Positions 1 to 33,553 of a DNA stretch of 33,553 bases are shown here, piece by piece. Source of the DNA: Terriglobia bacterium (lineage in GTDB: Bacteria; Acidobacteriota; Terriglobia; 20CM-2-55-15). Every line of letters begins with the position of its first letter. Position 1 is the first letter of the stretch. Under the pieces are notes generated by a model, which searched no databases, had not been told where the DNA came from, and was given only the letters and a program-made list of their open reading frames with translations. The position numbers were made by a program, and so were the translations under genes. The DNA is taken from the NCBI GenBank assembly GCA_036496425.1, contig DASXLG010000379.1:1-33553 (forward strand). Reading direction: 5' to 3'.

Positions 1-752
1 GCCCCCTCGGATCGTGTCTCGGCGGCCGGCAGGACGTTCATGAAGACGCGATCGATCCATTCGGCGGGAAGGTCGCGGACGGAATTGCGCAGGCGATCCT
101 GCCACCAGTCCGAGATCGGGGCGAGATCGTCCTTGGAATAGCGGTACTCGGTTATCTGGTATGAATTCTTGGCGTAGATCACCACATCGATCGGGTAATC
201 CACGTCGGCCGCGCTGATGCGGGTGGAATCAAACGACAGGCATCCGACTTTCAGCGCAAACCGCAAGCTGTCCTGGTACTGCAGGGTGCGATCGAGAACC
301 GGCTTACCGTACGCGGCCGAACCGATAATCTGGTATGGCGTTCCCTTTCCGACCTCCACCCAGTTCCCTTCCGGATACACCATGTAGAGCAGATGCTCGC
401 GATCGTGCGCCAGCTGTCCTCCGACCAGCGCGTGAAAGTCGAACTTGAATCCGCTCTCGACCAGTGCAGGCCGGTCTTCACGCGAAACCTGCCGCACATG
501 CCCGGCGATGGCATTCACGGCTTTGAACAGCCGGTCGAAGGGCTCGGAACGGGAGGCCATTTCCTCTTCGAAGTACGTCAGGGTCTTGTCGCGCACCGAA
601 CGCAAGCCGGACGTCATCATGAACAGAGAACCTTGCCCCTGCTGGTAAATCGAAAGCTTTTTGGCGCTGATGATCTCGGTCCCCGAGGTCAGGCGCGAAT
701 CGGCAATTCCAACGATTCCTTCCTGGACGATCATGCCCAGACAATATGTCAT
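1..752 (-). CDS. Anbu (ancestral beta-subunit) proteasome-like peptidase, 3' end cut by window edge
   Basis: About 250 codons are read from ATG 752 to the left edge with no stop; the family is usually about 240-260 residues, so little is missing. The protein begins [12 protein letters not shown] and continues GIADSRLTSG. After Met removal Thr1 would be the N-terminal nucleophile of Ntn hydrolases. Asp17 lies in ADSR, and lysines 30-31 sit close to the position of the proteasome's Lys33. These features fit COG3484 (Anbu). The start codon overlaps the alpha-E stop (ATGA, 749-752), with GGGAG just upstream, so translation is probably coupled. Anbu genes are known to sit with ATP-grasp, alpha-E and transglutaminase genes; a transglutaminase gene may lie beyond the left edge. 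The likely role is cytosolic cleavage of a peptide or amide product made by the neighbours. The physiological substrate is unknown. Confidence 0.88.
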   Translation of the reverse strand, partial: MTYCLGMIVQEGIVGIADSRLTSGTEIISAKKLSIYQQGQGSLFMMTSGLRSVRDKTLTYFEEEMASRSEPFDRLFKAVNAIAGHVRQVSREDRPALVESGFKFDFHALVGGQLAHDREHLLYMVYPEGNWVEVGKGTPYQIIGSAAYGKPVLDRTLQYQDSLRFALKVGCLSFDSTRISAADVDYPIDVVIYAKNSYQITEYRYSKDDLAPISDWWQDRLRNSVRDLPAEWIDRVFMNVLPAAETRSEG

Positions 753-1738
753 GCCTGTCTCCCGCCGGGATTCTGCGCCATAGCGGGAACAGGCTGCAAG
801 GCAAAAAACGCATTGTGGATGGCTTCGCCCGTCAGGTTGAGCCGGATCTGAATGTCGTCGAGAAACTCATGCAGGCCGCCGCTGATGATTTCGCGCACCT
901 GAACATAATTCATTTCGGCGCACAGCCTTCCAAGTTGCTGCTCGGCCGGATTGCCGAAGGTTCCCATCGGCGTGCCGGAAATGATATGCAGCGAAGCCTC
1001 GGCCGAAACGACACAGCGGTGAATCGCGCGGGGAAACTCCAGGTCCAGCACCAAAAACTCGACGATGCGATCGGGCGAAATCTGCTGATAGCGCTTTCGA
1101 TACATCTCGAAAGCGCTCGTGGATCGCAGGACCGCCGCCCACATGATGTCGTCATAGGGCGTTCCAATGGCATCCAGCGAAGGCAGGAGGAGGTAATACT
1201 TCGTGTCGAGGATCCGCGATGTTTTATCGGCCCGCTCGATCAGGCGGCCGAGCCGGGAGAAGTGCCAGCCCTCGTTATGGGACATCGTCGCGTAGAGCGT
1301 GCCCAGAAAAAGATGGCTCGCATTAATGACCTCCGAAAAAAAATCCTGGCTCGGCTCGAAGCCGCTCGCCGCGGACTGAGCGCCGGCCTGAGTTGCGAAG
1401 TAGAAGCGGTTGATCTGCTCCCACGTTTCCAGGGTGATGTATTGGCGCGCGATGCGCGCATTCTCGCGGGCGGCCGCTATTGAAGAGAGGATCGAGTTTG
1501 GATTCCGCGTATCGAACGTCAGGAAGTGAATGACATTGCGCTTCGATGCGCGCTCGTAATGCTCGGCGAAGAGCGTTTCATCTCCGGTCGTACTGATCAG
1601 CGGACTCCATTGTTCCTGATATCCTCCCGGAAGATCCAGGCTCAGCCAGGTATTGACATCGATAAAGCGCGCGACGTTTTCGGCCCGCTCGACGTAGCGT
1701 GCCATCCAGTAAAGACAATTCGCCAGCCGGCTCAGCAT
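749..1738 (-). CDS. Alpha-E domain protein (COG2307)
   Basis: This is a 329-residue, largely helical protein. The N-terminus [20 protein letters not shown] is the family hallmark, which is why the start is placed at 1738 and not at the in-frame ATG four codons upstream (1750). The family has no demonstrated catalytic activity. It is almost always encoded beside a circularly permuted ATP-grasp protein and is thought to act with it in a peptide-bond-forming (amidoligase) system. The 5' end overlaps the ATP-grasp gene by 7 bases and the 3' end overlaps the Anbu gene by 4, so the three form one translationally coupled operon. No transmembrane segment or signal peptide is seen. Family assignment is firm; function is inferred from context. 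Confidence 0.9.
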
Positions 1739-3165
1739 GAAAGAACCCACGTATCTTTGCTGCCGCCGCCCTGGGAAGAGTTCACCACCAGAGAACCTTT
1801 CTTCAAAGCCACGCGCGTAAGTCCTCCTGGAAGAACAAATGTGTCCGTTCCATAAAGGACATAGGGCCGCAGATCCACGTGACGGCCTTCGAAGTGATCG
1901 TCCACAATCACGGGGACCCGCGAGAGCGCCAGCGTCGGCTGGGCGATATAGTTGCGCGGATCGGCCGTGATGGCGTGCTTGAATTTCTCGCGCTGCTCTG
2001 CAGTCGAATGCGGACCGACGAGCATGCCGTAACCTCCCGACTCATTCGCCGCTTTCACGACAAACTTGTCGAGATTCTCGAGGACGTGCTTGCGCTCGGC
2101 GTCATCCCAGCACACATAGGTCGGCACGTTGGGGAGAATCGGATCTTCGCCGAGGTAATACTTAATGATCTTCGGAACGTAGGCATAAACGACCTTGTCG
2201 TCCGCGATACCTGTCCCCGGCGCATTGGCAAGAGCCACGCGGCCGGCGCGGTAGACGTCCATGATGCCGGCGACACCCAGCATGGAATCCGGCCGGAAGG
2301 TGTGCGGATCGAGGAAATCGTCGTCAATCCGGCGATAGATCACGTCCACCCGTTCGAACCCCTTCGTCGTCCGCATCATGACGTAACCGTTCATGACGAC
2401 AAGGTCGCGGCCCTCGACCAGCTCAATTCCCATGAACTTTGCGAGAAAAGCGTGCTCAAAGTACGCCGAATTGTAGATACCGGGAGTCAGCAGAGCCACC
2501 GTCGGAGACGTGATGCCCTGCGGAGCAATGTCCTGAAGGGTCTTCAAAAGATGGCTCGGATAATCTCCGACGGGACGTACGTTACTGTGGTCGAAAATCT
2601 TCGGAAACGTCCGCTTCATGATCTCGCGATTCTGCAGAACGTACGAAACACCGGACGGACAACGCAGGTTGTCTTCAAGGACGTAGTACTTTCCGTCCTT
2701 GTCGCGGACAAGATCGGTGCCCGTAATATGACACCACGCACCTTGTGGCGGCTTCAATCCGATGCAGGCCTGGCGAAACGACTTCGCCGTGAGGATCAGG
2801 TCCGGCGGAATCGCGCCGTCCTTCAGGATCTTCTGCTCGCCGTAGATATCACTTATAAAAATGTTCAACGCATGGACGCGCTGGCGCAGTCCCTGGTCGA
2901 TTTGAGACCATTCGCCGGCCGTAATGATCCGTGGAATGATGTCGAACGGAAAGATTTTCTCGGTGCCGGCCTGGTCGCCGTAAACATTAAACGTGATACC
3001 CATCCGGAACAATGCCTGTTCCGCCGCCTGCTGGTAGCGGCGGAGTTCGGCATCGCCTACGGACGTGATGCGCTCGAACAGCAGACGGGCGTACGACCGG
3101 GGACTTCCGTCTCCGTCGAACATTTCGTCATGAAAGCCTTCCGTCGAATATCCTTCAAACAGCAT
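1732..3165 (-). CDS. Circularly permuted type 2 ATP-grasp protein (COG2308)
   Basis: This 477-residue protein spans the full family length and ends in the typical [10 protein letters not shown]-like tail. Diagnostic blocks are [20 protein letters not shown] (about residues 155-174), [18 protein letters not shown] in the middle and [11 protein letters not shown] near residue 370, the last carrying the glycine-rich ATP-grasp loop. The fold is expected to activate a carboxylate as an acyl phosphate and ligate an amine; the natural substrates are unknown. It is the first gene of the ATP-grasp/alpha-E/Anbu operon. No strong ribosome binding site precedes ATG 3165, but the N-terminus [16 protein letters not shown] matches the family, so this start is preferred. 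Confidence 0.92.
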
Positions 3166-3330
3166 AACTACAGGTTAGTGGAGAATTCGTATTTTAGCGT
3201 GAACTGTGTTGAAAACCGGCAGTGGTTCAGAACCGCGACGTTGCGGAGGGGAGCATTCGGATCGACTGTGCTCGGGAAAGATTATCGTTTTCGGGTTCGC
3301 GGCAGTCAAGAGTGAACGAACAGCAAATCG

Positions 3331-3420
3331 GCGCGCCCTGCGTGGCGCACCAAAAAAAAGGGCCGTGGAGATAAATCCACGGGCCGAATCGAGAACCCCG
3401 GCAACTCTGCGACCGGTTAG
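3331..3420 (-). repeat. 90-bp dispersed repeat, copy A
   Basis: This segment aligns without gaps to 7733-7822, with 5 mismatches over 90 bases (about 94% identity). On the minus strand the order is a CCGG-bounded small stem, a long GC-rich hairpin, a run of eight T and a second short GC stem. Both copies lie downstream of a minus-strand gene (ADOP here, the fibronectin-like gene in copy B). Flanking sequence is not shared, so the unit appears to have been duplicated on its own. Confidence 0.85.
3352..3385 (-). terminator. Intrinsic terminator downstream of ADOP
   Basis: Read on the minus strand, a 10-bp stem (arms 3376-3385 and 3360-3369, loop of 6, one G-G mismatch) is followed by eight T (3359-3352). 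It lies about 135 bases after the ADOP stop codon and is part of repeat copy A. Confidence 0.75.
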
Positions 3421-3519
3421 ATTCTTCCAGCGTACATTCTGCGTTTTTCGCAGAGAAGTTTTCCGTCAAGCAGCGAGTTTCATATGGGTAATATTGCGCC
3501 AACCATGCCAATTAAGCGC

Positions 3520-6267
3520 TCACTCGTGCCGCAACGCCGTCATCGGATCGATCCGTGCTGCATTTCGCGCCGGCAGATACCCTGCCAACAGGACAGCGGC
3601 GACCAACGTCACCACGGCTCCGGCAAGCGCGAGCGGGTCGTTCGGCTGTATTCCGAAAAGGAACGATCGGACGATCCGGGATCCGGCAAGCGACGCCGGG
3701 ATGCTGATTGCGAGGCCGATGGCAGCCAGGAGCAGGACCTCGCGGACGATCATCCATACCACTCGCTGCCGTTGAGCGCCCAAGGCCATTCGGATTCCGA
3801 TTTCATTCGTCCGGCGCGCGACGTTATAGGACATGCTGCCATATAACCCGACCGCGGCGATCGTCAGCGCCAGCAATCCAAACAGCGTGCAAAGCCGCGA
3901 AAACGTGACTTCCTGGCCGATCGTTTGATCAATTCGAGCGCTCTGCGTTGTCAAACGTCCGATCGGTATCCGGTTATCCGCGCGGCGAACGGTCTCGCGT
4001 ACGGTGTCGGCATACGCGAGCGGATTTCCGGCGGTGCGGAGTTCATAAACCATCTGCTGGACCGGCCCCCAGACGCCCTGAGCGTATGCCGGGAAAACGG
4101 TCGGCGGCACGGCTCTCTTGACTGAACCATAAAGCGTGTCTCCACAGACGCCGACGATTTCCATGTCGCGATGATCGGGACCAAAGCGCATCGAAATATG
4201 CCGGCCGATCGGGTTTTGCCCCGCCAGATTGTCCTTTACAAACTTCTCGTTCACCAGGGCTACCAATGGGCGGCCCTGCCGGTCCGTGTCTTCAATAGCG
4301 CGACCCAGCAGGATGGGAATCTGCATCGTCGAAAAAAAGTCCGTTCCGGCCGGCAGAATCCGGCAGCAATCCTTCGGCTCGGGTCCGCCGGAGATCTGCA
4401 CTGGTATCGAGCCCGTGCCGTCGCCAATCAAGGAGCGCCATGAAAGACCCGCGCTCTGTACACCGGGAATAGCAGCCAATTGCGCGCGAAGGTTGTCATA
4501 AAAATCGATGATCTCCGGATCATTGTGCCCGGCCTGCCGCGCGTTTACGCTGAAGGTCAGCACGTTGTCGCGATTGAAACCAAGCTGAATGGCCTCGAGA
4601 CTCGAGAGCGTGCGGAGAAATAATCCGGCTGCAATCAGGATCACCAGGGTCAGTGTTATCTGCAAAACGATCAGCGCCCGGCTCAAGCCGAGGCGCCCGA
4701 ATGCGCGGCCGCGCACTTCTCCTGTCCGTGTCTTTTTCAAAGCGGGAAAGACGTCTACTCGAGCCAACCGCATCGCTGGAGCCAACCCAAACACTACACC
4801 GGACAATAAAGAAAGCAGCGCCACGACACTCAGGACGTGCCAATTCAATTCCGCATGCAGCGTAAAGTCTTCCTGTCCATTCGCCAGAAGCATCGTCAAA
4901 AAGCGAATTCCCCAAACGGCAAATGCCACACCCAGCGCGCCGCCGAACCCGGCGAGAAGCAGACTTTCCGTCAACAATTGCCGGATCACCCGCAGACGGC
5001 CCGCTCCAATACTCAACCTTACGGCGATTTCGCGTTTTCGAGCGGCCGCCCGTGCGAGCAAGAGGTTGGCTATATTCGCGCACGCGATCGCCAGGATGAG
5101 ACCGACAAGACTGAGTAAGATATACAACGGCTTCGAGTAGAGGCGCTTGAGCCCGTCGAGTCCGCCGCCACTATCCATCACCAGAAGTGAAGGCAGATCG
5201 TCCGGCGGCCCGGCGTTCTCCTTGGTTCTTTGCCATTCAGCAAAGCGAGGCGCGATTGCGGCTTGCGCCTGACTGGCGCGGACTCCCGGCCGGAGTCGCG
5301 CCATGATATTGATCCAGTCGTTGTTAGGATCCGCATACCAGCCGGCAACGGGGTGAAAGTTATCGGACTCCAGAAGAAGGTTGCTGTGCATGGGCAGATA
5401 AACATCCGGAATCACCTGGGGATCGACACCGAAGAATTGCGGGGGTGCGATTCCAACCAGCGTGAAAGGTTTGTTGTCGATCAGAATCGACTGGCCGACC
5501 AGACCTGCCGGATCGCCAAAATGGTTGCGAGCCCAGTTAAATCCGGCGACAGCAACCGGACTTGCGCCGTCCCGATCGTCGTCCGGAAAAAGCATGCGGC
5601 CTGCGGCCGGAGCCACGCCGAGTGCGCGGAAGTACTCGCCGGAGACGTATTCTCCGCCGGCAAGAGCGCCATGCCCGCCATACGCAACCGTCAACTGCCC
5701 GCTTCCTTGAAAACCAAAAACACTGGAAAACACCGAACTGCTATTGCGAATGATCTCGAAAGCGGGATAGGCAAAAACACCATTGATGAATTCGCCATTG
5801 TCGTTGATATAGCTGGAGTCATGACGGTTCGTTCCGTGGAATTGAGGGCTGTGCGTCCGCCAACCGACTTCGGCCAGAGATGCGGGATCGGAAACCGGGA
5901 GCGACCGCAGGAGAATCGAATCCATGAAACTGAAAATCGCCGTGTTCGCGCCGATTCCCAATGCCAGTGACAGGACAACCAGTGTGCTGAACGTCTTGTT
6001 GGCAGCCATCGTCCGCCAGGCGTACCGGATGTCCTGCAAGAACTGTTCGATGAAAGGCCATGTCCACGCGGCGCGCGCATCTTCCTTGACTAATGCGTCA
6101 TTGCCGAAGTCCCGCCGCGCCTTCAGCCGAGCCTCGTCTGCCGAAAGACCGCCGTCGCGGTTCTCTACGGTTTCCTCGTCCAGGTGAAACTGCAACTCTT
6201 CCTCTAATTCGCTCTCTTTGCGCGACTGGCTGAACAAGTTCGCTAATTTGCGGAAGAATGCCGTCAT
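3520..6267 (-). CDS. Acidobacterial duplicated orphan permease (ADOP; MacB/FtsX-type)
   Basis: This 915-residue membrane protein starts at ATG 6267, preceded by a perfect AGGAGG. A longer upstream open frame exists but would run through the padR gene. The N-terminus (MTAFFRKLANLF, then ELEEELQFHLDEE) is the cytosolic ADOP lead-in. It is followed by a transmembrane segment with LALGIGANTAIFSFMDSILL, a periplasmic MacB-like domain, three helices around LLSLVGLILAIACANIANLL, a second periplasmic domain and three C-terminal helices ending in the LPARNAARIDPMTALRHE motif. This duplicated layout without an adjacent ATPase is typical of ADOPs. The substrate is unknown; it may export a lipid or peptide or act as a mechanical transducer. 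The PadR gene immediately upstream is presumably its local regulator. Confidence 0.93.
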   Translation of the reverse strand: MTAFFRKLANLFSQSRKESELEEELQFHLDEETVENRDGGLSADEARLKARRDFGNDALVKEDARAAWTWPFIEQFLQDIRYAWRTMAANKTFSTLVVLSLALGIGANTAIFSFMDSILLRSLPVSDPASLAEVGWRTHSPQFHGTNRHDSSYINDNGEFINGVFAYPAFEIIRNSSSVFSSVFGFQGSGQLTVAYGGHGALAGGEYVSGEYFRALGVAPAAGRMLFPDDDRDGASPVAVAGFNWARNHFGDPAGLVGQSILIDNKPFTLVGIAPPQFFGVDPQVIPDVYLPMHSNLLLESDNFHPVAGWYADPNNDWINIMARLRPGVRASQAQAAIAPRFAEWQRTKENAGPPDDLPSLLVMDSGGGLDGLKRLYSKPLYILLSLVGLILAIACANIANLLLARAAARKREIAVRLSIGAGRLRVIRQLLTESLLLAGFGGALGVAFAVWGIRFLTMLLANGQEDFTLHAELNWHVLSVVALLSLLSGVVFGLAPAMRLARVDVFPALKKTRTGEVRGRAFGRLGLSRALIVLQITLTLVILIAAGLFLRTLSSLEAIQLGFNRDNVLTFSVNARQAGHNDPEIIDFYDNLRAQLAAIPGVQSAGLSWRSLIGDGTGSIPVQISGGPEPKDCCRILPAGTDFFSTMQIPILLGRAIEDTDRQGRPLVALVNEKFVKDNLAGQNPIGRHISMRFGPDHRDMEIVGVCGDTLYGSVKRAVPPTVFPAYAQGVWGPVQQMVYELRTAGNPLAYADTVRETVRRADNRIPIGRLTTQSARIDQTIGQEVTFSRLCTLFGLLALTIAAVGLYGSMSYNVARRTNEIGIRMALGAQRQRVVWMIVREVLLLAAIGLAISIPASLAGSRIVRSFLFGIQPNDPLALAGAVVTLVAAVLLAGYLPARNAARIDPMTALRHE

Positions 6268-6275
6268 CTTCCCTC

Positions 6276-6617
6276 CTAGTCTGCGGGATCCAGCACGAGC
6301 CGCATCGCCCGGACCAGCGATTCCCACTTCGACTGTTCGGCAGCGAGTTCCTTCCGGCCTCGCGCCGTGAGCTTGTAATACCGGGCGCGTTTGCCCTTCT
6401 CCGAGAGTTCCCAGGAAGCCGAGATCCAACCCTTGGCTTCCAGCCGGTGAAGCGCCGGATAGAGCGAGCCGCTTTCCACCTGCAGCATGTCTTCGGATGT
6501 CCGCTGGATGTGCTTTGCGATTGCATGTCCGTGATTCGGGCCCGGCAGCAGAGTGCGTAGTATCAGCAATTCAAGCGTGCCCTGTAAAAGATCGACGCGT
6601 GGAGTATCCTTCGTCAT
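6276..6617 (-). CDS. PadR-family transcriptional regulator (acidobacterial type)
   Basis: A 113-residue protein with the PadR winged helix: [20 protein letters not shown] (helix 1 and turn), then [18 protein letters not shown] (recognition helix) and a [12 protein letters not shown] wing. It overlaps the ribosome binding site of the ADOP gene, so the two are co-transcribed and probably translationally linked. PadR proteins usually repress their own operon and respond to small hydrophobic ligands; no ligand can be inferred here. The C-terminus is the short type paired with ADOPs in acidobacteria. Confidence 0.93.
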
Positions 6618-6627
6618 TGTGTAAGCA

Positions 6628-6657
6628 GTCTACTCAATATTGCGTAGTCTGTCTACT
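6628..6657 (-). promoter_or_regulatory. Candidate PadR operator/promoter
   Basis: Two direct copies of GTCTACT (6628-6634 and 6651-6657, spaced 23 bases) lie just upstream of padR, with GTAG/CTAC half-sites nearby. Read on the minus strand these are AGTAGAC boxes. Position and spacing suit an autoregulatory operator overlapping the promoter. This is inference. Confidence 0.35.
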
Positions 6658-6828
6658 ATGGAATCGGTCAGCACAGGCGCAGCAGCGGGATGGGCCCATA
6701 GCCGGATCAGGTCCGGGAACGTAGGGGGGTGCGTTAAGCGCGGGCCTGACAAATAATGCGCTCGGCCGAGCTAGTGCAAAGAGAACGGCCTGCGAGGAAA
6801 GGTCCGCCCCCTTTCGGGCTCGTTTGAT

Positions 6829-7203
6829 TCAAATCCCGACAACAACGACGGTCGGAAAGTGGCGGCTGAGGCGTTCCAGGTCAGCTGTATCCGCGGTGTA
6901 AACAACACCGCCACCGCGCAACGCGGCCGATGCCATGACAACGGCGTCCGCCAGAGTCGAGCCCTTTACGCGGCCAAGGGCCTCGCCGGCAGCCCGGCAC
7001 AATGTCGGCGGCATGTCTTCAACCATAACGGCCGCAAGAAGTTCCTCACGAACATCTGTCTTCCCGCGCCACCATTCCGTATAAACCACCGCAGGCACCA
7101 CGGGAAGAAACCCGCGCCGGACGATATGCCGGAAAATCTGCATCGGGCGCTGCTTGCGGCGCTCCAGTGCAACGAGCATCCCGGTGTCGAATGTAAACGT
7201 CAC
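6829..7203 (-). CDS. PIN-domain ribonuclease toxin (VapC-like)
   Basis: With GTG 7203 as start the product is 124 residues, MTFTFDTGMLVALERR. The PIN acidic residues are all present: Asp6, Glu43 in YTEWWRG, Asp86 in LADAVVMASA and Asp105/Asp108 in VYTADTADLE. The GTG overlaps the antitoxin stop codon (GTGA, 7200-7203), the usual arrangement in toxin-antitoxin pairs. An ATG at 7248 would add 15 arginine-rich residues and a 49-base overlap and is less likely. The expected activity is Mg-dependent cleavage of RNA, restrained by the upstream antitoxin. The RNA target is unknown. Confidence 0.85.
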   Translation of the reverse strand: MTFTFDTGMLVALERRKQRPMQIFRHIVRRGFLPVVPAVVYTEWWRGKTDVREELLAAVMVEDMPPTLCRAAGEALGRVKGSTLADAVVMASAALRGGGVVYTADTADLERLSRHFPTVVVVGI

Positions 7204-7466
7204 GACCGGCCGCGACGCCCTTTCCTTTCGCGATGCCCGCCGCGCCACTCGGCCTCGATGGCCGCAATATCTTCCTCTGTCACCGGCGGGACACCGTACT
7301 TCTCGAAGAAAGCTTCCGCGGCGGCGAATTTCGCCTCTCGAGCGGCAATCTCTGCCAGGAAAGCCGAAACGTTCCCGCGATGTCTTCGCAAAGAGAGCGC
7401 TTTGAGGTTGGCGATTGTGGCGTCGTCAAGCGAAAAGCTCGTCGTCCTTGTTTTCCCTGCGCGCAT
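7200..7466 (-). CDS. Ribbon-helix-helix antitoxin of the VapBC-like pair
   Basis: An 88-residue protein starting MRAGKTRTTSFSLDDATIAN. The TTSFSLDDATIANLKALS segment resembles the beta-strand and first helix of a ribbon-helix-helix (CopG/Arc) DNA-binding domain, followed by an acidic helix that would wrap the toxin. ATG 7466 is chosen because the upstream in-frame extension reads through the terminator repeat at 7733-7822. No clear Shine-Dalgarno sequence is visible. It overlaps the toxin gene by 4 bases and is presumably an autorepressor. Confidence 0.75.
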   Translation of the reverse strand: MRAGKTRTTSFSLDDATIANLKALSLRRHRGNVSAFLAEIAAREAKFAAAEAFFEKYGVPPVTEEDIAAIEAEWRGGHRERKGRRGRS

Positions 7467-7660
7467 AAAGGAAGTGTAGCACAGTAATGGCAATGCATTA
7501 GAAGCTGCGGAATTCGCGCCTGCTGAACGTAGGAGATTCAAGCCTTCGGCGAGTAGTACGAACGCCTGCGGAGCCCTTGGCCGATCCGTGGATGGGCCCG
7601 ATGGACGGGTCACGGCTTCGGAGTCTCGGTTTCCGGCCTGAGGTTCCGTTGCGCGCCGGT

Positions 7661-7710
7661 GAAGCGGATTCGGTTCACGACGGAGTGCTGCGATGAGCCA
7701 AGTCCTACCC
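7661..7710 (+). pseudogene. 50-bp relic of the single-subunit RNA polymerase 5' region
   Basis: It is identical to 14861-14910 at 48 of 50 positions. In the full locus this stretch encodes the polymerase segment EADSVHDGALRWAKSYP; here one difference turns the TGG tryptophan codon into TGA. Similarity stops abruptly on both sides. It is probably a leftover from another copy of the polymerase gene, or from recombination between copies. Confidence 0.65.
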
Positions 7711-7732
7711 AGGCAGTCAAAACTGGCGCTGC

Positions 7733-7822
7733 GCGCGCCATGCGTGGCGCACCAAAAAAAAGGCCCGTGGATATAAATCCACGGGCCGAATCGAAACCCC
7801 CGGCAACTCTGCGACCGGTTAG
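7733..7822 (-). repeat. 90-bp dispersed repeat, copy B
   Basis: Partner of 3331-3420 with 5 mismatches in 90 bases. This copy has a perfect 10-bp hairpin and also a GCGCCA/TGGCGC stem at its far end. Its near edge includes the stop codon of the fibronectin-like gene (7819-7821), so the module abuts the 3' end of that gene exactly. Confidence 0.85.
7754..7787 (-). terminator. Intrinsic terminator of the fibronectin-like gene
   Basis: On the minus strand a perfect 10-bp stem (7778-7787 with 7762-7771, loop TTTATA) is followed by eight T (7761-7754). It begins about 30 bases after the stop codon. Confidence 0.85.
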
Positions 7823-8469
7823 GCGCAGATAAACGTCGTCGGAGTGCTCCAATCATTGAATCCCAACTTACCCAACGCGTGAACCTGGAACTGGTACGTT
7901 CCAGCCGGCGTCAAGCCAGTCAGGATGAGTTTGCGAGGGCTGATCAGCGTGAGCGTGGTCCAGGGACCCGGCGCTCCGCCGTTCGCCACCAGGGCATAAC
8001 GGAGTTCGTAAGCGATTGCTCCACTCAGAGCAGCAATCTTTACGGCAATCTCTCCGCTATTTGGACCGCGATCGATCCATTGGAAGCTCGAATCTGCCAG
8101 CGGCTGCGGCGCAGTCTTAGTTCTGACAACTGCGATGAAACCACTGGTATTGAAGATTGCGGCATCGTCGTTGCACGCGCTCTCGGCGAAATGTCCGAGA
8201 AGCGTATACATCTTGATCACCGCGACACGCTGCTTGTCCTTCGCGCTGATGGCCTTCTTGCCTCCATCTTGCGCATCGGTCAACAACGTGCCGAAGCTAT
8301 CCACTCCCTGCTCGTAAGCCGCCATATCTACTGACGGGTTCGGATATGCCGGGTTATTCTTCATACCCTTCAGCACAGCATTGAACTGCGTGAGGGCATC
8401 CGAATCCGACACATCGTTAAACGCCAGCTTGGCCTTGATCTTGTTGGCAGTCGAATGTGCATTTCTCAT
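7819..8469 (-). CDS. Small fibronectin type III-like protein
   Basis: The 216-residue product starts at ATG 8469, which has a strong AGGAGG 9 bases upstream; the in-frame ATG at 8514 lies before this site. The N-terminal half (MRNAHSTANKIKAKLAFNDV) is helical and has no obvious signal peptide. The C-terminal ~90 residues form a fibronectin III-like sandwich with the closing LTGLTPAGTYQFQVHALGKL and GFNDWSTPTTFICA. I know no defined function. The gene is followed by repeat copy B, which supplies its terminator. It is probably transcribed on its own, since 287 bases separate it from the deacetylase gene. Confidence 0.8.
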   Translation of the reverse strand: MRNAHSTANKIKAKLAFNDVSDSDALTQFNAVLKGMKNNPAYPNPSVDMAAYEQGVDSFGTLLTDAQDGGKKAISAKDKQRVAVIKMYTLLGHFAESACNDDAAIFNTSGFIAVVRTKTAPQPLADSSFQWIDRGPNSGEIAVKIAALSGAIAYELRYALVANGGAPGPWTTLTLISPRKLILTGLTPAGTYQFQVHALGKLGFNDWSTPTTFICA

Positions 8470-8522
8470 GTTTCCTTCCTCCTTTCTTAGATTTGCTAAT
8501 TCCAGCCGCGCCAATAAAGGTC

Positions 8523-8553
8523 GAGAGACATGCGGCCGGATTCCCTGTCTCTC
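8523..8553 (-). promoter_or_regulatory. Perfect 8-bp inverted repeat upstream of the fibronectin-like gene
   Basis: GAGAGACA (8523-8530) and TGTCTCTC (8546-8553) flank a 15-base GC-rich spacer, about 55-85 bases before the start codon. It could be an operator or a 5' leader hairpin. The rest of the 8470-8756 gap contains only an imperfect purine/pyrimidine fold-back around 8640-8690. Confidence 0.4.
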
Positions 8554-8756
8554 ACCCTTTGGAACATTGGTACAAAAACGGCCTCAACGAACAGCAATTT
8601 CTGCACCTTTCTTCCAAGAGGGTCGGTTATCTGTCATTAATCCTTCTATCTCTTTTTCTATAGGAGAAAGAAAGAAGGAGAGAGAGGCTGAAGAAACAAT
8701 ATGCGAGTGGCCGTCACGGCTGTCAGCCGCGTCACGGTGCGCCGCACGGAGGTGGC

Positions 8757-9647
8757 TTAGTACTTCACAACCCATTCCGGAGCTTCGGGCTCTAAGGAAC
8801 CATTCACTTTGACGCCCAGTTCACGAGCCCACCTGTAGCCCCACATCCAGCCGTACTGGATTGCGAGCGTGTCAGGCGTCCTATACGCAGGATCGGAGAG
8901 CGCGCCGGTTAGTGAGACGAAGCGATACTTCTTCTCTTCAAAAATCCGTAATACCTGTTCGATGAGGTCCGCATTCAGGCGGTTGACGTGCAGCAGCATG
9001 ACCTGTGGAATCTCGCGGCCGAATACCTGCCGATGCAATCCGGCATAATAGTCAACTTCCGTCGCAGTGTATTCGAGGTAGGCCCCACGAAGCCGTGCGG
9101 CAGATGCCGCGTCCTTATTCGCGAGCATCTTCATATAGGCCGCGTTGAACAGGTAGTCCTCATTATCAATGGTGCATACGGCAAGCGTGTAGCCGCGAGC
9201 CGCGAGAAAGGCCGACATCGCGTCGTGCTTTTCCTGTGTGTCACCAGTGTGATTCTCCGGAAACCGGAAATAGCGGGGCCGGTGGCCCAGCGCCTCAATA
9301 ATGGCGGATTCGCCCCCGATCACTTCCTGTTTGAACTGTTCAACAGTAAGGTCATTGAAGTCCGCATGGGAGAACGTGTGGTTGCCGAGATCGTAGCCTC
9401 GGCGGACCCACTCCTTCAACAGTACTGGCCCGCTGAGGGCATGCAATCGCTGTTCAATGAGGAATCCAGTCGCAGGCGCGTTATGCCGACCCAGTGCCTC
9501 TAAGATAGCCTGATTGAAAGACGCCACTTCCGCTCGATCCATTGTGCCCGCGGCCGGAAGATCATCAAATGTGAGTGCGACAGTGCGCTGCTGCGCTTCA
9601 CTGGCAATTGGTAAGAGTATGATGAAGAGGACAATCAGCCGAGACAT
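8757..9647 (-). CDS. Secreted polysaccharide deacetylase (NodB domain)
   Basis: The 296-residue product begins MSRLIVLFIILLPIASEAQQ, a signal peptide with a likely cut after SEA. ATG 9647 is chosen because GGAGA lies just upstream; ATGs at 9656 and 9671 would give an odd pre-signal extension. Carbohydrate esterase 4 motifs are present: TFDD (about residues 26-29), NHTFSHAD (metal-binding histidines) and RFPENHTGDT. A late LLHVNRLNADLI supplies the C-terminal histidine motif. It probably removes acetyl groups from a cell-wall or exopolysaccharide sugar in the periplasm. It is divergent from the TIGR03435 operon. Confidence 0.88.
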   Translation of the reverse strand: MSRLIVLFIILLPIASEAQQRTVALTFDDLPAAGTMDRAEVASFNQAILEALGRHNAPATGFLIEQRLHALSGPVLLKEWVRRGYDLGNHTFSHADFNDLTVEQFKQEVIGGESAIIEALGHRPRYFRFPENHTGDTQEKHDAMSAFLAARGYTLAVCTIDNEDYLFNAAYMKMLANKDAASAARLRGAYLEYTATEVDYYAGLHRQVFGREIPQVMLLHVNRLNADLIEQVLRIFEEKKYRFVSLTGALSDPAYRTPDTLAIQYGWMWGYRWARELGVKVNGSLEPEAPEWVVKY

Positions 9648-9868
9648 GGTCTCCATTGTAAACGCTCTCACGTAGCCGTCATTGCGTACAGACCGGATGA
9701 TCCATCACCCGGCCCCCTCATGACACCCCCTCTTTAGGCTACAGGTTTTGGGGACAGCAGCAATATACGCGCCTGCTGCACGGCGGGCCACGTAGCAGGA
9801 GTGCTTTTTACTTCCCACCAGCCTACGGCTGGCGTCACACTCATGGGCAGTATTCCGTGGAGCACAAC

Positions 9869-10740
9869 ATGAGATGGATTGCGGCGATACTCGTATTTTT
9901 AATGGCTGCCACAGCGGCAGTGGCACAGATACCAGCGGAGCAGAAGCCGAAGTTTGAGGTGGCTTCGATCAAGCCGAATACGTCGGGAATCGGAAGTGTT
10001 GCCCTGGACGCCAGCAAGGGAAGGTTTCTGGCGTCGAACATGACCATTAGAACTCTTCTCCGGTACGCATTTGACCGTCAGTTGCCGGAGGACGATCGGG
10101 GCAGAGGCTCGGTGCTGTTTTCCAGCAAAGCGGGTATCCAGGTCGTCGGTGGTCCCGGCTGGATCACAAGCGATCGCTTTGATGTGGAAGGAAAACCGTC
10201 GGTCGGTGATGTAATCAAGCAGCCGGAGATGCAGTTGATGGTGCAGTCGCTTCTGGACGACCGCTTCCAGCTCAAAGCACATTACGAAAGCCGCGAGGTG
10301 CCCGTCTATCATCTTGTCCTTGTAAAAGAGGGCAAGATGAGGCGTTCGGAAGATCAAACTTCCGGTCCAGCGATGAAAAACACACGATCGGCGGTATTCC
10401 GTTACGACGAGGCGGTTCAACCATCGCCACCCTGGGCAAACCCGAGGCGGGGCGCACGCCATTGCTTCACATGGTCGGGAATGCCATCCCGATGTCCGCC
10501 GTCGTCCAAATGATCCAGGGTTGGGCGGATCGGCCTGTCATTGATCAGACAAATCTGAAGGGGCTCTTTGATGTCGAAGCTCAATTCAGTCCTGCTGCGG
10601 TGTCGGCGACTGATGCAGATCCAGCAGGCCCTGCGATTTTCACTGCCATCCAGCAAGACCTTGGCCTGAAGTTGGAATCCGCCAAAGGTTCTGCGGAGAT
10701 TCTTGTGATTGACTCCGTCCAGCGCCCAACGGAGAACTGA
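9869..10740 (+). pseudogene. Soli_TIGR03435-family gene with frameshift (first of three)
   Basis: The reading frame starts at ATG 9869 (GGAG upstream) with a signal peptide, then the family motifs KPKFEVASIKPN, VVGGPGWITSDRFDVEGK and SLLDDRFQLKAHYESREVPV. After about 10,375 the family sequence continues one frame over (GGSTIATLGKPEAGRTPLLH and on to VIDSVQRPTEN, stop 10740). The switch lies at or near a run of five A (10376-10380), so a one-base indel, real or a sequencing error, is the simplest explanation. The unshifted frame stops at 10513. It is followed after 2 bases by the second paralogue, which itself looks intact. The family function is unknown; members are predicted to be exported. 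Confidence 0.8.
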
Positions 10741-10742
10741 AC

Positions 10743-11606
10743 ATGCGCCTCACACGAATCCTGCTTGCAACAGCAATTGCTCTTCTGGCGCTGTGCCTGC
10801 AATACGCAGGTGCGCAATCCGCCCGACCGCAGTTCGAGGTGGCTTCGGTGAAAGCGGGCCGAGCGGGTCAGCCATTTAGCGTAGGTCCCGTTGCTGGTAG
10901 GTTTTCTGCGACAAGCACGCCGTTGAGAGTTCTGATACAGCGGGCCTACGCGCCGCCCAACGGACGATCACTGCTGCGAAGCCAGATCATTGGTGGACCC
11001 GCGTGGATCGACAGCGACATCTTCGATATTGATGCCAAGGCGGAGGGGGACAGCCGACCAACACCAGATCAGATGTGGCAGATGGTTCAGCCGCTCCTGG
11101 AAGATAGGTTTCAATTAAAGGTTCACCACGAGATGCGGGACCTGCCTCTCTATTACCTCGTTGTCGCGAAGAGTGGAAAACTGAAGCTGTCTCCGGATCA
11201 GACGCCTGTCGATCCTGCTGCGCCACGGATCTACGACCCAGCGGCTTCCGGCCCGCCAAGAGGTGCGTTCAGAATGATCGGCAAACCTTCACCAACGGCG
11301 ATAACACTAGTCATGACCGGGAACGCAGTCCGCATGGACGCACTGATGAACATGTTGCAGCAATACCTGGACCGCCCGCTGATCGACAGGACAGCACGCT
11401 CCAGGCTGTACGATGTCGAGCTTCAATTCGACATAACATCAGGACCTCCGGTAGGCGGTGCAGGTAATGCTCCTGCTGCCCAGGAGCCAGGTATCGGCAG
11501 TATCTTCACGGCTGTGCAAGAACAACTCGGCCTCAAGCTCGAAAGCGCCAAGGGGCCGGTGGACGTGCTGGTGATTGATGGTGTCAGCAAGCCGACGGAG
11601 AACTGA
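10743..11606 (+). CDS. Soli_TIGR03435-family exported protein (second of three)
   Basis: A 287-residue protein beginning MRLTRILLATAIALLALCLQ, a clear signal peptide. The family core follows: RPQFEVASVKAG, IIGGPAWIDSDIFDIDAKAE, PLLEDRFQLKVHHEMRDLPL and YYLVVAKSGKLKL. The C-terminal half ends with GIGSIFTAVQEQLGLKLESA and LVIDGVSKPTEN, which match the other two copies. The start is 2 bases after the upstream stop, and the stop overlaps the next start by one base, so the three are one operon. The family is strongly expanded in Solibacter-like genomes; its biochemical role is unknown. Confidence 0.88.
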   Translation: MRLTRILLATAIALLALCLQYAGAQSARPQFEVASVKAGRAGQPFSVGPVAGRFSATSTPLRVLIQRAYAPPNGRSLLRSQIIGGPAWIDSDIFDIDAKAEGDSRPTPDQMWQMVQPLLEDRFQLKVHHEMRDLPLYYLVVAKSGKLKLSPDQTPVDPAAPRIYDPAASGPPRGAFRMIGKPSPTAITLVMTGNAVRMDALMNMLQQYLDRPLIDRTARSRLYDVELQFDITSGPPVGGAGNAPAAQEPGIGSIFTAVQEQLGLKLESAKGPVDVLVIDGVSKPTEN

Positions 11607-12406
11607 TGCGCCACGCGCTCACAACTTCGACCCTTATCCTGTGCCTGCTATCGCTCACGGTTATTGCGGTGGCGCAGAACCAGCCGTTGAAGTTTGAGGT
11701 GGCTTTGGTGAAAGTCGCCAATCCTCGGTCTGGAATCGACATGCGGACCTTTCCAGGTGGCAGGTTGCTCGCCACGAATTGCACTTTGAAGCAACTCATC
11801 ATGGGCGCTTATGGTCTGAAGGAGCAGTATCAAGTAGTAGGAGGCCCCACCTGGGTAGATGTGGACCGCTTTGAAGTCGAAGGCAAGGCCGCTGAAGATT
11901 TGACCAATGATCCAGATCGCGTCATTGCTCTGGGGCGGGAAGCTCCGCGCAAGTTGACGTTGATGCTGCAAACCCTGCTGGCAGTACGCTTCAAGCTCAG
12001 CGCTCATCAGGAGACGAGGCAGAACACCGCGTATCGCTTAGTGGTTGCGAAGAGCGGCCCCAAACTGTTGCCGACGACAGATTCCACTCAGGAGCCATTC
12101 ATCGGTGTGGAACGAGAAGGTCCCGTCACCCGGCCTGCCACGGGTTTAGCGATGTTCGGCAAAAATGCTTCGATGACACTGTTAGCCGAACGGCTCGCGC
12201 GGTCTTTAGTGGGTCCCGTCATCAACGAAACTGGACTCAAAGGGAACTTTGATTTTCGCTTTGAGTATGCCGCAGATGAAACCCAGCAGGATCAAGGTCC
12301 GTCGATATTCACCGCCATTCAACAATTAGGGCTGAACCTTGAAGCGGCAAAAGGTCCAGTGGACATTCTTGTGATCGATCACGCGGAGAAGCCGGACGCG
12401 AATTAA
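11606..12406 (+). CDS. Soli_TIGR03435-family exported protein (third of three)
   Basis: The 266-residue product starts within the preceding stop codon (TGATG, 11604-11608). A signal peptide (LILCLLSLTVIAVAQ) precedes LKFEVALVKVANPRSGIDMR, VVGGPTWVDVDRFEVEGKAA and TLLAVRFKLSAHQETRQNTA. The end repeats the family tail (LGLNLEAAKGPVDILVIDHA). Clear divergence from its tandem neighbours shows that the triplication is old. It probably acts outside the cytoplasm. No catalytic motif is recognised. Confidence 0.87.
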   Translation: MRHALTTSTLILCLLSLTVIAVAQNQPLKFEVALVKVANPRSGIDMRTFPGGRLLATNCTLKQLIMGAYGLKEQYQVVGGPTWVDVDRFEVEGKAAEDLTNDPDRVIALGREAPRKLTLMLQTLLAVRFKLSAHQETRQNTAYRLVVAKSGPKLLPTTDSTQEPFIGVEREGPVTRPATGLAMFGKNASMTLLAERLARSLVGPVINETGLKGNFDFRFEYAADETQQDQGPSIFTAIQQLGLNLEAAKGPVDILVIDHAEKPDAN

Positions 12407-12418
12407 TTCGCATGTTCG

Positions 12419-12649
12419 TCACGCGAAGTTGGCTTGTGGAGGCTTATCGGGACGGGAAGTAAAGAAGCCCGCTACGCACAAAGTGCCGATGACAGCAGGG
12501 ATCTCGGTCAGAAAGCTGCTATTCAAGAGCATCAGAAGAGCCTGCAACGCAGCAAATGAAAGGACCGTTACTCTTTCATTGGACGGATGTACCCTGGCGA
12601 CAATCCCTGCGCTGGTTGCCCGCCCGATGCAGATAACTGCTGCAAACAT
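12419..12649 (-). CDS. Possible 76-residue membrane protein
   Basis: The minus-strand frame from ATG 12649 encodes MFAAVICIGRATSAGIVARV followed by two hydrophobic stretches (VLSFAALQALLMLLNSSFL and IPAVIGTLCVAGFF) and a polar tail. The pattern of two helices with a charged linker resembles a small inner-membrane protein. It would be divergent from the ChaN-PDZ gene and convergent with the TIGR03435 operon. No Shine-Dalgarno sequence is evident and I do not recognise a family, so this may be chance. The 300-base gap 12407-12706 otherwise shows nothing. Confidence 0.4.
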   Translation of the reverse strand: MFAAVICIGRATSAGIVARVHPSNERVTVLSFAALQALLMLLNSSFLTEIPAVIGTLCVAGFFTSRPDKPPQANFA

Positions 12650-12706
12650 CGTATGGGACCGATGATATTTTCGTAGAAGAGAAAGCGGCATTGGTATTGT
12701 CCGGTG

Positions 12707-13780
12707 ATGGCTATGAATTGGGCACTCTTCAGCATGGTGGTCATAGCGCTCGTAACGCATCCAGCCGATTTCACAATCATCGATGCGGCGCGCGGGCAAA
12801 AGCCATTGTCCGCTCTCATCCGACAGCTCGCGGATAAGCGCGTGGTGTTCATCGGCGAAAATCACGAGCGTTACGACAACCATCTCGATCAACTGAAAAT
12901 CATTCGCGGGCTGCAGACGCAAGCGCCGGATCGCTGGGTGATCGGAGTGGAGTACGTTCAACGACGCTTTCAACCTTTTCTGGACGAATATATCAACAGG
13001 GCGATCAGTGAAGATGAGTTCTTGCGGCGAACCGAATACTTCGATCGATGGGGATACGACTATCGGTTGTATCGCCCGATTTTCCGCTTTGCGAGAGATC
13101 ACCACATACCTGTCATCGCATTGAATGCCGAACGTGAATTGACGGATGAAGTAGACAAGGATGGTCTGAAAGCTTTGCCTCCAGCCGATCGTGCGCGATT
13201 ACCGGAGATCGGAAGCGCGAACGCTGCTTACCGCGAGCGATTGCGTAAAGTTTTCGATGAGCATCCGGACACCGGCGATTTCGAGCGCTTTGTTGAAGTG
13301 CAGCTGGTCTGGGATGAGACGATGGCGGACACCGCCGCAAACTATCTCGCAGCGCATCCGGACAAATCGATGATCGTTCTGGCAGGAGAAGGACACATCG
13401 CTTTCGGCTCCGGCATTCCGGATCGGATCCGGCGCAGACTGCCGGGCATCGCCACAGCTATTCTTCTGCCTGCGGATAAGCCTGACGAGGACTTGGAAGG
13501 CGCTGACTACCTGCTTGTTTCGCAGATGCAGACCCTGCCGCCTTCCGGAAAAATGGGTATCACGCTGGATACAACCGGCCCACTCCGCGTAAAAACCGTC
13601 GCGCCGGGAAGTGCAGCGGCTCGGGCCGGATTGCAGTCTGGCGACCGCATCGATGCCATTGACAGCCGGCCCGTGCACTCCCTGACCGACTTTCGTCTGG
13701 CATTACTCGAGAAGAAACCGGGCCAGCGTGTAAAACTGGGCCTCCAGCGTGGAACGGTTCAACTTACCCTGCAACGGTAG
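12707..13780 (+). CDS. ChaN/Tiki-superfamily protein fused to a C-terminal PDZ domain
   Basis: The 357-residue product has a short N-terminal hydrophobic segment (NWALFSMVVIALVTHPA), probably a signal peptide or anchor. Residues ~30-270 match the ChaN-like haem-binding/Tiki superfamily: VVFIGENHERYDNHLDQLKI near the start and VLAGEGHIAFGSGIPDRI near the end carry the conserved acidic and histidine residues. Residues ~282-357 form a PDZ domain (KMGITLDTTGPLRVKTVAPG, SAAARAGLQSGDRIDAIDSR). Classical ChaN is a lipoprotein implicated in iron uptake and Tiki relatives are metalloproteases, so a periplasmic protease or haem-binding role is possible. Start choice among GTG 12704, ATG 12707 and ATG 12713 is uncertain. 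Confidence 0.82.
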   Translation: MAMNWALFSMVVIALVTHPADFTIIDAARGQKPLSALIRQLADKRVVFIGENHERYDNHLDQLKIIRGLQTQAPDRWVIGVEYVQRRFQPFLDEYINRAISEDEFLRRTEYFDRWGYDYRLYRPIFRFARDHHIPVIALNAERELTDEVDKDGLKALPPADRARLPEIGSANAAYRERLRKVFDEHPDTGDFERFVEVQLVWDETMADTAANYLAAHPDKSMIVLAGEGHIAFGSGIPDRIRRRLPGIATAILLPADKPDEDLEGADYLLVSQMQTLPPSGKMGITLDTTGPLRVKTVAPGSAAARAGLQSGDRIDAIDSRPVHSLTDFRLALLEKKPGQRVKLGLQRGTVQLTLQR

Positions 13781-13903
13781 CTGTGAAATGGGTGAGGTAC
13801 GGCGGGAATAGCCCGGCGGACGGCTTCATTGTATATGTGAGGGGCGTAATGCCCCGCGATCGCGACTCCGGACAAGCCGGACCATGCCCGATGCGATGCC
13901 CAG

Positions 13904-14191
13904 ATGGTCAGCCAGCCGCCGGACCTGAATGGGCCCTGCGCCGAGACATTCTCCTATGTGGAATTCGAAATTCTCGGCGAGATTAGCAACATTGAAAAGA
14001 TCGCCGTCAAAACGTCGATTCGGGACCTGCCTCGGCTGCGAAAGATGTACGGCAAAGGTCGTTGGCGCAAATTGAAAGGCACGGCACACATTTAACTTCC
14101 GAATGGAAAGATTAGAATGGCTGAAGTGCACTGCTACGAGGCCCATGGCATAGGCAGAAGAGAAATCCGATGGAAACGTTACCTTGATTAA
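13904..14191 (+). pseudogene. Small conserved hypothetical gene interrupted by in-frame TAA
   Basis: The frame reads VEFEILGEISNIEKIAVKTS, then RDLPRLRKMYGKGRWRKLKG, then a TAA at 14093-14095. It continues in the same frame with LPNGKIRMAEVHCYEAHGIG and RREIRWKRYLD to TAA 14189. The two halves together match a small family I remember as one uninterrupted protein of about 75 residues (…RWRKLKG…AEVHWYEAHGIG…KRYLD). A single nonsense mutation is the simplest explanation. The true start may be GTG 13958. It ends 4 bases before the next gene, the usual partner of this family. Function unknown. Confidence 0.7.
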
Positions 14192-14195
14192 AGTC

Positions 14196-14528
14196 ATGAA
14201 GAAAAGCAATGGCAACGAAAGACAGTTTGTGATCTGTATCGACAATTCCGGATATCCCGCCTCGCTCGAGCTTCACAAAGTTTACGCTGTGTTGCCCGAT
14301 GAACGAGCGGCGGCGGATGATTTCCTTCGAGTTGTCGATGAGAGTGGAGAGGATTATCTATATTCCGCGAAACGCTTCGCCTCGGTCGAACTACCACAAC
14401 AGGTGAAGAAATCATGGGTTCGACGGGTTCGGGAGTCCACAATATTGGCTGACAAAACGTTGCAGCCGACGAGTCGCATTGGGCGTAAGTCCAAAACGCA
14501 AAAAAATCCTCGCGCGGCTCGCGGCTGA
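14196..14528 (+). CDS. Small conserved hypothetical protein (partner of the interrupted gene)
   Basis: From ATG 14196 the product is 110 residues: QFVICIDNSGYPASLELHKV, YAVLPDERAAADDFLRVVDE, then SGEDYLYSAKRFASVELPQQ. This core is a recurrent small-protein family found in several phyla with no known function. A basic tail (about residues 78-110, rich in Lys/Arg) extends past the usual end. An upstream TTG (14184) would overlap the preceding gene. The start is 4 bases after the interrupted gene, so the two were once an operon. The core looks intact although its partner is broken. Confidence 0.7.
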   Translation: MKKSNGNERQFVICIDNSGYPASLELHKVYAVLPDERAAADDFLRVVDESGEDYLYSAKRFASVELPQQVKKSWVRRVRESTILADKTLQPTSRIGRKSKTQKNPRAARG

Positions 14529-14659
14529 ACGTTAGGCCGTTATACGGACAATCGCATCGCATGGTAAACCGGCCATGACCGTGACAATCTGACAATTGCC
14601 GTCGAGAAGTCCGGACTTCGCACCGTAAACCTGCTCCAGGCGCAACGCATTACAGGAAT

Positions 14660-14820
14660 CTGGCTTCCCCGCCAATTCGTTCCATGTTTTTGGCGGGAAG
14701 CTGGCTGCCCCACAAGTTCATTCCATGTTTTTGAAAAAAAGCCGGCTTCCCCGTAAATTCGTTCCATGTTTTTTCCAAAAAGCCGGCTTGCTTGCAATTT
14801 AGTCCCATGTAAAATGCAAA
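14660..14820 (+). repeat. Four imperfect ~40-bp tandem repeats upstream of the RNA polymerase gene
   Basis: Units are at 14660-14699, 14700-14740, 14741-14781 and 14782-14820. Each carries a version of GCYGGCTTCCCC, then AATTCGTTCCATGTTTTT. The palindrome AAGCCGGCTT marks the boundaries at 14739-14748 and 14780-14789. Units 1-3 are closest; the fourth has diverged. The array ends 4 bases before the polymerase frame. The remainder of the gap (14529-14659) shows nothing I can name. Confidence 0.8.
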
Positions 14821-14824
14821 CACC

Positions 14825-16867
14825 TTGGATAACGACTACATCGAGCGACAAAAGAAGCTGGAAGCGGATTCGGTTCACGACGGAGCGCTGCGATGGGCCA
14901 AGTCCTACCCCTACCACCAGGCGACGGATACCCAGCCGATCCGCTATCTGTTGGAACATAGTCAGAAAGCGCTGTCGGACGCGATTCGTGCCCAGCAACT
15001 CGAGTTCAAGAGCCCGGGACGGAAGAAACTGCCGGCTATTGGATAGGCCTATCAGCGCTCAATCCCGACCCGTTGGCTCTGATCACTCTTGGCACGATGT
15101 TCAACTGCATCAGCCGATGGGAATTTAATGAAGGGACGGCGCCGGGCCTTGGTTGGGTTTCAGGCGAAGTCGGCGGGCGTTGCCAGCTTGAACGAAAGTA
15201 TGACTGCGAGCAAAAGCGCGAGATCGATCTGGCCGAGGAATTGCTGGCGCGGAATCGCAGCGGGCATGCCCGGCAGCGCGCTAAGGAGGCGGCACAAAAC
15301 GTCGACGATCCGAACTATTGGAAGGAGAATCGCCTCGCGATTCACCTCGGAAAAGAACTGATCTACCTGGCCGTTCGCCACGCGCAATTGGACGGCGCCC
15401 CAATCTTCCAGTTGGTTACCGTACGGGAGAGCAGCACCCAGAAGACGCCAAGAACGCTCGCGCTTACCGACAAAGCCAGCGACTGGATCGCCGAGCACCA
15501 GCCGGACCTGCAGTCCTTGCTCACTCCGGTTCACCGGCCGATGATTGTTCAGCCGAAACCGTGGACGTCGTTTTCCGATGGCGGCTACCTTGTGACTCGA
15601 CTCCCGCTGACGAAGCGTGAACCGAATAAACGAACGCAGCGGCAGCTGAAAGAGGCCGACCTGACGCCAGTCTTCTCGGCCGTCAATGCCATGCAGAATA
15701 CGGCGTTCCGGATCAATGATCCGATCCGCCTCGACATGAATGAAGGCTGGGATACCAAGGGTCCGTTTTTCGGGTTGGAAAAACTTCGCCGCGGGGAACT
15801 CCCGCCGCGGCTGCCCGACGACGCCGATCCGGACCAGTTCGACGACAGCATGCGCGAGCGCTCGGACGTCCACCATGTGAACCACCGGATTAAAGGCGCG
15901 CAGCAGGTCATCGCATCCCGCTTAGCCATGGCGGAACAGTTCCGCGAGTACCCGCGCATCTATTATCCGCATGGACGGCACGTGTAACGGCTATCAGCAC
16001 CTCAGTGCCATGGGCCGCGATCCGATTGGCGGCCGGGCAACGAACCTGGTGCCGGGAATGAAACCCCAAGATATTTATCGGGATGTTGCCGAGGCCGCCG
16101 GTTGGCTTATCGCCGAGGCCGCCGCGGATCCCCGCTCAGCCCATCACTTCTGGGCGCGGCAACTGCTTGGGAAAATCGATCGCGAGGTCGCCAAGGATGC
16201 GACGATGACCAAACCTTACGGTGCCAGGCGCGGCACGATCTACAAGAAACTGCTCCAGACCGAGGCCATCAAGAGCTGCATCAATCCACCCGAGTGCGCC
16301 CGTTATCTGGCTAAAGTATTGGATGAAAGCATTCCCAAGGTCGCCATCGAAGCGGGGAAGATTATGACCTGGATGCGGCAGGTCGCTTCCATTATCGGCA
16401 AGGCGAACCGGCCCATGGCGTGGACCACACCAACTGATTTTTATGTCGCTCATGGCCCGCGGGAGCCGAAAAAAATCCGAGTCACGACATCCGATTGCAC
16501 CCTCACCCTGTTTGCAACTGATGAAAAGCGGAAGATCGACTTGCGGAAGCTGGTGGACGGCATCGTCGCTCACTTCGTCCATTCCATGGACGCGGCGCAC
16601 ATGATGCTGACGACCCATCGGCTGGTCGCCGAAGGTCTCTGTCATTTCGCGATGGTCCACGACAGCTTTGGCGTCCATGCCTGCGACGTCGACCTGCTCC
16701 ATCGCGTTCTGCGCGAGGAATTCGTTCGCATCTATTCTCAACCCATCCTGCAGAAGTTTCTGGACGAACAGAGGCAAGCCCATCCCGACCTGGATTTCCC
16801 GGAACCTCCCAGCCCCGGAGACCTCGATATCCGCCAGGTCCTCGACTCCCCTTATTTCTTTGCGTAA
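14825..16867 (+). pseudogene. T7-type single-subunit RNA polymerase, frameshifted and internally deleted
   Basis: Three consecutive frames give a T7-like polymerase. (1) From TTG 14825: IERQKKLEADSVHDGALRWA and on to SPGRKKLPAI. (2) The frame shifts near 15020-15043 and continues LNPDPLALITLGTMFNCISR, PKPWTSFSDGGYLVTRLPL and AVNAMQNTAFRIND, reaching IYYPH at 15970. (3) From 15971: MDGTCNGYQHLSAMG to LDIRQVLDSPYFFA, a T7-like C-terminal end. In segment 3, Asp2, Arg71, Lys75, Tyr83-Gly84, His230 and Asp231 match T7 Asp537, Arg627, Lys631, Tyr639-Gly640, His811 and Asp812. Between IYYPH and DGTCNG about 115 residues (T7 ~420-535, including the DWRGR motif) are missing and the frame changes, so the enzyme cannot be functional as read. 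Total ~675 residues against 883 in T7. No phage structural genes flank it. Confidence 0.9.
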
Positions 16868-16957
16868 GAAACTTCGATTTCTTAAGCAGGACAAGGATTT
16901 ACACCCTTTTACAACGCCGCACTAGACCGTTCGCTCACTGCTGGAGTCCAATTAGTT

Positions 16958-17113
16958 ATGCGTCCACTCATCGCCCGCCTGACACCTTACCTGGATCCCG
17001 GATCGGGCATGTTTTTGTGGCAAATTCTGCTTTCGGTCTCGGCCGGTCTTTTCTTCCGCTGCCTGCACGGCTCTAAGCGGCTTTTCTCACGAATCCGCGG
17101 TGTGTCCAGTTGA
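16958..17113 (+). CDS. 51-residue membrane protein with YLDPGSG motif
   Basis: The frame MRPLIARLTPYLDPGSGMFL, then WQILLSVSAGLFFRCLHG, then a basic tail, matches a recurrent small-protein pattern: (A/Y)(I/L)DPGSGS, one hydrophobic helix, and a K/R-rich end. The motif occurs in many bacteria, alone or at the ends of larger membrane proteins, often near envelope or polysaccharide genes. The function is not known. It starts 91 bases after the polymerase relic and its 3' end overlaps the AI-2E gene antisense by 41 bases. No clear Shine-Dalgarno sequence is seen. Confidence 0.6.
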   Translation: MRPLIARLTPYLDPGSGMFLWQILLSVSAGLFFRCLHGSKRLFSRIRGVSS

Positions 17114-18107
17114 TCCAGAGGATTCGAAGGGCAGCAACCGCCGGAATCGATAAGAAGATCCCAATGACCCCGCCCAGTTCGCCGCCGACCAGAATTGCAA
17201 AAATAGACAGCAATGGATGCAGGTCCAACCCCTTGCCCATCACGCGCGGCGTGTTGACGTAGTCCTGAATCCCGCGCCAGACGATCCAGAATCCGGCCAG
17301 AACCAGCCAATGGGAATAGCCTGTCAGGAACGCAATTCCCATGAGTATCCCCAGGGCCATCAGCGGCCCGGCGATCGGAATGAACTCCAGCACACCGGCG
17401 ATGGCCGCTACGGCAAAGGCGTACGGAACGCGCGCAATCAGCAGAAACACGCCGTAGGCGACGAACGCGAAAAACACCAGGAGCAGCTGCGCGCGGATGT
17501 ATTGCCCGAGCATCGAGTCCAGGTCGGAGAGAATACTTGCGAGAAACTTGCGGCGGTGCGATGCGCCGAGCAACTGGACGACCGACGCTCCCAGCTTCGA
17601 GCGGTCTTTCAGGAAGAAAACCGCCAGCACCGGCACCAGCAGTATCCAGGCGAGATTCGACGCCGCCTGTGCAACGTAGTCCGTGACGCCGCCGGCATAC
17701 CGCGCGATATCGTTCTGGTGCGTCGCAAGCCAGTTCTGGATCCGGGCTTCCGTGGCGCGGCTCCATCCCTGCTCGCTGCCCACCTGCCACGCAATGCTTC
17801 CGGACTTTACCTTCTCCAGCAGAGACGGCAGCCGCGCGCCCTGATGAATGACGCGCGGACCGACGGTCAACCCGAATACCAGAAGTCCCACGGCCATCGC
17901 GAGATACGTGACGGCCACTGCCTTGCCGCGGGATAAATGCAGCCACTCTTCGAAGCGGCCGACGACGGGCTCCAGCAGGTGGGCAAAGAAGATCGCAAAG
18001 ATAAATGCCATCACCGGCCGGCGCGCCGCCCATATCAGCGCGATGACGCCGACAGTTACGGCAATCGTCAGGAGTACCGAAAGCGTCCGCCGGTCGAGGA
18101 ATCCCAT
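17073..18107 (-). CDS. AI-2E family transporter (PF01594)
   Basis: From ATG 18107 the protein has 344 residues with about seven membrane segments: LSVLLTIAVTVGVIALIWAA, PVMAFIFAIFFAHLLEPVV, AVAVTYLAMAVGLLVFGL, LAWILLVPVLAVFFLKD, LLLVFFAFVAYGVFLLI and the terminal pair. The region FAVAAIAGVLEFIPIAGPLM is the family signature, followed by ILVGGELGGVIGIFLSIPAV. Members move varied small solutes or ions; a role in autoinducer-2 is not implied. An in-frame ATG at 18173 would add 22 unlikely residues. The gene appears to be transcribed alone. Confidence 0.88.
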   Translation of the reverse strand: MGFLDRRTLSVLLTIAVTVGVIALIWAARRPVMAFIFAIFFAHLLEPVVGRFEEWLHLSRGKAVAVTYLAMAVGLLVFGLTVGPRVIHQGARLPSLLEKVKSGSIAWQVGSEQGWSRATEARIQNWLATHQNDIARYAGGVTDYVAQAASNLAWILLVPVLAVFFLKDRSKLGASVVQLLGASHRRKFLASILSDLDSMLGQYIRAQLLLVFFAFVAYGVFLLIARVPYAFAVAAIAGVLEFIPIAGPLMALGILMGIAFLTGYSHWLVLAGFWIVWRGIQDYVNTPRVMGKGLDLHPLLSIFAILVGGELGGVIGIFLSIPAVAALRILWINWTHRGFVRKAA

Positions 18108-18171
18108 AGGCCCTGGAAATTCAGGTGCACCTTTGTGGCCAACGCTTCTGAGCAAAGAGCGGGAAGGAACC

Positions 18172-18250
18172 ATTGCACCATTGCATCATTGGAAGTTTTT
18201 GCAGTTCTAAATTTGAAATGCAGAAACGTCTGATGATGCAATGGTGCGAT
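18172..18250. repeat. 79-bp fold-back element, copy 1
   Basis: The ends are 18-bp near-perfect inverted repeats: ATTGCACCATTGCATCAT (18172-18189) and ATGATGCAATGGTGCGAT (18233-18250). The interior is also partly self-complementary, and short GGAAGGAA/TTCCTTTCC flanks extend the palindrome. The reverse complement of 30963-31041 aligns over the whole length with only a few mismatches. It lies in the gap after the ABC permease gene. No coding capacity. Confidence 0.85.
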
Positions 18251-18267
18251 GATTCCTTTCCGAGGCG

Positions 18268-19071
18268 CTAATTCACGGTTTCTGCAGAGTAACGGGCAAT
18301 CAGCCCTGTCCGGACGCTGTGCCGGTAAACCCGTGCGAATATCCAGCAGGCCGCAACCACGTCCACCACCGCCAGCGCCACGCCGATACCCAAGCCACTT
18401 TCAGACAATGGGTTGTGGGCCACAATGGCCCGGACATTCTCGAAGACGTAGGCCGGCGGCAGCGCCCTGCAGATGTACTGCATCCATCGCGGCAGTATCG
18501 CGATCGGGTAGAACACACCCGCAAGCGGGGAGACCAGCGCCGGAATCGGCCAGATGAACCACTCCGACGCGGGCCCGAATCTCAAAACCGTGGCGGCGCC
18601 CAGGATCCCAAGCGCAATTCCGAACAAAAACAGCACGAGAAGGAACGGCACCAGGGCGATTCCATAAGCCAGAAACGACAAACCGAAGATCGAACTCGCG
18701 AGCACAATCATCACGATCAGACCGATGGTGCTCGTGCCGATGCTGGAGATTACCAGACCGCCGACGTATTCGGAGATCGACAGGGGCGTTGCGAAGATGT
18801 TCAGGAAATTCCGCGACCACACATCTTCCATGAATGCCATCGTGACGCCATGCATCACGCGGGTGAAGAAGTCCCAGAGCAGAACGGCGCCGAGAAATAT
18901 CGGCACAAAGTCCATCTTGGCCGCGCTGACCGCATTGAGATACTTGGTGATGAATCCCCAGAGCACCATGTCGATCGCAACCCATGCAAACAGGGGCAGC
19001 ACACGGGCGGGGCTTCCGCTGACGAGGTACAAGTGACGGATCACGATTGCGGAGGTCCGGTTCAGGTTCAT
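18268..19071 (-). CDS. ABC-2 type exporter permease
   Basis: From ATG 19071 the product is 267 residues. The start overlaps the ATPase stop (ATGA, 19068-19071), which supports it over the longer upstream frame. Six hydrophobic segments are visible, including VLPLFAWVAIDMVLWGFI, GLIVMIVLASSIFGLSFLAY, FLLVLFLFGIALGILGAATV and PALVSPLAGVFYPIAILPRW; the last contains the re-entrant loop seen in ABC-2 permeases. With the ATPase it forms a homodimeric exporter. The substrate is unknown; drug, polyketide or lipid export are typical for the family. No ABC-2 partner permease is seen nearby. Confidence 0.88.
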   Translation of the reverse strand: MNLNRTSAIVIRHLYLVSGSPARVLPLFAWVAIDMVLWGFITKYLNAVSAAKMDFVPIFLGAVLLWDFFTRVMHGVTMAFMEDVWSRNFLNIFATPLSISEYVGGLVISSIGTSTIGLIVMIVLASSIFGLSFLAYGIALVPFLLVLFLFGIALGILGAATVLRFGPASEWFIWPIPALVSPLAGVFYPIAILPRWMQYICRALPPAYVFENVRAIVAHNPLSESGLGIGVALAVVDVVAACWIFARVYRHSVRTGLIARYSAETVN

Positions 19072-19790
19072 TCGCGCGCCACTGCGATAAAAAGCTCTTC
19101 GAGAGTTTCCATGCCGTGCGCTTTCGGAAGTGTCCGGGGATCGCCTTCGAGCAGAATTTTGCCGCGCGCGAGAAACAGCACGCGGTCGCACACATCCTCG
19201 ACCTCATACATGTTGTGCGAGGTCCAGAGGACGCCGCACGCGCCCTTGTCCGCCATGTTCCGGATCTTCTGCCGGATCTCCTGCGCCGTGGCGGGGTCCA
19301 GGGAAGCCGTCGGCTCGTCGAGCAGCAGAAGGTGCGGATCGTTCAGCATGGCTTTTGCGAGACACAACCGCGTTTGCTCTCCCGACGAAAGGACGCCTGC
19401 TTTCGTGTCGCGGAACCGCTCCAGTTCGAATTGATGAAGCAGCGTTTCGATTCGCGGCCGAAGATCCTCGACGTCATAGATGAGCCCGAAAACGCGCAGG
19501 TTCTGATAAACGGAAAGATTGCCGGGCAGCGGCGCATAGACGGCCGCGAAATTGGTGCGTTGAAGCGCCTTCGAACGTTGCTTCGCGACGTCGATGCCTT
19601 CGATGAGGATCGAACCGGACGTCGGCTCCAGGACGCCGAGAATCATGTTGATCGTTGTGGTCTTGCCGGCGCCGTTCGGACCGAGCAGCCCGACGATCTC
19701 ATTGCGCGCAACGTGAAAGGAAACGTTCTTCACTGCAACAGTCTCGCCGTACTGTTTGCCCAGGCTCTCGACAGCAAGAACGTTCGCCAC
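19068..19790 (-). CDS. ABC exporter ATP-binding protein
   Basis: The 240-residue subunit starts at GTG 19790, 2 bases after the ubiX stop codon. It has Walker A GPNGAGKTT (residues ~37-45), a Q-loop region, signature LSSGEQTR, Walker B LLLLDEPTASLDPA and the switch histidine in TSHN. The overall sequence resembles DrrA/CcmA-type exporter ATPases. It is paired with the permease that begins in its stop codon. Placement directly behind ubiX indicates a shared transcript but not necessarily a shared function. Confidence 0.93.
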   Translation of the reverse strand: MANVLAVESLGKQYGETVAVKNVSFHVARNEIVGLLGPNGAGKTTTINMILGVLEPTSGSILIEGIDVAKQRSKALQRTNFAAVYAPLPGNLSVYQNLRVFGLIYDVEDLRPRIETLLHQFELERFRDTKAGVLSSGEQTRLCLAKAMLNDPHLLLLDEPTASLDPATAQEIRQKIRNMADKGACGVLWTSHNMYEVEDVCDRVLFLARGKILLEGDPRTLPKAHGMETLEELFIAVARE

Positions 19791-19792
19791 GG

Positions 19793-20377
19793 CTAACTGC
19801 TTTCTTCGGTTTTTGTGGCGTGTTCTTCTCCCCAGCGGCCGGCCGTATCCAAATGAAGGCCGAATTGATCGAGAGCCCGCATGACCGTATGGTTGATCAC
19901 ATCATCAAGCGATTGCGGATTCGTGTAAAAGGCGGGCATCGGCGGCATGATGACCACGCCCATTCGCGAGAGCTTCAACATGTTTTCGAGATGGATGTCG
20001 CTCAGCGGCGTTTCGCGCACCATCAGCACCAGTTTGCGCCGCTCTTTCAGAACCACATCGGCGGCACGGTGAATCAAGTTGTCGCCATGACCGTGGGCGA
20101 TCGCCGCCAGCGTTCGCACGCTGCAGGGCGCAATAAGCATGCCGTCGGTTAAAAACGAGCCGCTCGAAATCGCCGCGCCCTGATCCGCTTCGCCGTAAGC
20201 GCGCGTAGCCAGCGACTTCACATATTCAGTGGTGTGCGGCGTCTCATGAAGCAGGGTCCGGGCGCCCCATTTGCTGAGCACGAGGTGCGTTTCGCTACCC
20301 GCATCCCGCAATATCTGAAGAGCCCGGACTCCAAACACGGTGCCCGTTGCACCCGTGATTCCGATGATCAATCGCAT
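19793..20377 (-). CDS. ubiX: Flavin prenyltransferase UbiX
   Basis: The 194-residue protein starts MRLIIGITGATGTVFGVRAL. The N-terminal GITGATG loop binds FMN. Later come SGSFLTDGMLIAPCSVRTLA and the conserved VLMVRETPLSDIHLENML, then MPPMPAFYTNPQSLDDVINH near the end. UbiX attaches a dimethylallyl group to FMN to make prenyl-FMN, the cofactor of UbiD decarboxylases in ubiquinone/menaquinone or aromatic acid metabolism. No ubiD is in the window. ATG 20377 is used because the longer frame adds residues unlike the family. It is the first gene of an operon with the ABC exporter. Confidence 0.95.
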   Translation of the reverse strand: MRLIIGITGATGTVFGVRALQILRDAGSETHLVLSKWGARTLLHETPHTTEYVKSLATRAYGEADQGAAISSGSFLTDGMLIAPCSVRTLAAIAHGHGDNLIHRAADVVLKERRKLVLMVRETPLSDIHLENMLKLSRMGVVIMPPMPAFYTNPQSLDDVINHTVMRALDQFGLHLDTAGRWGEEHATKTEESS

Positions 20378-20523
20378 TCCAGCATTGTAGCCGACAAATC
20401 CGCGATGCGGGCGTGCAGGCAAGCCGCGGAGCGGCTCAATATGTACCGCGCCTGCAACGATTTTTTGAATGTTTGCTCCCCTTTTTTACGTCTTCTTCTT
20501 ATAGAGGAGGTACAAAGACGAAT

Positions 20524-20913
20524 ATGGGCTTAAACGCCGCAACCCCGAAGATCGATGAGCCGGCAAATATCAGAAGGGTTTTACGGATCGCCAGGAATGC
20601 CGCCCTTTTCCGCTCGATGTCCCGCAGCGTGCTGTCGGACCTTGTGGGACGCTCCCGGCATGTCTTTTATGACGCCGGAGATATCATCGTGAATCAGGGT
20701 GACGACGACTCGTGCGTCTATCTTGTGCTTGCCGGCCGCGTCCGCGTGTTCCACCGGCAGCAAGGCCCGGCCGGCGACGCCATCGCCGAGCTCGACCCCG
20801 GCGAAATATTCGGCGAGCTCGCAATCCTGGAGACTCAGCTGCGATCGGCTACAGTTCTTACCATCGAACCGACCAGCTGCCTGAGAGTATACCGGCCTTC
20901 CTCGCCGCTCTGA
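20524..20913 (+). CDS. Cyclic nucleotide-binding domain protein, C-terminus altered
   Basis: ATG 20524 has a GGAGG box upstream and gives 129 residues. ALFRSMSRSVLSDLVGRSRH, AGDIIVNQGDDDSCVYLVLA, GRVRVFH and DPGEIFGELAILETQLRSAT form a cNMP-binding beta-roll with a phosphate-binding cassette (FGELAIL then RSAT). After TSCLRV the frame runs out as YRPSSPL. One frame over, the DNA reads IPAFLAALNQSL, which fits the family's C-terminal helix (LRIPxxxFLxLL). An indel of two extra or one missing base near 20886 is therefore suspected. No DNA-binding domain is present, so it is a stand-alone sensor, divergent from ubiX. Confidence 0.75.
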   Translation: MGLNAATPKIDEPANIRRVLRIARNAALFRSMSRSVLSDLVGRSRHVFYDAGDIIVNQGDDDSCVYLVLAGRVRVFHRQQGPAGDAIAELDPGEIFGELAILETQLRSATVLTIEPTSCLRVYRPSSPL

Positions 20914-20963
20914 ATCAATCTCTGTAGGTTTTTCAGCCTGTTCAATCGGCTAAACTTCCTTCT

Positions 20964-22175
20964 ATGCAGCCGCTGTACGCCGCCGCCGGTCTCCATCAGG
21001 AGGAATATTTCGCTTTTCTCGACTCATCCCGCAGCGGTGGAAACCAGGGACGTTACTCGATTCTCGCGCGGCGGCCAAGAGACGTGGTGCGCACAAAAGG
21101 CGAGAATCCGTTTCCGGCGATCGACCGGCTTCTGAAGGCCGGCGCCAGAGGCGGCGTCATCGGTTACTTCAGCTACGATTTGTTTCGCTTTCTCGAACAA
21201 TATAAAAACCTGGAAGCGGTCGATGATCTGGGACTGCCGGACTGCTGTCTGATGGCTTACGACGAGGTTCTCGTATTCGATCATCAGACGCAGCAATGGA
21301 ACCGGGAAATACCGCACCTCAGCCGCCCCGCGAATGGGCAGTGCACCGTTGGCAAGCCCGAGCAGAACATGACGAAAGAACGGTATCTCGCCAACGTCAA
21401 ACGGGCTCTTGAATACATTGCTGCCGGGGAAATCTATCAGGTCAACCTGTCGCAACGGTTTTCACGCCCGTTCAGCGGATCGCCGTTCACGATGTTTTCG
21501 TTGTTACGGCATATGAGCCCGTCGTTTTACGGAGCGTATCTGAATTGCGGCGATCATGCCGTGATCAGCTCCTCGCCGGAATTGTTCCTGAAGAAGACGG
21601 GGAAAACCATCGAGACCCGGCCGATCAAAGGTACGCAGGCGCGAGGGCGAAACCCCGAAGAAGACAGGGCGATGCGGGAGGAGTTGCTGCAGAGCGCAAA
21701 AGAGTCCGCCGAATTGACGATGGTCGTGGACCTGGAGAGAAACGATCTCGGACGGATCTGCGAGTATGGCAGTGTCGAAGTCGCCGAGCATCGCTACATC
21801 GATGAATTGCCCACGCTATTTCATACCGTGTCTACCGTGCGGGGACGCCTCCGGTCTGACGTCAGCGCGGTCGATATTCTGCGCGCCACGTTTCCCGGTG
21901 GGTCGATTTCAGGATGCCCGAAGATCCGGGCAATCGAGGTGATCGACGAACTGGAGCCGACAAGAAGACATGTCTATACGGGAGCGATCGGATACTTCGC
22001 GCCGGACGGCGATTTCACGCTGAATGTGGCGATACGCACAATGGTGGTGGCCGCCGGACGGCTGCATTATCAGGTTGGCGGAGGAATAGTGGCGGACTCG
22101 AATCCGGAACGGGAGTATCAGGAGACGCTGGACAAGGCCGCCGCGATGGAAAAGGCGATCGAGACGGCGGGGTGA
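20964..22175 (+). CDS. pabB: Aminodeoxychorismate synthase component I
   Basis: This 403-residue chorismate-binding enzyme contains RYSILARRPRDVV (N-terminal domain), IAAGEIYQVNLSQRF, ISSSPELFL and PIKGTQARGR (residues 220-229). It also has VVDLERNDLGRI, TFPGGSISGCPKIRAIEVID and QVGGGIVADSNPEREYQET. The lysine in PIKGT (Lys222) is typical of PabB; anthranilate synthase usually has PIAGT there. It converts chorismate to 4-amino-4-deoxychorismate with ammonia from a glutaminase (PabA) that is not in this window. The lyase partner is probably the minus-strand gene at 24889, so the pathway genes are split around the surface-protein gene. No strong ribosome binding site is seen. Confidence 0.92.
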   Translation: MQPLYAAAGLHQEEYFAFLDSSRSGGNQGRYSILARRPRDVVRTKGENPFPAIDRLLKAGARGGVIGYFSYDLFRFLEQYKNLEAVDDLGLPDCCLMAYDEVLVFDHQTQQWNREIPHLSRPANGQCTVGKPEQNMTKERYLANVKRALEYIAAGEIYQVNLSQRFSRPFSGSPFTMFSLLRHMSPSFYGAYLNCGDHAVISSSPELFLKKTGKTIETRPIKGTQARGRNPEEDRAMREELLQSAKESAELTMVVDLERNDLGRICEYGSVEVAEHRYIDELPTLFHTVSTVRGRLRSDVSAVDILRATFPGGSISGCPKIRAIEVIDELEPTRRHVYTGAIGYFAPDGDFTLNVAIRTMVVAAGRLHYQVGGGIVADSNPEREYQETLDKAAAMEKAIETAG

Positions 22176-22335
22176 AGAAGAATTCATTTCCAACGCGGCC
22201 TTCAGCATTCAGCGGCAGAAATGAACTGGCCTTTCGCCTGTTCCATTTTGGTCCGGCACCGGCGGAGCATCGTCAGGCGGCGGCCTGAAAGCAGTAAGCA
22301 ACAATCTCCGCCCGGTTGTGGCTAAATCCCTCGCC

Positions 22336-24744
22336 CTATAGCGGTGACTGGCCGTTCGAATCGACCGGTGAAAGAATGAATGTACCGCCGGCCGGAATCG
22401 AATAGGTAAACGTGCTTCGCGTATCGCCGTTCAAATTCGCAGGCAGCGGATTCCCCGACTGATCGAACAGATCGATCCTGCCCACAAGCGTCGCACTCGT
22501 GTTGTTTACGAGCGCAATCATCGTGGCCCATCCGCCGGCGATGGCAAATTGGGGAATGATCACAGATGTTGCTCCGCCGATCGTCCCGGCAGCGGGAGAA
22601 TTCGGATCGGATCCGGCGGTAAGTGTGACAGACGGAACTCCGGGTAGCGGAGCAGTTACTGCTACGGGCAGAGTACTGAATGCACCGCCGTCAAACCGCA
22701 AACCGACGACCGCAAACGGCGAAGAACTTTGCATTCTGAGGCTGCCACGCATGCCGCTGGAAATCACGTCCGTGCTGAAAAGATCGCTTACGAACTTTGC
22801 CGTCTGCTGATGAGCCGGTATCGTGATGTTGGTGGGACTGCCGACGACGAGTCCAGTCTCGTCCCGAAGCGTCAGAGTCACTGCGATCCCGACGCTGCCT
22901 GGGTTGGAAATGGCCACACCAATATTGCGGCTGATGCTGGGGATCACCTCGACGAACATCGAAGCGTCCGTAGCCATCGGATTCGGGACCAGGCCGGCCT
23001 GTGCCAGGACTAAACCCTGGCTGACGGTGCCGTATGTAAATGTCACGCTAGGCGAATCGGATCCTGCGGCGGGTGTAACGATGACATATCCGGACTGGAT
23101 CTGGCCCGATTCAACATTAGTAGTTTGCGGAACAGTCGACGGCACTCGTGTTGTGGCAAAGGACACCACCTTGCCGGTCACCGTTCCCGTGGAATTCTGG
23201 GCGACGGCGCGGTAGTAGTACTGCGTGCCGGGTTGAAGCGACGACAACGAAAACGAATAATTCGCCGGACTGTTTCCGCTGAATTGCTGCGCCGGCGTTT
23301 TATTAGGCAACGGAGTCGTCGTCCCCCACTCGAACCACGCCGTGGATGCGGTACCGGCAGGGTTTACCGTTCCGTTCAATTCGGCCGAAGCGGACGATAC
23401 GGTGTCCGCGTTGAGCGTGGTTACCGTAAGCGTGGCGGATGTACTCGAAGCCGTCTGAAAACTCTTGATGTCCGACCGGATAAGATTGACGCTCGACGTT
23501 CCGGCCACTGCGCGAAAGTAGTAAGTCGTGTTCGGTTGAAGGTTCGCCAGCGCTTGTGAGAGTGTAATGTCGTTCCCGGATAGAAACGTTTGCGGCGCCG
23601 TCTGACTGCCGAGGGATGACGTTGTTCCCCACTCAAAGAACCCGACGATCGAACCGGCCGCAGTAACACTGGCTTTCAGCGTCGCCGCAGCCGCCATTAT
23701 TCCGGATGCCTCGGTAGAGGTAATGTTTACCGTTGCCGAAGGACCTGCCGGAGTCGTGAAACTAAGAGTATTTCCCTGCACGCTGACTCCACCGCCAAGA
23801 TAACCGACAAGCCGGAAGTAATAAGTCGTATTGGCTTGAAGGTTACTGAGTGCCTTCGTCACATTCGCACTGGTCGTCGTCTGATTGAAAGCCTGAGCGT
23901 CTGACTTTGAGCCCAGCGAGGATGTCGTTCCGTATTCGAACCACGCGTAAAAGGGCGCGCCTCCCCCGGCGATCGTGCCGTTCAACGTTGCTCCTGTTGC
24001 AGTGACTCCTGTTGCATCGAGCGTGGTGACGGTAAGCGCAACCGTGGCAGGCGCATCGGAAGTGGTAAAAGTCTTAACGTCCCCGAGCGCCGCCGTACCG
24101 TCCGAAGTGCGGTACGCATCGAGACGGAAGTAATAGAGGGTGTGCGGTTGAAGATTCTTCAGAGAAGACGTCACAGAAACGGCTGTCGTACCAGCCGCGA
24201 TGGTCTGCACATCGGTGCGATTGCCGAAGGATGACGAAGTTCCCCAATCGAACCACACAGCCAGGCCTGGCCCGCCTGGATTCACGCTGCCGTTTAGAGC
24301 GGCGGAATTTGATGTCACGGACGTCGCGGTCAGGGTTGATGCGGCAATGGTCCCCCCTGTTACGACATTGCCCGTCGTCGTGAACGTTTTGGTGTCGCCG
24401 TCGATGTTCGGAGCTCCGGCCGTCGCCGGGTACAGAACAGCGCGGAAGTAATACGTGGTATGGGGCTGAAGATTGGACAGGGAGGCGGTGAACGTTGTCG
24501 TTGTGCCGCCCGGAAAGACCTGAGGACTGGTTTTGGTCCCGAGAGCAGTCGTCGTTCCCCACTCGAACCATATTCCGACCGAGTTGTTCGCCGCGGTCAG
24601 CGTGCCGTTCAAAACCGTCGAATTCGATGTAATACCCGTCGCGTCATTTGTCGCAACCGATAGATTACCTGTCTGTGAATATCCCGCCGCCACTCCGATC
24701 AAAAGCAGCGATAAAAATCGCGCTATGCTTCCTGCAAGCCTCAC
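22336..24744 (-). CDS. Secreted protein with five fibronectin-like repeats
   Basis: The start is GTG 24744, placed by GGGAGGG a few bases upstream, and gives about 802 residues. A signal peptide (RLAGSIARFLSLLLIGVAAG) is followed by five ~95-residue repeats. Each has VTSNSAxLNGTVNP-like, WFEWGTTxxLG-like and NLQPxTxYYFRAV-like blocks ending in FTT; these are fibronectin III-like modules. The last ~270 residues are a separate domain with beta-rich, Gly/Ser/Thr-rich segments such as SVIIPQFAIAGGWATMIALV and FTYSIPAGGTFILSP. Such proteins are common and variable in acidobacteria and may act in adhesion or glycan binding. It lies between pabB and pabC with no functional link evident. Confidence 0.88.
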   Translation of the reverse strand: MRLAGSIARFLSLLLIGVAAGYSQTGNLSVATNDATGITSNSTVLNGTLTAANNSVGIWFEWGTTTALGTKTSPQVFPGGTTTTFTASLSNLQPHTTYYFRAVLYPATAGAPNIDGDTKTFTTTGNVVTGGTIAASTLTATSVTSNSAALNGSVNPGGPGLAVWFDWGTSSSFGNRTDVQTIAAGTTAVSVTSSLKNLQPHTLYYFRLDAYRTSDGTAALGDVKTFTTSDAPATVALTVTTLDATGVTATGATLNGTIAGGGAPFYAWFEYGTTSSLGSKSDAQAFNQTTTSANVTKALSNLQANTTYYFRLVGYLGGGVSVQGNTLSFTTPAGPSATVNITSTEASGIMAAAATLKASVTAAGSIVGFFEWGTTSSLGSQTAPQTFLSGNDITLSQALANLQPNTTYYFRAVAGTSSVNLIRSDIKSFQTASSTSATLTVTTLNADTVSSASAELNGTVNPAGTASTAWFEWGTTTPLPNKTPAQQFSGNSPANYSFSLSSLQPGTQYYYRAVAQNSTGTVTGKVVSFATTRVPSTVPQTTNVESGQIQSGYVIVTPAAGSDSPSVTFTYGTVSQGLVLAQAGLVPNPMATDASMFVEVIPSISRNIGVAISNPGSVGIAVTLTLRDETGLVVGSPTNITIPAHQQTAKFVSDLFSTDVISSGMRGSLRMQSSSPFAVVGLRFDGGAFSTLPVAVTAPLPGVPSVTLTAGSDPNSPAAGTIGGATSVIIPQFAIAGGWATMIALVNNTSATLVGRIDLFDQSGNPLPANLNGDTRSTFTYSIPAGGTFILSPVDSNGQSPL

Positions 24745-24871
24745 TGTTCCCTCCCAGTCGGTCAATAAACCGACACTAGGACGAGCTGTCTAGCAAACGC
24801 CGGGCCAAACAGCTAAGTAGAGGAAATGATTAGCTCGACCCGAAACACGTTTGGTTGTGAGGATCGTAAAA

Positions 24872-24888
24872 TGTCAATCCAATTGACA
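24872..24888 (-). terminator. Weak hairpin after the pabC-like gene
   Basis: Arms TGTCAAT (24872-24878) and ATTGACA (24882-24888) with a 3-base loop begin right after the stop codon on the minus strand and are followed by TTTT. The stem is AT-rich, so termination would be weak; it could equally be a binding site. Confidence 0.4.
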
Positions 24889-25518
24889 CTAAATGCGCTT
24901 TAAGTTCGCATCCAACTCAACTTCAAACATTCCCCGCAGCGCGTTGAAGCAGCGGATGGGATCGCTGGAATTCAAATCGTCCGGATGGATGATTCCTTCA
25001 ACGATGTCGCCGCGCGCCAGAAGTTCGGCGCGGAATACGCCGGGGAGCAGGCCGCAGGACAGCGCCGGCGTGACCCATGCCCCTCCACGGAAAACCGCGA
25101 TATTCGTAATCGTGGTCTCGGTAAGCTCATCGCGCTCGTTGAGAAGAATGACGTCGGTATCCGCAGCGGAGCCGCGCCGGGCCTCTTCGTAAATTTCGCG
25201 ATTCGTTGTCTTGTGGTAGAGAAACGGATCTTTCGAGTTGACCCGCACGCTCGAAAGCTTCAATCGTCCGGCGTGACCGGCGGGGACGGGCGCGGACGAA
25301 GTCTCCACTTCCCCACTCTTCGACAGCAGCAGTCGCAGGGACGCAGCTCGACGGAAAGACACCTCACGGATCGCGTCGCCCACCCTGTCCGCATCGTACT
25401 TGAACGAGAAATGCCGCGCCGACCGGCGCAGGCGCTGCAGGTGGCGGTCGAGCAGAAACACCTCGCCGTTCTCCAGCACCCGCATCGTCTCGATCAGCCG
25501 GAAATCTTCAGGAGACAC
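24889..25518 (-). CDS. pabC: Class IV aminotransferase-fold enzyme, probable 4-amino-4-deoxychorismate lyase
   Basis: The 209-residue product begins MSPEDFRLIETMRVLENGEV, then FLLDRHLQRLRRSARHFSF, the opening seen in the lyase part of PabBC-type proteins. Lys103 in FLYHKTTNREIYEEAR is the expected pyridoxal-phosphate lysine. NERDELTETTITNI (residues 127-140) and TPALSCGLLPGVFRAEL are the cofactor-phosphate and substrate loops. The reaction releases pyruvate and forms p-aminobenzoate for folate. At 209 residues it is short for a stand-alone PabC (about 270). It overlaps the MetE-like gene by 11 bases at its 5' end, placing it last in the methyltransferase-metE operon. A branched-chain or D-amino-acid aminotransferase is less likely. 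Confidence 0.82.
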   Translation of the reverse strand: MSPEDFRLIETMRVLENGEVFLLDRHLQRLRRSARHFSFKYDADRVGDAIREVSFRRAASLRLLLSKSGEVETSSAPVPAGHAGRLKLSSVRVNSKDPFLYHKTTNREIYEEARRGSAADTDVILLNERDELTETTITNIAVFRGGAWVTPALSCGLLPGVFRAELLARGDIVEGIIHPDDLNSSDPIRCFNALRGMFEVELDANLKRI

Positions 25519-26512
25519 CCAGTTCTTTACGAACGATCTTGGTTCCCTGCACCATCGCGCGCAACTTGGCGAATGCGACTTCCTGCGGAAGGTGCAGACA
25601 ACCGCAATCCGGCAGCGCGAAGATACGCTCGGCCGGCACGAACTTCAGCGCTTTGCGAACCCGTTCGGCCACGATCTCCGGCGTTTCAACCTCGTGCGTC
25701 TTGACGTCGATGACGCCGACGCCGAGCTCGAGTTTGTTCGGGAACTCTTTGAACAGCTCCAGGTCTTCTCCGCCGCGGCGGGCGAATTCGAGGGTCAATT
25801 GCTGGATGTTGGCTTCAAGAATTGTTGGGAAAAGATAGCGATAGTTCCCCGCCCACGACGGCTTGCCATAGCGGTTGCCGTAACAGACGTGCAGCGCGAT
25901 TTTCGCGTCGACCCCCTCGACCAGCGTGTTGAGAACCTTCACTCCCCACTGGAGGTCTTCCGGAAATCCGGAGTAATACGGCTCATCGATCTGGATCTGG
26001 CGCGCGCCCGCGCGCACCAGTTCCTTCAACTCCATGTTCATGACACGGGCGAGGTCGGTCGCGAACGCTTCTTCGTTCTTGTAGTACTCGTCTTTAATGC
26101 GCTTCACGAGCGAGTGCGGCCCGGTGACGCAGAACTTCGTCGAGCGATCGGTGAAGGCGGACAGGAATTTGAAATCGTCCGAGAGCCGCAGTGACGCCAC
26201 CGGCAGTTTGCCGCGCACGACGCTGTCATAGAAGTCATAGTAAAACTTCTTCGAGGTGTTATCGGTCTGAACCCCGGGCAGCCGTTCGGCGAAATAGTCG
26301 ATCATGTTGTCGCGGCGCAGCTCGCCGTCGGTGACGATGTCGAGGCCACAGACTTCCTGATCCTTGATGGCAGCTTTGACGGCGACGTCATGGATCTCGT
26401 CGAGTTCCTGACGGCTGATGCGCCGCGCAAAGTATTCGGTTTTGAGCCGCTCCAGCCAGCCCGGCATGGAATAACTCCCGACAACCGTTGTGGGTATTAT
26501 CGGTAGACTCAT
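25508..26512 (-). CDS. Core MetE-like methionine synthase (catalytic domain only)
   Basis: The 334-residue protein from ATG 26512 (GGGAG upstream) is MSLPIIPTTVVGSYSMPGWL and onward. It corresponds only to the C-terminal half of cobalamin-independent MetE (~750 residues). Zinc and thiol-binding residues are conserved: His208 and Cys210 in LHVCYGN, Glu242 in QLTLEF and Cys303 in LPDCGCLH. The IQIDEPYYSG and DIVTDGELRRDNM motifs are typical. Core-MetE proteins transfer a methyl group to homocysteine, in some lineages from a methyl-corrinoid or an unidentified donor instead of polyglutamyl folate; which applies here is not known. It starts 7 bases after the methyltransferase gene and overlaps pabC. 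Confidence 0.88.
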   Translation of the reverse strand: MSLPIIPTTVVGSYSMPGWLERLKTEYFARRISRQELDEIHDVAVKAAIKDQEVCGLDIVTDGELRRDNMIDYFAERLPGVQTDNTSKKFYYDFYDSVVRGKLPVASLRLSDDFKFLSAFTDRSTKFCVTGPHSLVKRIKDEYYKNEEAFATDLARVMNMELKELVRAGARQIQIDEPYYSGFPEDLQWGVKVLNTLVEGVDAKIALHVCYGNRYGKPSWAGNYRYLFPTILEANIQQLTLEFARRGGEDLELFKEFPNKLELGVGVIDVKTHEVETPEIVAERVRKALKFVPAERIFALPDCGCLHLPQEVAFAKLRAMVQGTKIVRKELGVS

Positions 26513-26519
26513 GGTGTTT

Positions 26520-27971
26520 CTACTCCCGCTGTGTGGTGTAAAGTGTGGACGTGCGCGATCCCTGTCTATAAAGGAACGGCGCAAAGTGCACGTTATAACC
26601 GGCCTGCCCGCCGATCTCGGCGAGCAGGGCTCCGTTCACCCAGTTTACGATCGATCCGTCCAATTTGCCCGGTCCGCGGAACATCCGGCTGTAATCCGCG
26701 AGCTTCGTCACGAAAATATCCTGCACCTGGAGATACCCGCCCGGATGAAGCAACGGAACGGTATTCATGAAACTCTCGACGGCGCCCGAGCTCAGGTGGA
26801 AGCGCTGATTCATGATGCCTTCACCGACAAAGTTCTCCAGCAGCGTGGGCTTGACTCCGGCGGGCATCGGCGCATCCAGTATGCTTTGAATCGCAATGTA
26901 GCGTTCTTCGGTCCGGATCGCGTCCCAGACGTCGCGCCAGAACGTGACGCCCTTGTCCACGTCGTTGGGATGCAGATGCTGCGGACCGACTTCGAGAAGC
27001 CGCCGGATGGTGGCCTCGAATTCCGCCGGGGCCGCGCCGAAGGATTCGCAGATGCGATTCACGGCGGACGCCGGAACGTACGCCCGCGCTTCGACCAGAT
27101 AAAGGTGCCCGTCCCGCACGACGATCTCGTCGGTGGGCAGGTTGTCCCACACGTTGGTCAAATGGATGGACAGGACCTTGTAGCGCAGAAACGAAAGCGA
27201 CTTGAACGGATCGAGGGCATCGACCGCCAGAAAGCTAGTCAATTCACGGTGCTCCCGAACCGCTTCGGTCGCGCGATTCAGCGCCGGCATCGAGTAATCC
27301 GCGAGCAGAAAGCGGATCCGCGGATAGTAATTCGTTCCCTGTTCCTGATCCAGCCTGCGGACTTCGTCGAGCCACGCCGCCGCGCGCTGGCCGGTTCCAA
27401 CTCCGATTTCCAGAGTAAAAATCTCCGGCGGCAGCTGGTTCTTGTCGTCCAGAGCTTTCAGCCGCTTCCAGAAGTCGGCAACGGCATCACGTATGGCTTC
27501 AGGGTGGTTCGCGTCGGATGTGCCGCCCGGCAGCGATTTCTCGAAACCATGACCGGCGGCGCCTTCCCACAACGGCAGGTGCTGCCAGAAAAGATTGTTG
27601 AAGCGCCAGATAATTCCCGAGCGGATCGGCTTGAAGGATTCCAGATAGATACGTTTGCGGGAGGACGCCGCCGTGTCCGTTACGTCATTCAGTGCACTGA
27701 TAAATTCTTCCTTCAGGCAATCCTGGCGAACCTGACGGAGATCGACGCCCAACTCAATCCACGGCAGCACTTCCTGGCCGCGGATCGCGCGGCGGGCCGT
27801 GATCGCCTCGCGGAAATTGGTCTTGTACTGAAGCCACTCCAGGTGGATGTTGAGGTTTTCCAGCACCCCCGCCGGCACTTGTCCTTCTCCTGCAACAGTC
27901 ACAAGTGCGGACGCAACGCTACTGGCGAGGCCGGTCTGCTTCGAGGGGACGTTATTGATGTGAAGAATCAT
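26520..27971 (-). CDS. Class I SAM-dependent methyltransferase-like protein
   Basis: From ATG 27971 the product is 483 residues. The motif I sequence TLEIGVGTGQRAAAWLDEVR lies near residues 186-205 and ADYSMPALNRA near 224-234 resembles motif II; together they form a Rossmann SAM-binding core. The first ~180 residues are helical and unassigned, and the C-terminal ~150 include HPGGYLQVQDIFVTKLADYS. It resembles the MidA/NDUFAF7-like branch of methyltransferases, but I cannot be specific. It is the first gene of the operon with the core MetE-like and pabC-like genes. The upstream in-frame extension to 28202 crosses the divergent promoter and is rejected. Confidence 0.75.
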   Translation of the reverse strand: MILHINNVPSKQTGLASSVASALVTVAGEGQVPAGVLENLNIHLEWLQYKTNFREAITARRAIRGQEVLPWIELGVDLRQVRQDCLKEEFISALNDVTDTAASSRKRIYLESFKPIRSGIIWRFNNLFWQHLPLWEGAAGHGFEKSLPGGTSDANHPEAIRDAVADFWKRLKALDDKNQLPPEIFTLEIGVGTGQRAAAWLDEVRRLDQEQGTNYYPRIRFLLADYSMPALNRATEAVREHRELTSFLAVDALDPFKSLSFLRYKVLSIHLTNVWDNLPTDEIVVRDGHLYLVEARAYVPASAVNRICESFGAAPAEFEATIRRLLEVGPQHLHPNDVDKGVTFWRDVWDAIRTEERYIAIQSILDAPMPAGVKPTLLENFVGEGIMNQRFHLSSGAVESFMNTVPLLHPGGYLQVQDIFVTKLADYSRMFRGPGKLDGSIVNWVNGALLAEIGGQAGYNVHFAPFLYRQGSRTSTLYTTQRE

Positions 27972-27989
27972 TGGCAAAGACCAGATCAG

Positions 27990-28018
27990 CTTATATACGA
28001 CAAACCCTCTATTGACAA
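27990..28018 (-). promoter_or_regulatory. Sigma-70-like promoter for the methyltransferase operon
   Basis: On the minus strand TTGTCA (28018-28013), a 17-base spacer and TATAAG (27995-27990) lie about 20 bases before the start codon. The -35 shares bases with the divergent promoter. Confidence 0.5.
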
Positions 28019-28040
28019 GCACCCAACACAAAACGACAAT
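28012..28040 (+). promoter_or_regulatory. Sigma-70-like promoter for the sigma-54 activator
   Basis: TTGACA (28012-28017), a 17-base spacer and GACAAT (28035-28040). The -35 is a perfect consensus and overlaps the divergent -35 by five bases, so a single bound protein could control both directions. Confidence 0.5.
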
Positions 28041-28142
28041 ACGAAGTCGTAAGATCAGGTGCGGCAGCCTACAAAGTTGTGGCGGCCGGCCGGCACAGAC
28101 GCTGATTCGGACACCGTAAGTCCAGGGCACTGCAGAGGCAGA

Positions 28143-29753
28143 ATGTTCTGGGCTTTTTTTATTGGCCGTTTTTGTTTTGGTATCGAAAAAGTGGCTACGC
28201 ATTTGTCAGAAAAAGGATTAAACGGGCATCGGGCGGATGCAGTCCAGCAGCTGGCGGTGCTTGTCGAAATGGGTCAGATCCTGAGCGGCGAACTGACGCC
28301 CAGGGTTGCTTTCGAAAAAGTACTGGAGATCCTCAAGCAACGCCATGGCGTCGTGCGCGGAGCCGTGACGTTGCTCGATGCGAAGAGCCAGGAAATCCGT
28401 GTCGAAGTATCCACCGGTCTGACCGATGCCGGACGCTTCGCGCGCTACCGCCTGGGCGAAGGAATCACCGGCCGTGTGGTCGAAACCGGCAAGCCGATCG
28501 TCGTTCCGAAAGTCAGCCGTGAGCCCATGTTCCTGAACCGCGCCGCCAAGCGTGATTTTCATAAGCAGGAAATCACGTACATGTGCGTTCCCATCGTCCT
28601 CAAAGGCAAAACCGTGGGAGCGCTCGGCCTCGATCTGAAGTTCAGACAGGATCGCGACTACGACTCGGAGTTGAAGTGGGTCGGCCTGGTCGCACTGATG
28701 ATGGCGCAGGCCATCAAGGCCGAACACCTCGTCGATGACGAACGAAGGCGGCTGATGGATGAGAACACGCACCTTCTCGAAGAGCTCAAGGAACGCTACG
28801 ATTTCTCCAATATCATCGGCACGGCCGGACCGATGCGGCAGGTCTACGAACAGATTGCGCAGGTCGCCCGCACCAACACGACCGTGCTGATTCGCGGCGA
28901 ATCCGGCACCGGCAAGGAATTGATCGCGCACGCGATCCACTACAATTCGCCACGGGCGCAGAAGCCGTTCATCAAGGTGAATTGCGCCGCGCTTCCCGAT
29001 GCACTCATCGAATCGGAGCTGTTCGGATACGAAAAGGGCGCCTTCACCGGCGCTCACGGCCTGAAAAAGGGCCGCTTCGAGCTGGCCGAGGGTGGAACGC
29101 TGTTTCTCGACGAGATCGGCGACATGAATCTCACGACCCAGTCGAAGCTGCTTCGCGTCCTGCAGGAAAAGGAATTCGAACGGCTCGGCGGAACCCAGAC
29201 CGTCCGCACCAACGTGCGCCTGCTGACCGGCACCAACAAGGACCTGGAAACCGCGATGGCCGAGGGAAAGTTCCGCGAGGACCTGTACTACCGCCTGAAT
29301 GTCTTCGCGATCTTTGTTCCTCCACTGCGCGACCGCAAAGCCGATCTGCTGCTCCTGTCGGATCACTTCCTGCAGAAATACTCGAAAGAACACAGCAAGG
29401 ACATCCGGCGCATCTCGACGCCTGCCATCGATATGTTGACCGCTTATCATTGGCCCGGCAACGTGCGCGAACTGGAGAATGTGATCGAACGCGCCATCCT
29501 GGTATGTGACGGCAACGTCGTCCACGGTCATCATCTGCCGCCGACGCTGCAAACCGCCCAGGCGTCCGGGACGATCACCTCGCTGTCGCTGTCCGAGGCC
29601 ATCAGCGCGTACGAGAAAGACATCGTGCTCGACGCGCTCAAGACCACGCGCGGCAACCGCGCGAAAGCCGCGCGCCTCCTGGGCACCACCGAACGCATCA
29701 TCAATTACAAAGTCCGCAAGTACGAGATCGACAGCGAAAGATTCAGAAATTAG
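28143..29753 (+). CDS. GAF-AAA-HTH sigma-54-dependent transcriptional activator (NifA/NtrC-like)
   Basis: Domains in order: an N-terminal GAF sensor ([20 protein letters not shown] to [10 protein letters not shown]), an AAA+ ATPase and a Fis-type HTH. The ATPase carries Walker A GESGTGKE (~252), the sigma-54 contact loop GAFTGA (~299), Walker [12 protein letters not shown] and the arginine finger region [12 protein letters not shown]. The C-terminus [30 protein letters not shown] is the HTH. It opens promoters of sigma-54 RNA polymerase by ATP hydrolysis. About 536 residues from ATG 28143 (GAGG upstream); GTG 28191 is an alternative. The domain plan matches NifA, but no nif genes are seen. 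Its position next to P-II and amtB suggests nitrogen control. The ligand of the GAF domain is unknown. Confidence 0.93.
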
Positions 29754-29792
29754 CGCGGCTTAAATCCTTCAAAAAAGTGCGCGCACTGCCCG

Positions 29793-29820
29793 CGCCATAC
29801 AGGAATGTATGGCGTTTTCT
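29793..29820 (+). terminator. Intrinsic terminator of the sigma-54 activator gene
   Basis: CGCCATAC (29793-29800), loop AGGAAT and GTATGGCG (29807-29814) form a perfect 8-bp stem followed by TTTTCTTTT. It lies 40 bases after the stop codon. A 12-base palindrome, AGTGCGCGCACT, sits at 29776-29787. Confidence 0.85.
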
Positions 29821-29913
29821 TTTCGCAATTCCCGTTTCCCGTTGAATTTACAGGGGCATGGCCTACCTCAAAGCGATGGCCGCCGCCGTGCAATGAAGCC
29901 GGCGAGGTAGGTT

Positions 29914-30948
29914 ATGCCATACATCCTTATTACGCTCACGTTACTCCTCAGCGATTACACAAACCTCCGCAAAGCCGGTGTGGCGGAATTCGAAGCCGGC
30001 CATTACGCGCAGGCCGAGGCACTGATCCGCACTTCCGTCGAATCAGCCCGTGCAAACAACGACCCATATGCGGAAGCCCTGGGCGATTCCGCCCTGGGTG
30101 ACACGCTTCATGCGCAGGCCCGCTTTCTCGAGGCTGCGCGCGAATATCGAACAGCGATTTCACTCTTGAACCAGTATCCGGACAGCAGCCATGCGTCAGC
30201 GATCGTCCTCAGAAATCTGGCGTCCGACCTGACGGCGCAAGGCGAATACCGCGAAGCGCGGACTCTGTTGAAAGAAGCGTCGCAACTTATATCGATGTAC
30301 AAGGTCCGGGATCCTGCTTTGAACGCGGAAATCGAAAACAGCATCGGCGTTATTCAGTTTCATGAAGGAAGCATCGATAAGGCCGGCGGCTCTTTCACAC
30401 ACGCTGCGGCGATTCCCTCTCCGGGCTTGTGGGGGATCCTGAGCAACCTGGGACACGTGTATCAGATCCGGCGGCAATATGCGAAAGCCGAAGAGGCGTA
30501 CAAAGAGTCTCTTCAGCTGGGCGAAGTCCGTTTGGGGCCTCAGCACCCGAGCCTCAGCATTCTCCACAACAGCCTCGGTTCGCTATACATGGATATGGGC
30601 CGCTTCAAGGAGGCGGAGATCCAGTTCCAGCACAGCTTCGCGCTGCTCGATCATGCGGACCTGTCTTTCAATGAAGCGGCCATCATGGATACGCTGTACC
30701 AGCTCGCCAGAGTCTGCGTCGCCCGGAATGAGGAAGCGGGCGCCCGCCCCCTGCTGGAACGGGCTGCTGCAATTGCGAGAAAACACACGAACGAGGGGGA
30801 GATGCCGGAAACCGCCGCGATTTTCGATTTGTATTCGAGGGTTCTCAAGGAACTGTCCAACGCTTCAGAGGCGGAACACGTTCAAAACGAAGCGCGGCGG
30901 ATCCGCGCGGCAATGGCACTCACGGTGCCGATAGGGAACCTGCAATAG
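29914..30948 (+). CDS. TPR-repeat protein
   Basis: This 344-residue protein starts at ATG 29914 with GAGGTAGG upstream. The hydrophobic start MPYILITLTLLL may be a signal sequence or anchor. The rest consists of about seven tetratricopeptide repeats: for example NLRKAGVAEFEAGHYAQAEA, NLGHVYQIRRQYAKAEEAYK and NSLGSLYMDMGRFKEAEIQF. TPR arrays mediate protein-protein contacts; no partner or enzyme domain is evident. It lies between the activator terminator and the fold-back element copy 2, so it is probably its own transcription unit. I see no clear link to nitrogen regulation. Confidence 0.85.
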   Translation: MPYILITLTLLLSDYTNLRKAGVAEFEAGHYAQAEALIRTSVESARANNDPYAEALGDSALGDTLHAQARFLEAAREYRTAISLLNQYPDSSHASAIVLRNLASDLTAQGEYREARTLLKEASQLISMYKVRDPALNAEIENSIGVIQFHEGSIDKAGGSFTHAAAIPSPGLWGILSNLGHVYQIRRQYAKAEEAYKESLQLGEVRLGPQHPSLSILHNSLGSLYMDMGRFKEAEIQFQHSFALLDHADLSFNEAAIMDTLYQLARVCVARNEEAGARPLLERAAAIARKHTNEGEMPETAAIFDLYSRVLKELSNASEAEHVQNEARRIRAAMALTVPIGNLQ

Positions 30949-30962
30949 GAGGAAGGGAACCT

Positions 30963-31041
30963 ATTGCTCCATTGCATCATTAGAGGTTTCTGCATTTTAA
31001 ATTTAGAACTGCAAAAACGTCCAATGATGCAATGGTGCAAT
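30963..31041. repeat. 79-bp fold-back element, copy 2 (inverted)
   Basis: Arms ATTGCTCCATTGCATCAT (30963-30980) and ATGATGCAATGGTGCAAT (31024-31041) enclose a partly self-complementary interior. Its reverse complement matches copy 1. The purine/pyrimidine flanks GGAGGAAGGGA and CCCCTTCCCTCC extend the fold to about 30948-31057, including the end of the TPR stop codon region. It sits between the convergent TPR and XRE genes and could terminate both. Confidence 0.85.
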
Positions 31042-31059
31042 AAATCCCCTTCCCTCCTT

Positions 31060-31302
31060 TTACGTTGACCGCCCGGACTGTGGGCCATTGCCGCGAAGGT
31101 GCTGAACAGGAACGGAGTGGCCCCAGGCGATTTCCTCGACCGAAACACCGAGAACCGCCGCCAGTTTCTGGCGTTGGAAGGGACTGGGCGTGTACTGGCC
31201 ATCGACGATGGCCTTCACGACTTTTGCATCGAGGCCCGACGCTTCAACAAGCTGCTGCGCACGGATACCCTTCTCGTCCATAATCACCGCGAGGGGTTTC
31301 AT
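31060..31302 (-). CDS. Small XRE-type helix-turn-helix protein
   Basis: The 80-residue product MKPLAVIMDEKGIRAQQLVE, then ASGLDAKVVKAIVDGQYTPS, then PFQRQKLAAVLGVSVEEIAW is a single Cro/XRE five-helix domain with a short Ser/Gly-rich tail. The recognition helix lies in the AKVVKAIVDG region. It is divergent from the P-II gene with only 43 bases between start codons, so it may regulate itself or P-II. The target is unknown. Confidence 0.8.
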   Translation of the reverse strand: MKPLAVIMDEKGIRAQQLVEASGLDAKVVKAIVDGQYTPSPFQRQKLAAVLGVSVEEIAWGHSVPVQHLRGNGPQSGRST

Positions 31303-31345
31303 AAGTGACCGGATGTTATCACGCTTTCCGGGTTATTCTGTCCCC

Positions 31346-31675
31346 GTGAAACTGATTCAGTGCATCATCCAGCCGTACAAACTTGAAGAAGTCATCGACG
31401 CGCTTCAGGCTGTGGCGCCCGGCATGACGCTTTCGGAGGCGAAAGGACACGGCCATCAGCGCGGGCAGCCTCTGGTTTACCGCGGACACGAATACGAAGT
31501 TTCGCTGCTGCCGAAAGTCATGATCGAGATCGTGGTGGAAGACAACCGGGTCGACGACGTCGTCAAAGTCGTTATTGAAAAAGCCCGCACCGGACACATC
31601 GGCGACGGGAGGATATTTATCAGCCGGATCGAGGAAAGCTACCACATCCGGAGCGGATTCATGGCGCTGGATTAG
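31346..31675 (+). CDS. glnB: P-II nitrogen regulatory protein (GlnB/GlnK)
   Basis: From GTG 31346 the product is 109 residues: (M)KLIQCIIQPYKLEEVIDALQ and onward. The T-loop reads GHGHQRGQPLVYRGHEYEVS, with Tyr50 equivalent to the uridylylated Tyr51 of E. coli GlnB. LPKVMIEIVVED and the family signature ARTGHIGDGRIFI follow, covering the ATP/2-oxoglutarate site. The protein senses 2-oxoglutarate and energy charge, and its partner AmtB lies 265 bases downstream, as in glnK-amtB operons. The longer upstream frame belongs to the antisense of the XRE gene. Whether to call it glnB or glnK cannot be decided from sequence; context favours glnK-like function. No Shine-Dalgarno sequence is visible. 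Confidence 0.93.
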   Translation: MKLIQCIIQPYKLEEVIDALQAVAPGMTLSEAKGHGHQRGQPLVYRGHEYEVSLLPKVMIEIVVEDNRVDDVVKVVIEKARTGHIGDGRIFISRIEESYHIRSGFMALD

Positions 31676-31731
31676 GACAAGATTGTCATGGCATTCGTAC
31701 ATAATTGCTGTGACATTAAGAAATAGTTGTC

Positions 31732-31760
31732 TTGACATTGTGAATACATTGCTCTAAAAC
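31732..31760 (+). promoter_or_regulatory. Sigma-70-like promoter for amtB
   Basis: TTGACA (31732-31737), a 17-base spacer and TAAAAC (31755-31760). It lies about 180 bases before the amtB start and upstream of both leader terminators. No GG-N10-GC sigma-54 promoter was found in this gap. Confidence 0.45.
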
Positions 31761-31806
31761 ATATCTCACGCGACACGACGAAGTGCGCCCGAGTTGACAC
31801 CGAGGT

Positions 31807-31845
31807 CTTCAATTCCGCAGTAGGGATTGGAGGCTTTTTGTTTTT
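31807..31845 (+). terminator. First intrinsic terminator in the amtB leader
   Basis: CTTCAATTCC (31807-31816) pairs with GGGATTGGAG (31823-31832), all ten positions including two G-U pairs, followed by GC and TTTTTGTTTTT. It lies downstream of the predicted promoter and may be an attenuator, or it may end P-II transcripts. Confidence 0.65.
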
Positions 31846-31861
31846 ATAAGCCCGGACAAAG

Positions 31862-31907
31862 AAGTCCATGGACTGCCCTGGAGGCAGCTCATGGACTTTT
31901 TTTATTT
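31862..31907 (+). terminator. Second intrinsic terminator in the amtB leader
   Basis: AAGTCCATG (31862-31870) pairs perfectly with CATGGACTT (31890-31898), with an inner CTGCC/GGCAG stem, then a T-rich tail (TTTTTATTTT). It lies 34 bases before the amtB start codon. GGAC/GTCC (31854-31857 with 31864-31867) could form a competing hairpin that uses part of the 5' arm. Confidence 0.75.
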
Positions 31908-31940
31908 TGCTCGAATTTTAAGGTAACTGTGAGGAGCCCA

Positions 31941-33536
31941 ATGAAAAAACTATCTCTGTCATCGAAAATCAAACGATTGCGCAGCCGGCTGCGCGACCCC
32001 GAGTGGCGCAGATACGGAACGCTTTTAATGACTGGAAAACTGCTGGGAATGGCCCTGTTGCTGACGGCCTTTGTGTTCATGAACCCGAGCCTTTTCGGCT
32101 TCGGCGCTCATGCTCAAGCGGCGGACCCGGTGTTGAAGGGTAATGACATCGTCAACCCGATCAATACAGTCTGGACCCTGGTCGCGGCGTTTCTTGTGTT
32201 CGGCATGCAGGTTGGTTTCACGATGCTCGAAGCCGGCTTCTGCCGGTCGCGCGAGACCGTCAACGTACTGATGGAGTGCATCATCGACACCTGTCTCTGC
32301 GGCCTTTTGTTTTATGCCTGGGGTTTCGCATTCATGTTCAGCCACGGCAACGGATTCATCGGCTATCACTGGTTCTTCCTGAAGGACGCGCCGGCGACCT
32401 ATGAAACCACGGGCGTGGCGTTCCTTGCGGTCTGGATCTTCCAGTTCGCATTTGCGGATACCTGCTCGACGATCACATCGGGCTCGATGATCGGCCGCAC
32501 CGCCTTCGTCGGCGACCTCCTCTACAGCGTCGCGGTGACCGGTTTTATCTATCCGATCATCGGACACTGGACGTGGGGGCCGGATGGTTTCCTCGCGACG
32601 ATGGGCAGCGCCGACAACTGGCTCCCGTGGGTCGGAACGAGTTTCCATGACTTTGCGGGTTCAACGGTCGTCCATACGATCGGCGGATTCATCTCACTGG
32701 CCGGCGCGATTGTTCTCGGTCCGCGCCTTGGCCGCAGATTCAAACGCGACGGCGGCGGCCCCATGATGCCGCATGATTTGACGATTGCCGCTTGCGGCGG
32801 CCTTCTGTTGTGGTTCGGCTGGTATGGGTTCAATCCGGGAAGCACGCTGTCCGCGATGGATTTCGTCGGTATCGGCCGCGTCGCGGCGAATACCACATTG
32901 GCGGCTTGCGCCGCCGCGTTCACTGCGATGGCCGCAGCGTATGCAATGAGCAAAAAATGGGACGTGGGTTATACCGTTAACGGGTTCCTCGCCGGACTGG
33001 TCGCGATCACCTGCCCCTGCTATTGGGTGAGCCCGACCGGGTCGATACTTCTGGGTGGAATCGCAGGTTTCGTCGTGGTCGCCGGCGTTGAGCTTCTCGA
33101 GTACCTGCGGATCGACGATCCGATCGGCGCGTGGCCTGTGCATGGTTTGTGCGGCGTCTGGGGCACGCTGTCTCTGGGCTTGTTCGCAGCCGGAAAGTAC
33201 GGCGCCTCCGGCCCGTTCGGCCCGGACAACAGCACTCCGTTGACCGGCCTCTTTTACGGCGGCGGAACGCAGCTTCTGGTGGCTCAGACCATCGGTAGCG
33301 GTGTGACCACGATTGCAACTTTCGGAGTTGCGCTAATCGTGATGTATGCGGTGAACGCATTCGGTCTGTTGCGCATCGATGCTGAAGGCGAAACATACGG
33401 AATGGATTTGACCGAGCACGGAATCCCGGCTTATCCGGAGTATGTCATCTCCGCTGCGGGCAGACCGCACGGCATGGTTCACTTCGATACGGCCGCGGAA
33501 ACGGTTGCCGAACCTGTGGGAAAGGCAGCACGATAA
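31941..33536 (+). CDS. amtB: Ammonium transporter AmtB
   Basis: The 531-residue protein starts at ATG 31941 with GAGGAG 5-10 bases upstream; the longer frame to 31827 would cross both terminators. A basic N-terminal segment and a hydrophobic signal-like helix precede NTVWTLVAAFLVFGMQVGFT and the EAGFCRSRETVNVLM block. The twin pore histidines lie in FHDFAGSTVVHTIGG and PVHGLCGVWGTL. The tail MDLTEHGIPAYPEY is the conserved cytosolic end that P-II contacts. Eleven membrane segments are expected in each monomer of the trimer. It moves ammonium into the cell and is gated by P-II, encoded immediately upstream. Confidence 0.95.
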   Translation: MKKLSLSSKIKRLRSRLRDPEWRRYGTLLMTGKLLGMALLLTAFVFMNPSLFGFGAHAQAADPVLKGNDIVNPINTVWTLVAAFLVFGMQVGFTMLEAGFCRSRETVNVLMECIIDTCLCGLLFYAWGFAFMFSHGNGFIGYHWFFLKDAPATYETTGVAFLAVWIFQFAFADTCSTITSGSMIGRTAFVGDLLYSVAVTGFIYPIIGHWTWGPDGFLATMGSADNWLPWVGTSFHDFAGSTVVHTIGGFISLAGAIVLGPRLGRRFKRDGGGPMMPHDLTIAACGGLLLWFGWYGFNPGSTLSAMDFVGIGRVAANTTLAACAAAFTAMAAAYAMSKKWDVGYTVNGFLAGLVAITCPCYWVSPTGSILLGGIAGFVVVAGVELLEYLRIDDPIGAWPVHGLCGVWGTLSLGLFAAGKYGASGPFGPDNSTPLTGLFYGGGTQLLVAQTIGSGVTTIATFGVALIVMYAVNAFGLLRIDAEGETYGMDLTEHGIPAYPEYVISAAGRPHGMVHFDTAAETVAEPVGKAAR

Positions 33537-33553
33537 CGGACTCGCAGGCGCGG

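Follow-up and report, generated by a model that had tools for sequence, protein, structure and literature searches.

Chromosomal T7-type RNA polymerase genes divergently paired with an FN3-like protein family in an acidobacterial genome

The window, i.e. the whole 33,553-nt stretch analysed here (contig C379 of a draft Terriglobia genome of 6.16 Mb in 407 contigs), carries the remains of a T7-type single-subunit RNA polymerase (ssRNAP) gene that has several relatives in the same genome. These relatives are under selection and are paired divergently with genes of a protein family termed FNP; polymerases and partners have diverged discordantly, and no phage structural genes are found among the tested neighbours. 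We lean, by a modest degree, to the view that the window preserves, in decayed form, one of multiple chromosomal copies of a unit in which a domesticated phage-type polymerase privately transcribes its FNP unit.

The polymerase remnant in the window

Two features of the window belong to the polymerase gene:

14825-16867, plus strand: ssRNAP pseudogene, identified by Pfam, by a PF00940 genome search and by alignment with paralogues and T7 RNAP
7661-7710, plus strand: 50-bp duplicate of polymerase codons, a direct repeat 96% identical to 14861-14910

A sequence-only reading had assembled a T7-like polymerase from three frames, and Pfam together with the paralogue alignment confirms it: the plus-strand frames encode the N-terminus (14825-15046), the middle (15073-15987; RPOL_N, E 3.5e-13) and the C-terminus (15971-16867; RNA_pol, E 2.7e-70). 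Using the complete C203 paralogue as reference, the frame changes near 15043, and a deletion near 15960 has removed about 120 residues, corresponding to ~385-504 of the paralogue and taking in the DWRGR-equivalent motif, with the junction between 'IYYPH' and 'MDGTCNGY'; the loss of about 115 residues including DWRGR and the single 5' frameshift read earlier agree with this. The window copy has no intact reading frame. The catalytic residues had been called conserved, and alignment with T7 RNAP and the paralogues shows that they are: both the C-terminal frame of the window and the complete copies retain the equivalents of T7 Asp537, Lys631, Tyr639, His811 and Asp812. Motif A of the window (MDGTCNGYQHLSAM) aligns with T7 D537, motif B (KDATMTKPYG) with K631/Y639 and motif C (MVHDSFGVHA) with H811/D812, and the window protein ends in YFFA (FAFA in T7).

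The segment at 7661-7710, taken before as a second piece of the gene, is real, but we rejected it as an independent gene copy, since 96% identity is far above the 55-70% protein identity found among true paralogues; it is best explained as a local duplication.

Polymerase genes in the genome and in relatives

Searching the source genome with PF00940 gave 10 matches on 8 contigs, including long open frames on C203, C231, C138, C277 and C177, fragments on C390 and a weak match on C353. Besides the window copy there are at least five ssRNAP genes: three complete ones (801-803 aa on C203, 802 aa on C138 and 760 aa on C277), one that is complete across a contig overlap (the C177 gene is interrupted by the contig end, where the final 141 bp exactly match the end of C216, the contig that bears the missing N-terminus), and one without its N-terminus (C231). 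A further 5' remnant is found on C159, and on C390 a polymerase remnant lies in pieces (L016, 3582-4548 and 8356-8789), its middle part displaced by ~4 kb from the ends. The earlier suggestion of more than one copy in this genome was thus right, by virtue of genes and remnants on further contigs rather than of 7661-7710.

The chromosomal polymerases form one clade (support 100/99) with the copy of the congeneric genome G004 nested inside; joins of long branches outside this clade are unsure. Pairwise dN/dS of the polymerases is mostly 0.17-0.33 (at dS 0.1-1.6), showing purifying selection on the family, and their GC3 matches that of host genes. Decay, as first read from the sequence, therefore describes the broken window gene but not the family as a whole, which is alive, with three complete copies, and a fourth that is complete across a contig overlap, under purifying selection.

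Presence of the ssRNAP gene is patchy within the genus. Only one of the 61 relatives (G004) has it, 396 genomes of the phylum contain one unrelated copy besides the source genome, and in a collection of 85,000 species two distant relatives were found besides the G004 contig, which belongs to an Acidobacteria gp5 MAG. An acidobacterium of another family (G201; L093, 4149-7896) has an ssRNAP frame of 1063 residues in which an internal segment is duplicated, neighboured by a large SMC-like ATPase gene and by a fragment resembling an integrase. A Nitrospina MAG (L050, 7500-11775) has a distant ssRNAP that is preceded by type I restriction-modification-like genes and followed by a tyrosine-integrase-like gene; phage structural genes are not obvious within the 18 kb seen. 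A literature search found no paper on chromosomal ssRNAPs in Acidobacteria.

The FNP family and its pairing with the polymerase

FNP is the only constant neighbour of the intact polymerase copies. The window has these FNP-related features:

7822-8469, minus strand: intact FNP gene (216 aa; fn3 E 7.6e-05), its product sharing 50% identity with the FNP partner of the C203 polymerase
7733-7822, minus strand: FNP terminator region (hairpin plus T-run), from sequence repeat comparison

FNP proteins have ~215-247 residues and a C-terminal FN3-like domain. They resemble bacterial FN3-domain proteins (PF00041) in their C-terminal ~60-90 residues (Pfam fn3 is matched by 41 of 45 family members) and differ from them by a helical N-terminal region of ~120 residues, for which no convincing family match was found in Pfam, NCBIfam or PADLOC; a single-sequence structure model reached a pLDDT of 35. 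There are 53 FNP matches in the source genome, 28 in G004, 4-8 in three other congeners and none in one congener, and a sample of 247 genomes of the phylum outside the genus gave none, so FNP is, as sampled within Acidobacteriota genomes, a genus-restricted family. The two genomes richest in FNP are the two with ssRNAP. About 45 of the 53 FNP genes have no polymerase, and FNP expression thus does not in general require it. FNP pairwise dN/dS is also below 1. A copy of the FNP stop-and-terminator region, 94% identical and lacking an FNP gene, is found at 3331-3420 of the window.

The polymerase is divergent from an FNP gene in five of the five copies with known 5' flank (C203, C138, C277, C231 and C216/C177; the G004 contig ends at the polymerase N-terminus). 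All pairs in which both 5' ends survive are divergent and 120-300 bp apart, with 124-150 bp between the genes on C203, C138 and C277, and the C216/C177 pair is divergent across the exact 141-bp contig overlap. Both 5' ends are deleted on C231, and what remains of its FNP still adjoins the polymerase divergently. Traces of the same arrangement are seen on C188, where ~45 nt of a polymerase start remain, divergent from the FNP there, and on C159, where an FNP-type terminator is fused to the polymerase 5' remnant, as expected if the intervening FNP was deleted. The FNP gene and the polymerase remnant of the window are oriented as in the intact pairs, with 6.3 kb between them.

Partners have not always diverged together. 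Divergence is parallel between C277 and C177/C216 (polymerase dS 0.68, FNP dS 0.56), whereas between C203 and C138 the polymerases are 69% identical (dS 0.77) and the FNPs 34% identical (dS >2), and between C203 and C231 the FNPs are 74% and the polymerases ~57-60% identical. Because of these discordant divergences, and because the RNAP-linked FNPs are spread over three clades of the FNP tree, we conclude that polymerase and FNP have been re-paired with their geometry kept. Such re-pairing argues against passive co-inheritance of one relic, although FNP gene conversion could mimic it.

Phage origin or mobile element

The polymerase matches PHROG 414 (E 3.5e-199), and a complete paralogue aligns to T7 RNAP residues 35-883 (E 4e-88). 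We infer that the founding copy was of phage origin. Full-length homology, the catalytic residues and the C-terminal FFA foot are shared with the T7-like phage RNAPs (Autographiviridae and relatives; PF00940/PF14700, PHROG 414), from which the present enzymes differ in being chromosomal, in having several copies with no phage genes alongside, in their FNP partner and in their separate clade. Mitochondrial-type ssRNAPs are organelle enzymes of phage ancestry that were likewise kept by the cell; they share the core homology (PDB matches, E ~1e-86), whereas the enzymes described here are encoded in several copies on a bacterial chromosome, have an N-terminus of phage length and serve no organelle.

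That every copy is a residue of an integrated T7-like phage is very improbable in our judgement, even though the enzyme is phage-type and distant relatives lie on podovirus-like contigs, one of them beside an integrase-like gene (L052; L051). The closest phage polymerases are only ~30-36% identical, compared with 55-69% among the chromosomal copies, and the neighbours of the polymerase copies are chromosomal or toxin-antitoxin-like genes. A PHROGs scan of ten neighbour proteins gave no structural, packaging or integrase match, and ORF surveys of the polymerase loci revealed no capsid, tail, terminase, integrase or replication genes alongside, bearing out the earlier statement that phage genes are absent nearby. 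FNP had no match in phages, plasmids, IMG/VR or 31 viral contigs encoding related polymerases, and was rejected as a phage gene. Neighbours and relatives together led us to reject the present loci as prophages: intact copies lie among ordinary chromosomal genes, not only inside complete prophages, and the podovirus remnant that had been offered as an alternative is unsupported for the present-day loci, although the polymerase is ultimately phage-type.

Another reading is a selfish mobile unit, whose polymerase would serve the spread of its own element, with FNP as cargo or maintenance factor and a host or trans-acting recombinase moving it. Several dispersed copies with unrelated flanks, many of them decayed, would fit, as would the patchy presence in the genus and an apparently empty site. 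A tRNA-Pro(CGG) gene is found 67 bp away from the C277 pair, and in three congeneric genomes (G001, G004 and G005) the orthologous tRNA gene lies beside the same conserved gene without polymerase or FNP. This site is weak evidence, since the DNA on the far side of the tRNA gene varies in all of the genomes. We regard a selfish unit as unlikely, since neither shared ends nor a constant transposase, integrase, other recombinase or replication gene turned up for the polymerase copies, partners were swapped between FNP clades, and FNP spreads mostly without polymerase. The previously suggested element carrying its own polymerase holds as far as a constant two-gene unit and the apparently empty site go, but no mobility gene or element ends turned up. 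PADLOC models gave no meaningful match for polymerase or FNP.

Phased repeat arrays

Upstream of FNP genes, 48% of 900-bp stretches are rich in short repeats, compared with 4% downstream and 6% of random stretches (p 2.6e-6), and by a stricter phase test an array is found within 1.4 kb upstream in 32 of 57 FNP genes and downstream in 1 of 57 (the thresholds for repeat-richness and for the phase test were chosen after the arrays had been seen). The repeat periods are ~20/21, 40/41, 80/82 and 120/123 bp across loci with quite different repeat sequences; among FNP genes of G000, G004, G003 and G002, the ~20.5/41-bp period is universal and the core differs at nearly every locus. Array sequence is clearly common only to FNPs at least 79% identical. 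Examples are found at L036, L094, L128, L137, L013 (11190-11720), L017 (9165-9440) and in the window:

14657-14810, no strand assigned: 41-nt-period repeat array, immediately 5' of the polymerase remnant

With repeats phased two helical turns apart, the arrays suggest a protein that binds along one side of the helix. The stretch directly upstream is free of arrays in all RNAP-linked FNPs. Elsewhere, arrays are found past or alongside the 3' end of the polymerase or polymerase remnant (C138 and C353) and next to the polymerase 5' remnant (the window and C159), and C277 has one strong array away from both FNP and polymerase.

Arrays near both FNP genes and polymerase pieces, with scattered fragments of both genes nearby, could also mean that array-bearing FNP loci are recombination hot spots that repeatedly trapped phage polymerase genes, the adjacency being incidental. 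This is quite improbable, we think, given that the polymerases form one clade under purifying selection, always lie divergent from FNP at a distance of 120-300 bp in pairs with both 5' ends preserved, and have no other phage gene type beside the tested pairs.

The window also contains two near-palindromes of ~100 bp (18160-18262 and 30951-31053), ~90% alike; together with another copy in L011 they represent a miniature dispersed repeat.

Candidate control elements

Two candidate elements lie upstream of the window FNP gene:

8608-8634, minus strand: 27-bp element ACAGATANNNNACSCTMTTGGAAKAAA, common to the C203 and C138 intact pairs
8502-8553, minus strand: FNP 5' leader with a potential H-type pseudoknot (GAGAGACA/TGTCTCTC plus CCGGCCGC/GCGGCTGG), assessed by shuffles and pair counts

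Allowing up to 3 mismatches, the 27-bp element is found at exactly three sites in the 6.16 Mb genome (C203, C138 and the window FNP; control 0), with 24 nt separating it from the downstream polymerase ATG in the two intact pairs that have it. This fixed distance suggests that it controls the polymerase gene rather than FNP, and with just three sites we rejected it as a general FNP promoter. Read toward the polymerase, the candidate element ends in CCAATAGGG/CCAATAGCG, an end that loosely recalls the T7 promoter, as a resemblance only. A whole-genome search placed it neither in the C277 and C216/C177 pairs nor at solo FNP genes; since it is missing from the other two pairs, every lineage of the polymerase would require a site of its own.

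The FNP leader of the window is 96% identical to that of C203. Leaders able to form the predicted pseudoknot are found in L011, L094, L097, L104-L106, L108, L125, L126, L133, L143 and L144; in several sequences the pseudoknot beats all per-sequence shuffles, and the pairing survives base changes (CCAGCCGC/GCGGCTGG in L133, GCCAC/GTGGC in L106). Column-wise covariation in a MAFFT alignment is only suggestive, and an Rfam search of the leaders found no family. Upstream of an FNP gene of G004 (L126), two Acido-Lenti-1 RNAs lie in inverted orientation (335-380 and 472-517).

A possible, though not probable, generalization is that each FNP copy is insulated by private control, mostly through locus-specific arrays whose operator-like sites recur every two helical turns (~20.5 bp) and in some cases through a private phage-type RNAP. 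In that case, domesticated ssRNAPs would amount to dedicated transcription machinery within a bacterial chromosome.

Proposed model and implications

In the domesticated-polymerase reading that we prefer, the polymerase would have entered the ancestor of the genus from a phage-type source and would have been retained because it was useful to the host-resident FNP unit. It would most likely transcribe its partner, itself or both from a putative private promoter in the 120-300-bp intergenic region, so that this transcription would depend neither on the host polymerase nor on other FNP copies; we infer the private transcription of FNP from gene arrangement and sequence. The units would then have multiplied, swapped partners and decayed either way, with the polymerase lost and FNP kept or the reverse. 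As for the window, ~6.3 kb of other DNA would have split the pair, and the polymerase would have broken while FNP stayed intact.

Phages, organelles and some plasmids are known to have single-subunit RNA polymerases, and we know of no earlier description of regulation by a dedicated domesticated ssRNAP in a bacterial chromosome. The FNP genes with their private arrays phased at 20.5 bp are a second, separate puzzle, which is directly testable. Several selected chromosomal ssRNAPs with a constant partner would represent an early stage of domestication, comparable to the origin of the mitochondrial polymerase, and would be a natural source of orthogonal polymerase-promoter pairs.

Follow-up and report, generated by a model that had tools for sequence, protein, structure and literature searches.

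The amtB leader and its hairpins

The window, by which we mean the whole stretch of 33,553 nucleotides analysed here, closes with two nitrogen genes on the forward strand. The upstream neighbour, at 31346-31675 and with a GTG start, encodes a P-II family nitrogen regulator (Pfam PF00543, E 8.2e-24; the best NCBIfam P-II model reaches E 1.7e-30, which lies under the curated cut-offs of those models). It is separated by 265 nt from amtB at 31941-33536, whose product is an ammonium transporter (Pfam PF00909, E 2.3e-112; TIGR00836, 398 bits with a cut-off of 343) and which we take to be the regulated gene. A GAF-type sigma-54 activator is encoded at 28059-29753, and a palindromic element with 47-nt arms that are 83% complementary (30951-31053) adjoins the P-II gene. 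This element has a second copy in the window at 18162-18261 and 80 matches in the genome, from a search in which 40 of 125 first-look candidates were scored; many of the matches are on both strands, so that they correspond roughly to at least 40 places, and the element resembles a small mobile or REP/MITE-type repeat.

Within the intergenic region, direct reading bears out the promoter that the initial annotation had proposed, a sigma-70-type TTGACA-17-TAAAAC on the forward strand at 31732-31760 (hexamers at 31732-31737 and 31755-31760), which is missing from an automatic promoter scan because the rule of that scan demands a T at the end of the second hexamer. The same annotation had described two hairpin-plus-T-tract terminators before the amtB start and a GGAC/GTCC hairpin able to compete with the second of them, and all three structures are found on the forward strand. 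Terminator 1 (31802-31846), a 15-bp stem (31802-31816/31823-31837) followed by a T tract, is recovered both by scan and by folding. Terminator 2 (31858-31903), which has an outer stem GTCCATG/CATGGAC at 31864-31870/31890-31896, an inner stem CTGCC/GGCAG and a run of seven T, is recovered by folding, its absence from the automatic scan list being probably due to the interruption of its stem. The competing hairpin, here called P2b, is GGAC-AAAGAA-GTCC at 31854-31867, and its 3' arm is shared with the 5' arm of terminator 2. To these we add two hairpins on the same strand that had not been described: P2, GAC-ACCGAG-GTC at 31796-31807, the 3' side of which lies within the 5' arm of terminator 1, so that P2 stands to terminator 1 as P2b stands to terminator 2; and P1, GCG-A-CAC GACGAA GTG-CGC at 31770-31788, with its core at 31774-31785. 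A ribosome-binding site, GAGGAG, can be read directly at 31931-31936.

This anatomy resembles that of the RNAs on which ANTAR proteins act as antiterminators. As set out in the portions consulted of PMC3369931, PMC8934654, PMC8164766 and PMC7496416, such leaders carry hexaloops with A at loop position 1 (A1) and G at position 4 (G4), and their second hairpin, P2, is exclusive with a terminator; the hairpins have at least 3 bp and hexanucleotide loops, with a linker of 2-25 nt between them (the linker range is that of PMC8164766). In the window P1 and P2 have 3-bp cores, hexaloops and a linker of 10 nt, and the 3' arm of P2 (31805-31807) lies inside the terminator 1 arm (31802-31816), which makes the two mutually exclusive. 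G4 is present in the loops of P1, P2 and P2b, and A1 in those of P2 (ACCGAG) and P2b (AAAGAA), while P1 (GACGAA) has a G at position 1, as do the glnA leader of the same genome (GATGCC) and the P-II leader of a relative, G002. Single point variation in the loops is allowed in the part of PMC8164766 used here, and an A-to-U change at loop position 1 led to reduced induction in the experiments of PMC3369931. With this G1 and with a bulge in the outer stem of its P1, the window element is a weaker member of its kind (24.4 bits with the second covariance model described below). Before terminator 2 stands the single hexaloop of P2b, in the window and in its G002 orthologue, rather than a hexaloop pair; five other amtB leaders carry a pair at this place.

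On the two strands of the window together there is one hexaloop pair whose second hairpin is overlapped by a terminator. This rule was satisfied in none of 5000 sequences simulated from a first-order model of the 265-nt intergenic region and in 9 of 100 simulated 33.5-kb sequences scanned on one strand. Since the rule was written after the sequence had been seen, we rely more on the comparison with relatives, and covariance-model searches that leave the window out are independent of the rule having been fitted to it.

Conservation and recurrence of the element

The relative G002 has an AmtB orthologue that is 87% identical over residues 1-521 and is likewise preceded by a two-terminator leader, behind a different upstream gene. 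P1 there reads CAC-AACGTT-GTG, P2 reads GAC-GACGAA-GTC and, at the matching place, P2b reads GGAC-AACGCT-GTCC; by eye, the outer stem of terminator 2 is kept and the inner stem differs (AGCC/GGCT). DNA similarity alone is a weak guide, as among 60 other genomes only G001 fell below E 0.001 (8.8e-6), and the match of the G002 second terminator, which is real by its position, scored E 0.135.

Leaders picked by hand from scan and model matches were aligned in three sets, one of 12 elements from relatives and one of 27 elements, both with the window left out, and one of 22 leaders, window included, for the analysis of terminator 1 and P2. Among the leaders kept out of the alignments is one before amtB in G003, in which P1 has a mismatch, and a G004 glnA leader with a 7-base P2 loop was kept out of the sets of 22 and 27. 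The AC...GT closing pairs are common to all 12 elements of the first set, and G4 is invariant in both loops of this set and of the 27. P1 shows covariation, with 13 double-change cells in the smaller set (8 of them in the outer pairs) and 29 in the larger (19 of them in the outer three pairs), counts that were reached in none of 500 shuffles in either case; the outer pairs carry independent weight because the first selection scan had demanded the three inner pairs only. The stem of terminator 1, whose pairing was no selection rule for the leaders, has 97.3% of its cells paired across the 22 leaders and contains 22 double-change cells (0 of 500 shuffles). The GAC/GTC of P2 is paired in 22 of 22 rows and is invariant, and therefore covariation is uninformative on P2, either way. 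At the matching place before P1, finally, a promoter with at least 9 of 12 matches is found in 25 of 28 leaders picked by us, the window leader among them, against 0.66 expected from shuffles.

A covariance model built from the 12 elements (R1) locates 31770-31810 in the window at 22.4 bits, the next best match standing at 12.7. At E 0.1 this model has matches in 11 of 11 genomes of the family, including four that contributed no training sequence (G003, G005, G008 and G010, the last being close to G007); in the own genome at this threshold the window element is not among the matches. Among those inspected of the 43 matches, two (G007:C23 and G010:C79) have no T tract and were set aside. When the search is extended to the class, at E 0.01 and under the tighter filtering applied to large sets, R1 has matches in 10 of 11 family genomes and in 4 of 140 other genomes of the class, and of the four matches outside the family none has a T5 tract in the printed stretch and three lie inside a long same-strand reading frame. 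This class-wide search is a control for the family's version of the element and is no evidence that other families lack ANTAR leaders. As for other amtB leaders, in which the initial annotation had suggested a covariance search, those of relatives in the family carry the element too; 80 named AmtB loci from elsewhere, at least five of which have under 150 bases upstream of the match, gave no match to R1 better than E 0.13. An Acidobacteriales record (L035, 2782-2821) has, some 200 bases before amtB, a P1-like CAC-AACGGC-GTG at E 0.16, with no clear P2 or terminator by eye.

In the 6.2-Mb own genome a second model (R2), built from 27 elements and again with the window left out, has 25 matches up to an E value of 5, with the window leader at rank 7 (E 0.0046). 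In each of the eight best matches (E 0.0061 or better) P2 is overlapped by a terminator. Besides the window leader they comprise the leaders of an amino-acid permease gene (C295; Pfam), of a CitMHS-type transporter gene (C80; assigned by Pfam CitMHS_2 in place of a reading by eye as an antiporter), of a GAF-alpha-glucan phosphorylase gene (C298; domain models), of a second amtB (C80, behind two small frames), of two unnamed genes (C368 and C285, which had been thought porin-like and have no Pfam match) and, at rank 8, of glnA, the last having been spotted upstream of its gene before the R2 search. Three of the eight (C295, the C80 transporter and C298) were training sequences and five were not. 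Ranks 9, 10, 12 and 13 (C246, C159, C202 and C352) lack a T-tract terminator and were dropped as chance matches; rank 11 is the antisense of a leader. Among relatives the element also stands before P-II genes (G002 and G005 by Pfam, G006 by eye), before glnA (G003 by TIGR00653, G004 and G005 by like start sequences) and before permease genes, an amidase-type gene (G008), an ATP-grasp gene (G006) and a beta-barrel porin gene (G005).

Individual leaders of this collection have features of their own. That of the second amtB (L139) departs from the strict pair, having three hexaloops, AACGAA, AACGAA and TACGAA, before a single terminator. In the C298 locus (L204) the frame 551-3100, which lies behind an ANTAR-type leader, fuses an N-terminal GAF domain to the alpha-glucan phosphorylase, a hint that the breakdown of glycogen may respond to this signal as well. 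A 60-aa protein is encoded behind an ANTAR leader at L210 (596-775) and L175, in G001 and G003; the G001 copy has no Pfam match.

Candidate regulators, alternatives and a possible mechanism

All 11 family genomes, and 84 of the 151 genomes of the class, have matches to the ANTAR domain (PF03861). The own genome encodes two GAF-GAF-ANTAR proteins above the Pfam cut-off, on contigs C340 and C250. Of the other 10 family genomes, 9 have a relative of the C340 type, at 67-92% identity, and none was found in G003 (81% complete); the C250 type was found in G003, in G008 and partly in G002. When the C340 protein is aligned to EutV and NasR, 7 of 11 named EutV RNA-contact residues are identical, the tyrosine that stacks on G4 among them, one is changed from K to R and three differ; the contact residues are those of PMC8934654, with a two-residue numbering offset that we inferred. 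Either protein could serve amtB, and its distribution makes that of C340 the first choice. A search for ANTAR leaders near the ANTAR genes gave none better than E 0.11. The C250 gene (L160; C250:17500-26000) is followed directly by two DUF1989 (UAAP-type) genes and a urea carboxylase gene, with a transporter-like gene nearby by eye, and is a candidate for an ANTAR regulator inside a urea/guanidine-type operon.

Could such a leader work without an ANTAR protein? Tandem terminators with a competing hairpin would also fit direct sensing of a small molecule by the leader RNA, or a response to ribosome stalling on a leader peptide. We regard this as very unlikely: Rfam gives no match in the window at the gathering threshold, and with relaxed settings (E up to 10, 31676-31960) it gives eight sub-threshold matches far under the curated scores; what is conserved is a pair of very small hairpins, constrained at positions in their loops, rather than a larger ligand pocket; in the leaders for which P1 is listed, only 54-78 nt separate it from the first T tract; and P1 begins a few bases past the promoter, too close for a leader peptide to fit in between. 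That a different antiterminator of similar style is at work is the least probable of the alternatives. The BglG/SacY, TRAP and HutP proteins likewise act on or through terminator hairpins, but two hexaloop hairpins with an invariant G4 are the signature of ANTAR proteins (PMC3369931 and PMC8934654, in the portions consulted, for both statements), and the genome has ANTAR proteins.

Only slightly less remote is the notion that both hairpins are ordinary terminators, one of them ending the P-II transcript, with amtB starting downstream or being unregulated. In its favour, P1 starts 94 nt past the P-II stop codon and intergenic terminators are common. However, the promoter lies upstream of both terminators in a position that is kept in 25 of the 28 picked leaders, the element also occurs before unrelated operons and before an amtB orthologue that has another gene upstream of it, and ordinary termination offers no reason for P1 and P2 being kept. 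An amtB transcription start downstream of 31907 is for similar reasons unlikely, since the spacing from promoter to P1 is kept in those same 25 leaders and since the G002 amtB orthologue retains this leader behind a frame that is, by eye, not P-II. From sequence analysis we predict with high confidence that the amtB leader is an ANTAR-controlled transcription antiterminator leader. The idea in the initial annotation, that amtB transcription is attenuated by a leader RNA or an RNA-binding protein, is thereby supported and the protein class can be named; its added remark that such control is separate from P-II gating seems reasonable.

How might an ANTAR protein open this leader? Transcription would start a few nucleotides upstream of P1. 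Left to itself, the RNA would fold terminator 1, and a polymerase passing it would meet terminator 2, so that little amtB would be made. Under nitrogen shortage an ANTAR protein, most probably that of C340 (or its C250 paralogue), would dimerise and grip the hexaloops of P1 and P2, and P2, being held shut, would keep its GTC out of terminator 1. Terminator 2 would be prevented in the same way by an additional contact at P2b, letting the polymerase read into amtB, and read-through transcripts from the P-II gene would meet the same gate. The free fold favours both terminators (-60.7 kcal/mol), while a fold constrained to form P1 and P2 is 6.3 kcal/mol less favourable and one with P2b as well loses another 10.6, and therefore the open state should need the help of a protein. 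EutV binds isolated hexaloops (PMC8934654), so that either single-site action at P2b or a hand-over from P1/P2 would be possible. Against both possibilities, a single stem-loop bound less well than two (PMC3369931) and a longer linker abolished antitermination (PMC3369931, PMC8934654), all as given in the portions consulted; in the window P2 and P2b are separated by 46 nt.

More tentatively, and with rather less than even confidence in the whole, a GAF-GAF-ANTAR protein may be the master regulator of ammonium assimilation in this family, acting only after initiation at sigma-70-like promoters on glnA, amtB, P-II, permease and porin leaders, and may be passed from the hexaloop pair to the lone third hexaloop, defeating two serial terminators.

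Significance and relation to known systems

With the ANTAR assignment, a general guess at attenuation becomes a named, testable mechanism, and eight leaders of one genome are connected through a shared RNA signal with two candidate regulators. If this is true, GAF-GAF-ANTAR proteins underlie nitrogen control in the lineage by way of RNA antitermination. Terminator 2, with its lone hexaloop, is moreover a natural test of whether one hexaloop is enough or is reached by a dimer bound upstream.

This kind of leader is already known, since ammonium transporters and P-II are among the ANTAR targets predicted in other bacteria, according to the target list in PMC3369931. What appears new to us is an ammonium-assimilation regulon with GAF-GAF-ANTAR candidates, and a second terminator with one hexaloop. 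No title or abstract opening among the ANTAR papers surveyed mentions this lineage or an amtB regulator of the GAF-ANTAR type, and the passages of Ramesh 2012 on which we draw state that no GAF-domain ANTAR protein had been characterised.

The eut RNAs of E. faecalis, controlled by EutV, are alike in having two hexaloop mini-hairpins and a terminator overlapping the second, with G4 in both and A1 in P2, and the 10-nt linker between P1 and P2 in the window falls within the 5-12 nt of eut linkers given in PMC3369931. In contrast to eut, the window has a G1 in P1 and a second terminator with one hexaloop, and its candidates are GAF-GAF-ANTAR proteins, whereas eut relies on a receiver-ANTAR protein and a kinase. 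The NasR/nasF system of Klebsiella oxytoca shares the combination of a one-component sensor-ANTAR protein with a nitrogen gene; NasR, however, has a NIT nitrate sensor, while our candidates have two GAF domains and the target is ammonium uptake. Closest in their targets are the regulons predicted by Ramesh 2012, which include P-II, ammonium transporter and glutamine synthase genes (for example in Desulfotomaculum acetoxidans) and in which, as described there, 13 elements fall in six units, so that several elements serve a unit. With these regulons, as far as the cited portions describe them, the window shares target genes and RNA logic, and from them it differs in the type of regulator, in the loop variant and in the single hexaloop of the second terminator.
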